64,000 nt of DNA from the NCBI GenBank assembly GCA_020160955.1, contig JAIUOX010000004.1, positions 1-64,000 on the forward strand, in the 5' to 3' direction. The DNA is from Pseudomonadota bacterium. Lineage in GTDB: Bacteria; Pseudomonadota; Alphaproteobacteria; Reyranellales; Reyranellaceae. Both the position numbers and the translations under genes were made by a program. This document shows positions 1 to 64,000 of this stretch, piece after piece (position 1 is the first letter of the stretch; the number at the start of each line of letters is the position of its first letter). Under the pieces are notes generated by a model that searched no databases, was not told the origin of the DNA, and saw nothing but the letters and a program-made list of their open reading frames with translations.

Positions 1-570
1 GGACTGCTGGTCGGAGGGCAGAACTGCCATGCCAGGGCGAGGGGCGCTCACACCGGCGACGTTTCCGCCGAGATGCTGAAGGATGCCGGGGCCACGCACG
101 TCATCGTCGGCCACTCCGAGCGTCGTGCCGATTGCGATGAGACCGACGCGACGGTCCGCGCCAAGGCGGAAGCGGCCTGGCGCACCGGACTGGTGCCGAT
201 CGTCTGCATCGGCGAAACCCTGTCCGAGCGCGAGGCCGGCGACACCCTGTCGGTGCTCGAGACCCAGCTCGAGGGCAGTGTGCCGCCGGGGGCGACGGCC
301 GCCAATCTGGTCGTGGCCTATGAGCCGGTCTGGGCGATCGGGACGGGCAAGACGCCGACCGCCGCCGAGGTTTCTGCGGCTCACGCGCATATTCGTGGCG
401 TGCTGGGCAGGCTCATGGGCGAGGCGGCCGGGGTGCGGCTGCTCTACGGCGGCTCGGTGAAGGGCAGCAATGCCGCCGAACTCCTGGCCGCCGGGGACGT
501 CGACGGCGCCCTGGTGGGCGGGGCGAGCCTCAATGCCGCCGAATTTTTGGCTATCGCCAAGGCCGTCTAA
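1..570 (+). CDS. tpiA: Triosephosphate isomerase, C-terminal 189 residues (5' end outside window)
   Basis: Interconverts dihydroxyacetone phosphate and glyceraldehyde 3-phosphate in cytosolic glycolysis and gluconeogenesis. The frame is open from base 1 and its first visible residues ([11 protein letters not shown]) match the family around the Asn/His loop, so roughly 60 N-terminal residues are missing. The catalytic His lies in VIVGHSERR (codon 112-114) and the catalytic Glu in [13 protein letters not shown] (codon 322-324); the phosphate-binding [12 protein letters not shown] follows. Nothing looks damaged. It is followed by secG, a common alphaproteobacterial arrangement. Confidence 0.97.
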
Positions 571-574
571 AGGG

Positions 575-610
575 GCTAGAAGCGCCCGCTTGCGAAGATG
601 CCCTTCTAGC
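575..610 (+). repeat. Inverted repeat between tpiA and secG
   Basis: GCTAGAAG at 575-582 is the reverse complement of CTTCTAGC at 603-610, starting five bases after the tpiA stop and ending 11 bases before secG. The loop of 20 bases holds a shorter GC-rich pairing. There is no T-run after it, so it may be an mRNA 3'-end stabiliser or a processing hairpin rather than an intrinsic terminator. Confidence 0.45.
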
Positions 611-621
611 GCTGGACAAAA

Positions 622-996
622 ATGGACGCCGTAAGACACTTCCTCCACGAATGGCGCCTCGTGCTGCTCGTCATCCATGTCGGTGTGACCAGCGCGATGA
701 TCGTCGTGATCCTCCTGCAGCGCAGCGAGGGCGGTGGGCTCGGCATGGGCGGCCGTTCCGACGCGCTGTTCTCGGTGCGTGGCCAGGCCAACATCCTGTC
801 GCGGATGACCGCGATTTTCGCGACCGTCTTCTTCGTGCTGAGCATGATCATGGCGTGGAGCATGACCGACCCCATGCGGGCCTCTAGGTCGATCATGGAT
901 CGCGTCCCGGTCGGGTCGGGAGCGCCCGCTGCGCCTGCCGCTCCCGGGGGCATGACGCCCGCGGCGCCCGCCCAACCCGCCGCTCCCACGCGCTAG
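622..996 (+). CDS. secG: Preprotein translocase subunit SecG
   Basis: 124-residue inner-membrane protein of the SecYEG protein export channel. Two hydrophobic segments (about residues 12-32 and 57-78) flank the conserved cytoplasmic loop LLQRSEGGGLGMGG, the family hallmark. The C-terminus is a Pro/Ala-rich tail, common in alphaproteobacterial SecG. It follows tpiA by 51 bp on the same strand and precedes pyrG. Confidence 0.93.
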   Translation: MDAVRHFLHEWRLVLLVIHVGVTSAMIVVILLQRSEGGGLGMGGRSDALFSVRGQANILSRMTAIFATVFFVLSMIMAWSMTDPMRASRSIMDRVPVGSGAPAAPAAPGGMTPAAPAQPAAPTR

Positions 997-1007
997 GGCC
1001 CTCATGA

Positions 1008-2769
<1,762 letters not shown>

Positions 2770-2838
2770 CCGCCCTTTCGCGGGGCGGCCGCCGACGGGA
2801 CGTATTTCCGTCACCTTTGTCGGCTGCTATCGAGGGCC

Positions 2839-3615
2839 ATGTTCCGCTCCCTCGCGCTGATCCTGCTCGCCACCGTCGCCCTGGTTCCCGTGCTCGCCCC
2901 GGCCGCCGGGGCGCAGTCCGCCGCCCAGTCGTCGCAGGGCAAGGCCGAACGCCGCGACCCGCTGTTCCTGCGCTTCCCGGCGATGGCCGATCGCTACTGG
3001 GTCAATCCCGAGACCAACGCCGCCAGCCACAAGGTGCTGGCGGTGCCGATGCCGAAGCAGTGCGCCTTCCTCTATGCCGACACCTACTCGCGGGGGCAGA
3101 TGAGCGAGCGCGAGGTGCAGGAGATCGCGGTCTCGAACTGCAACCGCAAGCTCGCCGAACTCGGGCCGCTCGGCGAGAACTATGCCGCCGACTGCCGCTG
3201 CCAGGTGGTGATCAGCGACGAGCACTACGTCGTGCCGCGCAACCAGCTGCCGACCGAGTCCTATGGCCCGGTGTCGATCTTCTACCGCGACCCGTCCGGC
3301 AACGTGGCGCGCCTGAATGGCCTCGCGCGCTACGGCGCGCTGATCGGGCGCGACCGCTCGGTGACCTTCAACGTCGACAACCCGCGCGGCGAGCCGGTGT
3401 GCGAGGGCACGTTCACCAACGACGGCCCGTCGACCGGGCGCTACTCGATGACCTGCTTCAACGGCAAGTTCGGCAGCTCGGGCACCTACCAGAGCAAGAC
3501 CGGTGCGCCCAACGACCACATCCTGGCCCGCGGCCAGACCGGGCAGGGCCAGCCCGTCACCATGGTGATCGGCCTGCCGGCACAACTGGCCTCCGGCACC
3601 TACGGGGCCTTGTGA
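2839..3615 (+). CDS. Exported protein of unknown function
   Basis: 258 residues. The N-terminus MFRSLALILLATVALVPVL, ending near AGAQ, is a typical Sec signal peptide with a cleavage site around residue 25. The mature part has several cysteines (for example CNRKL, DCRCQ, CEGTF, TCFNG), consistent with a disulfide-containing periplasmic protein. I do not recognise a domain. The next gene starts one base after this stop and is also exported, so the two are probably one transcription unit. Base composition matches the neighbours. Confidence 0.8.
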   Translation: MFRSLALILLATVALVPVLAPAAGAQSAAQSSQGKAERRDPLFLRFPAMADRYWVNPETNAASHKVLAVPMPKQCAFLYADTYSRGQMSEREVQEIAVSNCNRKLAELGPLGENYAADCRCQVVISDEHYVVPRNQLPTESYGPVSIFYRDPSGNVARLNGLARYGALIGRDRSVTFNVDNPRGEPVCEGTFTNDGPSTGRYSMTCFNGKFGSSGTYQSKTGAPNDHILARGQTGQGQPVTMVIGLPAQLASGTYGAL

Positions 3616-3616
3616 C

Positions 3617-4579
3617 GTGAGCCCGTTGCGGTCGTTCTTCCTGGCGGCGGCCCTGCTGGTGCCGTCCCTGGCGCCATCGCTGGCGGGGGCGCAGAGCGCC
3701 AGCGAGGTCGAGCGCTGCTTCCAGAACCCGGCGGCCTGCGCCCAGGGCGGCGGCGCGGCGCCCGCACCGGGTGGCGGAGGCGGCGGCGGCGGCGGCGGCG
3801 GGGGAGGCAACGGCATCGTGGCGGCACGACCGCCCGACTACACGACGGTTCTACAGAGCCCCGAGCCGGATCGCCGCAAGATCCAGGAATCGCTGCGTAC
3901 CCTCGACAAGTACAATGGCCCGATCGACGGCAACCTGTCGTCGGACGCCACCGTGAAGGCGATCGAGGACTGGCAGCGCAGCCGCGGCACGCGGCCGGTC
4001 GGCAAGCTGACGCCGCTCGAGGCGCAGCAGCTGAATGCCGAGGCGGCGAAGGCGCCGATCCGCCGCGTCGATCCGTCGACACAGGCGGCCGCGCCTCCCG
4101 CGGCGCCGGCGGCACCCGCCCCGGCGCCGAAGTCGAATGCCGAGATGCTGAAGGACCTGCAGGCCCGGCTGGCCGAGCGGCGCAAGGCGGCCGAGCCCAA
4201 GGCCGAGGCCGCCGCCCAGGCGCTGGTGCGCGACCTCAAGGTCTACGTCGCCGCCGACGGCAAGGGCCTGGCCGGCGAGCAGTTCGGGGGCTTCGCCAAG
4301 TGGTATGCCGACACCCGCGCGGCCGGCCGGACGGTCGGCGACATCGCGCCGGTGATCGACGACTACGGCGACGCCAAGGGCGGTGCGGCGGTGACCAGCG
4401 AGGTCCTCCTGGAGACCCGGCCGGCCGCCGGCAGCGGTGCCGCGAACCAGTCGCAGTGCCTGGTCTTCGCCTGGGTCGAGTCCCAGCCGCGCAAGAACGG
4501 GCAGGTCTTCACCTGCGACGACGTGGCCGGCGTCGAGAAGTGGAAGACCGACCAGGCCCTGAAGAGCGCCTGGCGCTGA
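3617..4579 (+). CDS. Exported protein with peptidoglycan-binding-like domain and poly-Gly linker
   Basis: 320 residues from a GTG start one base after the previous stop. The signal peptide (about 1-26, ending LAGAQ) is followed by a short Cys-containing stretch, a run of 13 glycines (codons 3770-3808), a segment around YNGPIDGNLSSDATVKAI with AIEDWQRSRG that resembles the PG_binding_1 fold, a Pro/Ala linker, a charged helical region and a C-terminal part with two cysteines. Probably periplasmic and cell-wall associated. The exact role is unknown. Confidence 0.75.
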   Translation: MSPLRSFFLAAALLVPSLAPSLAGAQSASEVERCFQNPAACAQGGGAAPAPGGGGGGGGGGGGGNGIVAARPPDYTTVLQSPEPDRRKIQESLRTLDKYNGPIDGNLSSDATVKAIEDWQRSRGTRPVGKLTPLEAQQLNAEAAKAPIRRVDPSTQAAAPPAAPAAPAPAPKSNAEMLKDLQARLAERRKAAEPKAEAAAQALVRDLKVYVAADGKGLAGEQFGGFAKWYADTRAAGRTVGDIAPVIDDYGDAKGGAAVTSEVLLETRPAAGSGAANQSQCLVFAWVESQPRKNGQVFTCDDVAGVEKWKTDQALKSAWR

Positions 4580-4592
4580 GGCTTTCCCCGGC

Positions 4593-4621
4593 TTGCTCCT
4601 GACCGGTCGGGCCGATAAACA
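4593..4621 (+). promoter_or_regulatory. Probable enolase promoter
   Basis: TTGCTC (4593-4598) and TAAACA (4616-4621) are separated by 17 bases in the 69-bp gap before eno. A strong ribosome-binding sequence AAGGAG (about 4636) precedes the ATG. Inferred from sequence resemblance only. Confidence 0.4.
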
Positions 4622-4633
4622 GGCCGCGCCTAA

Positions 4634-5929
<1,296 letters not shown>

Positions 5930-5964
5930 GCGACCGGCGGCGCGGCAGCGACGGGAGACCGAGC

Positions 5965-6795
5965 ATGCCGCGCCCCGATCCGCACAACGCGACCCGCTAC
6001 TGGTGGGACCGTCACCTCTACGGTCTCAGCCTGCTGCAGGCCGATTTCACCGACCACGACTACCCGCCGCACGTCCACGACGCGCTGGTGATCGCCGCCA
6101 CGGAGCAGGGCGGGTCGATCGTGAGGAGCCGCGGCCAGGTCGAGGAGGCGACGCCCTCGACCCTGTTCGTCTTCAACCCCGCCGAGCCGCACGCCGGGTC
6201 GATGGGCGGCAGCGACCGCTGGCGCTACCGCTCGCTGTACCTCACGCACCAGGCGCTCGACGCGCTGGCCCGCGAACTGGGCATCGACCGCGTGCCGTAC
6301 TTCACGCGCAACCGGTTCGACGATGCCGACCTGATCGCGGCTTTCCTCGCGTTGCACCGCGCGCTGGTCGACGGCGACGACGTGGTGCGCGAGCGTGAAC
6401 TGCTGGCCGCGAGTTTCGGACGGCTGTTCGACCGGCACGGCAGTGGCGGCGACGCGCCGAGCGACCGGGGCGGCGGGCCGGCGGCCTTCCGGCGGGTACG
6501 CGACCGCATGCGCAGCGACCATGCCGCCGACCTGCGGCTCGAGCACCTCGCGGCGGAAGCGGGGCTGTCGACGTTCCAGCTGATCGGCCTGTTCAAGCGT
6601 ACCGTGGGCCTGACGCCGCACGCCTACCTGACGCAGGTCCGGCTCGGCGCGGCCTGCCGGCTGTTGCGCCGGGGCGCCGTGCTGGCCGAGGTCGCGACGG
6701 CGGTCGGGTTCTACGACCAGAGCGCGCTCAACAAGCACTTCAAGCGCTGCTACGGCATCACGCCGCGCCAGTTCGCGCGCGCTGCAGCGGCCTGA
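5965..6795 (+). CDS. AraC-family transcriptional regulator
   Basis: 276 residues. The N-terminal half has an AraC-type cupin pattern (DYPPHVHDALVIA, then FVFNPAEPHAG). The C-terminal half carries the paired helix-turn-helix region: LRLEHLAAEAGLSTFQLIGL and then VATAVGFYDQSALNKHFKR followed by YGITPRQF, the family signature. It starts 35 bp after eno and precedes alaX. The effector and targets cannot be read from the sequence; neighbouring genes are natural candidates. Confidence 0.9.
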   Translation: MPRPDPHNATRYWWDRHLYGLSLLQADFTDHDYPPHVHDALVIAATEQGGSIVRSRGQVEEATPSTLFVFNPAEPHAGSMGGSDRWRYRSLYLTHQALDALARELGIDRVPYFTRNRFDDADLIAAFLALHRALVDGDDVVRERELLAASFGRLFDRHGSGGDAPSDRGGGPAAFRRVRDRMRSDHAADLRLEHLAAEAGLSTFQLIGLFKRTVGLTPHAYLTQVRLGAACRLLRRGAVLAEVATAVGFYDQSALNKHFKRCYGITPRQFARAAAA

Positions 6796-6863
6796 CGGGC
6801 GCGGCCTGACGGGTCGCGGCAATTTTCGCCAATACCGGGGGCACCGCGGCGCTAGGCTGCGGC

Positions 6864-7577
6864 ATGCATCTCTTCTGTCACGAACATCCCGAGACCCTGT
6901 CGCTGGAAACGACGGTCGTCGCCGCCCAGCCCGGCGGCGTGGTGCTGGCCGAGAGCCCGTTCTACCCCGGTGGCGGCGGCCAACTGGCCGATCGCGGCGT
7001 GATCCGCTGGTCGGGCGGCGAGGCGAAGGTCACCGGCTTCGACCTGGTGGACGGCCAGTTGTGGCACCGGCTCGACACGTCCGGGGTCCCAGCCGGCGCC
7101 GTCGAGGCGGTCGTCGATCCCGACTTCCGCCGCCGCATGCGCCAGATGCACACCGACACCCATATCCTGAACGCGCTCGTTTTCCAGAGCTTCGACGGCG
7201 CGCTGGTGACCGGCGTGCAGATGGCCGATGACGGCACCGCGCGCATGGATTTCGACGTGCCGGCGGCGGACAACGATCGGCTGCGCGCGCTGGAGGGACC
7301 GCTGAACGACCTGATCCGGCAGGACATCCCGGTGCGCTACACCTACGTGCCGGTGGCCGAGGCGCAAGCCCAGCACGGGCTGATCCGCAGCCGCTCGGTG
7401 GCGCCGCCGCCGACGCCGGACGGCACGATCCGGATCGTCGAGATCGTCGGGCTCGATCGCCAGGCCTGCGGCGGCACCCATCTCGCCTCGACCGGCGCCT
7501 CGCCGCCGGTCCGCATTCTCAAGATCGAGAACAAGGGGCGCCACAATCGGCGCATCCGCCTCGGGCTGAGCGAATAG
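6864..7577 (+). CDS. Alanyl-tRNA editing protein, AlaX type
   Basis: A trans-editing hydrolase expected to deacylate mischarged (Ser- or Gly-) tRNA-Ala. 237 residues with the N-terminal barrel containing SPFYPGGGGQLADRG, as in the AlaRS editing region, the zinc-binding HxxxH in QMHTDTHILN, and the second zinc motif ACGGTHL near residue 200. This corresponds to an AlaX with part of the AlaRS N-terminal editing module. Substrate specificity is inferred from the family. Confidence 0.9.
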   Translation: MHLFCHEHPETLSLETTVVAAQPGGVVLAESPFYPGGGGQLADRGVIRWSGGEAKVTGFDLVDGQLWHRLDTSGVPAGAVEAVVDPDFRRRMRQMHTDTHILNALVFQSFDGALVTGVQMADDGTARMDFDVPAADNDRLRALEGPLNDLIRQDIPVRYTYVPVAEAQAQHGLIRSRSVAPPPTPDGTIRIVEIVGLDRQACGGTHLASTGASPPVRILKIENKGRHNRRIRLGLSE

Positions 7578-7628
7578 CCTTGACTTTTCAACACCATATG
7601 TTGCCTTATGGCTTGAGGAAACTCGCAT

Positions 7629-7928
7629 ATGTTGTTGCGGCCACGACAGATTCTGGCACCGATCATCTTCGCGACGGTGTTCGGCTACTTCGGCTACCAC
7701 CTGGTGAACGGTGAGCGTGGCCTGCTGGCCATGGTGAACCTCCAGCGCGAGGTCCTGATCGCCGAGCAGAACCTGGCCGAGGCCGAGACGACGCGGAAGA
7801 TCTGGGAGCGGCGCGTTTCAGCCCTGCGCAACCAGAGCCTCGATGCCGACATGCTCGACGAACGCGCCCGCGTTCTTCTGAACTTTGCCCGCAAGGACGA
7901 CGTCGTCATCTTCACGCCGACCCGCTGA
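7629..7928 (+). CDS. FtsB/DivIC-like septum formation initiator
   Basis: 99 residues with one N-terminal membrane segment (about residues 9-26) and a short coiled coil (LQREVLIAEQNLAEAETTRK), the architecture of FtsB/DivIC division proteins. It lies between the enolase region and pdhA, where alphaproteobacteria commonly encode this family. Expected in the inner membrane at the division site with FtsQ and FtsL. Confidence 0.8.
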   Translation: MLLRPRQILAPIIFATVFGYFGYHLVNGERGLLAMVNLQREVLIAEQNLAEAETTRKIWERRVSALRNQSLDADMLDERARVLLNFARKDDVVIFTPTR

Positions 7929-8144
7929 TCGGCGGCCCCGGGTGACGATCGTGACGCCCTGATCACCCAACCGATCAGGCTATCCGCAGCCCGCGGAAAC
8001 AAACTGTCCGGCGCGCCGGGCCGCCCGAAAACTTTCTCTCAAATGCTGCGGCGCACGCGGAACCGGCTGGGATTTTGCTGGTAGATCAACCACATCGCCT
8101 TGGGCGATGCTATAAGCCGACAACGAGCAGCGGAGGGGAGTGAG

Positions 8145-9197
8145 ATGGCGAAGCCGGCCACGAAGCCGAAGGGTGAACCTTCTGGCAGCAAGCCCACGGC
8201 ATCGACCCGGCCGCCGGGGTCCGGCGACAACAGCGTCTCTCCCGACCAGCTGAAGGCTTTCTACCGCGACATGCTGCTGATCCGCCGCTTCGAGGAGCGC
8301 GCCGGCCAGCTCTACGGCATGGGACTGATCGGCGGCTTCTGCCATCTCTACATCGGCCAGGAAGCGGTCGTGGTCGGCATGCAGTCGACGATCAACGACA
8401 AGGACGCGATCATCACCTCGTACCGCGACCACGGCCACATGCTGGCGGCCGGCATGGAGGCGCGCGGCGTGATGGCCGAGCTGACCGGGCGCGCCACCGG
8501 CTACTCGAAGGGCAAGGGCGGCTCGATGCACATGTTCAGCCGCGAGAAGAACTTCTACGGCGGCCACGGCATCGTCGGCGCGCAGGTGCCGATCGGCACG
8601 GGCCTGGCCTTCGCGCACAAGTACAACGGCAACAAGAACGTCTCGCTGACCTACTTCGGCGACGGCAGCGCCAACCAGGGGCAGGTCTACGAGGCCATGA
8701 ACATGGCGGCGCTGTGGAAGCTGCCGGTGGTCTACATCATCGAGAACAACCGCTACGGCATGGGCACCTCGGTCGAGCGCGCCTCGGCGATCACCAGCCT
8801 CTACAAGCACGGCGACTCGTTCGGCATCCCGGGCGAACAGGTCGACGGCATGGACGTGCTGGCGGTGCGCGCCGCCGGCGAGAAGGCGGTCGAGCACGCG
8901 CGCAGCGGCGCCGGGCCCTACATCCTCGAGATGCAGACCTACCGGTATCGCGGCCACTCGATGAGCGACCCGGCCAAGTACCGGACCAAGGAAGAGGTCG
9001 ACAAGTATCGCAACGAGCGCGACCCGATCGACCACGTGCGCAAGCTGCTGCTGGATGGAAAGATGACCGACGAAGCCGCGCTGAAGGCGGTCGATGCCGA
9101 CATTCGCAAGATCGTCAACGACTCCGCCGAGTTCGCCCAACAGAGTCCCGAGCCCGATCCGTCCGAGCTGTGGACCGACGTCCTGGTCGGAGCCTGA
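8145..9197 (+). CDS. pdhA: Pyruvate dehydrogenase E1 component, alpha subunit
   Basis: Thiamine-diphosphate-dependent decarboxylation of pyruvate, with the beta subunit. 350 residues from the ATG at 8145, chosen because GGAGGGGAG precedes it; an upstream TTG at 8100 lacks this. The ThDP motif runs from GDG (172-174, in GDGSANQGQ) to NN (201-202, in IENNRYGMG). The phosphorylation-loop region YRYRGHSMSDP is conserved. First gene of a pdhA-pdhB-pdhC-lpd run. Confidence 0.96.
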   Translation: MAKPATKPKGEPSGSKPTASTRPPGSGDNSVSPDQLKAFYRDMLLIRRFEERAGQLYGMGLIGGFCHLYIGQEAVVVGMQSTINDKDAIITSYRDHGHMLAAGMEARGVMAELTGRATGYSKGKGGSMHMFSREKNFYGGHGIVGAQVPIGTGLAFAHKYNGNKNVSLTYFGDGSANQGQVYEAMNMAALWKLPVVYIIENNRYGMGTSVERASAITSLYKHGDSFGIPGEQVDGMDVLAVRAAGEKAVEHARSGAGPYILEMQTYRYRGHSMSDPAKYRTKEEVDKYRNERDPIDHVRKLLLDGKMTDEAALKAVDADIRKIVNDSAEFAQQSPEPDPSELWTDVLVGA

Positions 9198-9200
9198 TCG

Positions 9201-10565
9201 ATGTCCATCCCGGTTCTGATGCCCGCCCTCTCGCCCACCATGACCGAGGGCAAGCTGGCCAAGTGGCACGTCAAGGTCGGCGACGCCGTCAAGGCAGGCC
9301 AGGTGATCTGCGAGATCGAGACCGACAAGGCGACGATGGAAGTCGAGGCGGTCGACGAGGGCACGGTCGCCCAGCTGCTGATCGAGGAGGGCGCCGAGGG
9401 CGTCAAGGTCAACACGCCGATCTGCCTCCTCGCCGGGGACGGCGAGAGCGTGTCGGACGCCGCGAAGTCGGCGCCGGTGCCCGTGCCGGCGCAGGCCTCG
9501 GCCGCCAAGGCCGAGGCGGCTGCGCCCAGGGCCGAACTTCCGCCGGCCACCGCGCCGGCCGCCGAGCCGGAATGGACCGGCAAGACGACGCACATGACGG
9601 TGCGCGAGGCGTTGCGTGACGCGATGGCCGAGGAAATGCGCCGCGACGAGTCGGTGTTCCTGATGGGCGAGGAAGTCGCGCAGTACCAGGGCGCCTACAA
9701 GGTGAGCCAGGGCCTGCTCGAGGAATTTGGCGCGCGGCGCGTGATCGACACGCCGATCACCGAGCACGGCTTCGCCGGGCTGGGTGTCGGCGCGGCGTTC
9801 GGCGGGCTGCGGCCGATCGTCGAGTTCATGACGTTCAACTTCGCCATGCAGGCGATCGATCACATCATCAACTCGGCGGCCAAGACGCACTACATGTCGG
9901 GCGGCCAGATGACCTCGCCGATCGTGTTCCGCGGTCCCAACGGCGCCGCGGCGCGCGTCGGCGCGCAGCACTCGCAGTGCTATGCCAGCTGGTACGCCCA
10001 CGTGCCGGGCCTGCGCGTGCTGTCGCCGTGGAGCGCGGCCGATGCCAAGGGTCTCCTGAAAGCGGCGATCCGCGATCCCAACCCGGTGATCTTCCTCGAG
10101 AACGAGATCCTGTACGGCCAGTCGTTCGACGTGCCGGACGATCCCGACTTCGTGCTGCCGATCGGCCGCGCCAAGATCGAGCGTCCGGGCAAGGACGTCA
10201 CCATCACTGCCTTCTCGATCATGGTCGGCAAGGCGCTGCTCGCGGCCGAGGAACTGGCGAAGATCGGCATCGACGCCGAGGTCATCAACCTGCGCAGCCT
10301 GCGGCCGCTCGATACCGACACCATCGTCGCCTCGGTCAAGAAGACCAACCGGCTGGTGTCGGTCGAGGAGGGCTGGCCGTTCGCCGGCATCGGCGCGGAA
10401 CTGGCGGCGCAGATGATGGATCACGCGTTCGACTGGCTCGATGCCCCGGTCAAGCGGGTGCATGGCGTCGACGTGCCGCTGCCCTACGCGGCCAACCTCG
10501 AGAAGATGGCGCTGCCGCAGTCCGATCACATCGTCGCGGCGGTCCGCGACGTCTGCAATCGCTGA
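9201..10565 (+). CDS. pdhB: Pyruvate dehydrogenase E1 component, beta subunit with N-terminal lipoyl domain
   Basis: 454 residues. The first ~80 are a lipoyl domain with Lys43 in ETDKATMEV, then a Pro/Ala linker, then the transketolase-like beta subunit (from about residue 130: [45 protein letters not shown]). The lipoyl fusion is characteristic of alphaproteobacterial E1-beta. It starts three bases after pdhA. The lipoyl domain is almost identical to that of the E2 gene downstream, suggesting duplication or gene conversion. Confidence 0.97.
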
Positions 10566-10572
10566 GCCTCCC

Positions 10573-11862
10573 ATGTCGATCAACATCCTGATGCCCGCGC
10601 TCTCGCCGACGATGACCGAGGGCAAGCTCGCCAAGTGGCACGTCAAGCCCGGTGACGCCGTCAAGGCGGGCCAGGTGATCTGCGAGATCGAGACCGACAA
10701 GGCGACGATGGAAGTCGAGGCGGTCGACGAGGGCCGGATCGGCCAGATCCTGGTCGAGGAAGGCACCGAGGGCGTGAAGGTGAATGCCGTCATCGCCGTG
10801 CTGCTGGAAGAGGGCGAGAGCGCCTCCGCCGCGCCCGCTCCGGCGCCGGCCGCCAAGCCCGCCGCCGCGCCCGCGCCGGCCGCCAAGGCACCGGCCGCAC
10901 CGCCGGCCGCCGCTCCGGCGCCCGCAGCCAAGCCCGCCCCGGTCGCTGCCGCGACGCCGACCGGCGGTCGCATCTTCGCCTCGCCGCTCGCCAAGCGCAT
11001 CGCCGCCGAGAAGGGTGTCGATCTCGCGACCCTGACGGGCAGCGGCCCGCACGGCCGCATCGTCAAGGCGGATGTCGAGAACGCGCGTCCGGGCGCCGCC
11101 GCACCGAAGCCGGCGGCGGCCGCTGCCCCGCCGCGTCCCGCCGCGGCGTCGGCCCAGCCGGTGTTCGTCGCGCCGGGCGACACGCGCGTGCCGCACAGCT
11201 CGATCCGCAAGGTGATCGCGCGGCGCATGCTCGAGTCCAAGCAGACGGTGCCGCACTTCTACCTGACGGTCGATCTCGAGATCGACGCGCTGCTCGCGGC
11301 GCGCCAGGCGATCAATGCCGTGGCCGAGAAGAAGGGAACCAAGGTCTCGGTCAACGACATGGTGGTCAAGGCCTGCGCCAAGGCGCTGCGCGACCACCCG
11401 GAGTGCAACGCCTCGTGGACCGAGGACGAGATGGTCCAGTACGGCGCCGTCGACATCTCGGTCGCCGTCGCCACCGATCGCGGCCTGATCACGCCGATCG
11501 TGCGCAACGCCGACCTCAAGGGGCTGGGCCAGATCGCCGCCGAGACCAAGGACCTCGCGGCGCGGGCCAAGACGGGCAAGCTGAAGCTCGAGGAATTCCA
11601 GGGCGGCGGCTTCACGATCTCCAACCTCGGCATGTTCGGGGTCCAGAGCTTCGCCGCGATCATCAACCCGCCGCAGTCCATGATCCTGGCCGTCGGCGCG
11701 GGCGAGGAGAGGGCGGTGGTGCGCAAGGGCCAGGTGGTCGCCCGCACCATGATGAGCTGCACGCTGGCGGTCGATCATCGCGTGGTCGACGGCGCGATGG
11801 GGGCGCAGTTCCTCCAGACGCTGCGCGCCTACGTCGAACAACCCGCCTCGATGCTGGTCTAG
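10573..11862 (+). CDS. pdhC: Pyruvate dehydrogenase E2 component (dihydrolipoyllysine acetyltransferase)
   Basis: Core of the complex; transfers the acetyl group from lipoate to CoA. 429 residues from the ATG at 10573, which gives the conserved lipoyl N-terminus [20 protein letters not shown]. Order: lipoyl domain with Lys43, long Ala/Pro linker, peripheral-subunit-binding domain ([20 protein letters not shown]), second Ala/Pro linker, catalytic domain with His402 and Asp406 in DHRVVDG. One lipoyl domain here plus one on E1-beta. Confidence 0.97.
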
Positions 11863-11871
11863 GAGCACGCC

Positions 11872-13284
11872 ATGGCCGATACCAGCTTCGACCTGATCGT
11901 CGTCGGCGGCGGGCCCGGTGGCTACGTCGCCGCGATCCGCGCCGCCCAGCTCGGCCTGAAGACCGCCGTCGTCGAGCGCGAGCACATGGGCGGCATCTGC
12001 CTCAACTGGGGCTGCATCCCGACCAAGGCGCTGCTGCGCACCTCCGAGGTCTACGGGCTGATCAAGCACGCCGATGCCTACGGCCTGTCGGTCAAGGAGG
12101 TCTCGTTCGACCCGGCCAAGATCGTCGCGCGGTCGCGCAAGGTCGCCGCGCAGCTCAATGCCGGCGTGCGTGGCCTGATGAAGAAGAACAAGATCACCGT
12201 GTTCGACGGCGCGGCGAAGCTCAGCGGTGTCGAGGGCGGGCTGCGCAAGGTCGCGGTCGCGCTGGCCGACAAGAGCAACGTGACGCTCACGGGCAAGAAC
12301 GTGATCCTGGCGACCGGCGCGCGCGCCCGCCAGCTGCCCGGCCTCGAGGCCGACGGCAAGCTGGTCTGGAGCTACAAGGAAGCGATGGTCCCGGAGGCCT
12401 TCCCGAAGTCGCTGCTGGTGATCGGCTCGGGCGCGATCGGCATCGAGTTCGCGAGCTTCTACCGCACCATGGGCGCCGAGGTGACCGTGTGCGAGGTCGT
12501 CGACCGCATCCTGCCCGTCGAGGACGAGGAGGTCTCGGCCTTCGCGAAGAAGGCCTTCGAGAAGCAGGGCATGAAGATCCTGACCGGCGCCACGGTGTCC
12601 AACCTGCGCAAGGGCAAGGACAACGTCACCGCGACCGTCACGGTCGGCGGCAAGGCGCAGGACATCACGGTCGACCGCGTGATCAGCGCCGTCGGCATCG
12701 TCGGCAACGTCGAGAACCTCGGCCTCGAAGGCACGAAGGTGAAGGTCGAGAAGACCCACATCGTGATCGACCAGTGGGGCTTCACCGGCGAACCGAACGT
12801 CTACGCGATCGGCGACGTCGCCGGGCCGCCGTGGCTCGCCCACAAGGCGATGCACGAGGGCGTGCTGGTGGTCGAGAAGATCGCCGGCGTGAAGGGCGTC
12901 CACCCGATGAACACCGCCAACATCCCGGGCTGCACCTACTGCCAGCCGCAGGTCGCCAGCATCGGCCTGACCGAGGCGGCGGCCAAGGCCAAGGGCCTGC
13001 AGGTCAAGGTCGGCAAGTTCCCGTTCATCGGCAACGGCAAGGCGATCGCGCTGGGCGAGCCCGAGGGCTTCATCAAGACGATCTTCGACGCCAAGACCGG
13101 CGAACTGCTGGGTGCCCACATGATCGGCGCCGAGGTCACCGAGCTGATCCAGGGCTACAGCGTCGCCAAGACGCTGGAGACCACCGAGGCCGACCTGATG
13201 GCGACGGTGTTCCCGCACCCGACCCTGTCGGAAATGATGCACGAGGCGGTACTGGCGGCCTACGGACGAACGCTCCATATCTAG
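11872..13284 (+). CDS. lpd: Dihydrolipoyl dehydrogenase (E3)
   Basis: FAD/NAD disulfide oxidoreductase that reoxidises dihydrolipoamide. 470 residues: FAD-binding GGGPGGYVAAIRAAQLG, redox-active Cys43/Cys48 in GGICLNWGCIPTK, NAD-binding VIGSGAIGIEFASF, and a C-terminal dimerisation domain ending with FPHPTLSEMMHEA, which carries the catalytic His-Glu pair. Nine bases after pdhC, hence part of the PDH operon. Confidence 0.97.
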   Translation: MADTSFDLIVVGGGPGGYVAAIRAAQLGLKTAVVEREHMGGICLNWGCIPTKALLRTSEVYGLIKHADAYGLSVKEVSFDPAKIVARSRKVAAQLNAGVRGLMKKNKITVFDGAAKLSGVEGGLRKVAVALADKSNVTLTGKNVILATGARARQLPGLEADGKLVWSYKEAMVPEAFPKSLLVIGSGAIGIEFASFYRTMGAEVTVCEVVDRILPVEDEEVSAFAKKAFEKQGMKILTGATVSNLRKGKDNVTATVTVGGKAQDITVDRVISAVGIVGNVENLGLEGTKVKVEKTHIVIDQWGFTGEPNVYAIGDVAGPPWLAHKAMHEGVLVVEKIAGVKGVHPMNTANIPGCTYCQPQVASIGLTEAAAKAKGLQVKVGKFPFIGNGKAIALGEPEGFIKTIFDAKTGELLGAHMIGAEVTELIQGYSVAKTLETTEADLMATVFPHPTLSEMMHEAVLAAYGRTLHI

Positions 13285-13290
13285 GGCGTC

Positions 13291-14247
13291 ATGGACGGTC
13301 CCGTCGAAAAGCCCGCGCCGAGCCGCGCCGAGCGCCACCCCGAGAAGGCGCACCGGCCGGACAACCCGATCCGCCGCAAGCCGGAATGGATCAGGGTGCG
13401 TGCGCCCAATTCCCCGGAGTATGCCGAGACCCGGCGGCTGATGCGCCAGCACGGCCTGTCGACGGTGTGCGAGGAAGCGGCCTGTCCCAACATCGGCGAG
13501 TGCTGGAAGCAGAAGCACGCGACCTTCATGATCATGGGCGAGATCTGCACCCGCGCCTGTGCCTTCTGCAACGTCGCGACCGGCAAGCCCGGGGCGCTGA
13601 ACCCGCACGAACCGGCCAGCATCGCCGACGCCGTCGGCAAGCTCGGGCTCGAGCACGTCGTGGTGACCTCGGTCGACCGCGACGACCTCGAGGATGGCGG
13701 CGCGGCGCACTTCGCCGCGGTGATCGAGGCGATCCACCGGGCTGCGCCCGGCACGACCGTCGAGATCCTGACGCCCGACTTCATGCGCAAGGCCGGCGCG
13801 ATCGAGACGGTCGTCGCGGCCAGGCCCGAGGTCTTCAACCACAACCTCGAGACCGTGCCGCGGCTCTACCCGACGATCCGGCCGGGCGCGCGCTACTTCA
13901 CGTCGCTGCGCCTGCTGTCGCGGGTCAAGGAGATCGACCCGTCGCGCTTCACCAAGTCGGGGCTGATGGTCGGGCTCGGCGAGACGCGCGAGGAGATCCT
14001 GCAGGTGATGGACGACCTGCGCGCCGCCGACGTCGACTTCCTGACGGTCGGCCAGTACCTGCAGCCGACGCCCAAGCACGCGCCGATCGACCGCTTCTGG
14101 ACACCCGCCGAGTTCGAGGAGCTGACGAAGCTGGCCTTCGCCAAGGGCTTCCTGATGGTGTCGGCGTCACCGCTGACGCGGTCGAGCTATCACGCCGGGG
14201 CGGACTTCGCCCGGATGCGCGCGGCGCGGGCGGCCAAGCTGGCGTGA
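13291..14247 (+). CDS. lipA: Lipoyl synthase
   Basis: Radical-SAM enzyme that inserts two sulfurs into protein-bound octanoyl groups, making the lipoate needed by the E1-beta/E2 lipoyl domains encoded upstream. 318 residues. The radical-SAM cysteines are Cys86, Cys90 and Cys93 (CTRACAFC). The auxiliary cluster is Cys60, Cys65 and Cys71 ([12 protein letters not shown]). It begins six bases after lpd, so cofactor synthesis is co-transcribed with its client complex. Confidence 0.97.
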
Positions 14248-14257
14248 GCCCAACGTC

Positions 14258-14749
14258 GTGAGCCTCACCCGTCATTCCGAGCGGCGCGTCGTCGCCCACA
14301 CGCCGCGCCAGCTGTTCGACCTGGTGGCGGACGTTCCGCGCTACCCCGAGTTCCTGCCGTGGTGCCATGCCGGCCGCGTGCGCCGGCGCGAAAGCCCGAC
14401 CGTGGAGATCTGCGAGCTGGCGATCGGCTTCGGCCCGTTCCACGAGAAGTTCACCTCGCGCGTCGTGCTGGCGCCGGATGCGGCCGCCGGCCCCAGCATC
14501 GAGACCACGGGGACGGAGGGACCGTTCCGGCGCCTGGTCAGCCGCTGGCAGTTCCACCCGCATCCCGATGGCTGCGAGATCGAGTTCGAGCTGGAGTTCG
14601 ATTTCCGCTCGGTGCTTCTGCAGAAGACCGTGCAGCTGCTGTTCGCCGAGGCGGTGAAACGCATGGTCTCGGCGTTCGAGGCGCGCGCCACCGCGCTCTA
14701 CGGCACGCCTAGCGCTCGGCCAGCGACGCCAGTATCGACAGCGCGGTGA
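14258..14749 (+). CDS. COQ10/RatA-family START-like protein
   Basis: 163 residues from a GTG start ten bases after lipA. The N-terminus (HSERRVVAHTPRQLFDLVAD followed by PRYPEFLPWC) and the C-terminal region are typical of the polyketide-cyclase-like COQ10 family, which binds ubiquinone and supports respiration; the same family is sometimes labelled RatA toxin. Its place behind lipA is a common alphaproteobacterial arrangement. The 3' end overlaps the convergent cinA-type gene by about 40 bp. Confidence 0.88.
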   Translation: MSLTRHSERRVVAHTPRQLFDLVADVPRYPEFLPWCHAGRVRRRESPTVEICELAIGFGPFHEKFTSRVVLAPDAAAGPSIETTGTEGPFRRLVSRWQFHPHPDGCEIEFELEFDFRSVLLQKTVQLLFAEAVKRMVSAFEARATALYGTPSARPATPVSTAR

Positions 14750-15200
14750 GCACCGCGACCCGGCGGATCGTGTCGCGGTCGCCGGGGAACACGTGGTGCT
14801 CGGCCACCACTTCGTGGCCGCGGCGCGCCCCGGCGAAGTGCACCAGCCCGACCGGCTTGGTCGCCGTGCCGCCGCCGGGGCCGGCGACGCCCGTGATCGA
14901 TACCGAGAGGTCGGCCTTGCAGTGCGCCAGCGCGCCCGACGCCATGGCGCGCGCCACCGGTTCGCTGACCGCGCCGTGCGCCGCGATGAGGTCGCCCGGC
15001 ACGCCGACCATCTCGTTCTTGGCCTCGTTGGAGTAGGTGACCCAGGCGCGATCGACGACGTCGGACGAGCCGGCGATCGCCGTCAGCGCCGCCGCGACCA
15101 GCCCGCCGGTGCACGACTCGACCGTGCTGACGGTGAGGCCACGCTTGCGGCACGACAGCAGCACGCGCTCGGCGGCCTCGCGCAACTCGTGATCGAACAT
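14709..15200 (-). CDS. CinA C-terminal-domain protein (nicotinamide-nucleotide amidase, PncC-like)
   Basis: 163 residues, equal to the amidohydrolase domain of CinA alone. Motifs TVESCTGGLVAAALTAIAGS, VTYSNEAKNEMVGV and SVSITGVAGPGGGTATKPVG are diagnostic. Family function is deamidation of nicotinamide mononucleotide in pyridine-nucleotide salvage. Its ATG (15,198-15,200) is two bases after the ispDF stop, so it is the second gene of that leftward unit. It overlaps the convergent COQ10-like gene. Confidence 0.9.
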   Translation of the reverse strand: MFDHELREAAERVLLSCRKRGLTVSTVESCTGGLVAAALTAIAGSSDVVDRAWVTYSNEAKNEMVGVPGDLIAAHGAVSEPVARAMASGALAHCKADLSVSITGVAGPGGGTATKPVGLVHFAGARRGHEVVAEHHVFPGDRDTIRRVAVLTALSILASLAER

Positions 15201-15202
15201 GG

Positions 15203-16366
15203 CTAGTCTCCCGTTCGCGGCAGTTCGACCGTGGCCACCGCCTGCGCCGCAATACCCTCGCGGCGGCCGGTGAAGCCCAGTCCCTCGGTGGTCGTCGCCT
15301 TGACGCTGACCCGGCCCGGATCGAGGCCCGCGATGTCGGCGATGCGCGCGGCCATGGCGTCGCGGTGCGGCCCGACTCGCGGCGCCTCGCAGACGACCGT
15401 GAGGTCGAGATGGACGATGCGCCCGCCCGCGCCGCGCACCAGGTCGACGGCGTGACGCAGGAAGCGGTCCGAGGAGACGCCGCGCCACTGCGGATCCGAC
15501 GGCGGGAAATGCTTGCCGATGTCGCCGGCGGCGATCGTGCCCAGCACCGCGTCGGTGAGCGCGTGCAGTGCCACGTCGGCGTCGGAGTGCCCGTCGAGGG
15601 CCTGGGTGTGCGGGATGGCGATGCCGCCCAGCATGACCGTGTCGCCGGGCGCGAAGCCGTGGACGTCAAAGCCGAGCGCCGTGCGGGTCTCGTAGGTCTG
15701 CAGCATGTCGTCCGCCGTGGTGAGCTTGCGGTTGTCGTCGTGGCCCTGGACCATGACGACGCGCAGGCCGGCCCGCTCGGCCACCGCGGCATCGTCGGTC
15801 AGGGCGGTCGCCTCCGCTTCGGCGAGGCCGGCGGCCTCGCGGTGGGCGGCCAGCAGCCGGGCGAAGCGGAAGACCTGCGGGGTCTGGGCGCGCCACAGGT
15901 TGGCGCGCGGTACGGTACCGGCCAGGCGTCCCTCGGCATCGACCCGCTTCAGCGTGTCGGCCACCGGGACGCCCAGCAGCGCGCCGTCGACGCCCGGCCC
16001 GATCGCCTCGAGGCAGGCCATGATGTCGGAACTGCGCACGAACGGGCGCGCCGCGTCGTGCACCGCCACGAGGTCGGGCGCGGTCGCCGCGAGCGCCTCG
16101 AGGCCGTTGAGCACCGACCGCTGCCGGCTCGCCCCGCCGATCACCGGGGGCGGCAGGTCGAGCCCGTCGACGGCCGCGGCGTAGAGCGCCTCGTCGCCGG
16201 CCGCGATCACGACCTGCAGCCGGTCGATCCCGGTGGTTGCCCGCAGCACCTCGAGGGTCCGGCGCAGCACCGTCTGCGCCCCGAGAAGGGCATATTGTTT
16301 GGGCAAAGGACCGCCGAACCGGCTGCCCCGGCCGGCGGCGACGATCAGGGCGGCGCAGGAGGTCAC
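15203..16366 (-). CDS. ispDF: Bifunctional IspD/IspF (MEP isoprenoid pathway)
   Basis: N-terminal half is 2-C-methyl-D-erythritol 4-phosphate cytidylyltransferase (ALIVAAGRGSRFGGPLPKQY, VHDAARPFV). C-terminal half is 2-C-methyl-D-erythritol 2,4-cyclodiphosphate synthase (DVHGFAPGDTVMLGG, HSDADVALHALTDA, GDIGKHFPPSDP). The fusion is common in alphaproteobacteria. I chose the GTG at 16,366 because family similarity begins there; a TTG nine codons upstream is possible. Divergent from dusB. Confidence 0.93.
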   Translation of the reverse strand: MTSCAALIVAAGRGSRFGGPLPKQYALLGAQTVLRRTLEVLRATTGIDRLQVVIAAGDEALYAAAVDGLDLPPPVIGGASRQRSVLNGLEALAATAPDLVAVHDAARPFVRSSDIMACLEAIGPGVDGALLGVPVADTLKRVDAEGRLAGTVPRANLWRAQTPQVFRFARLLAAHREAAGLAEAEATALTDDAAVAERAGLRVVMVQGHDDNRKLTTADDMLQTYETRTALGFDVHGFAPGDTVMLGGIAIPHTQALDGHSDADVALHALTDAVLGTIAAGDIGKHFPPSDPQWRGVSSDRFLRHAVDLVRGAGGRIVHLDLTVVCEAPRVGPHRDAMAARIADIAGLDPGRVSVKATTTEGLGFTGRREGIAAQAVATVELPRTGD

Positions 16367-16450
16367 GCCCGCTAGATAACATCCGGCCAGCAATGGCGCA
16401 CTTCCGGCGCTTGCGCCGACCGTCGGGACGGGCTATTGCTCGCCCAATTA

Positions 16451-16477
16451 TTGTGCACTGCACAAGATGCCTATAAA
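16451..16477 (+). promoter_or_regulatory. Promoter with 15-bp palindrome upstream of dusB-ntrBCYX
   Basis: TTGTGCACTGCACAA (16,451-16,465) is a perfect 7-1-7 palindrome. Its first six bases can serve as a -35 element to TATAAA at 16,472-16,477 (15-base spacer). The predicted transcript start is only about five bases before the dusB ATG, giving an almost leaderless message. An operator overlapping the promoter is the natural reading; its binding protein is unknown, and the arm spacing does not fit the usual NtrC site. Confidence 0.5.
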
Positions 16478-16488
16478 CTGATCAGGAC

Positions 16489-17511
16489 ATGGACAGCACT
16501 TCCCGTCTCAAGCCCATCGCCGTCGGCCCGGTGACGATCGACGACCCCGTCATCCTGGCGCCGATGTCGGGCGTCACCGACATGCCTTTCCGCCAGATGG
16601 TGAAGCGGGGCGGGGCGGGGCTCGTCGTCTCCGAGATGATCGCGTCCGCCGCCATGGTGCGCGAGAACCGCAAGACACTGCAGATGGCCCAGGGCTCGCC
16701 GGAAGAGTTCCCGATGTCGGTCCAACTGGCGGGTTGCGAGCCGCAGGTGATGGCCGAGGCGGCGCGCCTCAACGAGGATCGCGGCGCGGCCATCATCGAC
16801 ATCAACTTCGGCTGCCCGGTGAAGAAGGTCGTGAACGGCCACGCCGGCTCGGCCCTGATGCGCGACGAGGTCCATGCCGCGCGCATCCTCGAGGCCACGG
16901 TCAAGGCGGTGAAGCTGCCGGTCACCCTGAAGATGCGGACCGGCTGGGACTCGACCAACCGCAACGCGCCCAACCTGGCGCGCATCGCCGAGGAGTCGGG
17001 CATCCGCATGCTGACGGTCCATGGCCGGACCCGCTGCCAGTTCTACGACGGTCATGCCGACTGGGCGTTCGTCGCCGAGGTCAAGGCGGCGACCCGCCTG
17101 CCGGTGATCGTCAACGGCGACATCAACACCCTGGACGACGTCGACGCGGCGCTCGCCCAGTCCGGCGCCGACGGCATCATGATCGGCCGCGGCGCCTACG
17201 GCCGTCCGTGGTTCCTGAACCAGGCGATGCACTACCTGCGCACCGGCCAGCGCTTGCCCGATCCGTCGCTGGCCGAGCAGTACGCCATCGTGCGCGAGCA
17301 CTTCGAGGCGATGCTGTCGCACTACGGCCAGGAGACCGGCGTGCGGATGGCCCGCAAGCATCTCGGCTGGTACTCCAAGGGCCTGCCGTCGTCGGCCGAT
17401 TTCCGCGCCGCGGTGAACCGCGAGACCGAGCCCGCGAAGGTCCGGGCGCTGCTCGCGGCGTTCTTCCTGCCGAATCTCGAGCGACACGACCTTGAGCGGC
17501 AGGCGGCCTAG
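16489..17511 (+). CDS. dusB: tRNA-dihydrouridine synthase DusB (NifR3)
   Basis: FMN/NADPH enzyme reducing uridine to dihydrouridine in the tRNA D-loop. 340 residues, with [20 protein letters not shown], the catalytic-Cys loop [21 protein letters not shown] and [16 protein letters not shown]. It heads the dusB-ntrB-ntrC-ntrY-ntrX array; ntrB starts at the next base after its stop. The same order (nifR3-ntrB-ntrC) is known in other alphaproteobacteria. Confidence 0.95.
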
Positions 17512-18620
17512 ATGTCCGTCCAGCCCCTGAAGCGCGCCAAGGTGGAAAGCGATTCCTTCCCGACGGCACTGCTCGACTCGTTGTCCGAGGCGATCGTCGT
17601 CGTCGACGGCAACGGCCTCGTTCACTACGCCAACCTGTCGGCCGAGCAGTTCTTCGGCGTCGGCCGCACGCGCCTGGTCGGTCATCCGCTCGACGAGTTC
17701 GTGCCGCAGGACACGCCGCTGTTCTCGCTGCTCGAGCAGGTCCTGACCACCGGCGGCGCGGTCGCCGAGAACGGCGTGACGCTATCCTCGCCGCGCATCG
17801 GCAACCGGTTCTGCGCGCTGCGCCTGTCGCCCGTGGTCGACAGCGACGGGCTGGTCGCGGTGTCGCTGGCCGAGCAGTCGATCGCGCGCAGCATCGACCG
17901 CCAGATGTCGCATCGCAGCGCTGCGCGCTCGGTCAGCGCGCTGGCCGCCATGCTGGCGCACGAGGTCAAGAACCCGCTGTCGGGCATCCGCGGCGCCGCC
18001 CAGCTGCTCGAGCAGTCGGTGCCCGATTCCGAGCGCGAGCTGACCGGCCTGATCTGCGAGGAGACCGACCGCATCGTCGCGCTGGTCGACCGCATGGAGG
18101 CGTTCGCCGACGGCCGGCCGATCGACCGCTCGCCGATCAACATCCACCAGGTGCTGAACCACGTGCTGCGCGTCTCGCAGAACGGCTTCGGCAAGAACGT
18201 GCGCTTCATCGAAACCTACGACCCGTCGCTGCCCGACGTGCACGGCGACCGCGACCAGCTGATCCAGGTGTTCCTCAATCTCGTGAAGAACGCCTGCGAG
18301 GCGCCGGGCGACGGCGAGCGCGAGATCGAGCTGTCGACTGCCTACCGTCACGGCCTCAGGCTCGCGGTGCCGGGGCAGAGCGCCAAGGTCAACCTGCCGC
18401 TGGTGGTTTCGGTGCGCGATAACGGCCGCGGCGTGTCGGACGAGATCCGCGCCCACCTGTTCGACGCCTTCGTCACCAACAAGCCGACCGGAACTGGCCT
18501 GGGTCTTGCCTTGGTGGCGAAGATCATCAACGACCACGGCGGGGCCATCGAGTTCGAGAGCGAGCCCGGCCGCACGGTTTTCAAGGTCATGTTGCCGTTG
18601 CAGATTTCCCAGGCCAACTC

Positions 18621-18624
<4 letters not shown>
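17512..18624 (+). CDS. ntrB: Nitrogen regulation sensor kinase NtrB
   Basis: Cytosolic histidine kinase/phosphatase that controls NtrC according to nitrogen status, normally through PII. 370 residues: a PAS domain (about 15-120), the phospho-acceptor His150 in [18 protein letters not shown], and the ATPase domain with N-box [10 protein letters not shown]1 [10 protein letters not shown] and GTGLGLALV. No membrane segment. Its last codons overlap ntrC by four bases, indicating translational coupling. Confidence 0.95.
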
Positions 18625-20099
<1,475 letters not shown>

Positions 20100-20103
20100 A
20101 CCG

Positions 20104-22335
20104 GTGACGACTGCGCTGGGCGTTTCGCGCTTGGGCGACGTGATGGCGACACTGGCCCGCCGGCTGAGCGGGCGCGGCGCCGCCGTGTCGTTGGCGTTGC
20201 TCGCCATGATGGCGGGCGCGGCGACCTACGTCTTCCTGACGGGGCTGGTGCCCAGCGCGCTCCGCACCCAGGGCTGGATCACCGGCCTGCTGGTCGTCGA
20301 CCTCGTGATCGCGGTCGCGCTGGTGGCCCTGCTGGCGGTCCATCTCACCCAGCTCTGGCTCGACCGCCGCCGTGGCGCGGCGGGCTCGCGCCTGCACATC
20401 AGGCTGGTGCTGATCTTCAGCGCCTTCACGATCACGCCGACCCTGATCGTCGCCATCATCCTGTCGCTGCTGGTGATCAACTTCGCCGACTTCGTGGTCG
20501 GCCCGGCCAAGGCCTCGTACGAGGCGGCGCGCGCGATCGGCGAGCCGGTGCGGCGCGCCCGCGAGGAGGAGATCCTGCGCGACATCGGCGCGGTGTCGGC
20601 GCCGCTGCAGGCCAACGGCATCGACTCGGTGCGTGACAAGGAGACGACGACCCCGCTGCTCGAGCGGCTGATCGACGGCCGGCCGATCACCGAGGCGATC
20701 GTGCTCGATGCCGACAAGGGCGTGCTGGAGCGGGCGCTGGCGCCGGGCGTGACCGGCCTCAAGGACGTGCTGCCGAACGCCCAGGACCTGTGGCGCGCCG
20801 TCAACCAGGGCGGGCCGGTCGAGATCCAGGGACCGAGCGGCGCCTACTTCGTGATGCAGCTGTTCCTCGGCGAGCCGCTGTTCCTCGTCACCGGCCACGC
20901 GGTCGATCTCCGCGTCATGGACTACATCAAGAGCATCGAGCAGGCCGGCACGTTCTATGCCGGGATCGAGAAGGCGCTGGAGCGGGGCCAGCTGGTGATC
21001 TTCGTGATCTGCGGCGCGATCGCCCTGATGATGCTGCTGGCCGCGGTGTGGCTGGCCATCCTGTTCGCCTCGCGCCTGACCGAGCCGATCGGCAGCCTGA
21101 TGGCCGCGGCCGAGCGGGTGAGGGGCGGCGACCTGTCCTCGCGCGTCGAGGAAGGCCCGCCCGACGACGAGCTCGGCCAGCTGAGCCGGTCGTTCAACCG
21201 CATGGCCAGCCAGCTCGAACAGCAGCGCGGCGAACTGATCGACGCCAACAAGGAACTCGACACGCGCCGCCGCCTGACCGACGCGGTGCTGACCGGCGTC
21301 TCGGCCGGGGTGCTGAGCGTCGATGGCAAGGGCGTGATCACCCGCTCCAACCGCTCGGCGCTCGACCTGCTGGCGTTGCCCGAAGACGGCGTGGAGGGGC
21401 GTTCGCTGATCGGCGTGATGCCCGAGCTCGGCCCGCTGGTCGAGCAGGCGGCAGAGCGGCCCGACCGGCTGACCCAGGGCCAGGTCGAGATCCTCCAGAG
21501 CGGCACCCGCCGCATCCTGCTGGTCCGCATCAGCGCCGCCTCCGACGCCGGCTCGGTCGTGACCTTCGACGACGTCACCGACCTGATGTCGGCCCAGCGC
21601 ATGGCGGCCTGGGGCGACGTGGCGCGGCGCATCGCGCACGAGATCAAGAACCCGCTGACCCCGATCCAGCTGTCGGCCGAGCGGCTGAAGCGGCGCTACC
21701 TCAAGCAGATCAAGGAGGACCCCGAGACCTTCACGATCTGCACCGACACCATCATCCGGCAGGTCGGCGACATCGGCCGCATGGTCGACGAGTTCTCGTC
21801 GTTCGCCCGCATGCCGCGCCCGACCGTCAAGCCGGAGGACGCCAAGGAACTCTGCCAGCAGGCGCTGTTCCTCCAGCGCAATGGCAATCCCGAACTGCGC
21901 TACGTCAGTACCCTTCCGGACGGGCCGGTGGCCCTGGTCTGCGATCGTCGCCAGGTCAGCCAGGTGCTGACCAACATCCTCAAGAACTCGGCCGAGGCGA
22001 TCGAGGGCCGCGAGGCGGCACCCGGCGAGACATTGCCCCAGGGCGAGATCTCGCTCAGCCTGCGCGACGACGGGGCGACGGTGCGCATCGTCGTCGAGGA
22101 CAACGGCAAGGGCCTGCCCAAGGAACACCGCGAGCGGCTCACCGAGCCGTACATGACGACGCGCAGCAAGGGCACCGGCCTCGGCCTCGCGATCGTCAAG
22201 AAGATCATGGAAGACCACGGCGGCTACCTGGCGCTCGACGACCGCGAGGGTGGCGGCGCGCGCATCAGTCTGGTATTCCGGCGAGACGCGAAGGAAATCG
22301 CGTCGGCACGTGCCTCGGCGGCGGCCGCACAATGA
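20104..22335 (+). CDS. ntrY: Membrane sensor histidine kinase NtrY
   Basis: 743 residues from a GTG four bases after ntrC. Several N-terminal membrane segments (within about 1-135), a periplasmic region, a further membrane span near 297-320, a HAMP linker (FASRLTEPIGSLMAAAERVR), a PAS domain, then His512 in RRIAHEIKNPLTPIQLSAER and the ATPase domain (NILKNSAEAI, VEDNGKGLP, GTGLGLAIVKKIMEDHGG). Partner of NtrX; the pair is linked in other alphaproteobacteria to nitrogen and redox responses. Confidence 0.95.
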   Translation: MTTALGVSRLGDVMATLARRLSGRGAAVSLALLAMMAGAATYVFLTGLVPSALRTQGWITGLLVVDLVIAVALVALLAVHLTQLWLDRRRGAAGSRLHIRLVLIFSAFTITPTLIVAIILSLLVINFADFVVGPAKASYEAARAIGEPVRRAREEEILRDIGAVSAPLQANGIDSVRDKETTTPLLERLIDGRPITEAIVLDADKGVLERALAPGVTGLKDVLPNAQDLWRAVNQGGPVEIQGPSGAYFVMQLFLGEPLFLVTGHAVDLRVMDYIKSIEQAGTFYAGIEKALERGQLVIFVICGAIALMMLLAAVWLAILFASRLTEPIGSLMAAAERVRGGDLSSRVEEGPPDDELGQLSRSFNRMASQLEQQRGELIDANKELDTRRRLTDAVLTGVSAGVLSVDGKGVITRSNRSALDLLALPEDGVEGRSLIGVMPELGPLVEQAAERPDRLTQGQVEILQSGTRRILLVRISAASDAGSVVTFDDVTDLMSAQRMAAWGDVARRIAHEIKNPLTPIQLSAERLKRRYLKQIKEDPETFTICTDTIIRQVGDIGRMVDEFSSFARMPRPTVKPEDAKELCQQALFLQRNGNPELRYVSTLPDGPVALVCDRRQVSQVLTNILKNSAEAIEGREAAPGETLPQGEISLSLRDDGATVRIVVEDNGKGLPKEHRERLTEPYMTTRSKGTGLGLAIVKKIMEDHGGYLALDDREGGGARISLVFRRDAKEIASARASAAAAQ

Positions 22336-22367
22336 TCCGCCCCCCTCTGCGGACAGCATGAAGAGCC

Positions 22368-23795
22368 ATGGGCCACGATATCCTCATCGTCGATGACGAA
22401 CGCGACATCTGCACGCTGATCGCCGGCATCCTCGAGGATGAAGGCCACACCGCGCGACGCGCCCACAACAGCACCGAGGCGATCGAGGCCGTGCGGCAGC
22501 GCCGCCCCGCGCTGGTGATCCTCGACGTCTGGCTGCAGGGCAGCGAACTCGACGGTCTGCAGATCCTCGAGGTGATCCGGCGCGAGGAGCCGCCGGTGCC
22601 GGTCGTCATGATCTCCGGCCACGGCACGATCGACACCGCGGTGTCGGCGATCAAGAACGGCGCCTACGACTTCATCGAGAAGCCGTTCAAGGCCGACCGG
22701 CTGCTGCTGGTGGTCGACCGCGCGATCGAGGCCGACCGCCTGCGCCGCGAGAACGCCACGCTGCGCCGGCGCGCCGGCGGCGAGGTCTCCTTCGTCGGCG
22801 GCTCGGTCGCCGCGGCCGGCGTGCGCAGCCAGATCGAGAAGGTCGCCTCGACCGGCAGCCGCGTGCTGATCACCGGCCCCTCCGGCTCGGGCAAGGAAAC
22901 GGTCGCCCGGCTGATTCACCAGGGCTCGAAGCGGGCCGAGGGTCCGTTCGTGGTCGTCAACTGCTCGGCCCTGCCGACCGAGCGCCTCGAGCTCGAACTG
23001 TTCGGCACCGACGGCGACGGCGGCGGCGACGTGCTGCGCGTCACCGGCGCCTTCGAGATGGCGCACGGCGGCACGCTGCTGCTCAAGGAAGTGTCCGACC
23101 TGCCGCTGCCGGTGCAGCGGCGGCTCGCCCGCGTGCTGCAGGAGCAGTCGTTCCTGCGCGACGGCGGCAACACCAAGGTCGAGGTCGACGTGCGCGTGCT
23201 GGCGACCAGCGCCCAGCCGCTGCAGGACGAGATCGCCAAGGGCACCTTCCGCGAGGAGCTCTACCATCGCCTCAACGTCGTCTCGCTGCGCGTGCCGCCG
23301 CTCAGCGAGCGCCGCGAGGACATCCCGGAGGTCGCCAACGACCTGCTGCAGCGCGTCGCCGACGCCACCGGCCTGACGCCGCGGCCGATCGGCGAGGACA
23401 CGCTGGCGGCGCTGCAGGGCCACGACTGGCCGGGCAACGTGCGCCAGCTGCGCAACGTCATCGAGCGCCTGCTGATCCTGGCGCCGGCCGGCGGCGGCCC
23501 GATCCGGGCCGACGTGCTGCCCAACGACGTCAGCGAGGACGCACCGTCGGTGCTGCGCTGGGAGAAGGGCGGCGAGATCATGCAGCTGCCGCTGCGCGAC
23601 GCCCGCGAGGTCTTCGAGCGCGAGTACCTGCTGGCCCAGGTGACGCGGTTCGGCGGCAACATCTCGCGCACCGCGACCTTCGTCGGCATGGAGCGCTCGG
23701 CGCTGCACCGCAAGTTGAAGTCGCTCGGCCTGCACGGCGGCGCGACCGACGACCGTCCCGGCGGCGAGCCGGCACCGGAGATTCGAGGAGCGTAA
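22368..23795 (+). CDS. ntrX: Response regulator NtrX with degenerate AAA+ domain
   Basis: 475 residues. The receiver domain is intact (Asp53 in [13 protein letters not shown]), Walker A is intact (GPSGSGKE), and the Fis-like helix-turn-helix is intact ([20 protein letters not shown]). The sigma-54 contact loop GAFTGA is absent: after ELFGT comes [10 protein letters not shown] and then [12 protein letters not shown]. Walker B reads TLLLKEVSD, with Lys240 where NtrC here has Asp (TLFLDEIGD). It should still bind DNA but is not expected to hydrolyse ATP normally or drive sigma-54 transcription. Confidence 0.93.
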
Positions 23796-23798
23796 GAG

Positions 23799-24662
23799 AT
23801 GTCGCGATTTGCCTACGTCAACGGACGGTACGTCGAGCACCGCGAGGCCAGCGTTCACATCGAGGACCGCGGCTACCAGCTGGCGGACGGCGTCTACGAG
23901 GTGGTCGGCATCCGCGACGGCAAGCTGATCGACGAGGACCTGCACCTCGACCGGCTCGGCCGCTCGCTCAAGGAGCTGCGCATCGAGTGGCCGGTCGCGC
24001 GCGGCACCCTGTCGTTCATCATCCGCGAGCTGATGCGGCGCAACCGCCTGCGCGACGGGCTGGTCTACATGCAGGTCACGCGCGGCGTCGCCCGGCGCGA
24101 CCATGCCTTTCCGACCAGGCCGGTGAAGCCGGCCCTGGTGCTGACGACCAAGTACATGAAGCGCACCGACATCGACCCGGGCGCGGGGGTCGGCGTGAAG
24201 AGCCAGCCCGACATCCGGTGGGGCCGCTGCGACATCAAGACGGTCGGGCTGCTGCCCAACGTGCTGGCCAAGCAGGCGGCGCGCGAGAGCGGCGCCTACG
24301 AGGCGTGGCTGGTCGACGGCGAGGGCAACGTCACCGAGGGCGCCTCGACCAATGCCTGGATCGTCACCGCCGACGGCGAGCTGGTGACCCGCAAGACCGA
24401 CAACCACATCCTGGCCGGCATCACCCGCCACACGCTGAAGAGCCTCGCCGACAAGCTGCAGCTCAAGCTGGTCGAGCGGCCGTTCTCGCTGGCCGAGGCG
24501 AAGAAGGCGAAGGAGGCGTTCATCACCAGCGCCACCTCGTTCGTGACGCCGGTGGTCAGGATCGACGGCGAGGCGGTGGCCGACGGCAAGGTCGGGCCGA
24601 CCGCGAAGCGCCTGCGCGAGGAGTACATCCGCTTCGCCGAGGCGGGCGAGCCGGTGACATGA
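23799..24662 (+). CDS. D-amino-acid transaminase
   Basis: PLP class IV aminotransferase of 287 residues, three bases after ntrX. The N-terminus [20 protein letters not shown] followed by [11 protein letters not shown] and the PLP lysine in [18 protein letters not shown] are typical of D-alanine aminotransferase, with [10 protein letters not shown] near the C-terminal site. Likely supplies D-alanine or D-glutamate for peptidoglycan; branched-chain transaminase is a less likely alternative. It shares ATGA with the next gene. Confidence 0.9.
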
Positions 24663-25315
24663 CGACGGCGAGGCCGGTGGCGCCGCCGCGCGCCATCCTG
24701 TTCGACTGGGACAACACGCTGGTCGATACCTGGCCGACCATCGTCGAATGCTACGAGACCACGTTCCGCGCGCTCGGACGCACGCCGTGGACCGCCGCCG
24801 AGGTCCAGGAGCGGGCGCACGGTTCGCTGCGGGAGGTCTTCCCGACACTGTTCGGGGCCGAGGCCGGCCGCGCCGAGCAGGTGTTCTATGACACTTTCCA
24901 CCGCATCCACCTCGAGCGCCTCGCGGCGCTGCCGGGGGCGGCCGACCTGCTGGCCCATGTCGATGGGCTGGGCTGCTACGTCGCGGTGGTCAGCAACAAG
25001 GTTGGGGACAACTTGCGCACCGAGCTCAGCCACCTCGGCTGGGAACGCTGGGTCCGCCGCGCCGTCGGGGCCAAGGACTGTGCCCGCGACAAGCCGGCGC
25101 CCGACCCGATCTTCAAGGCGCTCGACGGCACGGGAATTGCCCCGGACGAGACGGTCTGGATGGTTGGTGACAGCCTGGCGGACCTCCGATGCGCCCACGC
25201 GGCCGGCTGCCTGCCGGTGCTCGTCGGCGGGCCGGAGGAACTGCCGGCGTCGTTGCTGGCTCATCCACCCCGGCTGCGGGCGCGTAACTGTCACGAACTG
25301 GTGGCATTGCTTTGA
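24659..25315 (+). CDS. HAD-family hydrolase (phosphoglycolate phosphatase-like)
   Basis: 218 residues, starting in the ATGA overlap with the transaminase. Motif I DWDNTLVDTWPT carries the nucleophile Asp in DxDxT, motif II is VVSNK, the motif III Lys is in RDKPAPDP, and motif IV is MVGDSLADLRCA. A small helical cap follows motif I (residues about 20-85). Substrate not deducible; phosphoglycolate or a nucleotide sugar phosphate are candidates. Confidence 0.88.
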   Translation: MTTARPVAPPRAILFDWDNTLVDTWPTIVECYETTFRALGRTPWTAAEVQERAHGSLREVFPTLFGAEAGRAEQVFYDTFHRIHLERLAALPGAADLLAHVDGLGCYVAVVSNKVGDNLRTELSHLGWERWVRRAVGAKDCARDKPAPDPIFKALDGTGIAPDETVWMVGDSLADLRCAHAAGCLPVLVGGPEELPASLLAHPPRLRARNCHELVALL

Positions 25316-25334
25316 CCCGTGCCGGCCCTATATT
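25307..25334 (+). promoter_or_regulatory. Probable hfq promoter
   Basis: TTGCTT (25,307-25,312) and TATATT (25,329-25,334) with a 16-base spacer, overlapping the end of the HAD gene. It would give a leader of about 90 bases for hfq. The ribosome-binding sequence AAGAGG lies about ten bases before the hfq ATG. Confidence 0.55.
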
Positions 25335-25432
25335 TGGTTCAACTCGGTAGCGGGTATCGACCCGTACCTTCCCAACGGCATCCGGCGGGGCCCTCCCGTC
25401 GGCGGTCGGACGCCCAGCAAGAGGCCAAGAAC

Positions 25433-25681
25433 ATGAGCGAGAAGGCACAGAACGTTCAGGACGTCTTCCTGAATCACCTGCGCAAGAACAAGACCCCCGT
25501 CACGATCTTCCTGGTGAACGGCGTGAAGCTGCAGGGGATCGTCACCTGGTTCGACAACTTCTCGGTGCTGCTGCGCCGTGACGGCCATTCGCAGCTTGTC
25601 TACAAGCACGCGATCTCGACCATCATGCCGGTCACGCCGGTGCAGCTGTTCGACGGCGACAAGGCCGACGCAGCGGGTTGA
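25433..25681 (+). CDS. hfq: RNA chaperone Hfq
   Basis: 82 residues, the short alphaproteobacterial form. The Sm1 motif region ([20 protein letters not shown]) and Sm2 motif [10 protein letters not shown] are conserved. It forms a hexamer that pairs small RNAs with mRNAs. The start at 25,433 follows AAGAGG and gives the standard N-terminus; a longer upstream frame is not Hfq-like. The hfl-type order with hflX directly behind is classic. Confidence 0.98.
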
Positions 25682-25682
25682 T

Positions 25683-27035
25683 TTGACAGAAACGCCCGAG
25701 CCGAACCGACAGGAACGACGCCGGCGCCAGCCCAACGAGACCGCCCGGCCACGGACCGTGGCCGCGGTGCTGTGCCCGTACGAGCCCGGCAGCCGCGGCG
25801 ACCGCGACCGCGACGCCAAGGTCGAGGAGGCGGTGGGCCTCGCCCGGGCGATCGATCTCGACGTGGTGCTGGCCGAGCCGGTGCCGATGCGCCGCGTGAC
25901 GCCCGCCACGCTGATCGGCAAGGGCGTGGTCGAGCGCGTCAAGGAACGGGTGGCGGAGCAGGGGATCGGCCTGGTGGTGGTCGACGACCGCCTGACGCCG
26001 GTCCAGCAGCGCAACCTCGAGAAGGCCTGGGAAGCCAAGGTCATCGATCGCACCGGCCTGATCCTCGAGATCTTCGGCGCGCGCGCCCGCACCCATGAAG
26101 GCCGCCTGCAGGTCGAACTCGCCGCGCTCGACTACCAGCGCGGCCGCCTCGTGCGGTCGTGGACCCACCTCGAGCGCCAGCGCGGCGGCTTCGGCTTCCT
26201 CGGCGGCCCCGGCGAGTCGCAGATCGAGATCGACCGCCGCCTGATCGGCGAGCGCATCGTGCGCATCAAGCGCGACCTCGAGGCGGTGCGCCGGACCCGC
26301 GCGGTCAACCGCTCGGGCCGCCGCAAGGCGCGCCTGCCGACCGTCGCCCTGGTCGGCTACACCAACGCCGGCAAGTCGACGCTGTTCAACCGGCTGTCGG
26401 GCGCCGGGGTGATGGCGAAGGACCTGCTGTTCGCCACGCTCGATCCGACCATGCGCTCGATCAAGCTGCCCAATGGCAAGGGCTGCGTGCTGTCCGACAC
26501 GGTGGGTTTCGTGTCCGACCTGCCGACCCACCTCGTGGAGGCCTTCCGGGCGACCCTCGAGGAGGTGCTCGAGGCCGACCTGATCATCCACGTGCGCGAC
26601 ATCGCCCACCCCGACACCGAGCAGCAGCGGATCGACGTCGAGACCGTGCTGCGCGAGCTGGGCGTGATCGGCGACGAGGCGGCGGGCGAGGGGCGGCCGA
26701 TCATCGAGGCCCTGAACAAGGTCGACTCGCTGCCACCGGAAGCCCGCGAGGTCCTGCGGACCCGGGCCGATACCGGCCCCGAGCGGGCCCGCCAGTTCCC
26801 GGTCTCGGCGCTGACCGGGGACGGCGTCGACCGCCTGCTGGAGGAGATCGGCGACCGGCTTGGCCGCGGCGAGGCTCGCGAGGTCACGGTGCCGCTCAGC
26901 GACGGGGCGACCATCGCCTGGCTGTACCGCAACGGCGAGGTGCGCAGCCGCCACGACGAGGGCGAAACCGCCCACCTGACGGTCGCGCTCGATGCCGCCG
27001 CGGCGGCCCAGTTCGAGCGGCGGCTGGCGCGTTGA
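25683..27035 (+). CDS. hflX: Ribosome-associated GTPase HflX
   Basis: 450 residues from a TTG two bases after the hfq stop; no ATG fits, and the frame is conserved from about residue 20 on. N-terminal HflX domain ([43 protein letters not shown]-region analogue [12 protein letters not shown]), then the G domain with [32 protein letters not shown] and LNKVD. Family role: splitting or rescuing ribosomes during stress. The stop overlaps the groES promoter. Confidence 0.93.
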
Positions 27036-27061
27036 CACCGGGCCACCCGGATACCTATAAG
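27032..27061 (+). promoter_or_regulatory. Strong groES promoter with internal inverted repeat
   Basis: A consensus -35 TTGACA (27,032-27,037) is followed by TATAAG (27,056-27,061) at 18 bases. The spacer contains CCGGGCCACCCGG, a 5-bp stem with a 3-base loop (27,038-27,050). No CIRCE element is visible. A vegetative promoter is indicated; a heat-shock sigma-32 promoter is possible because the two consensus sequences share the -35. Confidence 0.6.
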
Positions 27062-27087
27062 CGGCCCCTCAGGACGAAGGAAACACC

Positions 27088-27375
27088 ATGAAATTCAAGC
27101 CCTTGCACGATCGTCTGCTGGTCAAGCCGATGACCGCGGAGACCAAGACCAAGGCCGGCATCATCATTCCCGACACGGCGCAGGAAAAGCCGATGCAGGG
27201 CGAGGTCGTCGCGGTCGGCAAGGGCCGCCGCCTCGAGGACGGCCGCCTGCAGGCGCTCGACGTCAAGGTCGGCGACAAGGTGATCTACGGCAAGTGGTCG
27301 GGCACCGAGGTCAAGCTGGGCGGCACCGACCTGGTCATCCTCAAGGAAGAGGATCTCTTCGGCATCCTTGGCTGA
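27088..27375 (+). CDS. groES: Co-chaperonin GroES, without adjacent groEL
   Basis: 95 residues. N-terminus [13 protein letters not shown], mobile loop [20 protein letters not shown], and the C-terminal [10 protein letters not shown] are GroES. It has its own strong promoter, but no groEL follows: the next gene is an inositol-phosphatase-like enzyme. Either it is a second, solitary GroES or groEL lies elsewhere. It is more divergent than a typical primary alphaproteobacterial GroES. Confidence 0.94.
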
Positions 27376-27379
27376 CGCC

Positions 27380-28219
27380 ATGTTGAGGGCCGGCGATGCG
27401 GAACGGGTCGCCGAGCTGATGCGTGAAACCGCGGCGGCGGAACTGCTGCCGCGTTTCCGTTCCCTCGCCAAGGAAGACATCCGCCACAAGCGGCCGGGCG
27501 ACATCGTCACGGTCGCCGACGAGGCGTCGGAGCTGCGCCTCGCGGCTGGTCTCGCGCGCATCCTGCCGGGCGTCCCGGTGGTCGGCGAGGAGGCGGTCGA
27601 GCAGGACCCCTCGCTGGTCGACCTGATCGGGCGGCCTGGCGAGAGCTGCTGGGTGGTCGACCCGCTCGACGGCACCAACAACTTCGCCCACGGCCGCGAC
27701 CGCTTCGCGATGATCGTCTGCCTGGTCCGGGACGCCCGCACCGTGGGCGGCTGGATCCTCGACGTGCCGCGCGGCCACATGGCGGTGGCGCTGCGCGGGC
27801 AGGGCGTCACGCTCGATGGCACGCCGGTGCGGCGCGGCCGCCCGGAGCGGGCGCCGGTCGGCTTCATCGGCTTCAAGGTGCGCAAGGAGATCGAGCGGCA
27901 GCTGCCGGCCGACCGCCGCCGGGCGCTCGGCGGGCTGTCGACCATGAGCTGCGCCGGGGCCGAGTACCTCGAGATCCTGGCCGGCCGGGCCGACTTCAAT
28001 CTCTACCGGATGACCAAGCCGTGGGATCACGCCGCCGGCGCGCTGATGCTGGCCGAGGCGGGCGGCGGGGCCGAGCGGTTCGACGGGGCGCCCTACGGGC
28101 CGTCGCAGCCGATCACCAGCGGCCTGATCGGGGCGATCCACCCGCGGACGCTGGCCGAGGTGCGGGGCTTGTTCGAGGCGGCCCGGCTGCCGCTGCTGGC
28201 GGGGCTGCTGCCCGGCTAG
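27380..28219 (+). CDS. Inositol monophosphatase-family phosphatase
   Basis: 279 residues from the ATG at 27,380, five bases after groES. Mg-dependent phosphatase motifs: VVGEEAVEQDP (metal-binding Glu), WVVDPLDGTNNFAHG and WDHAAGALMLAEAGG. Substrate may be myo-inositol phosphate, fructose 1,6-bisphosphate or a nucleotide such as PAP; the sequence does not decide. The 3' end faces mazG with a four-base gap. Confidence 0.9.
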   Translation: MLRAGDAERVAELMRETAAAELLPRFRSLAKEDIRHKRPGDIVTVADEASELRLAAGLARILPGVPVVGEEAVEQDPSLVDLIGRPGESCWVVDPLDGTNNFAHGRDRFAMIVCLVRDARTVGGWILDVPRGHMAVALRGQGVTLDGTPVRRGRPERAPVGFIGFKVRKEIERQLPADRRRALGGLSTMSCAGAEYLEILAGRADFNLYRMTKPWDHAAGALMLAEAGGGAERFDGAPYGPSQPITSGLIGAIHPRTLAEVRGLFEAARLPLLAGLLPG

Positions 28220-28223
28220 GATC

Positions 28224-29066
28224 TCAGGTCCGCGTCTTGGCTTCCTGCCAGAACGCTTCCATCTCCTCGAGGCTGGCATCGGCCGGCTTGCGGCCGGTTT
28301 CGGCCAGGCGACGCTCGATGTGGCGGAATCGCCGCTCGAACTTGTCGTTGGTCGCCCGCAGGGCCGCCTCGGGGTCGAGCTTGAGGTGTCGCGCCAGGTT
28401 GGCGACCGCGAACAGCACGTCGCCCAGCTCGTCGGTCGCGCGGGCCTGGTCGACCGTGCCGGCCGACAGCTCGGCGCGCAGTTCGCCCAGTTCTTCCTCG
28501 ATCTTGTCGATCACCGGGCCGATCTCCGGCCAGTCGAAGCCGACCCGGGCGGCGCGCTTCTGCAGCTTCTCGGCGCGGACCAGCGCGGGGAGGGCGCGCG
28601 CCACCCCGTCGAGCGTCCCGGCCGGCTGGGCGGCCTCGCCCCGGGCGGCCCGTTCGGCGGCCTTGCGGGCCTCCCAGGACGCGGTCTGCTCCTCGGCGGT
28701 GTCGATCACGGCGTCGCCGAACACGTGCGGGTGCCGGGCGACCATCTTGTCGGCGATGCCCTGGGCAACGGCGGCGAAGTCGAAGGCGCCGGCCTCGGGC
28801 GCCAGCTCCGAGGCCATCTGGGCGTGGTAGACGACCTGCAGCAGGAGGTCGCCCAGTTCCTCCTTGAGGCTGCCCAGGTCATCGCGCTCAATCGCGTCGG
28901 CGACCTCGTAGGCTTCCTCGAGCGTGTACGGCGCGATGGTCCGGAAGGTCTGGTCGATGTCCCACGGGCAGCCGTGCTCGCGGTCGCGCAGCCACGCCAT
29001 GACCGCCAGCAGGCGGGTCAGCGGCTTGCGGGGCAGCGATTCGGGGGTCGGGCGTTGCTTGGCCAT
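28224..29066 (-). CDS. mazG: Nucleoside triphosphate pyrophosphohydrolase MazG
   Basis: 280 residues with two MazG domains. The first has CPWDIDQTFRTIAPYTLEEA with EVADAIE and LKEELGDLLLQVVYHA. The second has VRAEKLQKRAARVGFDW and ELGDVLFAVANLARHL. It hydrolyses NTPs and dNTPs to monophosphates as house-cleaning and can affect (p)ppGpp. It is the last of a long leftward run, with its own AT-rich promoter region upstream. Confidence 0.94.
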   Translation of the reverse strand: MAKQRPTPESLPRKPLTRLLAVMAWLRDREHGCPWDIDQTFRTIAPYTLEEAYEVADAIERDDLGSLKEELGDLLLQVVYHAQMASELAPEAGAFDFAAVAQGIADKMVARHPHVFGDAVIDTAEEQTASWEARKAAERAARGEAAQPAGTLDGVARALPALVRAEKLQKRAARVGFDWPEIGPVIDKIEEELGELRAELSAGTVDQARATDELGDVLFAVANLARHLKLDPEAALRATNDKFERRFRHIERRLAETGRKPADASLEEMEAFWQEAKTRT

Positions 29067-29085
29067 GGGGTCCGGGGAGATGTCC

Positions 29086-29114
29086 GATTATCGTATAATA
29101 TATATTATGACAAA
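29086..29114 (-). promoter_or_regulatory. AT-rich mazG promoter region with 14-bp palindrome
   Basis: Reading leftward, TTGTCA (complement of 29,109-29,114) is followed after 15 bases by GATAAT (complement of 29,088-29,093). Between them lies ATAATATATATTAT (29,096-29,109), a perfect palindrome. The 75-bp gap is strikingly AT-rich for this chromosome. Confidence 0.45.
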
Positions 29115-29141
29115 TTCGTATGTATTCGTATTATCAGGGTA

Positions 29142-29780
29142 TTACCAGTTTATCTTCATGTTCTGACTAAGCAGTGCCATCAGCTTGATCCCGCGCGCGG
29201 CGTCGCTCGCCGGCACGCCCAGGGTCAGCAGCATGCCCTCCTTGGGCTGGCCTGGCTTCGGGATCACCAGGTCGAACACCACCCGGGCCTCGCCATCGCC
29301 CGGGCCGCGCGGCACGTTCTCGTAGACGATCAGGTACGTGCCGTCGCCCAGCCGCCGGGCCTGCGCCTTGACGCCTGGCTTGTGCGCCTGGATCGACCCG
29401 ATCTTGGTCGCCGCGTAGTGCTCGGCGTCCTTGACGCCCTCGAACGGGAAATCGACCCGCCAGACGAACACCCGGTACTTCTTGTCGGCGCTCCACGCCG
29501 CGGCGCGTTCCCAGTCCTCGGTGGCCTGCCAACCCAGCGGGATCGCGAGTTCCACCCGGATCTGGCCGAAATCGATGCGGGCGAAGCCCCGCTCCTTGTC
29601 GATCGCCACGACCCGCGACGGCTGGACGTTCGGTCCGCCGGCGATCATCGGGTCGCCGCGGTGGAAGCTGGCGCCGTTGTCGTTGGTTCCGAAGTCCCGG
29701 AAGGTCAGCCCGCCGGCGTCGAGATCGGCCGCCCGGGCGGGCATCGCCGCGACGAGCGCCAGGGCCAGCCCGGCGGCCAC
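29142..29780 (-). CDS. Exported protein of unknown function, no ATG start
   Basis: About 212 residues from a GTG. A hydrophobic N-terminal stretch (LALALVAAMPARAAD) indicates a signal peptide and periplasmic location; no known domain is recognised. The frame is open further upstream (RRALV) as far as a TAG near 29,840, and a good AAAAGGAG sits 18 bases before the GTG, too far for normal use. The authentic start may therefore be non-standard or altered. Both flanks (29,083-29,160 and 29,800-29,870) are AT-rich, unlike the coding part. Confidence 0.7.
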   Translation of the reverse strand: MAAGLALALVAAMPARAADLDAGGLTFRDFGTNDNGASFHRGDPMIAGGPNVQPSRVVAIDKERGFARIDFGQIRVELAIPLGWQATEDWERAAAWSADKKYRVFVWRVDFPFEGVKDAEHYAATKIGSIQAHKPGVKAQARRLGDGTYLIVYENVPRGPGDGEARVVFDLVIPKPGQPKEGMLLTLGVPASDAARGIKLMALLSQNMKINW

Positions 29781-29867
29781 CAGGGCGCGCCGCCCGGACT
29801 CCTTTTGTCTCTCTTTATCTGATGCTTTAAGAATTGTCTATAACCCATTGTAAAGACGATACAATCG

Positions 29868-30635
29868 TCAAATGGAAATGACCAACCCGTCGTGGCACGG
29901 GTGGACGTTCGGCGGCGTCAGACGATCGACCTCGGCATAGTCCATGTCGACGTGGAGATTGGTCAAGTAGGCTTCGCGCGGGCCGACGCGCTCGATCCAC
30001 TCCAGCGCGAGGTCGAGATGGGCGTGCGTCGGGTGCTTGCGGTAGCGCATCGCGTCGACGATCAGGATCTCGCTGCCGGCCATCGCCTCGAAGGCACTGT
30101 CGCCCAGCGCCACCACGTCGTTGGCGTAGGACACCGGCCCGAAGCGGAAGCCCAGCGACGTCGCGATGCCGTGGTCCTGCACCCACGCCCGGACCGGCAG
30201 GCCGGCGGCCTCGAACGGCCCCTCCCCGATGCAGGTGTGGCGGTAGATCGGGTTGTAGAAGCCGTCCTCGGCCTGGAAGCAGTAGCCGAAGCGGTGCGAC
30301 AGGATGCGGAAGGTCCGCTCGTCCGAGTAGGACTCGATCACGCCCTGGCGCAGCATGTAGGGCCGCAGGTCGTCGATGCCGTGTACCTGGTCGGCGTGCT
30401 CGTGGGTCCACATCACCGCGTCGACGCGCTCTACGGCGGCGTCCAGCAGCTGGGCCCGGATGTCGGGCGAGGTGTCGACCAGCAGGGTCTTGCCGCGGTC
30501 CTCGACCAGCAGCGAGCAGCGGCGGCGGCGATTGCGCGGGTCCGAGGGCCGGGCGGCGCCCCACTCCGCGCCTCCCGGGCCGCCGACGCGCGGTACGCCG
30601 GCCGAGGTGCCGCAGCCGAGGATCGTCACGCGCAC
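29868..30635 (-). CDS. MBL-fold metallo-hydrolase (PhnP-like)
   Basis: 255 residues from a GTG that overlaps the tatD stop. The N-terminus VTILGCGTSAGVPRVGG and the metal motif WTHEHADQVHGIDDLR are typical of the PhnP-type cyclic-phosphodiesterase branch, with later ligands in VQDHG, LIVDAMRYR and TNLHVDMDY. In Proteobacteria it commonly follows tatD. The substrate is probably a cyclic nucleotide or ribosyl phosphate, but this is unproven. Confidence 0.9.
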   Translation of the reverse strand: MRVTILGCGTSAGVPRVGGPGGAEWGAARPSDPRNRRRRCSLLVEDRGKTLLVDTSPDIRAQLLDAAVERVDAVMWTHEHADQVHGIDDLRPYMLRQGVIESYSDERTFRILSHRFGYCFQAEDGFYNPIYRHTCIGEGPFEAAGLPVRAWVQDHGIATSLGFRFGPVSYANDVVALGDSAFEAMAGSEILIVDAMRYRKHPTHAHLDLALEWIERVGPREAYLTNLHVDMDYAEVDRLTPPNVHPCHDGLVISI

Positions 30636-31414
30636 CGGTCGCGCTCCGCCTTGGTGAACAGCCGGAAGAAATTGTCCGTCGTGGCGGCCTCCAGCTCGGC
30701 CAGGCCGACGCCCTTCAGCTCGGCCACCTTGGCGGCGGTGTGGGCCACGTAGGCCGGCTCGTTGGTCTTGCCGCGGCGCGGCACCGGCGCCAGGTAGGGC
30801 GCGTCGGTCTCGACCAGCAGCCGGTCGAGCGGCAGGTCGCGCACGATGGTGCGCAGCGCCTCGGCGGCCTTGAAGGTCACGATGCCGGAGATCGAGATGT
30901 AGAACCCGAGCGCCAGGGCGCGCCGGGCGACCTCGGGACCGGAACTGAAGCAGTGGATCAGGCCGGTGAAGGCCCCCTTCGCGTACTCCTGCTCGAGCAG
31001 GTCGGCGGTCTCGCTGTCGGCGTCGCGGGTATGCACGATCACCGGCAGGCCGGTCTCGCGCGCCGCCGCGACATGGGTCCGGAAGCTCTCGGCCTGCTCG
31101 GCGCGCGGGCTGTGCTCGTAGAAGAAATCGAGGCCGGTCTCGCCGATGCCGACCACCTTGGGATGGCGAGTCGCCTCGACCAGCCGGTCGGGGGTGCGCT
31201 GCCCCTCCTCCTGCGCCTCGTGCGGATGCACGCCGACCGAGCACCAGACGTTGGCGTGGCGCTCGGCGATCGCCCGCACCTTGTCGAAGCGGTCGAGCCG
31301 CGTGCCGATGGTCAGCAGGCCGCCGACCCCGGCGGTGCGGGCGCGGGCCAGTACGCCCGGCTCGTCCGCCGCCAGTTCGTCGAAGTCGAGGTGGCAGTGG
31401 CTGTCGATCAGCAT
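30626..31414 (-). CDS. tatD: TatD-family metal-dependent DNase
   Basis: 262 residues. Metal ligands appear in IDSHCHLDF, the Glu of GIGETGLDFFYEHS, VIVHTRDAD, GLIHCFSSG and LVETDAPYLAP. Family members are 3'-5' exonucleases and D-aminoacyl-tRNA deacylase-like hydrolases. The ATG overlaps the metG stop (ATGA). The metG-tatD-MBL order is typical. Confidence 0.94.
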   Translation of the reverse strand: MLIDSHCHLDFDELAADEPGVLARARTAGVGGLLTIGTRLDRFDKVRAIAERHANVWCSVGVHPHEAQEEGQRTPDRLVEATRHPKVVGIGETGLDFFYEHSPRAEQAESFRTHVAAARETGLPVIVHTRDADSETADLLEQEYAKGAFTGLIHCFSSGPEVARRALALGFYISISGIVTFKAAEALRTIVRDLPLDRLLVETDAPYLAPVPRRGKTNEPAYVAHTAAKVAELKGVGLAELEAATTDNFFRLFTKAERDRCA

Positions 31415-33009
31415 CAGCCGCCGGCCTTCGGGGCCTTGCCGCCCTTCTTCGGCGCCGGCGCGGCCGCCGCCTGGCCGGGCTCGACGTAGCGCGGGAACAC
31501 GCCCTGCGGCGCCGGCAGCGCCGTGCCCGGGGCCAGCTCGCGGTCGAACGCGGCGAAGGCGCGGTCGGCCGGCGCGATCACCAGCTGGTCGAGGATCCTG
31601 CCCGCCGAGTCGGGCATGAACGGCTGCAGCAGCAGGGTGACCCGCCGGATCGTCTCGGCCAGCACCCACAGCACGGTGTCGCGCCGCGCCGGGTCGGTCT
31701 TGGCGAGCGCCCACGGCGCCTGCGCGTCGACATAGCGGTTGGCGTCGGCGATCACTTCCCAGATCGCGGCCAGGGCGCGGTGGAAGCCCTGCTCGTCGAG
31801 CTCGCCGCGCACCAGGTCGAGCAGGCCGGCGGCGCGCAGCAGGAGCGCCGTGTCGGCCTCGACCAGCGGGCCCTTGGCCGGGACCTGGCCGCCGCAGTTC
31901 TTGGCGACGATCGACAGCACGCGCTGGCACAGGTTGCCGTAGGCGTTGGCGAGGTCGCCGTTGAGGCGGCCGACCAGCGCCCGGCGTTGCAGGTCGCCGT
32001 CGTTGCCGAACGGCACCTCGCGCAGCAGGAAGTAGCGCACCGGGTCGAGCCCGTAGGTCTGCACCAGCTCGACCGGGTCGATCACGTTGCCCAGCGACTT
32101 CGAGATCTTCTGGCCCTCGTTGGTCCACCAGCCGTGCGCGAACACGCGCTCAGGCGGCGCCACGCCGGCGGCCATCAGGAAGGCCGGCCAGAACACGCAG
32201 TGGAAGCGGATGATGTCCTTGCCGACCATGTGGAGGTTGGCCGGCCAGTACTTCCACAGCGGGTTGTTGGTGTCCGGGTAGCCGCACTCGGTGATGTAGT
32301 TGGTGAGCGCGTCGAGCCACACGTACATGATGTGCTTGTCGTCGCCCGGCACCGGGATGCCCCACGAGAAGCTGGTGCGCGACACCGACAGGTCCTGCAG
32401 GCCGCCGCGCACGAAGCTGATGACCTCGTTGCGCCGGCTCTCCGGGGCGATGAAGCGCGGGTTGGCCTCGTAGAAGGCCAGCAGCTTGTCGGCCCACGCC
32501 GAGAGCTTGAAGAAGTAGGACGGCTCCTCGACCCACTCGACCTCGGCGCCGCTCGCGGTGGCGCGCCGCTTGTTGTCAGGGCCGACCTCGGTCTCGCCCT
32601 CGACGAAGTAGGCCTCGTCGCGCACCGAGTACCAGCCGGCGTACTTGCCCTCGTAGATGTCGCCCGACGCGACCAGCTTCTCCCACAGCGCCTGGGCGGC
32701 CACGTAGTGCCGCTTCTCGGTGGTGCGGATGAAGTTGTCGGGGCTGTAGTTCATCGTCCGCACGAGGTCGCGGAACGACTGGCTGACCCGGTCGGTGAAG
32801 GCTTGCGGGGCGAGTCCCGCCGCGGCCGCCGCCTTCTCGACCTTCTGGCCGTGCTCGTCGGTGCCGGTCAGGAAGTGAACGTCGCGGCCGTCGAGGCGCA
32901 TGAAGCGGGCCAGCACGTCGCAGGCGAGCGTCGTGTAGGCGTGCCCGATGTGCGGCACGTCGTTGACGTAATAGATCGGCGTGGTGATGTAGTAGGTACG
33001 ACCCGACAT
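31414..33009 (-). CDS. metG: Methionyl-tRNA synthetase
   Basis: 531 residues. Class I signatures: HIGH at residues 20-23 (DVPHIGHAYTTLACD) and KISKSLGN for the KMSKS loop; FLTGTDEHGQKVE is also diagnostic. No C-terminal tRNA-binding (Arc1p-like) domain: the protein ends in a Lys/Gly/Pro tail. Part of the leftward holB-metG-tatD-MBL series. Confidence 0.96.
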   Translation of the reverse strand: MSGRTYYITTPIYYVNDVPHIGHAYTTLACDVLARFMRLDGRDVHFLTGTDEHGQKVEKAAAAAGLAPQAFTDRVSQSFRDLVRTMNYSPDNFIRTTEKRHYVAAQALWEKLVASGDIYEGKYAGWYSVRDEAYFVEGETEVGPDNKRRATASGAEVEWVEEPSYFFKLSAWADKLLAFYEANPRFIAPESRRNEVISFVRGGLQDLSVSRTSFSWGIPVPGDDKHIMYVWLDALTNYITECGYPDTNNPLWKYWPANLHMVGKDIIRFHCVFWPAFLMAAGVAPPERVFAHGWWTNEGQKISKSLGNVIDPVELVQTYGLDPVRYFLLREVPFGNDGDLQRRALVGRLNGDLANAYGNLCQRVLSIVAKNCGGQVPAKGPLVEADTALLLRAAGLLDLVRGELDEQGFHRALAAIWEVIADANRYVDAQAPWALAKTDPARRDTVLWVLAETIRRVTLLLQPFMPDSAGRILDQLVIAPADRAFAAFDRELAPGTALPAPQGVFPRYVEPGQAAAAPAPKKGGKAPKAGG

Positions 33010-33053
33010 GACTCTCGCTCCGGACGGCGTCCCCGAACGAACGCCGCCTGCCT

Positions 33054-34187
33054 TCAGCGCATCGCCGACTGGAGATACAGGAAGCTGTTGAGCACCGCCT
33101 GCTTGCGATCGACGTTGACCGCATCGGTCCGGGACAACAGGCGGGCGACCTTTTCCCATGCCTCCATCCAGCGATCAAGGCTGCCCGAGGCGGCCAGCCG
33201 GGCCTGCAGGCCGCGCTCGGACGGCACCACGGCGGCGGGTTCCTGGCCGGTCGCGAGGTTGCGCGCGAGGCCCTTCAGCCAGGCGTCGAACAGATAGTTC
33301 AGCGACCGCCACGCCGCGTTGGCTTCCTCGCCCTTGCGCGCGAAGCGCTCGGCGAAGCCGTGCAGGCGCGGCATGTCGAGGTCCGGCAGGGTCGCCAGCA
33401 GGCCGACCATCTCGCCGTAGAGGTCGAGGCTGCCCGAGCCGGACAGGTCGAGGGCGCGGCCGATGCTGCCGTCGGACAGCCGGGCCAGCGCCGCCCTCTC
33501 CTCTTCCTTCAACGTCGGCGCCTTCTCGGCCAGCAGCCGCGCCAGCGTGTCCTCGGCCAGCGGCTGCAGGGCCAGCCGGCGGCAGCGCGACCGGATGGTC
33601 GGCAGCAGGCGGCCCGGCGCGTGGGTCACGATCAGCAGCACCGCGTTGGGCGGCGGCTCCTCGAGGATCTTCAGCACCGCGTTGGCGCTGTTGCGGTTCA
33701 TCTCGTCGGCCGAGTCGACGATCGCGACGCGCCACTGGCCCATCGCCGGCGTCATGTGCATGAAGGCGCCGAGGTCGCGCACGTCGTCGACCACGATCTC
33801 GGCGCGGATGCGGCCGTTGTCGGGATGCAGCGTGCGGCGCAGGTGGAACAGGTCGGGATGCGAGCGCGCGTCGACCAGGGCGCGGCCGGGCGCGTCGGCA
33901 TCGACGTCGAGCCCCTGCGGCGCGCCACCGCCGAACAGCCCGCCCTGCGACGTGCCGCACAGCAGGAAGCGCGCGAACCGCCAGGCCAGCGTCGCCTTGC
34001 CGATGCCGCGCGGGCCGGAGATCAGCCAGGCATGGTGCAGCCGGCCGCTCTCGTGCGCCGCCAGCATCGTCTTCTCGGCCGCCTCGTGGCCGAGCAGCCG
34101 CTCGCTGCGCCACGGCGGCGACCAAACATAGGGCCACTCCAGCTTCTCGAGCGCCGCCGGATCGGCCGGGGTCTTGCCGCGCGCCAT
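33054..34187 (-). CDS. holB: DNA polymerase III, delta' subunit
   Basis: Clamp-loader subunit, 377 residues. Walker A-like GPRGIGKATLAWRFARFLL, then VDSADEMNRNSANAVLKILE and PPPNAVLLIVTHAPGRLLPT with RSRCRRL (sensor 1/SRC motif) identify the family. It follows tmk by three bases, the usual tmk-holB arrangement. Confidence 0.94.
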   Translation of the reverse strand: MARGKTPADPAALEKLEWPYVWSPPWRSERLLGHEAAEKTMLAAHESGRLHHAWLISGPRGIGKATLAWRFARFLLCGTSQGGLFGGGAPQGLDVDADAPGRALVDARSHPDLFHLRRTLHPDNGRIRAEIVVDDVRDLGAFMHMTPAMGQWRVAIVDSADEMNRNSANAVLKILEEPPPNAVLLIVTHAPGRLLPTIRSRCRRLALQPLAEDTLARLLAEKAPTLKEEERAALARLSDGSIGRALDLSGSGSLDLYGEMVGLLATLPDLDMPRLHGFAERFARKGEEANAAWRSLNYLFDAWLKGLARNLATGQEPAAVVPSERGLQARLAASGSLDRWMEAWEKVARLLSRTDAVNVDRKQAVLNSFLYLQSAMR

Positions 34188-34190
34188 CGC

Positions 34191-34829
34191 TCAGGCCGCC
34201 AGCCGCGCGCGCACCGCGCCCTCGATCGCCGCGGCGATGGCGTCGATCGACTGCGTGGCATCGATCACGACGCAGCGGTCCGGCTCGCGCGCGGCGATCT
34301 CGCGAAAACCGGCGCGGACCTGTTCGTGGAACGCCCGCGGCAGGCTCTCGTAGCGGGTCTCGGTGCCGCGCCGGGCGGCGGCGCGGGCCAGCCCGGTCTC
34401 GACCGGCAGGTCGAGCAGGATCGTCAGGTCGGGCCGGAAGTCGCCGACCGCCAGGGCGTAGAGCTGCTCGAACACGGCGCGGCCGAGGCCGTGGCCGTAG
34501 CCCTGGTAGGCCATCGTCGAATCGGCGAAGCGGTCGCTGATCACCCACTCGCCGCGCGCCATCGCCGGCCACACGGTCGAGCGCAGGTGCTCGCGGCGCG
34601 CCGCGAAGTGCAGCAGCGCCTCGGTGGTGCCGTCCCAGCGTTCGGCCGGTCCCTCGACCAGCAGCTTGCGGATCATCTCGGCGCCGGGCGAGCCGCCCGG
34701 TTCGCGGGTCGCGGTGACCGCGTGGCCCTGGCCTTCGAGCCACGACCGCAGGCGCGCGATCTGGGTCGACTTGCCCGCCCCCTCGCCGCCTTCCAGCGTG
34801 ATGAAACGCCCGGCGGCGCGTGCCGTCAC
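34191..34829 (-). CDS. tmk: Thymidylate kinase
   Basis: Phosphorylates dTMP to dTDP. 212 residues from a GTG that overlaps the dacA stop (GTGA). P-loop LEGGEGAGKSTQ, the DR motif in ISDRFADSTMAYQG, and REPGGSPGAE are conserved. The LID has a short Arg-containing AAARRGTETRYE. Confidence 0.95.
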   Translation of the reverse strand: MTARAAGRFITLEGGEGAGKSTQIARLRSWLEGQGHAVTATREPGGSPGAEMIRKLLVEGPAERWDGTTEALLHFAARREHLRSTVWPAMARGEWVISDRFADSTMAYQGYGHGLGRAVFEQLYALAVGDFRPDLTILLDLPVETGLARAAARRGTETRYESLPRAFHEQVRAGFREIAAREPDRCVVIDATQSIDAIAAAIEGAVRARLAA

Positions 34830-36158
34830 GACCACCAGCCGAACAGGTAGTGGCGGATCGTCCCGGTGACGCGGCCGAACACGCCGAGCCGCGGCACGTC
34901 GGCGCCGGCCTCCAGCGGGTACTCGATCACCCGGTTGTCGGGCAGCGTCAGCGCCGCCGTGCCGAGCCGCGTGCCCTTGGCGACCGGCGCGTTGATCGGG
35001 CCGTCGAACCGCGCGACGACGCGCGGCGACACCGCCTGGCCGGTCGGCGCGGTGACCTGCACCGGCCTGGCGACGACCAGCGGAACCTTGTCCTGGGTGC
35101 CCAGCCAGACCGGCGCCTCGACCACGGTGTCGCCGGCGCGGAACACGGTGGTGTTGGTGCTCTCGCGGAAGCCCCACTCCATCAGGCGCGCCGTCTCGTT
35201 GGCGCGCTCGGCCATCGAGGTCAGGCCGTTGACCACCAGGATCAGGCGACGGCCGTCGCGCACCGCCGAGGCCGACTGGCCGTAGCCGCCCTCCTCGGTG
35301 TGGCCGGTCTTGAGACCGTCGGTGCCGGCGACCGTGCGCAGCAGGCGGTTGCGGTTGTCCTGCTTGATGTTGTTGTAGGTCCAGTTGCTCTCCGAGTAGT
35401 AGCGGTAGAGCTTCGGGAAGTCCTCGATGGTGCGCCACGACAGCACCGCGAGGTCGCGGGCCGTCGAGTACTGGCCCTCGGCCGGCCAGCCCGAGGCGTT
35501 CTTGAACACCGAGCCGACCATGCCGAGCTCGCGCGCCTTGGCGTTCATGCGCTCGGCGAAGCTCTCCTCGGTGCCCGACAGGCCCTCGGCCACGACCACG
35601 CAGGCGTCGTTGCCCGACAGGATGATCATGCCCTTGATCAGGTCCTCGACCGAGACCTCGCTGCCCAGCTCGACGAACATGCGCGAGCCGCCCATGTTGC
35701 GCGCCTTCTCGCTGACCCGGAACCGGCTGTCGAGCTTGAGGCGGCCGGCGTTCAGCTCGTCGAAGACGATGTAGATCGTCATCATCTTGGCCATCGACGA
35801 CGGCGCCATCGGCTTGTCGGCGTCCTTGAACAGCAGCACCGTCGAGGTCTGCGGATCGACCATGAAGGCCTGGCGCGCCAGCGTGCCGATGCCGATCTGC
35901 GACGGCGGCAACGCCTCGGTCCGGGCGGCCTCCGACTTGGCCGTCGGCGTCGCGGCGGCCTTGGGCGGCGTCGTCGCGTTCGGCCGCGGCTTGGCCGGCG
36001 GCTTCTGCTGTTGCTGCTGCGTCTGGCGCTTGGGCGGGTCGGCCTGCTGGGCCTCGACGGCAACGGTGGCGGCGACGGTGACGCCGACCGCGGCGACGGT
36101 GGCGACGACGGTCAGCGCGAGGCGCCGCAGGAGATCATTCTGTAACAACACGGGCATC
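34826..36158 (-). CDS. dacA: D-alanyl-D-alanine carboxypeptidase (penicillin-binding protein 5/6 type)
   Basis: Periplasmic enzyme trimming peptidoglycan pentapeptides. After a signal/anchor (about residues 10-36) and a Gln/Pro-rich linker comes the peptidase domain: SxxK in APSSMAKMMT, SxN in LSGNDACV, KTG in GLKTGHTEEGG. A C-terminal beta domain follows. The ATG at 36,158 touches the GGAG box directly; the GTG two codons inside (36,152) has better spacing and may be the true start. It overlaps the end of rlpA by about 20 bp. Confidence 0.92.
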
Positions 36159-37169
36159 TCCAAATCCGGAACGCCGGAGCCGGTCGGCGACGATACCGGC
36201 CGCATCCTGGGTCGTGTAGGGCCCCAGCCGGACCCGCCAGATGCCGCGTCCGCCGGCCGAGGCCTGGAGCACTTCCGAACTGCCGTAGGTGCGGACCGCG
36301 TTGCGCTGGCGCTCCGCATTCTCCGGCGTCGTGAAGGCCCCTGTCTGCACGTAGAAACCGCTGGCGGCAACCGCCGGCGGCGTCGCGGACAGCGAGGCCA
36401 CCGTGGCGCGGCCGGCCGGCGGCTGGGTCTCGATCGAGGGCGCGCGCGGCGTCGTCGACCAGCCCCGCTCGGCCGGGGTCGGCTGGGCCGACGGGGGCGG
36501 TTGCGGGGGTGGCGGTGGAGGCGGCGCGCTGGCCTGCATGACGGTGGGTGGCGGCGCGGCGGCGGGCGCCGGGCGCTGGCCGGCGGCGGCCTGGGCCATC
36601 GCGGCGTGCTGCTCGGCGGGGCCGCCACCGGCCATCGCGACGTCGCGCACCGCCATGCTCTCGTTCGGCAGCTGCTCGAGCCGCACCCGCGCGGTGCCGG
36701 TGCCTATCATGTTGATTTCCTGCGCCGCCGTGCGCGACAGGTCGATGACGCGGTTGCGGGCGAACGGGCCGCGGTCGTTGACCCGCACCACGGTGCTCAT
36801 GCCGTTGTCGAGGTTGGTGACCCGGACCACCGCCGGCATCTGCAGGGTGCGGTGCGCCGCCGTCCGGTCGGACTGGTCGTAGCGCTCGCCGTTGGCGGTC
36901 GACTTGCCGTGGAAGCCAGGGCCGTACCACGACGCCACGCCGGTCTCGGTCCGGTTGAACTCTTCCTTGGGCGTGTAGGTGACGCCGTCGATCTTGTAGG
37001 GCTGGCCGATCTTGTAGGAGCCGGCCTGCGCGCCGCCGCCGCCGCTGGTCGTCGCCCCGCCCTTGTGGCTGGAGCCGCAGGCGGCCACTCCCAGCACCAG
37101 CAGGAGCGCGCCGCCGGCGCGCAGGGCGCGGCCGGGCATGGGGGCGAGGCTCACTACGGGTGGGGACAT
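36135..37169 (-). CDS. rlpA: Septal ring lytic transglycosylase RlpA, lipoprotein with SPOR domain
   Basis: Lipobox LGVAAC gives an outer-membrane lipoprotein. The double-psi barrel catalytic domain (TGVASWYGPGFHGKSTANGE, RVTNLDNGMSTVVRVNDRGP, VIDLSRTAAQEI) is followed by a long Pro/Ala linker and a C-terminal SPOR domain (FYVQTGAFTTPENAERQ and WRVRLGPYTTQDAA). It cleaves denuded glycan strands at the septum. Alternative starts at 37,187 and 37,139 exist; the last would give the most typical short signal. Confidence 0.9.
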   Translation of the reverse strand: MSPPVVSLAPMPGRALRAGGALLLVLGVAACGSSHKGGATTSGGGGAQAGSYKIGQPYKIDGVTYTPKEEFNRTETGVASWYGPGFHGKSTANGERYDQSDRTAAHRTLQMPAVVRVTNLDNGMSTVVRVNDRGPFARNRVIDLSRTAAQEINMIGTGTARVRLEQLPNESMAVRDVAMAGGGPAEQHAAMAQAAAGQRPAPAAAPPPTVMQASAPPPPPPPQPPPSAQPTPAERGWSTTPRAPSIETQPPAGRATVASLSATPPAVAASGFYVQTGAFTTPENAERQRNAVRTYGSSEVLQASAGGRGIWRVRLGPYTTQDAAGIVADRLRRSGFGDARVVTE

Positions 37170-37219
37170 GACGGGCCGATCATACATGATCTTGCGGCGG
37201 GGTGCAGGGGCGGTCCGGG

Positions 37220-38095
37220 TCAGCCGGCGGCGATCCTGTCCGCCAGGATGCCGACCGCCAGGGCGAAGAAATCCGACTGGTTCCAGCGCAGGATGGCGCG
37301 GAAGTTCTCGGTGGTGACGAAGGTCGGCCCGTTCGGCCCGGCCGGCTTCACGATCCGCTGGCCCTGCCCGGCCACCGCGCCGGCCGGCGCCTCCTGGCCC
37401 CAGCCGATCCCGGCCTTCCAGCCGACCTTCTTGAGGTGGTTGGTGATCGAGGCGAAGACGTCGGCCTTGTTGGTCCAGATGTCCATGCGGCCGTCGCCGT
37501 CGCCGTCGGCGGCGTAGATCTGGAAGCTGGTCGGGATGAACTGGCACTGGCCCATCGCCCCGGCCCACGAACCCTTCATGTCGTGCAGGCCGATATGGCC
37601 CTGGCTGACGATCTTCAGCGCGGCGATCAGCTGCTGGCGGAAGAACTTGGCGCGAAAATCGTTGTAGGCCAGCGTCGCCAGCGCCGACACGACCTCGAAG
37701 TCGCCGAGCCGCGTGCCGTAGTTGCTCTCGATGCCCCACAGCGACACCACGATCGGCGCCGGCACGCCGGACGGGCCGGAGAAGCGGTCGATCAGGGCCT
37801 TGTTCTCGCGCAGCCGGGCGCGGCCGTTCTTCACCCGCTCGTCGGACACGACCAGGCCCATGTAGCGTTCGAAGGTCATCTTGAACTCGGGCTGGTTGCG
37901 CGCGAGTTCCATGACCCGCGGCACGTCCTGGGCCGAGCCCAGCGCGGCATCGAGCGTGCCGGGATCGACGCCGGCCTTCAGCGCCTCGGCGCGCACGCCG
38001 GCCAGCCAGGCGGTGAACCGGGGATCGCGGGATTGAGCGAAGGCGCCGAGCGGCGCGAGGGCGGCCGCTGCGCAGACCAGTCGTCGGGAAATCAC
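37220..38095 (-). CDS. Lytic murein transglycosylase, MltB family
   Basis: 291 residues with an N-terminal signal peptide (LVCAAAALAPLGAFAQS). Catalytic Glu lies in SLWGIESNYGTRLG, with ALATLAYNDFRAKFFRQQL, GSWAGAMGQCQFIPTSF and DIWTNKADVFASITNHL typical of the MltB fold. Cleaves the glycan backbone between MurNAc and GlcNAc. It sits with rlpA and dacA in a cell-wall remodelling cluster. Confidence 0.93.
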   Translation of the reverse strand: MISRRLVCAAAALAPLGAFAQSRDPRFTAWLAGVRAEALKAGVDPGTLDAALGSAQDVPRVMELARNQPEFKMTFERYMGLVVSDERVKNGRARLRENKALIDRFSGPSGVPAPIVVSLWGIESNYGTRLGDFEVVSALATLAYNDFRAKFFRQQLIAALKIVSQGHIGLHDMKGSWAGAMGQCQFIPTSFQIYAADGDGDGRMDIWTNKADVFASITNHLKKVGWKAGIGWGQEAPAGAVAGQGQRIVKPAGPNGPTFVTTENFRAILRWNQSDFFALAVGILADRIAAG

Positions 38096-38185
38096 GGTTC
38101 TTGTTACCTGCTGAGGGGGCAGTTCAACGACGATACCGAAGTACCTCCAGACCTTGCAATATTTGTGGCAGTCGCGGGCGCCCGC

Positions 38186-39490
38186 TCAGCCTTCGTCGGC
38201 GATCTCGGCCAGCAGCCGGTCGACGAAGCGCGGCGAGTAGCCGAGCAGCGCCAGCTCGTCCGACAGTTCGGCGCGGAACCGTCCCAGCGCCTCGACGAAA
38301 GGCTGGCCGCTGGCCAGCGCCGCCTCGACCAGGCCAGCGGCGCGGGTCTTGCCCATCTCGCCGGCCAGCAGGAACGTCGCGCGCTCGGCCAGCACCGCGC
38401 CATGCGTCGCCTCGAGGTTCCGCCGCATCCGCCCGGCATCGACCGCCAGCCCCGGCGCGATCTCGGCTATGCCGTCGACCGCCGAGCCCAGCGTCTCGAC
38501 CAGCCCGGCCAGCGTCGTCCACTCGGCCTGCCAGCCGCCCAGCGCGCGCTCGTTCTCCTGCGGCATCGCCGCCACGATCGTCGCCGCGAGTTGCGGCGCG
38601 CGGGCGGCGGCGGTCAAAGCCAACCCGGCGCCGACCGGGTTGCGCTTGTGCGGCATGGTCGAGGACTTGCCCCGCCCCGGCCCCGACGGTTCGGCGATCT
38701 CGCCGACCTCGAACTGCATCATCAGGGAAATGTCGCGCGCCGCCTTGGCCAGCGCGCCGACCACCAGCGCGATGTCCTGCGCGAAGGCCGCGACCCGCAC
38801 GCGGTTGGCGAACCACGGCGCGGCCGGCAGCGCGAGCCCGAGGTCGCGGGCCAGCGCGGCCATCACCGGGCCGCCGGCGTCGCCCAGCGCCGACAGCGAG
38901 CCCGAGGCGCCGCCGAACTGCAGGACCTGGGTGTCGGCGAAGCTCTGCGCCAGCCGCCGCCGCGCCCGCTCGAGGTCGGCCGCCCAGCCCGCCACCTTCT
39001 GGCCGAAGGCGATCGGCGTGGCCGGCTGCTGCAGCGTGCGGCCCAGCATCGAGGTGGTGCGATGCTCGCCCGCCAGCGCCGCCAGGGCGGCGACGATGTC
39101 GGAGAGGCCCGCCAGCAAGGGCGGCATCGCATCGCCCAGCTGCAGCACCAGCGCCGTGTCGATCACGTCCTGGCTGGTGGCGCCCCAGTGGACGAAGCCC
39201 GCTGCCTCGGCATCGCGCGCCGCGACCTGCTCGGTCAGCGCCTTCACGACCGCGACCGTCAGCGTCAGCGCCCGCCGCGCCACCGGGACCAGCGCCGCGG
39301 GCTGGTAGAGCGCGGGATCGCAGCACGCCTCGATGGTCGCGACGTGGCGCGCCGGGATCAGGCCGGCGGCGGCCACCGCGCGGGTCAGCGCCGCCTCGAA
39401 GCGCAGCATGTGGCGCAGCGTGGCCGCGTCGGAGAACGCCTCCGCCACCGTCGCCGATCCCGCCAGCGCGTTCACCAGACTGCCCGCCAT
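38186..39490 (-). CDS. 3-carboxy-cis,cis-muconate cycloisomerase-like lyase
   Basis: 434 residues; the ATG at 39,490 follows GGAGGGAG, whereas upstream starts lack it. The fumarase/aspartase superfamily signature is SSTMPHKRNPVGAG, with GFVHWGATSQDVIDTALVLQ near the N-terminus as in PcaB of the protocatechuate pathway. No other pca gene is in the window, so adenylosuccinate-lyase-like relatives remain possible. Last chromosomal gene before the integrated element. Confidence 0.85.
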   Translation of the reverse strand: MAGSLVNALAGSATVAEAFSDAATLRHMLRFEAALTRAVAAAGLIPARHVATIEACCDPALYQPAALVPVARRALTLTVAVVKALTEQVAARDAEAAGFVHWGATSQDVIDTALVLQLGDAMPPLLAGLSDIVAALAALAGEHRTTSMLGRTLQQPATPIAFGQKVAGWAADLERARRRLAQSFADTQVLQFGGASGSLSALGDAGGPVMAALARDLGLALPAAPWFANRVRVAAFAQDIALVVGALAKAARDISLMMQFEVGEIAEPSGPGRGKSSTMPHKRNPVGAGLALTAAARAPQLAATIVAAMPQENERALGGWQAEWTTLAGLVETLGSAVDGIAEIAPGLAVDAGRMRRNLEATHGAVLAERATFLLAGEMGKTRAAGLVEAALASGQPFVEALGRFRAELSDELALLGYSPRFVDRLLAEIADEG

Positions 39491-39548
39491 CGCTCCCTCC
39501 GTTGCCGCCATCGACCTTAGGGGCTGCGACCGGGGATGCAACGGCCCC

Positions 39549-39577
39549 TTCCGCTGGCGCGACGCGCCCGCTAGAAG
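39549..39577 (+). promoter_or_regulatory. Probable native tRNA-Ser promoter, now orphaned
   Basis: TTCCGC (39,549-39,554), 17-base spacer, TAGAAG (39,572-39,577), ending 12 bases before the tRNA 5' half at 39,590. The same geometry occurs upstream of the intact tRNA gene. It would now transcribe a truncated tRNA into the element. Confidence 0.45.
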
Positions 39578-39589
39578 CGGCCTGACAAC

Positions 39590-39628
39590 GGATGGGTGGC
39601 CGAGCGGTTTAAGGCACCGGTCTTGAAA
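39590..39628 (+). repeat. Left attachment-site repeat: 5' half of tRNA-Ser
   Basis: 39 bases identical to the start of the intact tRNA-Ser gene (49,698-49,736), ending with the anticodon and the first three A residues after it. The next base differs (T here, A in the intact gene). Bases before the match also differ (C versus T), so the identity is exactly the tRNA 5' half. Confidence 0.95.
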
Positions 39629-39747
39629 TGTCCCACTGCCTATTCTCAGCAGAACTCAGCAATGCTTTCCCGTACACTCAGATGTGCAACGGCTCTAGTC
39701 CACATGGCCACCAATGCGCTCACAGTATCGCTAGTAGTCTGGATTGC

Positions 39748-39766
39748 GTGACCAGACCGTGACCAA
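39748..39766 (+). repeat. GTGACCA repeats inside left end
   Basis: GTGACCA at 39,748 and GTGACCAA at 39,759, 11 bp apart, about 120 bp inside the left att repeat. Three more copies lie inside the right end. They are candidate integrase arm-binding or excisionase sites. The rest of 39,629-39,782 shows no gene. Confidence 0.5.
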
Positions 39767-39782
39767 CTTTTGGGTGCAGCTT

Positions 39783-40202
39783 CTACTCATCAGAGCTGAC
39801 ATCTCGGCGTAAACGCCGAAGCACTTGGCGCGCTTGCTGTGCCTGATCCTTCTGCTTGACCCTCATTGCTTCTCGGGCGAGCGACTCGATCCGGGTGCGC
39901 CTGCGCCTTTCTTCCGTAATTCCGGTCTTAGGTACCCTCTTCTCTCGCGCCTGCCAGCGCTTCTCGGCGAGTGCGCGTCCTTCCGCAGTCAGTCGGAAGT
40001 GCCAAACGAGATTGATCAGTTGTCGATGGAGCAAGCCCCTCCGCTCCAACTCGAGGCACTTCTTGTTGGTGACCTTGTAAGAAACCATGGACAGAGCGCT
40101 AACCGAAGGGATGCGTTCCGGCGCCACATAGAACTCCAAAAGCAAATTTGGCAGGCTTAGCGGCTTGGCGTCTCTTCGTTCCCAGTCATGAACAGGCACC
40201 AT
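39783..40202 (-). CDS. Small winged-helix-like protein of unknown function
   Basis: 139 residues. The middle part (YKVTNKKCLELERRGLLHRQ followed by WHFRLTAEGRALAEKRW) has the pattern of a winged-helix recognition helix and wing as in MarR/PadR-like regulators. The C-terminus is Lys/Arg-rich. It starts seven bases after the membrane-protein gene on the same strand, so the two probably form an operon. Possible regulator of the neighbouring cargo genes; not a recognised family. Confidence 0.65.
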   Translation of the reverse strand: MVPVHDWERRDAKPLSLPNLLLEFYVAPERIPSVSALSMVSYKVTNKKCLELERRGLLHRQLINLVWHFRLTAEGRALAEKRWQAREKRVPKTGITEERRRRTRIESLAREAMRVKQKDQAQQARQVLRRLRRDVSSDE

Positions 40203-40208
40203 TGGAAA

Positions 40209-40706
40209 TCAGAAGCCGAGCACTGCGCGCCACTGGAGTTCGGGAGAGAAGACAGTTGCTCCCCTCCACAATCCTACGAAGAACATGGCAGCTGACACGA
40301 CCCAGATAACCATTGCCAGGCCTTGAAGCGAGTACCCGGCAACAGAGTGTTCTCGCCGCCGGCGCGTGGCGAGCGTGAAGAAGCATTGACCAAGATATGT
40401 AACCCCCATTCCTAAGACAGCAAGAAATGCGCCGGTTGCGAAAGTGCCGAGTGCAATCGCAAGCTTTCCCGTGTGCCAATCCGTGGCTCGCCCAGACCCA
40501 AGAAAAGCCAAAAGCGCGATAGCGCTGGCACCGTTCAAGAGGAGCATTCCTTTCGACGCCAATGCGCCAAAATCGAGCGTAGCCTTGAAGCTAACGAGAT
40601 GGATCGCCTCTACGGCCTTGTATTGCTCCAAGCGCGCATCGTGCGCGGCTTTCGCGTCAACTAGCGCAGTCTCATAGGCAAGTTCCTGTGGGGTCTGCAC
40701 GGCCAT
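40209..40706 (-). CDS. Predicted membrane protein with N-terminal helix
   Basis: 165 residues. A charged helical N-terminus (AYETALVDAKAAHDARLEQY) is followed by three likely membrane spans: about 52-70 (GMLLLNGASAIALLAFLG), 83-108 (ALGTFATGAFLAVLGMGVTY) and 127-147 (LAMVIWVVSAAMFFVGLW). No known family. It is divergent from the SIR2-like gene with 130 bp between them, and upstream of the winged-helix-like gene. An effector or membrane anchor in a defence module is a guess from context. Confidence 0.7.
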   Translation of the reverse strand: MAVQTPQELAYETALVDAKAAHDARLEQYKAVEAIHLVSFKATLDFGALASKGMLLLNGASAIALLAFLGSGRATDWHTGKLAIALGTFATGAFLAVLGMGVTYLGQCFFTLATRRRREHSVAGYSLQGLAMVIWVVSAAMFFVGLWRGATVFSPELQWRAVLGF

Positions 40707-40836
40707 GCACTAGGATACCAAACGCCGCTGAGCGCACCATGTGGAATTTGTTGCTCAGTTGCGGACCAGTGTGCAGGATTGTCCTCCTAGCCAAATTTTC
40801 CACCATGGGACACATGTCCAGGCGCGAGCGACTGAA

Positions 40837-41868
40837 ATGATCAGAGCTAAGACCTTGTTCGTTGTTGGGGCGGGAGCAAGCGCAGACTTCGGCTTTCCAC
40901 TTGGGACGGCCCTCACAAAGCAAATCGCAAATGCCCTTAATCTGGAAAGCAGCGGCGCTTCTGCCGAAAAGGAACTGCTTCGAGTAGCCATCGAAGTTGC
41001 AAATGGACATCCTGCCTTGCCGCGCAGCGGAGATCTGTTTTTTAGTGCCAGGGAAATGCACGGCGCGTTGGTTACCGCGTCATCAATCGACACGTTCTTG
41101 GATAACCGCTCAAAGAACGCCGACTACGCATTGCTTGGGAAGATGGCAATCGCTTGCTGTCTTATCGAGGCCGAACGCCGCTCCCCTTTGCGCGCATCTA
41201 ATCCACGGGGGTCATTCGATTTGTCGTCGGTCGACGGCAGTTGGATTGCGCGGCTCTTCGACATAATGGCTGCGGGCGTCAAAGAGGATGCGGTTGACGA
41301 GATGTTCCGTAACGTCTCGTTTCTGGTCTTCAACTACGATCGCTGCATTGAGCACTACTTCCAGCATGCACTAGCCAGTCGGTTTGGATTGGGCCTAGAG
41401 CAGGCCGCCAAGATTGTTCGGAATTCCTGCCGGATAATTCATCCTTATGGAACGTTGGGTTCACTAGGAGGCGGCGAATTTCCCATTCCATTTGGCCTAA
41501 AGCTTACTGAGGCAGTGCACGGAACCGGGGACCTTCTCCATCGCATGTCGCAAAACTTGCTGACTTTTTCAGAGAGCCAGAAGACAGAAAGCATTCCGAT
41601 CCGGGAGGCGGTGGCGAAGGCCGCGCGCATAGTGTTCATTGGCTTCGGGTTTCACGAACAGAATGTCGACTTGTTGCGAGTGCCCGTGTCGGACGTAACC
41701 GAGGTGCGAGCCACGGCCTTCAGGCTTTCTCCGAGCAACCAGCAACAAGCCCTCCTACGCATCAGAAACATCTGTGCATCTCGCGCAATAGGAACGCTTG
41801 AGAACCTGTATGGCGATCTTAAGTGCGACGAGTTCATCGAGGCGGAACGGTTCTTCCTGAGCAGCTAG
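40837..41868 (+). CDS. SIR2-like NAD-binding protein, candidate anti-phage NADase
   Basis: 343 residues from the ATG at 40,837 (a GTG 32 codons upstream is unlikely, since similarity starts at KTLFVVGAGAS). NAD-binding GAGAS (11-15) is followed by the SIR2 pocket Asn166/Asp168 in VFNYDR, the candidate catalytic His202 in IIHPYGTLG and GFGFHEQN near residue 272. This arrangement is that of SIR2-domain proteins (as in Thoeris ThsA, DSR and related systems) that deplete NAD during infection. Codons are less GC-rich than the chromosome, indicating transfer. Confidence 0.8.
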   Translation: MIRAKTLFVVGAGASADFGFPLGTALTKQIANALNLESSGASAEKELLRVAIEVANGHPALPRSGDLFFSAREMHGALVTASSIDTFLDNRSKNADYALLGKMAIACCLIEAERRSPLRASNPRGSFDLSSVDGSWIARLFDIMAAGVKEDAVDEMFRNVSFLVFNYDRCIEHYFQHALASRFGLGLEQAAKIVRNSCRIIHPYGTLGSLGGGEFPIPFGLKLTEAVHGTGDLLHRMSQNLLTFSESQKTESIPIREAVAKAARIVFIGFGFHEQNVDLLRVPVSDVTEVRATAFRLSPSNQQQALLRIRNICASRAIGTLENLYGDLKCDEFIEAERFFLSS

Positions 41869-41921
41869 ACTGACGAACGTTCTCCATGGGAACTCGAAGT
41901 CGAGTTTCCATGGACCGTCAC

Positions 41922-43136
41922 CTACTTGTCGACCTCAGCTTGCACTTCGGCGGCGACTGACGGGATCGCGTTAGTCGATGTGTTTGGCGGTGCAATCGCG
42001 TTTGCAAGTGCATCGTCTGAGGCGGCCAAGCCTAGCATCTCGCGGGCATCGTTGGGCGAGATGACGCCACCCGTCCTGAGCTTGGCAATTGCGCTTGCCA
42101 TAGTTTCTGGATCACTGCGAAGCATGGCCCCTACATCGATAGCGAGCCGATAGCGCGGGTCGAGCACCGTCTGCCGAAAGGCGCGCTCTATCTTGGCGAC
42201 CCATGGAAGCAGCGAACGCTGAAACGCGCCTGTAGCCGCCGCGGCGCTAGCGTAGGTGGCGCGGTTGGGATCGCCCAGCAGGAACAGAGGCACTCCGAAG
42301 AGGCGCGATACGTCCTCGACCGAGTACCGCAGCCGCTCAACGATCTGTTGATCCTCGGCGGACAGAAGGGACAGCGGCTTCCATTCTAGGCCCTCCGGGA
42401 GCACGGCGGTCTTGCCCCTACGGCTACCCGCATAGTTTCCATCCCACTCGACTGCCAACCGCTCAGCAGTCTCCTTGGAAATTTTGCCGGGCGCAGTCAG
42501 TACACCCGCGGGCCGGGCTTGATTTACCCCGAACTGGTAGGCCGCGACCTGCGTAGTCAGGGCGAGCTGGATTGCCGTTCCCGCCCTCTGGAGCCTGGAA
42601 ACGCCCAGCAGTGCATTGTCGCCTCGATCCTTGAGCAGCACGAAGTCGTCTCTCAGCAGGGTGCGCCGCTTCCCTGCTCGAGGGGGAAGCGTCTCGATCA
42701 CGTCGAGTTGCAGGCTGCCGTCTGGCCCGGCAAACGGGGTCACTGTCGTCCACGGGATCGTGGTCAGGGACACGAGCTGGCCCCTAGCGTCGGTCGCCAG
42801 CTCGACTGCGCCATTGCCATGCAGCAGGGTGCTGGCGATCCAGTCGGTCATGAGGTCTGACCAAGACTGGTTGGGATTGCAGCCAGTGACGATCAGCCGG
42901 GACAGCGGGTGGTCGCCTACTGCCTTACGGCTGTCGTCAGACATCATCACCGACGCGGGGAGCGAGGCGATGGTCTCCGATACGAGCTGGATGCACGCCA
43001 GCACCGCCGCGATTGCCTGCGCCGTCTGGGGGCTTATGCCGCCCTGACCAGGCCCGAGCGCCCACGCCGCCCCGTCAATGTAGGGCGGCGTCGGCGTGGT
43101 TCGCTGCGGTGCGGCCTTCGGTCGGAAAGGCCACAT
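41922..43136 (-). CDS. Phage portal protein, HK97 family
   Basis: 404 residues; the ATG follows AGGGAG. Typical features are AAVLACIQLVSETIASLP, DHPLSRLI, HGNGAVELATDARG, IPWTTVTPF, LLGVSRLQRAGTAIQ and YSVEDVSRLFGVPLFLLGD. Full length, no frameshift. It would form the dodecameric DNA-entry ring of a capsid. It lies downstream of the capsid gene in the direction of transcription, the reverse of the usual portal-then-capsid order. Confidence 0.93.
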   Translation of the reverse strand: MWPFRPKAAPQRTTPTPPYIDGAAWALGPGQGGISPQTAQAIAAVLACIQLVSETIASLPASVMMSDDSRKAVGDHPLSRLIVTGCNPNQSWSDLMTDWIASTLLHGNGAVELATDARGQLVSLTTIPWTTVTPFAGPDGSLQLDVIETLPPRAGKRRTLLRDDFVLLKDRGDNALLGVSRLQRAGTAIQLALTTQVAAYQFGVNQARPAGVLTAPGKISKETAERLAVEWDGNYAGSRRGKTAVLPEGLEWKPLSLLSAEDQQIVERLRYSVEDVSRLFGVPLFLLGDPNRATYASAAAATGAFQRSLLPWVAKIERAFRQTVLDPRYRLAIDVGAMLRSDPETMASAIAKLRTGGVISPNDAREMLGLAASDDALANAIAPPNTSTNAIPSVAAEVQAEVDK

Positions 43137-43148
43137 GTTGGAGCTCCC

Positions 43149-44372
43149 TCAGGGCGCCCCGACGCCGGTCAAGGTACAGAAGGCCGCCTTTCGGATCAGG
43201 CCCACGTCCAGCCGCATGTAGCCCCGGATCAGGACCTGCGCCTTGCTCAGGGCGTCCGCCCCGACGCGGGTGGCTTCAATCACGATGCCCTCCCGCAGCC
43301 CGAACAAGGCGCCCTCGAGGAAATTGCCCACGATCATATTGCCCGAGGCGATGCCGGTGGTCGCGAGCTGCTGCAGTGCCGCGACGTCGGCAGGCTGGGC
43401 AAGCTTCGTCTTGTCGCCGGTCAAGCCGGTGACGAGCTTCCGCAGGCCGTTCTTTTCGTTCGGGTGCATCACGACGCTGGTTGGCGTCAGGTTCGCCACT
43501 TCGATCTGGTGCATGGCGTCCAGGAGGGCGTCGTAGTCGTCGAGGGCCGCACCGACCGGATTTGTCGGCACGCCTGGAGCACCGAGGATGCCGCGCGGAT
43601 TGTCATGGGTCGCGTCGACCGTACCGTTGCCACTCAGCATGGCTTGATCCATCGCCAGACCGAGCGCGGCAGTGATCGAGGTGACGATCATGTCGGACGC
43701 CATCGGGCTGTCCGCGATCAGCTCCAGCGACGACCGGGCGACTACGCCGACCAGGCGCGCTCGGAGGTCGACAGCCCCGAACGTGACGTCGTTCTCAGGC
43801 AGCGCGGTGTTTTCGGGGCGGAAGGCAGGCGCGACGTCGCCAACGATCTCCGCAATGCGCAGCTGCTGGGTCACCATCGGGAGGGTTCCAGCACCCGCCG
43901 CAATGCAGACGGCCTTCGCCCGCGCCATGTCGAGCCACTGAGACGCCAGCGCGCTCGACACGGCGTAGCCGCCCGAGGCCAGCGCCCCCTCGCCCATCGC
44001 CCGCTTCTCGAAGTCGGCACCCGCCCAATCACCGGAAACGATGCCTCGGAGGGCCTTGGCGATGTTGAGCTGCACCCCGTCCCGTCGGGGATGGCGATCG
44101 GACAGCTTGTCCGCAGCCCGCAGGATCAGGTGCTCGTGACCCTGATCGTCGATGGCCCGTCGCTGCCCCTCCGCGCCACGGAGCAGGTTATCAGCCGCCA
44201 TCTGGCGGTCGATCTGCTCGTCCAGGCTCTTCACCTCGGCCATGGCGGCGTCGAACGCCGTTGCCTCGTCTGCATGGAACAGGCGGTTCTCATCAGCCGC
44301 CTTCTCGGACAGAGCCTGAGCCCGGTCGAGGATGTCTGCGCGCTTCTGCTTCAGTGCATCGGTCAGTCGCAT
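43149..44372 (-). CDS. Phage major capsid protein, HK97 fold
   Basis: 407 residues from the ATG at 44,372, which has AGGGACC upstream; a longer frame to 44,621 is rejected. The first ~100 residues are a coiled-coil delta/scaffold-like region (LTDALKQKRADILDRAQALS and DQIDRQMAADNLL). The shell domain follows (QWLDMARAKAVCI, ENTALPENDVTFGAVDLRAR, SSLELIADSPMASDMI, ALGLAMDQAMLSGNGTVD, GILGAPGVPTN). No separate protease gene adjoins it. The portal gene follows after 12 bp. Confidence 0.93.
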   Translation of the reverse strand: MRLTDALKQKRADILDRAQALSEKAADENRLFHADEATAFDAAMAEVKSLDEQIDRQMAADNLLRGAEGQRRAIDDQGHEHLILRAADKLSDRHPRRDGVQLNIAKALRGIVSGDWAGADFEKRAMGEGALASGGYAVSSALASQWLDMARAKAVCIAAGAGTLPMVTQQLRIAEIVGDVAPAFRPENTALPENDVTFGAVDLRARLVGVVARSSLELIADSPMASDMIVTSITAALGLAMDQAMLSGNGTVDATHDNPRGILGAPGVPTNPVGAALDDYDALLDAMHQIEVANLTPTSVVMHPNEKNGLRKLVTGLTGDKTKLAQPADVAALQQLATTGIASGNMIVGNFLEGALFGLREGIVIEATRVGADALSKAQVLIRGYMRLDVGLIRKAAFCTLTGVGAP

Positions 44373-44694
44373 GGTAGGTCCCTGTGGTGGAGGGCGCTTG
44401 GCCCGTGTCATTGGCGGCGCTTCGGAGCGCCTTCTTGATGGCTGCCATCGGCCCGTCTCGGCCCAGCCGGTCGAGTTCCCGATCCGTCGCACCGAGGGCG
44501 CGCAGGCACCGGAGGATTTCGAGCCGGGTGCTCTGAAAGTGCTCCCACAGCCCGTGGCGCTGCTGCGCGTCAGCCAGAGCGCAAAGGCTCTCCAGCCGGT
44601 GTCGCCAGGCCAGCCGTTCAAGGGCCACCCGCTGGCGCTCCTGCGCCTCAGCCTGCCGCGCCACCAGTTCGGGGGTAGCCACGCGCCTGATCAT
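44293..44694 (-). CDS. Small helical protein overlapping capsid start (uncertain)
   Basis: 133 residues. The first two thirds (ELVARQAEAQERQRVALERL, EILRCLRALGATDRELDRLG) look like a genuine charged helical protein. The last ~27 residues run into the capsid gene in another frame. It occupies the position where many phages have a head protease, but no protease motif is visible. Real gene likely; function unknown. Confidence 0.45.
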   Translation of the reverse strand: MIRRVATPELVARQAEAQERQRVALERLAWRHRLESLCALADAQQRHGLWEHFQSTRLEILRCLRALGATDRELDRLGRDGPMAAIKKALRSAANDTGQAPSTTGTYHATDRCTEAEARRHPRPGSGSVREGG

Positions 44695-45347
44695 CGGGTC
44701 TCAGAGGGCTGTCGGTTGCGGATCATCCGCAGAGCCTAGGCCCCTCCCGCTGTGAGTAAGCTGGCGAACACTGCGAAGGCGTCGTGGGAGCCTGAAATCC
44801 GCTCGTACAGCGCGTCCGGCTCGCCTGAGGCTCTGGTCGTCGCCCTTAGGCAGCGAGCGCACCAGCGAGGCCGAATTCAGCCCCCCTGTGCCCAGTGCAG
44901 TGGGGGACGAAGTTCACGCCTAGCGAACTGCAAATTGCATCGGCGTAACGCAAACCTGCCGCCTTCTTCACTCGACGATGGGCCACGCCGTAAGCATGTT
45001 GCATCTCGATGCAAGACGATACGAGTGACCAGCGTAGGCTCAGCAGGCTGCGCTTCTTGGCAGAGGCGGCCATTGAGGCGCTGTCCGACCAGCGTGCAGA
45101 AGCCAATGCCTGGCAAGGGCCAATTCCGGTCGATGCCAGTGAGGACATGCTGAGGGTTCTCCTCCAGCACTCCATTCCCGTCTTGCGCGCCTCGATACAC
45201 CGGCAGCTCGCAGACCAGATCGAAGTCGCACTCGCACATAGAGCGTAGCGGCCAGAGCCCCCCGCCTCGGGATGTATGGCGGTCCTGTGGAGATCGCGCC
45301 CAAAGCGTTGGCATGTACGGGCGCAATTCACACACGGAGGGGGGGGG
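44695..45347 (+). other. Gene-poor stretch inside the element
   Basis: About 650 bases between the capsid-side genes and the replication-side genes. No convincing leftward gene is present. One rightward frame (45,009-45,248) is listed separately. A run of nine G residues (45,339-45,347) directly follows the stop of the next leftward gene. In a satellite such a gap could hold a packaging signal or late promoter; no motif proves it. Confidence 0.4.
45009..45248 (+). CDS. Possible small protein, opposite strand (uncertain)
   Basis: 79 residues (begins MQDDTSDQRRLSRLRFLAEA). Composition and third-position GC look protein-like, and the sequence is predicted helical. It lies against the direction of the surrounding leftward genes and has no clear ribosome-binding sequence. 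No family recognised. Confidence 0.35.
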   Translation: MQDDTSDQRRLSRLRFLAEAAIEALSDQRAEANAWQGPIPVDASEDMLRVLLQHSIPVLRASIHRQLADQIEVALAHRA

Positions 45348-45638
45348 TCAATATTCTCCGCGAGCACGCCAGCCCACAGTGAGTTCCTCAAGCAGCTTTT
45401 GCGGCAGAAGTCGGCGATGCCCAAACGCCCAACGGTCGATGCGATCCACGCTGACCTGCTCTCCGCTTCCGATGCGCAGATCCCGCCACAGCCGCGCAGC
45501 CAGTTCCCCGTCTGCCAAGTATAGGGTTGTCTCTCCAAACGACAGGCGGACCATGCTGGCCCAGTCGCGCGTTACACTCCCCGCCCTAAAGGGCGTGGGA
45601 GGTAGTGTAACGACGTGCGAGGCTCGGGCGCGTTTCAT
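45348..45638 (-). CDS. Small protein coupled to the RepA-like gene
   Basis: 96 residues. Its ATG overlaps the stop of the RepA-like ATPase gene (ATGA at 45,635-45,638), so it is translationally coupled. No recognised domain; VRLSFGETTLYLADGELAAR and DRIDRWAFGHRRLLPQKLLE look like a compact alpha/beta protein. Codons near its start encode a long RNA/DNA hairpin (45,570-45,612). A nine-G/C run follows its stop. Confidence 0.55.
   Translation of the reverse strand: MKRARASHVVTLPPTPFRAGSVTRDWASMVRLSFGETTLYLADGELAARLWRDLRIGSGEQVSVDRIDRWAFGHRRLLPQKLLEELTVGWRARGEY
45570..45612 (-). repeat. Long GC-rich hairpin within the small coupled gene
   Basis: CGTTACACT (45,570-45,578) pairs with AGTGTAACG (45,604-45,612). 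Inside, CCCCGCCC (45,579-45,586) pairs with GGGCGtGGG (45,591-45,599) around a four-base TAAA loop, with one single-base bulge and one four-base bulge. Such CGCCCTAAAGGGCG hairpins resemble the subterminal palindromes of IS200/IS605-type elements, but no transposase is nearby. It might also be a replication or packaging structure. Confidence 0.5.
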
Positions 45639-46768
45639 GTGCCGTTACGCTTGGGCCGCTTTGAAACGGCTGCCCAAAGATAGCCACCCCTCATTCGAAT
45701 ATGGCCCTTATCCTGCAGCGTCTTTTTGATGCGATGCCACTGAACTCGACGCGACTTTTCGTTGTCGTCGTCGATCACGTGGCAGGTAACGAGCTCTTCC
45801 CGGAACCGCGTTACGCTCACCAGCGGCGCGCTCGGGAAGTATCTGCCCTTAGGTGACGTTATCGGCTCGTCCACAAGGAGGTTTCTAAAGACCTGAAGAG
45901 CGCGTTCCCACAAAGCCATCGTCTTTGGCTTCGGGTTCTCATCCGAGAACTCGACGGCATCGACCAGCAATGTCGTCGCCTGGCGTTCAAGCGCCGGATC
46001 GAACCCCATCTCGACGATCACGAACCGAACGGTAATCGAGCGGCTATCCTCTACGTCCTTGGCCGCCTCAAGGAGCAACGAGCTTTCCAGCTTGTTCTCA
46101 CTCTTCACCTGCAGACCCACAACCATAGCCCCGGGCAGGGAGGAATGGCCGCGCATGCGGTCGCCGTTGTGCGGCTGGTGATGAACGGCAATGGTGAGGC
46201 AGCCGAAGTATTCGCTGATGGCTTCGGCTGCCTCGGTGAAGTTCGCCATGCCCTCACCGTTCTCGTCTTCTCCATGAAGCATACGCGACAGGGTGTCGAT
46301 AATGATCAGCCCCGGTCTACCGTCGGGGAAGGCCCTCTCGACTGTGGCAATCAGCTTCTCGAGGTCGTTCTTCTTGCTCCCCAAGTTGGGGCGAGCCGAG
46401 ATCAAGACCAGCGGGGTGTCATCTGGCACATGCTTGTGCCTGCGATAGGCGGCTATGCGCTTGCGCATACCCGCCGCGCCCTCTCCGGCAACGATAACAA
46501 CGGGCGCCTTCGTGGTCTTCATTCCGCCCCAAGGATGACCAGTCGCAACTGCGACGCCGATGTCGAGCACGATGAAGCTCTTTTTCGACTTCGGCTTGCC
46601 ATAGACAACTGCCAGTCCTTCTGCGGGGAGCAGACCTGCAATCACCCAGCGGTCCTTCTCCGGGGCGTACTCGATCTGCGACAGCAGCTGGAACGGAAAG
46701 GTGGCAAGAGCCTCCTTGCGCCCTTGCTGCGGTGCATCGAGAGCCGCCTTAAGCACGCTGCGCCTCAC
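45635..46768 (-). CDS. RepA-like AAA ATPase (hexameric-helicase fold)
   Basis: 377 residues from a GTG. Domain order: short N-terminal region, ATPase core with Walker A GKPKSKKSF in AEGLAVVYGKPKSKKSFIVL, then VIVAGEGAAGMRKRIAAYRR, Walker B PGLIIIDTLSRM and HHQPHNGDRMRGHSSLPGA, which is the RepA/AAA_25 pattern. The C-terminal ~100 residues resemble a winged helix. Such proteins drive replication of plasmids and phage satellites. It overlaps the upstream gene by 20 bases. Confidence 0.85.
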   Translation of the reverse strand: MRRSVLKAALDAPQQGRKEALATFPFQLLSQIEYAPEKDRWVIAGLLPAEGLAVVYGKPKSKKSFIVLDIGVAVATGHPWGGMKTTKAPVVIVAGEGAAGMRKRIAAYRRHKHVPDDTPLVLISARPNLGSKKNDLEKLIATVERAFPDGRPGLIIIDTLSRMLHGEDENGEGMANFTEAAEAISEYFGCLTIAVHHQPHNGDRMRGHSSLPGAMVVGLQVKSENKLESSLLLEAAKDVEDSRSITVRFVIVEMGFDPALERQATTLLVDAVEFSDENPKPKTMALWERALQVFRNLLVDEPITSPKGRYFPSAPLVSVTRFREELVTCHVIDDDNEKSRRVQWHRIKKTLQDKGHIRMRGGYLWAAVSKRPKRNGT

Positions 46769-47438
46769 CCGAAGCGTGACGGTCTGGCTTACCCACCCTC
46801 AGACGAGGAACTGGAACTGGCGAGAAAAATGCCCGAGCCACCCGCTGCCTGAGATTGTCGCTTTCGCACCAGATTGACCGAACATCGGCCAGCAGCCACG
46901 GGGCGGAGTTCCATGCCAGGACAAGCGCGGACGCAGTGGGCGCCCGCAACCACTTCCACGGCGTCGCGAAGAGGATCAGTGTCCCCTGCTCTTGGCGGGC
47001 TCTGTCGATAGCTGCCGCACCGAGAACAGAAGCGATGCCGAGCCTGGTAGCGGTCGCGGTCGTCTTGAACGACGCGGCCACCAAGTCGACAATCTGACCT
47101 TCCTCACAATATGGCGTGATGAAAGCGAGTTCCCCTTCAGCGTCCGGAGTGTAAAGCCCGCCCGGAAGCCGCCTCACACGGGCGATGCCAAGTTCCCACG
47201 CACGGGGAGACACCCGCAAAAAGCCCCGGACTTCCCGGCCAATTGGACGGCGCGCAAACGCCAGCGCGGCAGCATGCTCCTCCTCTAGAAATTGCCGAAC
47301 GGCCAAACGCGCACGATCGCGAGCAATAGACCTGAGGCCATCGCTCACGAGGTGCGCCACAGCCTCGCCGACTGTCGGGCGAAAGCTTGACCGAAGGTTG
47401 GGGAAGGTAGTTATACTGTCCTCGTCTGAGAGAGACAT
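46749..47438 (-). CDS. Unknown protein upstream of RepA-like ATPase
   Basis: 229 residues. Not recognised. Features: an N-terminal helical part (LRSIARDRARLAVRQFLEEE) and a central region with GELAFITPYCEEGQIVDLVA and GTLILFATPWKWLRAPTASA that could be a primase- or TOPRIM-like fold, by context only. Overlap with the RepA-like gene indicates a joint role in replication. No clear ribosome-binding sequence precedes the ATG; instead a GC-rich hairpin lies 14-45 bases upstream, part of an apparent antisense unit. Confidence 0.7.
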   Translation of the reverse strand: MSLSDEDSITTFPNLRSSFRPTVGEAVAHLVSDGLRSIARDRARLAVRQFLEEEHAAALAFARRPIGREVRGFLRVSPRAWELGIARVRRLPGGLYTPDAEGELAFITPYCEEGQIVDLVAASFKTTATATRLGIASVLGAAAIDRARQEQGTLILFATPWKWLRAPTASALVLAWNSAPWLLADVRSIWCESDNLRQRVARAFFSPVPVPRLRVGKPDRHASGEAQRA

Positions 47439-47489
47439 GACAACGATTACGAAGCGCCCCGGGACGTGCGAACCGGGGCGCTTTTCTTT
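47424..47489 (+). ncRNA. Candidate antisense RNA against the replication gene start
   Basis: A rightward promoter (TTGACC 47,387-47,392; TATACT 47,412-47,417; 19-base spacer) and an intrinsic terminator (47,452-47,489) delimit a transcript of about 65 bases. It covers the start codon and leader of the leftward 229-residue gene. The arrangement is like countertranscript control of replication genes in plasmids. The same stretch also encodes a possible 21-residue peptide (ATG 47,437, stop 47,502) preceded by GAGAGAG, so a leader peptide is an alternative. Confidence 0.45.
47452..47489 (+). terminator. Intrinsic terminator, rightward
   Basis: AAGCGCCCCGG (47,452-47,462) pairs perfectly with CCGGGGCGCTT (47,473-47,483) around a 10-base loop, followed by TTTTCTTT. 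Only the rightward strand has the T-tract, although both adjacent annotated genes are leftward. Confidence 0.85.
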
Positions 47490-47737
47490 CAGGCAGGACT
47501 GATGCGGGGCTGTCCGCCCGGAGGCATCCTGCCGTCAAGGATCGCCTGCGTCGGCGCCCGCAAAATGTGGAAGCGCCTTCCCACTCGGATTGACGGGAAC
47601 ACGCCCTGACGAAGCGCTCGGTACAGCTGTACCCGTCCCCCAGGCCACTGAGCTTCTAGTTCTGCGAATGGCATAAATCGTTCATCTGCCGAGGTTTTTT
47701 GAAGCTGCGGCTGTCGCTTGGATTTGCGCTTGGCCAT
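47489..47737 (-). CDS. Excisionase/AlpA-like small DNA-binding protein
   Basis: 82 residues from the ATG at 47,737, chosen because GGGAG lies ten bases upstream; a longer frame to 47,815 has no such signal. The region EAQWPGGRVQLYRALRQGVF followed by SIRVGRRFHILRA is the winged helix-turn-helix pattern of Xis/AlpA/MerR-like excisionases. Divergent from the ribbon-helix-helix gene. Likely directs excision or early leftward transcription of the element. Confidence 0.75.
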   Translation of the reverse strand: MAKRKSKRQPQLQKTSADERFMPFAELEAQWPGGRVQLYRALRQGVFPSIRVGRRFHILRAPTQAILDGRMPPGGQPRISPA

Positions 47738-47757
47738 TGCTTGTATCTCCCTATAAT
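47730..47757 (+). promoter_or_regulatory. Divergent control region between excisionase-like and RHH genes
   Basis: Rightward: TTGGCC (47,730-47,735), 16-base spacer, consensus TATAAT (47,752-47,757), giving a leader of about 50 bases to the RHH gene. Leftward: TTGCAT (complement of 47,772-47,777) lies upstream of TATAGG for the excisionase-like gene. The overlapping promoters suggest mutual repression. Confidence 0.55.
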
Positions 47758-47814
47758 CAATGCAGTCGATCACATGCAAATGGTGTTCGTCCAGTTGATA
47801 ACGTGGAGTTCGCA

Positions 47815-48399
47815 ATGAAGACCAAGCAACCTCGGCGGGGAGCAGTAACCAAACCTCCGAAACCAGATCGAAAGGCGAACCTCTCGTTCAAAACCACGCC
47901 CATCCTAAAAAGGCGCATTGACGCTGAGGCTGTCCGACACGCGCGAACAATCGCGCAAGAGTGCGAACACCGCCTGGAGCTATCGTTCCATCGACAGGAC
48001 TTGCTGACAGAGACGATGACGATGGCCTTTGGCCGCCAGAGCGCGGCAATCCTTCAATTTCTAGGATACGGTATGCGCCGACTAAGCGGCTTCGGCAGAG
48101 AGGACGGCTTAAGCAAGGACGACACTAGTTGGCTCGAAAATCCCATCGCATTTGCAGGAGTGGAGTTCCTGTTCATGGACGTACTCAGTCTATTCGCGCC
48201 AGTGCATGAGGAGACGCCGGAAATAAACATGGGCAAAGCCGAGCACCGTGCATACGGGGTTCAAGCATGTTTGGAGACCTTTCGTCTTCTGGAGCACTCC
48301 GAAGATGAGCGCTGGAAGCAGCTGCGACAGACCCTTCGCCCACTGCTGAAAAATGCGAAGCGGGAAGTCTATGTGGAAGTGGAGGATGACACCGTATGA
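47815..48399 (+). CDS. Ribbon-helix-helix-type regulator
   Basis: 194 residues from the ATG at 47,815, preceded by TGGAG. The stretch ANLSFKTTPILKRRIDAEAV and ARTIAQECEHRLELSF fits a ribbon-helix-helix (Arc/MetJ-like) DNA-binding motif. The remaining ~130 residues are a helical domain without recognised family. It overlaps the integrase start by four bases (ATGA), so it is co-expressed with integration and may repress the divergent excisionase promoter. Confidence 0.65.
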   Translation: MKTKQPRRGAVTKPPKPDRKANLSFKTTPILKRRIDAEAVRHARTIAQECEHRLELSFHRQDLLTETMTMAFGRQSAAILQFLGYGMRRLSGFGREDGLSKDDTSWLENPIAFAGVEFLFMDVLSLFAPVHEETPEINMGKAEHRAYGVQACLETFRLLEHSEDERWKQLRQTLRPLLKNAKREVYVEVEDDTV

Positions 48400-49568
48400 G
48401 AGGGTCCATTCAGCGCAGCGGCAAGACAAGCTGGCGCATCCGCTTCGACCTCGGAACTGACAAGCAGACCGGCAAGAGGCGGGTCCAATCTGTCGTGGTT
48501 CAGGGCAAGAAGGCCGACGCGCAACGTCGTATGGCAGAGCTACTGGCTGCCAAGGGTAACGGCACATTTGTTGAGGCTTCCAAACTCACAGTAGCCGAGC
48601 ACGTACGGCAGCGCGTGGACCACTGGGAAAAGGCTGGAGAAATCTCTTCGCGGACTGCTGACCGCTACCGCGAGTTGGTCGAGAACCAGATTGTCCCGCA
48701 TCTGGGTAATGTGCGCTTGCAGGGCCTGAGAACTCTCGACGTAGAAGGCTGGCACGCAACGCTGCGCGTCAAGGGACGTAAGGATGGCGGTCCCCTCGCC
48801 CCTCGAACGATCCATCACGCTCATCGCGTGTTGGGCAAGGCACTCCGCGATGGCGCGCGGCACGGCCTTCTCAGCAGGGTGGTAACTGGGCCTGAAGGAC
48901 AACGGGCGCCGAAGGTCGAAACCGAGGAAGTGGTTGTCATTCCGCCCGAGCGCATCCCTGAGGTGATCCAGAAGCTTAAGGGCCGTGCCCTGTACCCGAA
49001 GATCGTCGTTGCGCTCTTCACGGGCGTTCGGCGGGGCGAGTTGCTGGGGCTTCGGTGGAGCGACATCGACCTCAAGGGCAAGGTGCTGCGCGTGCGGCAG
49101 GCCGTCGAGGAGGCCAAGCGGAAAGGAGAAAGCGGCACTGTGCTGCGCCTCAAGACCACCAAGACCAAGGCGGGCCGTCGCGACGTCTCTCTGCCAGATA
49201 TCGTGGTCGAGGCCCTGAGCGAGCATCGCCGCGAGCAACTGGAGCAGCGGATGGCTATGGGCCTGGGCAAGCCGGACGCCGACGACTTGGTGTTCCCTGC
49301 TCTCGAGGGCGGGCCGCAGCGCCCCAGCAACCTGTCTGGTGACTGGAGGGCGGCGGTTCGGTCACTCAAGCTGCCAGACGTGAGCCTGCACGCGCTGCGG
49401 CATACTCATGCCAGCCAGCTCATTGATGCCGGGATCGACGTGGTGAAAATCAGCAAGCGGCTCGGGCATGCCTCACCCCACATCACGCTGATGGTCTATG
49501 CGCACCTGTTCGGTGCTCGTGACATCGTGAGCGCCGAGGCTATCAACGCAGCGTTGATGCGGAGCTAG
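48396..49568 (+). CDS. int: Site-specific tyrosine integrase
   Basis: 390 residues. N-terminal arm-binding region (MRGSIQRSGKTSWRIRFDLG), SAM-like core-binding domain (KLTVAEHVRQRVDHWEKAG and TADRYRELVENQIVPHLG), catalytic domain with Arg212 (TGVRRGELLGLRW), Lys in TKTKAGRRDVSLP, His332 and Arg335 (HALRHTHASQLID), His358 (KRLGHASP) and nucleophile Tyr368 (MVYAHLF). All catalytic residues are intact. Located 130 bp from the right attachment site. Confidence 0.96.
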   Translation: MRGSIQRSGKTSWRIRFDLGTDKQTGKRRVQSVVVQGKKADAQRRMAELLAAKGNGTFVEASKLTVAEHVRQRVDHWEKAGEISSRTADRYRELVENQIVPHLGNVRLQGLRTLDVEGWHATLRVKGRKDGGPLAPRTIHHAHRVLGKALRDGARHGLLSRVVTGPEGQRAPKVETEEVVVIPPERIPEVIQKLKGRALYPKIVVALFTGVRRGELLGLRWSDIDLKGKVLRVRQAVEEAKRKGESGTVLRLKTTKTKAGRRDVSLPDIVVEALSEHRREQLEQRMAMGLGKPDADDLVFPALEGGPQRPSNLSGDWRAAVRSLKLPDVSLHALRHTHASQLIDAGIDVVKISKRLGHASPHITLMVYAHLFGARDIVSAEAINAALMRS

Positions 49569-49582
49569 CTGGAGAACCAACC

Positions 49583-49633
49583 GTGACCAAAGGCGAGCAG
49601 TACGGCTCGTCTCTCGTGACCAAATGTGACCAA
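49583..49633 (+). repeat. Three GTGACCAA repeats inside right end
   Basis: Copies at 49,583-49,590, 49,616-49,623 and 49,626-49,633, in the 130-bp space between int and the tRNA gene. Together with the two left-end copies they flank the element. The 10- and 11-bp spacings place neighbours on the same helix face. Confidence 0.55.
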
Positions 49634-49656
49634 TCCTGCCTGTTGTTCCGTTTTCG

Positions 49657-49685
49657 TTGCTTGCTGGAAATCGCCAAGCTATTGA
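49657..49685 (+). promoter_or_regulatory. Probable element-derived promoter for tRNA-Ser
   Basis: TTGCTT (49,657-49,662), 17-base spacer, TATTGA (49,680-49,685), ending 12 bases before the mature tRNA 5' end. The spacing is identical to the orphaned native promoter at 39,549-39,577. The -10 is only a partial match. Confidence 0.4.
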
Positions 49686-49697
49686 AAACATTAACGT

Positions 49698-49787
49698 GGA
49701 TGGGTGGCCGAGCGGTTTAAGGCACCGGTCTTGAAAACCGGCGTGGGTGCAAGCTCACCGTGGGTTCGAATCCCACCCCATCCGCCA
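49698..49787 (+). tRNA. tRNA-Ser (anticodon UGA)
   Basis: 90 bases including CCA. Acceptor GGATGGG pairs with CCCATCC before G-CCA; the anticodon arm reads CCGGTCTTGAAAACCGG with TGA; a long variable arm (serine type) and TTCGAAT T-loop are present. The first 39 bases are the right att repeat, supplied by or shared with the element; the 3' half is chromosomal. Confidence 0.97.
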
Positions 49788-49922
49788 GCACCTTCCCTTC
49801 CCGCTCCTCCTGCTCCGGCTCGTCACCGGGGCCGAGGTCAATGCTTTGTCGGGCGCGGTCAATGCCCGGCACCAGCTCGGTGCCTACCTTTCACCTGCTT
49901 GCAGGAGAAAGGCAGCCCGCTC

Positions 49923-50294
49923 ATGTCGATCCCCGAATCCGGAACGGCCAGGTCCATCGCGTACCGGCACAGCGCACGGTCGCCGGAAACCGGCGCGTGC
50001 TGGGTCTGGCAGCGCGCGGTCGCCCCGGTGAAGGGCGACTATCCCAATGACGGCTACCCGATCATGAAATGGCAGGGGAAGCTGCGGCGCGTCCAGCGCG
50101 TGCTGCTGGCGGAGAAGCTCGGCCTCGCGGACCTCGCCCCGGACGTGCTCGCGGCCAACGCCTGCGGCTGCAAGCGGTGCGTGAACCCGGATCATCTCTA
50201 CGCCGGGCAATCCGCGAAGACGGCGGTCGCGCCGCACGGCAGCCAGGCGAAGCTCCTCCCGCTGTCGCCCCCCGGGCAGGACGGCGCGGCCTAG
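49923..50294 (+). CDS. HNH-like protein, probably catalytically altered
   Basis: 123 residues from the ATG at 49,923. The order ETGACWVWQRA, GYPIMKWQGKLRRVQRVLLA and CGCKRCVNPDHLYAGQS corresponds to the zinc-binding-loop HNH endonuclease family. The usual His before the Arg in the RAHRLAYE-like segment is Gln here (RRVQRVLLAE), and the CNNPxCVNP box is altered. It sits just outside the element, 135 bp after the tRNA. It shares the CTAG at 50,291-50,294 with the convergent channel gene as both stops. Confidence 0.65.
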   Translation: MSIPESGTARSIAYRHSARSPETGACWVWQRAVAPVKGDYPNDGYPIMKWQGKLRRVQRVLLAEKLGLADLAPDVLAANACGCKRCVNPDHLYAGQSAKTAVAPHGSQAKLLPLSPPGQDGAA

Positions 50295-51010
50295 CCTCGC
50301 GAAGGGGTCGGCGCTCGCTCACCGGACCGGAGGCGCACCTCCGACGACACCAGGCGCGCCAGCAGCGTCGCCGGGTAGAGCTGGCCGATGATCGCCTCGA
50401 TGTTCGAGAAGCCGCGGATCAGCGGATCGACGGGCGTGAAGTCGCCGTAGCCGACCGTCGTCAGGGTCACGAAGCTGAAGTACACGACCTCGGCCGGCAG
50501 CGAGGAATGCAGCGCCAGCGTCATGCCCTTCACGCCCTCCACCGCGAACGACGCCGCGACCGCGTAGACCGAGGCAAAGAACACGCCGATCGTCAGGTAG
50601 AGCAGGATCGCGCCGACGACGCGATGGTAGGTGATCGGCCCCGGCGCGTAGACCGCCCGCACGACGATCCAGAGGATCGCGGCCGACATCAGGATCCAGG
50701 CGCCGGCGCGGATGCGCACGATCAGCAGCTGGTCGCCGCCCTGCACCTGGACCAGGAAGGCCGCGACCACCAGGCAGAGGAACAGCAGCAGCAATCCCGC
50801 CGACACGAGGCTGCGCGCCAGCACCAGCAACCCGACCGCCAGGGTCACCACCAGGACGACGTTGATCCCCTTGATGACGGCATAGGGCTGGGCTTCCAGC
50901 GGCGAGGTGATGAACAGGTGAACCACCACGATGACGGTGAGACCCGTCAGGAGATGGTCGCGCCACCGGGCGTTGGCGCGTTCGAGCAGCGTGGCAAGGC
51001 GGTTGATCAT
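50291..51010 (-). CDS. Potassium-channel-like membrane protein
   Basis: 239 residues. Several N-terminal hydrophobic segments (residues about 20-150), then a pore with the selectivity filter TLTTVGYGDFTPVDPLIRG and a final hydrophobic helix. No separate S4-like charge pattern or RCK domain is evident, so it is a simple ion-channel (Ion_trans_2) type. A truncated copy of its pore region lies at 53,239-53,409. Confidence 0.88.
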   Translation of the reverse strand: MINRLATLLERANARWRDHLLTGLTVIVVVHLFITSPLEAQPYAVIKGINVVLVVTLAVGLLVLARSLVSAGLLLLFLCLVVAAFLVQVQGGDQLLIVRIRAGAWILMSAAILWIVVRAVYAPGPITYHRVVGAILLYLTIGVFFASVYAVAASFAVEGVKGMTLALHSSLPAEVVYFSFVTLTTVGYGDFTPVDPLIRGFSNIEAIIGQLYPATLLARLVSSEVRLRSGERAPTPSRG

Positions 51011-51168
51011 GGCGGTCCGATCGGTTGGGCGGGAGATCGGGTCCCTGTTTAAGACGACCGTCCGACCGTCGCCACTGACCGACTCACCGACGCACCCTTG
51101 CGGCTTGCGTGCGCGCGGTCGCAAACGTGATACGGTCGCGCGCGAAAAACCAAGACCGCCGATTGCCA

Positions 51169-52632
51169 ATGAAGACCCGAAACGCCCTCCTCCGCCAGCT
51201 GGCGGTTCCCGTCGCGATCAACCTGGGGCTCGTCGTCCTGTTCGCGCTGACGGGCCGGCCGCTGCTGGGCTTCCTCGATCCGGCGGTGCGTCCCGGCGTG
51301 GGGCCGGACAGCCACACGTTGCCGGCGTTCCTGCAGTTCGTGACCCTGGCGTGGCTCGCCGACCGCCTGGTCCGGGTCGCCCTCGCCCGGCCCGACCGGC
51401 CGCCGCACCGGCAGCCGATCCCGCGCATCGGCCTCTACTTCATCACTGCCGGCATCTATGTCGGGTTCGTCTCGGCGGGCCTGCGGCTGGTCTTCTTCCA
51501 GCCGCTCGAAACCATCTTCGCGGCGTCCGGCATCTTCACCCTGGTCGTCGGCTTCGCCCTGCGCGGTCTCGTCTCCGACCTGTTCTCGGGCATCGCGCTG
51601 CATGTCGACAAGCACATCGTGCCGGGCGACTGGGTGGAGATCCGCAACCGCGACCAGGTGCTGACCGCCCGCGTGCTGGAGTTCGACTGGCGCTGCACGG
51701 TGCTCGAGGATCGCTGGGGCGGCGTGATGGTCATTCCGAACGGCCAGTTCTCGCAGACCCGGATCGCCAACCTGTCGCGCCCGGCCGCCCAGCAGCGGCT
51801 GTCGCTCCGGCTCGAGGTGGCGGTCGAGCACGACCATGCGACGATCACCGGCATCCTCAACAATGCCTGCGACATGGTCTGCGCCGGTGGCCTCGTCCTG
51901 AAGACGCCCCCGCCCGAGGTGCGTATGCGCGAGGTCGCCGGCGGCGTCATCCGGTTCGACATCTTCTACTTCGTCGCGCCGGGCGCCTCGCAGACCTTGC
52001 CACGGCATGCGTTGCTCGACGCCGCGATCGGCTTCCTCAAGGCCGCCGGCATCCCGTTGAAGCACTACGAGCACCAGACCGTCGGCGCGCCGGACGGCGA
52101 GGACCTGCTGCATGCCGAGGTGCGCTGTCGCATCCTGCGGCAGACCCCGTTCTTCGCAATCCTCGACGCGCCCCACATCGAAAGGCTGGCCGAGCAGACG
52201 CGGCCGCGCCGGATGGATGCCGGCGATGTCCTGTTCCGCGCCGGCGACGCGGGCGACAGCATGTTCGTGGTCCTGCAGGGACGCCTCGGCGTCTGGGTCG
52301 ACGCCGACGGCAAGCGCGTGGAAGTGGCGACGCTGTGGCCGCGCGACGTGCTCGGCGAGATGTCGCTGTTCACCGGGGCGCCGCGCAGCGCGACAGTGGC
52401 GGCCACCAGCCCGGCCACGGTCCTCGAGATCGGCAAGCCGCTGATGGCCGGGCTGCTCGCCGAGGATGCCGGCCTGGCCGGGGCCTTCGCCCAGCTGGTC
52501 GTGGCGCGCCAGTCGGCCAATCGCCGGCTGGTCGACGACAGCCGCAAGACGGTGGAAACGGTGGCCGAGGAGGAGCGCACGATGCTCGACCGCATCGCGC
52601 GCTTCTTCCACCTCGGACACGCCGGCCACTAG
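51169..52632 (+). CDS. Mechanosensitive (MscS-type) channel with cyclic-nucleotide-binding domain
   Basis: 487 residues from the ATG at 51,169. Membrane spans within about 10-125 end in the MscS pore helix and beta domain (VVGFALRGLVSDLFSGIALH, VPGDWVEIRNRDQVLTARVL, VVIPNGQ-like VMVIPNGQFSQTRIANLSRP). The C-terminal ~130 residues are a cNMP-binding domain (FRAGDAGDSMFVVLQGRLGV, LGEMSLFTGAPRSATVAA). Gating by ligand as well as tension is plausible. Divergent from the potassium-channel-like gene. Confidence 0.9.
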   Translation: MKTRNALLRQLAVPVAINLGLVVLFALTGRPLLGFLDPAVRPGVGPDSHTLPAFLQFVTLAWLADRLVRVALARPDRPPHRQPIPRIGLYFITAGIYVGFVSAGLRLVFFQPLETIFAASGIFTLVVGFALRGLVSDLFSGIALHVDKHIVPGDWVEIRNRDQVLTARVLEFDWRCTVLEDRWGGVMVIPNGQFSQTRIANLSRPAAQQRLSLRLEVAVEHDHATITGILNNACDMVCAGGLVLKTPPPEVRMREVAGGVIRFDIFYFVAPGASQTLPRHALLDAAIGFLKAAGIPLKHYEHQTVGAPDGEDLLHAEVRCRILRQTPFFAILDAPHIERLAEQTRPRRMDAGDVLFRAGDAGDSMFVVLQGRLGVWVDADGKRVEVATLWPRDVLGEMSLFTGAPRSATVAATSPATVLEIGKPLMAGLLAEDAGLAGAFAQLVVARQSANRRLVDDSRKTVETVAEEERTMLDRIARFFHLGHAGH

Positions 52633-52692
52633 CGCGGTCGGCCCCGGCAGCCGGTCGACGCCCCGGGGGAACCGGGGCGTCGGGGCGGCGGG

Positions 52693-53142
52693 CTACTTGC
52701 CGCGCACCCAGGTCGAGCAGCTGACATCGAAGCGACGGTCGTCGGGCTGCGGCGCGTGGGCCAGGCAGGTCTCGATGCGGTTGGCGTCGACCAGCTTGCC
52801 CCAGTAGTGGGCGCCGGTGTCGCTGATGATCACGATGCCGCCCAGCGACTCGTCGATCATGCCGATGAAGTTGGTCTTGAAGCCGTTGTCGAACTCGCGG
52901 ATGCCCCAGATGTAGCGGCCGTCCTGCTTGCTGATCTTCGTCGTCACGGTGCCCTCGTGGAACGCCGGCTTCTCCCAGGTGCCGTCCTTGGGGCGCGGGC
53001 CGCGGCCGGCGCCGACCGACAGGCCGAGCGACTTGCCCATCCAGGTCCCGGTCAGGTCGGGCACCTTGCCGTCGGCGGCCCAGCTGGAGGACAGCGTCCC
53101 GAAGGCAGTGGCCACGGCGACGGCGGCGAAGGTCTTGTTCAT
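52693..53142 (-). CDS. Small exported protein of unknown function
   Basis: 149 residues. Signal peptide MNKTFAAVAVATAFGTLSS ending near SWAADG. The mature part has repeated short beta-like segments (DLTGTWMGKSLGL, GRYIWGIREFDNG, GGIVIISDTGAHYWGKLVD) and two cysteines near the end. Similar small periplasmic proteins occur in alphaproteobacteria, but no function is known to me. Confidence 0.75.
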   Translation of the reverse strand: MNKTFAAVAVATAFGTLSSSWAADGKVPDLTGTWMGKSLGLSVGAGRGPRPKDGTWEKPAFHEGTVTTKISKQDGRYIWGIREFDNGFKTNFIGMIDESLGGIVIISDTGAHYWGKLVDANRIETCLAHAPQPDDRRFDVSCSTWVRGK

Positions 53143-53238
53143 GGGGGCAGTCCTTTTCGCGAAATGCGTACAGAGCGTGCCAGTCGTGGCACGCGGCCGT
53201 GCTTACGCCCGGCAGTCCCCGGCGCACAAGCCGCGATG

Positions 53239-53409
53239 TCACCGTTCTGGCGAGGACCACCCGACCCGCATTTCCGACGACATCAGCCGCGCCAGCGGGG
53301 GCGCCGGATAGAGTTGGCCGACGATCGTCTCGATGGTCGAAAGGCCGCGGATCAACGGATCGATCGGCGTGGAATCGCCGTAGCCGACGGTCGTGAGCGT
53401 CACGGATCT
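53239..53409 (-). pseudogene. Truncated duplicate of the potassium-channel pore region
   Basis: The frame encodes VTLTTVGYGDSTPIDPLIRG and then STIETIVGQLYPAPPLARLM, matching the C-terminal pore region of the protein at 50,291-51,010 with few substitutions. All membrane segments before the pore are missing, and upstream residues in the 80-residue frame are unrelated. A remnant of a gene duplication; not expected to make a channel. Confidence 0.85.
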
Positions 53410-53575
53410 GAACAGGCCCCTCACCCTGTTCAGGACGAGCCCTCGATCAAGGAAATGTCTGTCCCTGCCAATGCGCGGCATCGCGAGGCCGTCATTCTCT
53501 GGACGAGACCGGGCGAGCGTTCCGAGAGCGCTCGCGACCGCCCACAGCCGGACCGGAGATGGAGGACATTCTCAA

Positions 53576-54055
53576 ATGCTGAGCATCAAGCTGAAGGGTG
53601 CGCTGGTGGAGCGTGCAGGCGTGACGGCGCGCACCTGGCATGCCGGGACCTCCGGAATTACGCTTCAGGTTCCGGCGCCCGGAAAGGGCGTGCGGGTTCG
53701 GTTTGCCATCGATTCGAAGGGTGGAGGACAAACCGACATCCAGTACCGGTTCGATTCGCGCCACTACAAGGCACACTTCCAGGCGATGCTGGCAAATGAC
53801 CGGAAGGGAATGCTCGAGGCCGTCGGCGATTTCGTACGCGAGGAACTGGTCGGCGCCATCGATCGCGAGGCCAAGGTTGCCTCCAGAGCGGAAAGGACGG
53901 CAACCGAGGCAGCCCAAGAAGCGCTGATCGACTTGGCGTACGAAGATTGGCCTCCGTATGGGACCCCGAAGCACGAAGCCGGAGGACAACTTATCGAAGG
54001 CTTGCGAAAGCTCATCGCCAAGTCCCGGAAGCGAAGCGCCCGCTACAAGGCTTGA
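53576..54055 (+). CDS. Protein of unknown function
   Basis: 159 residues from an ATG with GGAGG about 15 bases upstream. The N-terminal half is predicted beta (ITLQVPAPGKGVRVRFAID), the C-terminal half is charged helices (EAVGDFVREELVGAIDREAK) ending in a basic tail. No domain recognised and no signal peptide. It lies in the accessory stretch between the channel remnant and the dehydratase. Confidence 0.65.
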   Translation: MLSIKLKGALVERAGVTARTWHAGTSGITLQVPAPGKGVRVRFAIDSKGGGQTDIQYRFDSRHYKAHFQAMLANDRKGMLEAVGDFVREELVGAIDREAKVASRAERTATEAAQEALIDLAYEDWPPYGTPKHEAGGQLIEGLRKLIAKSRKRSARYKA

Positions 54056-54101
54056 CCTCTTCGCCGCAAATGACGTTAGTCGTCGCAAGGGAGGCTCAAC
54101 G

Positions 54102-55826
54102 ATGACGACCAGCAGGACCCGCGACCCGAAATCGCTGCGCAGCGCGCGCTGGTTCGCGCCCGACGACCTGCGCGCCTTCGGCCATCGCTCGCGCGCCATG
54201 CAGATGGGCCTCGGGCCCGAGGACTGGGTCGGCAAGCCGGTGATCGCCATCCTCAACACCTGGTCCGAGGCGCAACCCTGCCACATGCACTTCAAGAGCC
54301 GGGTCGAGGACGTGAAGCGCGGCATCCTGCAGGCCGGCGGTTTCCCGATGGAACTGCCGGCGCTGTCGCTGTCCGAGAGCTTCCTCAAGCCGACCACCAT
54401 GCTCTACCGCAACCTGCTCGCCATGGACGCCGAGGAGCTGCTGCGCGGCCACCCGGTCGACGGCGTCGTGCTGATGGGCGGCTGCGACAAGACCACTCCT
54501 GCCCTGCTGCTCGGCGCGATCAGCATGAACCTGCCGGCGATCTACCTGCCGGCCGGGCCGATGCTGCGCGGCAACTGGAAGGGCAAGACGCTGGGCTCGG
54601 GCTCCGATGCCTGGAAATACTGGGACGAGCGCCGGGCCGGCACGATCTCCGACAAGGACTGGCTCGACGTCGAGGCCGGCATCGCGCGCAGCTACGGCAC
54701 CTGCATGACCATGGGCACCGCCGCGACCATGATGGCGATGGCCGAGACGCTCGGCATGTCGCTGCCCGGCGCGTCGTCGATCCCGGCGGCCGACGCCAAC
54801 CACATCCGCATGGCCGCCGCGACCGGCCGGCGGATCGTCGACATGGTGTGGGAGGACCTGACGCCGCGGAAGATCCTGCGCAAGGAATCGTTCCTGAACG
54901 CCATCGCCGCCGCCATGGCGGTCGGCTGCTCGACCAACGCCATCATCCACCTGGTCGCTCTGGCGCGCCGCGCCGGCCACGCCGACGTCGGGCTGGACGA
55001 TTTCGAGCGGGCCAGCCGCAAGGTGCCGGTGATCGCCAACATCCGGCCGTCCGGCGACACCTACCTGATGGAGGACTTCTTCTACGCCGGCGGCCTGCCC
55101 GCGCTGCTTGAGCAGATCCGCGAGCACCTCGACCTCGCCGCGCCCACGGTGACCGGCCGCTCGCTGGGCGAGAACATCGCCGGCGCCGAGATCCACGACA
55201 CCGACGTCATCCGGCCGATCGCCAACCCGATCTACCGCGAGGGCGCGCTGGCCGTGCTGCGCGGCAACCTCGCGCCCGACGGCTGCGTCATCAAGCCGAG
55301 CGCCTGCGCGCCGAAGTTCCTGAAGCACACCGGCCCTGCCCTGGTGTTCGACGACTACCCGTCGATGAAGGCGGCGATCGACCGCGACGATCTCGACGTC
55401 ACCGAGGACACCGTGCTGATCCTGCGCAATGCCGGCCCCCAGGGCGGCCCGGGCATGCCGGAATGGGGCATGCTGCCGATCCCGCAGAAGCTGGTGCAGC
55501 AGGGCGTGCGCGACATGGTGCGGATCTCCGACGCGCGCATGAGCGGCACCAGCTACGGCGCCTGCATCCTGCACGTCTCGCCCGAGAGCTACGTCGGCGG
55601 CCCGCTGGCGCTGGTCCGCACCGGCGACCGCATCACCCTCGACGTGCCCAACCGCAAGCTCGAGCTGCACGTGACGGCCCGCGAACTGGCCCAGCGCCGC
55701 AAGGCGTGGAAGCCGCCGGCGCCGCCGGCCGGCAGCGGGCGCGGCTACACCGGCCTGTTCCACCGCGAGGTGCTGCAGGCCGACGAGGGCGTCGACTTCC
55801 GCTTCCTGGGTCCCGCCAAGCCGTGA
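54102..55826 (+). CDS. IlvD/Edd-family dehydratase, probably sugar-acid (L-arabinonate type)
   Basis: 574 residues; the ATG follows AAGGGAGG. Iron-sulfur ligand regions SEAQPCHMH, LMGGCDKTTPALLLGAISMN and YGTCMTMGTAATMMAMAETL, and the C-terminal RISDARMSGTSYGACILHVS, define the family. Sequence length and N-terminal SARWFAPDDLRAFGHRSRA are closer to pentonate/hexonate dehydratases than to dihydroxy-acid dehydratase of branched-chain synthesis. No sugar catabolic neighbours are present, so the substrate is uncertain. Confidence 0.88.
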   Translation: MTTSRTRDPKSLRSARWFAPDDLRAFGHRSRAMQMGLGPEDWVGKPVIAILNTWSEAQPCHMHFKSRVEDVKRGILQAGGFPMELPALSLSESFLKPTTMLYRNLLAMDAEELLRGHPVDGVVLMGGCDKTTPALLLGAISMNLPAIYLPAGPMLRGNWKGKTLGSGSDAWKYWDERRAGTISDKDWLDVEAGIARSYGTCMTMGTAATMMAMAETLGMSLPGASSIPAADANHIRMAAATGRRIVDMVWEDLTPRKILRKESFLNAIAAAMAVGCSTNAIIHLVALARRAGHADVGLDDFERASRKVPVIANIRPSGDTYLMEDFFYAGGLPALLEQIREHLDLAAPTVTGRSLGENIAGAEIHDTDVIRPIANPIYREGALAVLRGNLAPDGCVIKPSACAPKFLKHTGPALVFDDYPSMKAAIDRDDLDVTEDTVLILRNAGPQGGPGMPEWGMLPIPQKLVQQGVRDMVRISDARMSGTSYGACILHVSPESYVGGPLALVRTGDRITLDVPNRKLELHVTARELAQRRKAWKPPAPPAGSGRGYTGLFHREVLQADEGVDFRFLGPAKP

Positions 55827-56818
55827 CGGACATCGCGCTGCCCGGCATCTCGGTCGTCGTCACCTGCTACAACTGCCGGGACTACATCGCCGACGCGATC
55901 CGCTCGGTCGCCGGGCAGACGCTGCGCGACTTCGAGTGCGTGATCGTCGACGACGCCTCGACCGACGGTTCGGCCGATGTCGTGCAGGCGACGCTCGACG
56001 ATCTCGCCGACCCGCGCTTCTCGCTGATCCGTCTCGACCGCAACGTCGGCCAGACCGGCGCGACGCGGCGCGGCCTGGCGGCGACCCGCGGCACCTTCGT
56101 CTGCTTCCTCGATTCCGACGACCTGTGGCACGCCGACTTCCTCGAACGCCACCTCGCCGCGCACCTCAACGAGACCTACGCGGTCGGCTTCACGGCCTGC
56201 AACGCGCGGCTGATCGACGGTCAGGGCAAGCTGATCGCCGGCTGCGTCTACTGGTTCGGCAAGGAGCGGGCGAGCGCCGACCGCGACCGAGCCTTCGCGC
56301 CGATCGACCCGGCCCGCGTGCCCAAGCTCGACGTCGCCAGGGGCACCGCGCGCTGGCAGGACTGGACGCCGTACCGCCTGTACACGAAGCGCGTCGTGCA
56401 CTGGGTCTGGGTCAGCACCTCGTCGATGATGTTCCGGCGCTCGCTGATCAACCTCGTGTTCCCCGACGACGACGAGACCTTCCGCCTGCACATGGACTTC
56501 TACGTCGTGGTGATGGCGCAGATGGTGGCGGGCTCGCTGCTGATCGACGAGGCGCTGTATTCCTACCGGCTGCACGGCCGCAACGGCGCGGCCGACAACC
56601 CGGTGCTGGGCGGCCGCCTGCATCTCTCCAGCCGCAACTGGGGCAACACCTACACGGTGATGCTCGACCGCATGCTGGCCGCCATGGTCGACGGCGAGGA
56701 CCGCTTCGTCGGCGCGCTGGGCGACCGCCAGTACCGGCGCATGCTGCTGCGCATGCGGGCGGCGCGCGCCGGCTGGCCGCTGTCCTGGCTGCTGGTGGCG
56801 CGCAGCTGGCTGGTCTGA
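55823..56818 (+). CDS. Glycosyltransferase family 2
   Basis: 331 residues from a GTG overlapping the dehydratase stop (GTGA). GT-A signatures: ISVVVTCYNCRDYIADAIRS, CVIVDDASTDGSADVV and the DxD-type FLDSDDLWHADFLERH. No strong membrane segments, so cytosolic or peripheral; acceptor unknown. Coupling to the dehydratase is positional and not obviously functional. Confidence 0.9.
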   Translation: MTDIALPGISVVVTCYNCRDYIADAIRSVAGQTLRDFECVIVDDASTDGSADVVQATLDDLADPRFSLIRLDRNVGQTGATRRGLAATRGTFVCFLDSDDLWHADFLERHLAAHLNETYAVGFTACNARLIDGQGKLIAGCVYWFGKERASADRDRAFAPIDPARVPKLDVARGTARWQDWTPYRLYTKRVVHWVWVSTSSMMFRRSLINLVFPDDDETFRLHMDFYVVVMAQMVAGSLLIDEALYSYRLHGRNGAADNPVLGGRLHLSSRNWGNTYTVMLDRMLAAMVDGEDRFVGALGDRQYRRMLLRMRAARAGWPLSWLLVARSWLV

Positions 56819-56828
56819 GCCGGCCGCC

Positions 56829-57335
56829 TCACCGGGCGCGCGGCGGCGGCACCCGGGCGGCGATGAAATCGGCGATGGCGGCCACGTCGTCGCGCCGGAA
56901 CCACGGCAGGGCCGTGTCGGTCGGCGGCTGGTCGGCCGCGACGGCGACGATCGCCGGGTCGTTGGCGACCATCGGCTCGCCGCCCGCCCGTACCTCGATC
57001 TTGCGGTGCGCCTCGCGCTTGTAGCCCTCGATCAGCACCAGGTCGGCCGGCGACAGGCGCGACAGCACCTCGCCGAGGGTCGGCTCGGTCTCGCGCATGA
57101 TGGCGTAGCGGCGGCCGCCGACCACCGCCACCTCGGTCGCTCCCGCGGCGCGGTGGCGCCACGAATCGCGCCCCGGCTGGTCGATGTCGAGATCGTGGTG
57201 GCCATGCTTGATCGTGCCGACCCGCCAGCCGCGCCGCACGAACTCGGCGACGAGGCGTTCGACCAGCGTGGTCTTGCCGGCATTCTTCCAGCCGACCACG
57301 CCGAACACGCGGCCCTCGTTGGGACCCTCGTTCAC
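56829..57335 (-). CDS. mobB: Molybdopterin-guanine dinucleotide biosynthesis protein MobB
   Basis: 168 residues from a GTG that overlaps the fdhD stop. P-loop VVGWKNAGKTTLVERLVAEF, then VGTIKHGHHDLDIDQPGRDS, WRHRAAGATEVAVVGG and DLVLIEGYKREAHRKIEV are diagnostic. It is a GTP-binding helper in making the bis-MGD form of the molybdenum cofactor used by formate dehydrogenases, consistent with fdhD next to it. Confidence 0.94.
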   Translation of the reverse strand: MNEGPNEGRVFGVVGWKNAGKTTLVERLVAEFVRRGWRVGTIKHGHHDLDIDQPGRDSWRHRAAGATEVAVVGGRRYAIMRETEPTLGEVLSRLSPADLVLIEGYKREAHRKIEVRAGGEPMVANDPAIVAVAADQPPTDTALPWFRRDDVAAIADFIAARVPPPRAR

Positions 57336-58132
57336 GGTGTCACCCGCTCCGGGTGGGCGTAGACGGTCAGGCGCCCGTCGCGCACGAAGGCGGCGAGCGC
57401 GACGCCGGACTGGGCCGCCACCTCGATGGCCAGCGAGGTCGGCGCCGACACCGCGGCGATCGCCCCGGCGCCCATCGCCGCGGCCTTGTGGACCATCTCG
57501 TAGGAGCAGCGGCTGGTGACGACGACGAAACCCTCGAGCGGCTCGTCGCGCGGGCGGCCGAGCACCGCGCCGCACAGCTTGTCGAGCGCGTTGTGGCGGC
57601 CGACATCCTCGCGCACCGCGACCAGCGTGCCGTCGGGGCGCGCCCAGCCGGCCGCGTGCATCGCGCCGTTGACCCGGTTGATCGCCTGCGCCGCCGGCAG
57701 CGCCGCCATCGCCCGGCCGATCGCCTCGCGCGACACCGAAGCGGCGCCGGTCGACACGGCGACCGGGCGCATCGCCTCGGCCAGGCTGTCGACCCCGCAC
57801 AGGCCGCACCCGGTGCGCCCGGCCAGCGTGCGACGGCGCTCGCGCAGCGCGGCCATGCGTTGCGCGGCGATGTCGAGCCGCACCTCGATTCCCTGGGCCA
57901 CGGCCTCGACCTCGACGTCGTAGATCTCGGACGGCGCCTCGACGATCCGCTCGGTCAGCGAGAAGCCGCGGCCGAAATCCTCGAGGTCGCACGGCGTCGC
58001 CATCATCACGGCGTGGCTGATGCCGTTGTAGACCAGCGCGACCGCGACCTCCTCGGCCACCGTCTCGTCGACCGGTTCGACACCGCCGGCCGTCAAGCGC
58101 CGTGCCGGGCGGCGCACCGAGCCCTCGCTCAT
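57332..58132 (-). CDS. fdhD: Formate dehydrogenase accessory sulfurtransferase FdhD
   Basis: 266 residues. The persulfide-carrying cysteine pair lies in RTGCGLCGVDSL. VREDVGRHNALDKLCG and VVTSRCSYEMVHKAAAMG are conserved. FdhD transfers sulfur from IscS-type desulfurase to the molybdenum cofactor of formate dehydrogenase. Its start overlaps the end of the preceding unknown gene, and mobB follows with a four-base overlap. Confidence 0.95.
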   Translation of the reverse strand: MSEGSVRRPARRLTAGGVEPVDETVAEEVAVALVYNGISHAVMMATPCDLEDFGRGFSLTERIVEAPSEIYDVEVEAVAQGIEVRLDIAAQRMAALRERRRTLAGRTGCGLCGVDSLAEAMRPVAVSTGAASVSREAIGRAMAALPAAQAINRVNGAMHAAGWARPDGTLVAVREDVGRHNALDKLCGAVLGRPRDEPLEGFVVVTSRCSYEMVHKAAAMGAGAIAAVSAPTSLAIEVAAQSGVALAAFVRDGRLTVYAHPERVTP

Positions 58133-58500
58133 GGCTCGACCTCGTCGATACGGATGTGCCGGCCCTGGCGGTCGAAGAAGCGGCCGCGGTTCAGGACCAG
58201 TGGATCGCGCTTCACGTCGGCCTCGACATCCTTCAGCCGGCGCGCCGCCACCGCGTCGGGCAGCGGCCCGCCCGTGGCGCCGAGGCCGACAAAGAACGCG
58301 ACGCCGTCCCACGCCGTGCGCGCACTGTCGAGCAGCTCGCGCATCTGGCGCCACGGCATGTCGTCGCCGACCAGGTGGGCATAGCTCGACTTCAGCGGCA
58401 CGACCTCGTCGCCCGCCATCCGCATCAGCAGGATGAAGGCGGTGAACGACCCGGTCTCGGCGTACTGCGCCGACAGCCACAGTTCGAAGTCTGTCTTCAC
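58129..58500 (-). CDS. Unknown protein coupled to fdhD
   Basis: 123 residues from a GTG; its stop overlaps the fdhD ATG (ATGA). Not recognised. Predicted soluble and mainly helical (LWLSAQYAETGSFTAFILLM, WRQMRELLDSARTAWDGVAF), with a basic C-terminus. Tight coupling with fdhD and mobB suggests a formate dehydrogenase maturation or assembly role, by context only. Confidence 0.7.
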   Translation of the reverse strand: MKTDFELWLSAQYAETGSFTAFILLMRMAGDEVVPLKSSYAHLVGDDMPWRQMRELLDSARTAWDGVAFFVGLGATGGPLPDAVAARRLKDVEADVKRDPLVLNRGRFFDRQGRHIRIDEVEP

Positions 58501-58510
58501 GGCGGGTCCG

Positions 58511-59017
58511 TCAGAACTCGACCACCGGGGTCGGCGGCATGTAGCGCTCGAACACCTGCAGGAAGGGTTGCCCCCGCTCCGCCTCGTACCAGGCCTCGAA
58601 GGCGCGGAAGGCGGCGATCGGATCCGACACGGCCGGCGGATCGGCCGGCGCCGTCGAGGCGTCGTCCGCCGGCGGCGCGGGGTGGCAAGCGGCATGCAGC
58701 GACTCGGCGATCGGCCGCAGCCAGTCGAGCAGCGGCCGCGCACCGTCGCCCAGTTCGCCGAGGCCGTCCTCCACCCAGCCGATCTCGCGGAACAGGGCGA
58801 CCAGCTGGCGCTCGACGGCGAGATCGCGATCGGGCTCGAGGGCGGCGATGCGCGCCATGTCCGCCAGCGCGCTGAGCCGCCGCCACGCGAAGGCCCGGGC
58901 CCGCTCGGCCTCCTTGAGCTGCGCCTCGACTTGGGCGCGCACCGCGCGCTCGGCGGCCTCGGCGGCGGTGCAGTCGGCCTGGAGCCGGGCGATCAGGGTG
59001 TCGGTAGCGGACGTCAT
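58511..59017 (-). CDS. Unknown helical protein at the head of the fdhD-mobB unit
   Basis: 168 residues. N-terminal coiled-coil-like helices (EAAERAVRAQVEAQLKEAER) and a C-terminal conserved-looking block (AFRAFEAWYEAERGQPFLQV followed by FERYMPP). No recognised domain and no signal peptide. Ten bases separate it from the next gene, so it is the probable first gene of a four-gene unit. The 258 bp upstream, to 59,275, hold no gene that I can support. Confidence 0.7.
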   Translation of the reverse strand: MTSATDTLIARLQADCTAAEAAERAVRAQVEAQLKEAERARAFAWRRLSALADMARIAALEPDRDLAVERQLVALFREIGWVEDGLGELGDGARPLLDWLRPIAESLHAACHPAPPADDASTAPADPPAVSDPIAAFRAFEAWYEAERGQPFLQVFERYMPPTPVVEF

Positions 59018-59275
59018 GACCTGTGCAATTGACCCCGGCCCCCTTGGAACGGCAAGCCCTTCGACGGCGGGAGGGGCCGATCGAGCCTCGCCCTGTGGGT
59101 AGCTTTCGCCGGCGGGGTAAGGTTCCCGTAAGTCGGGAGGCCGAAGATCGTCTTCAAGAGTTGGGCACCCTCTTGTCCGGCTCAGACCGCCCTCCTCCCT
59201 GAAGCAACCTGAGGCGGTCGCGACGGCGCGGGGCCTTGGTCTCGCGCCGTTTGCGTTGGCGGCCGACGATCGGCC

Positions 59276-59608
59276 TCAGCCTGATTCCTGGCCGCGCGCC
59301 CGCAACGCCATGCCGGTCGCCCGGAACTCCGAATCCTGCCGGATCTTGGCCGCCACGCGGGGATCGCCATCGCGGTTGACCAGTTCGATCAGCCGGTCGG
59401 TCTCCGCCACGCAGGACGCCGCCGCGGCGCGCGCCGCGACCGCCGGATCGAGGGCCTGGCCCTCGGCCTGCACCGAACGCGCGAGGCAGGCGTCGCGGTC
59501 CTTGTAGGCGGCGTTGATCTTGGTGGTCAGCCGCCCGTCGGACGGCGTGTGGTAGGCCGCCGCGCAACCGCCGAGCAGCAGGACGAACAAGAGGGGCGCA
59601 AACCGCAT
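59276..59608 (-). CDS. Small lipoprotein, paralogue of the divergent one
   Basis: 110 residues from the ATG at 59,608 (eight codons inside a longer frame), chosen because it gives a standard signal, APLLFVLLLGGC, with lipobox cysteine. The mature part (YKDRDACLAR, CVAETDRLIELV, DPRVAAKIRQDSEFRATGM, ARGQ) matches the gene at 59,769-60,119 block for block. Function unknown; outer-membrane or periplasmic anchoring expected. Confidence 0.78.
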   Translation of the reverse strand: MRFAPLLFVLLLGGCAAAYHTPSDGRLTTKINAAYKDRDACLARSVQAEGQALDPAVAARAAAASCVAETDRLIELVNRDGDPRVAAKIRQDSEFRATGMALRARGQESG

Positions 59609-59768
59609 CGACAAAGCCTCGAACCTGGGCACTTCCGGCCACCCGGCCGGAACGGATCGTGCCCTTGATACAACGGTCCGGGGCCGTCGTCAGCCGGGAC
59701 GAACCAGCCGCTTGACGCGGCGGGACAGGTGGGGAACTTACGGCGGTGGATACGTGGGGGTCCAGGCT

Positions 59769-60119
59769 ATGCGTTGGTTCATCCTCCTTTGCGCGCTGTT
59801 TCTCGGGGCGTGCGAGGGGAGCTTTTTCCGGGCCGAGCATCTCGGCAAGAAGGTTTCCCTTGAGAAGAGCTACGCGGCCCGCGACGCCTGCCTCGCCCGG
59901 AATGCCGATGCCGATTCGAGCGGCCCTGCCGACAACCAGACGCTGGCCCACACGGTGGCGATGGCCTGCGCCGCCGAGACCGACAAGCTGATCGCCGCCG
60001 CCGACCGCGGCGACGCCGATCCCAAGGTCGCCGCCCAGATCCGCAAGGACACCGAGTTCCGCGCCCTGAAGTACGTCATGAAGGCACGCGGCCAGGCGAT
60101 CTTCGACCCGGCCTCCTGA
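59769..60119 (+). CDS. Small lipoprotein, paralogue of the divergent one
   Basis: 116 residues from the ATG at 59,769. Signal with lipobox LFLGAC. Shares with the leftward neighbour the blocks YAARDACLAR, CAAETDKLI, DPKVAAQIRKDTEFRALK and ARGQ. The two genes are back to back with 160 bp between them, which suggests an inverted duplication. No known domain. Confidence 0.78.
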   Translation: MRWFILLCALFLGACEGSFFRAEHLGKKVSLEKSYAARDACLARNADADSSGPADNQTLAHTVAMACAAETDKLIAAADRGDADPKVAAQIRKDTEFRALKYVMKARGQAIFDPAS

Positions 60120-60131
60120 CCCGTCGTCGTC

Positions 60132-61142
60132 TCACCGGGACAGCCATGCCAGGCGGTGCCGGTAGGTGTAGCGCAGGCCGGGCGGATCGAAGGTCATCGA
60201 GACCGTCGCGCCGGAGTAGCGCGGCGCATCCTCCAGCACCTCGCTGCCGAAGCCGCGCTTCGGCGGCGTCGCCGGCGCAGGGCCGCCCCACTCGCTCCAG
60301 GTGAACTCGAAGGTCGGATCGCCGTCGGCGTCCCGGACCTTGCAGGCGATCGACACCCGGCCGCCCGGCACCGACAGTGCGCCGTACTTCACCGCGTTGG
60401 TCGCCAGCTCGTGGCAGATCAGCGCCAGCTGTTGCGCCGCCTTGGGCTCGAGCTCGATCGCCTCGCAGTGGTCGATGTCGACCTGGGAGCGATAGGGCTT
60501 CACCTGGCGCTCGACCAGGCCGCGGACATTCGGACGCTCGCCCAGCGATGCGCTGGACGCCGATGCCAGGGCGGCGATCCTTTCACGGAACGCCGCCCGT
60601 GCTTCCGCCGGCTCGAGCTCGCCCTGCAAGGTGCGGATGGCGATCAGCTGCACCACGCCGAAGAGATTGCCGAGGCGATGCTCCAGTTCCTTGACCAGCA
60701 GGCGGTGCTGGCGGGCCTCGGCGTCCTGCACGCGCAGGATCGTTCGGCGCTGCTGGCCCAGCCAGCCGATCGCCACGTTGAGCAAGGCAGCGACCACCAC
60801 CAGCGGCGTGCAGGCGACCAGGAACAGGCCGAGCTGGAGCGCCTCGATCTTCGTGCCATCGAACGACAGCGCGGGCGGCAGGAACAGGAACCAGGCGAGG
60901 CCCATCGAGAGAACCAGCGCCACCAGCCCGGGCAGCAACCCGCCGAGCGCGGCGACGATCCCGATCGCCGGAAAGTAGGTCGTGAAGAAGAGTCGGTCGC
61001 CGATCAGTGGATGGAGCGCCGCCCGCAACACGGTCGCGAGCACGACGGCGGCGACGGCAAGGAGATACGGCCGCCACCCGCCCTTCAGGCGATCGACGAG
61101 CTCGGCAGTCCAGATGCCCCACTTCGGGACCTTGTCCGGCAA
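60132..61142 (-). CDS. Membrane sensor histidine kinase, HWE/HisKA_2 type with DUF4118-like region
   Basis: 336 residues. About four N-terminal membrane segments (residues 25-125) with PLIGDRLFFTTYFPAIGIVA are like the KdpD-type DUF4118 region. The phospho-acceptor His is in LVKELEHRLGNLFGVVQLIA, typical of HisKA_2/HWE kinases. The ATPase domain has ICHELATNAVKYGALSVPGG. No response regulator is adjacent; such kinases often feed the general stress response in alphaproteobacteria. Confidence 0.88.
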   Translation of the reverse strand: MPDKVPKWGIWTAELVDRLKGGWRPYLLAVAAVVLATVLRAALHPLIGDRLFFTTYFPAIGIVAALGGLLPGLVALVLSMGLAWFLFLPPALSFDGTKIEALQLGLFLVACTPLVVVAALLNVAIGWLGQQRRTILRVQDAEARQHRLLVKELEHRLGNLFGVVQLIAIRTLQGELEPAEARAAFRERIAALASASSASLGERPNVRGLVERQVKPYRSQVDIDHCEAIELEPKAAQQLALICHELATNAVKYGALSVPGGRVSIACKVRDADGDPTFEFTWSEWGGPAPATPPKRGFGSEVLEDAPRYSGATVSMTFDPPGLRYTYRHRLAWLSR

Positions 61143-61329
61143 ACGGCGTCTCCCCGCGGAAAGGCTAGCGAAGCCCTGACCGGGGGCAAGCGATCACCGG
61201 GTCCGGTTGCGTACCGATCGAGGCGAGGCGCGCGGTCCCGCCGGGCCGCGCCCAAGCGGCGATGGAGATCGTTGCCGGGCGCGCGCGAAACGGGGTTGAA
61301 TGGACCGGCAGCGAGACGCGGAGGCACGC

Positions 61330-62154
61330 ATGGATACCAGCGGCACCCTCATCGACCACTACCGGCACGGCGACCTGGAACGGGCCTTCCTCGACGGGCT
61401 GCGCCGGGCCGGCAAGGATCCGGACCGCCTGTCGCCCGCCGACCTGATGGGCATGGACGAGTTTCACATCGGCGGCGCCGAGGCGACGCGCGAGCTCGTG
61501 ACGCAACTGGGCATCGGGCCCGGCATGAAGCTGCTCGACATCGGCAGCGGCCTCGGCGGTCCCGCGCGGCAACTGGCCAGCCTCGGCTGTCACGTCACCG
61601 GCGTCGACCTGTCCGGCGAATACGTGGCGGTCGCGCAGGCCCTGAGCGCCCGCATGGGGCTCGACGGCCAGGTCGTCTTCCGGCAGGGCGACGCCGCGAC
61701 GATGGACCTCGCGCCGAACCACTTCGACGGCGCCACCCTGCTGCATGTCGGCATGAACATCGCCGACAAGGCGGCGCTCGCCGCCGCCGTGCACCGCGCC
61801 CTCAAGCCCGGCGGCTTCTTCGCGGTCTACGACGTGATGCAGGTCGGCCCTGGAACCCTCGACTTCCCGGTGCCCTGGTCGAGCCGGCCCGAGACCAGCT
61901 TCGTCGTCCCGCCCGCCGCCTATCGCGCGGCGCTGGAAGGCGCCGGCTTCACCGTGTTCGCCGAGCGCGAGCGACGCCGCTTCGCGCTGGACTTCTTCGC
62001 GGCCATGCGCGCCCGCATGGCGCAAAGCGGCGGCCCGCCGCCACTGGGGCTGCACGTCCTCATGGGCCCCAGCGCCCCGCAGAAGACGGCCAACATGGTG
62101 GCGATGCTCGAGCGCGGCACCATCGCACCGGTCGAGTTGCTGGCCCGCAAGTAG
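61330..62154 (+). CDS. SAM-dependent methyltransferase
   Basis: 274 residues from the ATG at 61,330, which has GGAGG five bases upstream (an ATG ten codons earlier lacks it). Motif I LLDIGSGLGGPARQLA, acidic residue in VTGVDLSGEYVAVA, and LKPGGFFAVYDV are class I methyltransferase signatures. The N-terminus (LIDHYRHGDLERAFLDGLRR) resembles glycine/sarcosine and small-molecule methyltransferases. Substrate unknown. Confidence 0.85.
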   Translation: MDTSGTLIDHYRHGDLERAFLDGLRRAGKDPDRLSPADLMGMDEFHIGGAEATRELVTQLGIGPGMKLLDIGSGLGGPARQLASLGCHVTGVDLSGEYVAVAQALSARMGLDGQVVFRQGDAATMDLAPNHFDGATLLHVGMNIADKAALAAAVHRALKPGGFFAVYDVMQVGPGTLDFPVPWSSRPETSFVVPPAAYRAALEGAGFTVFAERERRRFALDFFAAMRARMAQSGGPPPLGLHVLMGPSAPQKTANMVAMLERGTIAPVELLARK

Positions 62155-62159
62155 GGAGT

Positions 62160-62255
62160 TGGCGGAAGAGAGCGGGAGTCGAACCCACCCAGGACCGGCT
62201 AACGGCCCTCTCTGGCTTTGAAGGCCAGCCGCCCCACCGGGAGCGCTTCTCTTCC
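62160..62255 (-). tRNA. selC: Selenocysteine tRNA (anticodon UCA)
   Basis: 96 bases including CCA, leftward. An eight-pair acceptor stem (GGAAGAGA with TCTCTTCC), a long variable arm and the UCA anticodon (complement of 62,219-62,221) identify tRNA-Sec. It lies 33 bp from the selB stop. It decodes UGA in selenoprotein messages, in line with the formate dehydrogenase helpers nearby. Confidence 0.97.
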
Positions 62256-62288
62256 ACTTCCAAATCTACGATGGGAAGCGCGCGCCTG

Positions 62289-64000
62289 TCACGCCTTGGC
62301 GGGGGTGTCGGCGTCGGCGGCCGGTGCGACGGCACCGAACTGGTTGAGTTTCTGCGGCACCGTCCGGCGCAGGTCGCCGCGGCGCACCGTGATGCCGTGG
62401 CGGTCGAAGAACTCGAGGATCAGGATCGCGACCTTGCGGCCGTTGTCGAGCTTGTCGCGGAACTCGGCGGCCGTGAACTCGCGGCCGAAGGCATGGGCGA
62501 TGGCGATCATCTCGGCCACCACCGGGCGCAGGAAGTACTGGTCGGGCGCCACCTCGACGACCCGGCCGACCTTGCCCAGCCGCTGCAGCAGGCGGCGCAT
62601 GTCGGTCTCGGGCACGTTGTAGGCGGTCGCGAAGTCGCGCACCCGCGGCGGCCGGAAGCGCTCGCGCGTCAGTTCGGCGTGGATCTTGCGCCACACCTCC
62701 TCGTCGCGCGCGCCGAGCTTCAGCGAGTGGCCGGGCAGGCGCAGGAAAGCGCCGTCGACCGTCACCTTCTTGGCCTTGATCTCCTGGTCGAGCAGCACCT
62801 TGAAGACGGCGGGCGGCCAGCGCCGCTTCAGCGTCAGGCGCAGCCGCTCGGGCTGCAGGCCGGGCGCGTCGGGCTTTTCCTCGTGGTGGGCCTTCAGCGT
62901 GTCGACGATGTCGGCGCGGGCCGCGGCAAGGGTGTCGGCGAGGAAGCCGTAGCCTTCCAGCCGCGCCCCGCCCGCCGCCTCGAGCAGCGCGTCGACGTCG
63001 ACCGGGCGCAGGTTGCGGGCGAGGCCGAAGCGCGCGAGGTCGACATGCGCCGTCTCCAGCCCCAGCAGTTTCGACAGCACCGTCTCGTCGGGCTCGGCCA
63101 GCGCCCCCAGCTCGGCGATGCGGCGCTCGGAGCGGCGGTTGCGCGGCGGGCCGAACGGATCGATCACCGCGGCGCCGGCGATGGTGCGGGTGGCCGAGGG
63201 ATCGCGCAGGATCACGCGGTCGCCGGACAGCGCGCCGACTTTCTCCTCCAGCACCAGCTGCGCCAGCGACGACCCGCCGGCCGGCAGCGTGTCGCCCTGC
63301 AGCAGCGCCACGCGTCCCATGACGTGCGCCGAGCCCAGGTGGACGTGGACCGGCGACCAGTGCTTCAGCGGCTGGCCCTCGGAGGCGAGCAGCGTCAGCC
63401 GCACGTCGAGCCGGTCGGTCGGGGCGTGCAGCTCGGGACCGACCACCCAGTCGCCGCGCTTCACGGCGTCCTTGGACAGGCGCGGCCCGGCGAGGTTCAG
63501 GGCGCAGCGCTCGCCGGCGCGGCCAATCTCGGCCGGACGGTTCTGCGCGTGCAGCGAGCGCACGCGCGCCTCCAGCCCGGACGGCGTCAGCAGCAGGCGA
63601 TCGTCGACCCGGATCTCGCCGGCATGGATGGTGCCGGTGACGACGACGCCGGCCCCCGGCAGGACGAAGCTGCGATCGACCGCCAGCCGCGCGAAGCCGG
63701 TGGCGCCCTTGCCGCTCTCGCCCAGCGCCAGCAGGCGCTCCTTCAGTTCGTCGATGCCGCGCCCGGTGACGGCCGACACCGGCACGATCTCCGCGCCGCC
63801 GAGCGCGGTGCCCGACAGCAGCGTCTCGACCTCGGCCATGCGCTCGAGCAGCTGGTCGTCGTCGACCAGGTCGGCCTTGGTCAGCGCGACGATGCCGCGG
63901 TCGAGGCCGAGCAGGTCCATGATCTGCAGGTGCTCGACGGTCTGCGGCTTGATGCCCTCGGCCGCCGACACGATCAGCAGCGCGGCGTCGATGCCGGTCG
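62289..64000 (-). CDS. selB: Selenocysteine-specific elongation factor SelB, 5' end outside window
   Basis: About 570 residues present; the first ~80-90 (with the G1-G3 motifs) are beyond base 64,000. The visible frame starts TGIDAALLIVSAAEGIKPQT and continues with the G4 region ALTKADLVDDD. Then come the EF-Tu-like domains II and III (VVTGTIHAGEIRVDDRLLLT) and the winged-helix repeats that bind SECIS RNA (RLGKVGRVVEVAPDQYFLRP). Delivers Sec-tRNA to ribosomes. selA is expected just upstream, outside the window. Confidence 0.95.
   Translation of the reverse strand, partial: TGIDAALLIVSAAEGIKPQTVEHLQIMDLLGLDRGIVALTKADLVDDDQLLERMAEVETLLSGTALGGAEIVPVSAVTGRGIDELKERLLALGESGKGATGFARLAVDRSFVLPGAGVVVTGTIHAGEIRVDDRLLLTPSGLEARVRSLHAQNRPAEIGRAGERCALNLAGPRLSKDAVKRGDWVVGPELHAPTDRLDVRLTLLASEGQPLKHWSPVHVHLGSAHVMGRVALLQGDTLPAGGSSLAQLVLEEKVGALSGDRVILRDPSATRTIAGAAVIDPFGPPRNRRSERRIAELGALAEPDETVLSKLLGLETAHVDLARFGLARNLRPVDVDALLEAAGGARLEGYGFLADTLAAARADIVDTLKAHHEEKPDAPGLQPERLRLTLKRRWPPAVFKVLLDQEIKAKKVTVDGAFLRLPGHSLKLGARDEEVWRKIHAELTRERFRPPRVRDFATAYNVPETDMRRLLQRLGKVGRVVEVAPDQYFLRPVVAEMIAIAHAFGREFTAAEFRDKLDNGRKVAILILEFFDRHGITVRRGDLRRTVPQKLNQFGAVAPAADADTPAKA

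Follow-up and report, generated by a model that had tools for sequence, protein, structure and literature searches.

A phage-like element of about 10.1 kb has very probably entered the only tRNA-Ser(UGA) gene of the assembly by integrase-driven recombination at the anticodon-loop region, replacing both the promoter and the 5' half of the tRNA. In the window, the 64-kb stretch of DNA analysed here, ARAGORN predicts tRNA-Ser(TGA) at 49698-49787 (+), and positions 1 to 39 of this tRNA (49698-49736) are found again at 39590-39628 with 39/39 identical bases (Table 1). The repeat stops past the anticodon loop (CTTGAAA) and both flanks of the copies differ, which bears out the sequence-only reading that the exact 5' half of the tRNA had been duplicated. 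An exact 39-bp repeat within 64 kb is far beyond chance. Genomes do contain short tRNA fragments, so the copy at 39590 was also considered as a chance duplication or a relic without any tie to integration, but the exact identity ending past the anticodon loop, the integrase between the copies, the GTGACCAA sites at both ends and two related elements with the same layout (in genomes G032 and G155) leave this reading with practically no weight, and we reject it.

The arrangement is that of an island as defined in Islander: the intact tRNA has an end-aligned fragment pointing the same way, and the two enclose a tyrosine integrase and are about 10.1 kb apart, within the 2-200 kb range. It belongs to the reversed kind of island, since the displaced piece, found upstream of the tRNA, is its 5' part. 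The GC content of the element is about 0.55-0.68, against 0.65-0.76 in the flanks.

Table 1. Coordinates in the window of the element, its attachment cores, recognised genes, candidate integrase sites and predicted promoters.
Feature	Positions	Strand	Evidence
Displaced host upstream region, weak -35/-10, TTCCGC-17-TAGAAG-12	39549..39589	+	hexamers 39549-39554, 39572-39577
Displaced 5' half of tRNA-Ser(UGA), attL core	39590..39628	+	39/39 match to 49698-49736
Phage-like integrated element, ~10.1 kb	39629..49697	.	39-bp repeats as bounds, composition, gene content
Candidate arm-type integrase sites, left end, GTGACCAG..GTGACCAA	39747..39766	+	GTGACCAA clustering at att cores
Phage portal protein	41922..43136	-	Pfam PF04860 E=1.4e-72
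HK97-type major capsid protein	43149..44621	-	Pfam PF05065 E=7.3e-28
AAA ATPase / phage primase-helicase-like protein	45635..46768	-	PF13481 E=2e-34; phrog_906
ORF adjoining the 5' side of int and overlapping it	47737..48399	+	weak ribbon-helix-helix match
Tyrosine integrase (int), 390 aa, intact, pointing at the tRNA	48396..49568	+	PF00589 E=7.9e-23; phrog_1 E=1.4e-64
Candidate arm-type sites, right end, GTGACCAA at 49583, 49616, 49626	49583..49633	+	GTGACCAA clustering at att cores
Element-borne predicted promoter, TTGCTT-17-TATTGA, 12 bp to tRNA	49657..49685	+	hexamers 49657-49662, 49680-49685
5' half of working tRNA-Ser(UGA), element-supplied, attR core	49698..49736	+	repeat and ARAGORN
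3' part of tRNA-Ser(UGA), host-derived	49737..49787	+	ARAGORN; beyond duplicated core

The genes recognised in the element are restricted to portal, capsid, AAA ATPase and integrase; the terminase, tail and lysis genes of a complete temperate phage were not recognised in it. The portal and capsid genes (41922-44621) in an element of 10 kb suggest a satellite-like element or a prophage remnant. Also inside the element, a SIR2-like protein at 40741-41868 (weak PADLOC SIR2 and Pfam SIR2_2 matches) is possible anti-phage defence cargo. The integrase gene ends 129 bp before the intact tRNA and probably forms one operon with the ORF that overlaps it, whose best family match (PF23807, E=0.028) falls below the cut-off; a promoter-like TTGGCC-16-TATAAT lies upstream of this operon at 47730-47757. 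The motif GTGACCAA occurs 4 times in the 64 kb, where about one copy is expected, and each copy lies no more than about 140 bp from one of the two att cores. The cores of related elements are also flanked by similar GTGACC(AA) or GGTGCCAA pairs. Searched with the element integrase, viral contigs gave no match, phage and plasmid records gave only 27-37% identity among the matches listed, and named genomes gave one MAG contig (PLYQ01000028.1), with an integrase identity that agrees with genome G064. Elsewhere in the window we observed an exact direct repeat of at least 58 bp outside the element (9297-9354 and 10669-10726, 1.37 kb apart), a partial duplicate near an ion-channel-like gene (50326-50479 and 53259-53412, 82% identical) and a tRNA-Sec on the minus strand (62160-62255).

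The side from which the host DNA was displaced is indicated by synteny with 21 relative loci that carry tRNA-Ser(UGA) without the element. In 15 of them dac, rlpA and usually mltB are upstream of the tRNA, as near as 100-130 bp. In the window dac-rlpA-mltB are found to the left of the displaced 5' half, that is, they have stayed with the fragment, and for this reason we take the left flank as host and 49570-49697 as element. A pcaB-like gene (38186-39541) lies between mltB and the left copy; it adjoins this tRNA in the window genome only and is elsewhere in most relatives. Searching 38180-39628 in 65 genomes returned no exact empty site for the locus, and the genes downstream of the tRNA are common to none of the relatives examined. 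With pcaB uniquely placed and the downstream genes unshared, the locus has no base-exact empty site and its polarity is read solely from the left flank.

The reverse polarity, in which the left flank would be foreign and 49570-49697 native, could draw on the unique position of pcaB beside the left copy and on the native promoters of genomes G029 and G020, which are partly like the right end of the window element. We consider it very improbable and reject it. Besides the conserved upstream neighbours on the left flank, the integrase, the arm-like sites and the low GC are all between the repeats, and the related elements of G032 and G155 are arranged as in the polarity proposed here. In none of the relatives examined is 49570-49697 present over its length upstream of the tRNA; its presence there would have spoken against the sequence-only reading. 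G029 and G020 share with it only about 45-50 bp of promoter-region similarity, which fits a captured promoter better than a native origin of this segment. The working tRNA thus has element DNA upstream of it, as had been proposed, both by this synteny and by the match to native promoters described below, while the use of that DNA as a promoter is predicted.

That reading had also pointed to a -35/-10 pair with equal spacing at both copies of the 5' half. The hexamers, the 17-bp spacers and the 12-bp gaps are there as described, but the two pairs are unequally convincing. We trained a two-block motif on 19 non-redundant native upstream regions of tRNA-Ser(UGA) from the same genus, obtaining a consensus of about TTTGTTGC, 16 bp, AAGTA. 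The right ends of the elements score 13.8 bits in the window, 17.3 in G064 and 11.9 in G032, with 0 of 1000 shuffles as good in each case, and 11.7 bits (p=0.005) in G155. The displaced left copies reach 0.1 bits in the window (p=0.23), 2.9 in G032 (p=0.06) and 3.2 in G155 (p=0.17). The right ends of the window, G064 and G032 are within the native range and the displaced left copies are not; since the left pair is weak by the native motif, its matching spacing may be partly coincidence. A generic sigma-70 matrix is uninformative here and does not single out the right-end promoter (left p=0.02, right p=0.44 in the window, both within the native range).

The right ends of the window and G064 elements have TTCCG.TTTCGTTGC and TATTGAA in common at equal spacing to the tRNA, with a different spacer sequence. 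In addition, an in-register alignment of the window right end to the promoter native to G029 scores 40, where the best of 300 shuffles reaches 34, and the G032 right end scores 32 against the native promoter of G012 (99th percentile of the shuffles 25, maximum 42). From these alignments we favour the capture of a host promoter by the element. The likeness could also be convergence, because the -35/-10 motif is shared.

An alternative source of transcription is the integrase operon itself: the tRNA would be expressed mainly by read-through from the promoter near 47730-47757, and the hexamers at 49657-49685 would be incidental. The integrase gene points at the tRNA and ends close to it, the operon has its own promoter-like sequence, a search for a plus-strand terminator-like site before the tRNA found none, the gap from int to the start codon is only about 20-45 bp at related insertions in protein genes, and read-through has been proposed for archaeal pTN3-like elements. 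Nevertheless, the -35/-10 blocks and their spacing are kept between the window and G064 while the spacer differs, G064 has another gene between int and the tRNA, and the native promoter motif fits the right ends of the elements. We regard read-through as the main source of the tRNA as unlikely, and prefer transcription from the element-borne promoter next to the tRNA.

Related elements are found at tRNA-Ser genes of other genomes. The closest integrase (63% identical) is in G064, where the contig ends inside the 5' end of the tRNA with the same promoter before it. In G032, a decayed relic of 2.6 kb occupies the same tRNA, with a broken integrase between the 5'-half copies; the displaced half has lost 4 nt from its start together with the native promoter, and the element-side copy is whole. 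In G032 the second 5'-half copy is followed by a 113-bp segment and a complete but divergent tRNA-Ser(UGA) (L031, 17317-17519), 84% identical to that of the window, although the DNA downstream matches G019, a genome with the usual tRNA, at 94.5% identity. It seems that the whole tRNA was replaced in G032. In G155, from another family of the class, an integrase 42% identical to that of the window lies about 75 bp upstream of tRNA-Ser(CGA), whose 5' half is repeated over 49 bp at the ends of an element of 21.8 kb. Judged by their sequences, the elements of G064, G032 and G155 are arranged like that of the window.

Within the genus, the integrase clade is discrete, with matches at E<1e-20 in 9 of 65 genomes (the window genome, G064, G032 and six more). 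In a quick tree, the window and G064 are placed together with G155 as neighbour, next to a pair formed by G006 and G082. Several members are inserted in protein genes, which we named by reading the sequence and not by family search. In G006, the core ATGGGGCTGCCCG starts at the start codon of a helicase-like gene and its copies are 17.5 kb apart; the joined flanks of this site are contiguous in about 45 of the 65 genomes, and the 13-bp duplication recurs at this site in G082. In G087 the start codon of a reductase-like gene falls inside the core CATGAAACCCTACG, whose copies are 18.4 kb apart; G078 has the corresponding empty site uninterrupted (92%). G078 itself has int just upstream of a HAD hydrolase gene whose native upstream region is 17.4 kb off. 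The same HAD hydrolase gene is used in G024, where the far end of the element was not found since the contig ends first. Around the integrase of G030 we resolved no att repeats. Three of the protein-gene sites are confirmed by empty sites in relatives, and in all those described (G006, G082, G087, G078 and G024) int closely precedes the host gene, pointing the same way, and the native promoter is displaced. We lean, with some reserve, towards a clade whose speciality is the 5' end of host genes generally (tRNA-Ser 5' halves and start-codon cores), with int always just upstream, host genes brought under upstream DNA from the element, and repeated capture of host promoters.

Insertion at the 5' side has precedents. 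Of the 3,919 islands in Islander, 159 (about 4%) carry a 5' fragment and the other 3,760 a 3' fragment (PMC4383910); for islands with a 5' tDNA fragment, PMC6563490 cites Zhao and Williams 2002. As in the window, the integrase island lies in them between the intact tRNA and a 5' fragment that is displaced upstream and keeps the orientation of the tRNA, with the crossover at the anticodon region and the 5' part of the tRNA coming from the element; what differs here is that the element promoter was set against native promoters and that relatives of the integrase are also at protein start codons. Archaeal pTN3-like integrases use the 5' half of a tRNA as attB, with expression from the integrase promoter, a use seldom encountered in bacteria according to the same archaeal review (PMC8371274). 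The attB is of the same kind here, and the rebuilt tRNA would likewise be expressed from element DNA, but pTN3-like integration splits the integrase gene and occurs in another domain of life, whereas the integrase of the window element is whole and beside the tRNA. The islands at dusA (PMC4482086; IMEVchUSA3, PMC8409611) and SXT/R391 at prfC (PMC2791158, PMC8409611) insert at the 5' end and supply a new promoter, as lacZ fusions showed for dusA. They resemble the window element in entering a host gene at its 5' end and in bringing a promoter, which in our case is predicted from a motif match. On the other hand, they have other integrases and their targets are protein genes that gain new N-terminal coding sequence, while the target in the window is a tRNA and its relatives use a short start-codon core that leaves the protein essentially unchanged. 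Given these precedents (Islander, pTN3, dusA, SXT/prfC), the window element belongs to a known, uncommon kind, and the clade-wide habit of using 5' ends is more interesting than 5'-side insertion itself. In a limited literature search we met no account of a single integrase clade that targets start codons as well as the 5' halves of tRNA genes.

We propose that the attP of the element carries, beside int, the 5' half of the tRNA and a host-like tRNA promoter, and that the tyrosine integrase would recombine it with the anticodon-loop region of tRNA-Ser(UGA). Because attP brings promoter and 5' half, their joining to the host 3' half would give a complete tRNA, and the host promoter and host 5' half would be left as a fragment about 10 kb away. 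In the integrated state, the tRNA would be transcribed from 49657-49685, perhaps helped by read-through from int. Excision, if the element can still perform it, would restore the host promoter.

The assembly (87% complete) has four tRNA-Ser genes, one each for UGA (in the window), CGA, GGA and GCU, and thus no further serine tRNA reading UCA. At this completeness, the assembly may still miss a second tRNA-Ser(UGA). By the decoding rules a UCA codon needs a UGA anticodon; as the sole UGA gene of the assembly, tRNA-Ser(UGA) is probably essential. The suggestion that the host may depend on the element for its supply of this tRNA is supported by the sole gene, but it has to be narrowed to the integrated state, since excision would restore the host upstream region.

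Insertion at the 5' side puts a host gene, here the only UCA reader found, under element-borne upstream DNA. This would make imprecise deletion costly, in a way that clean excision is not, and host expression could be altered whenever an element enters or leaves. A clade acting at both tRNA and protein genes would provide natural promoter-swap experiments, with the empty sites present in relatives.
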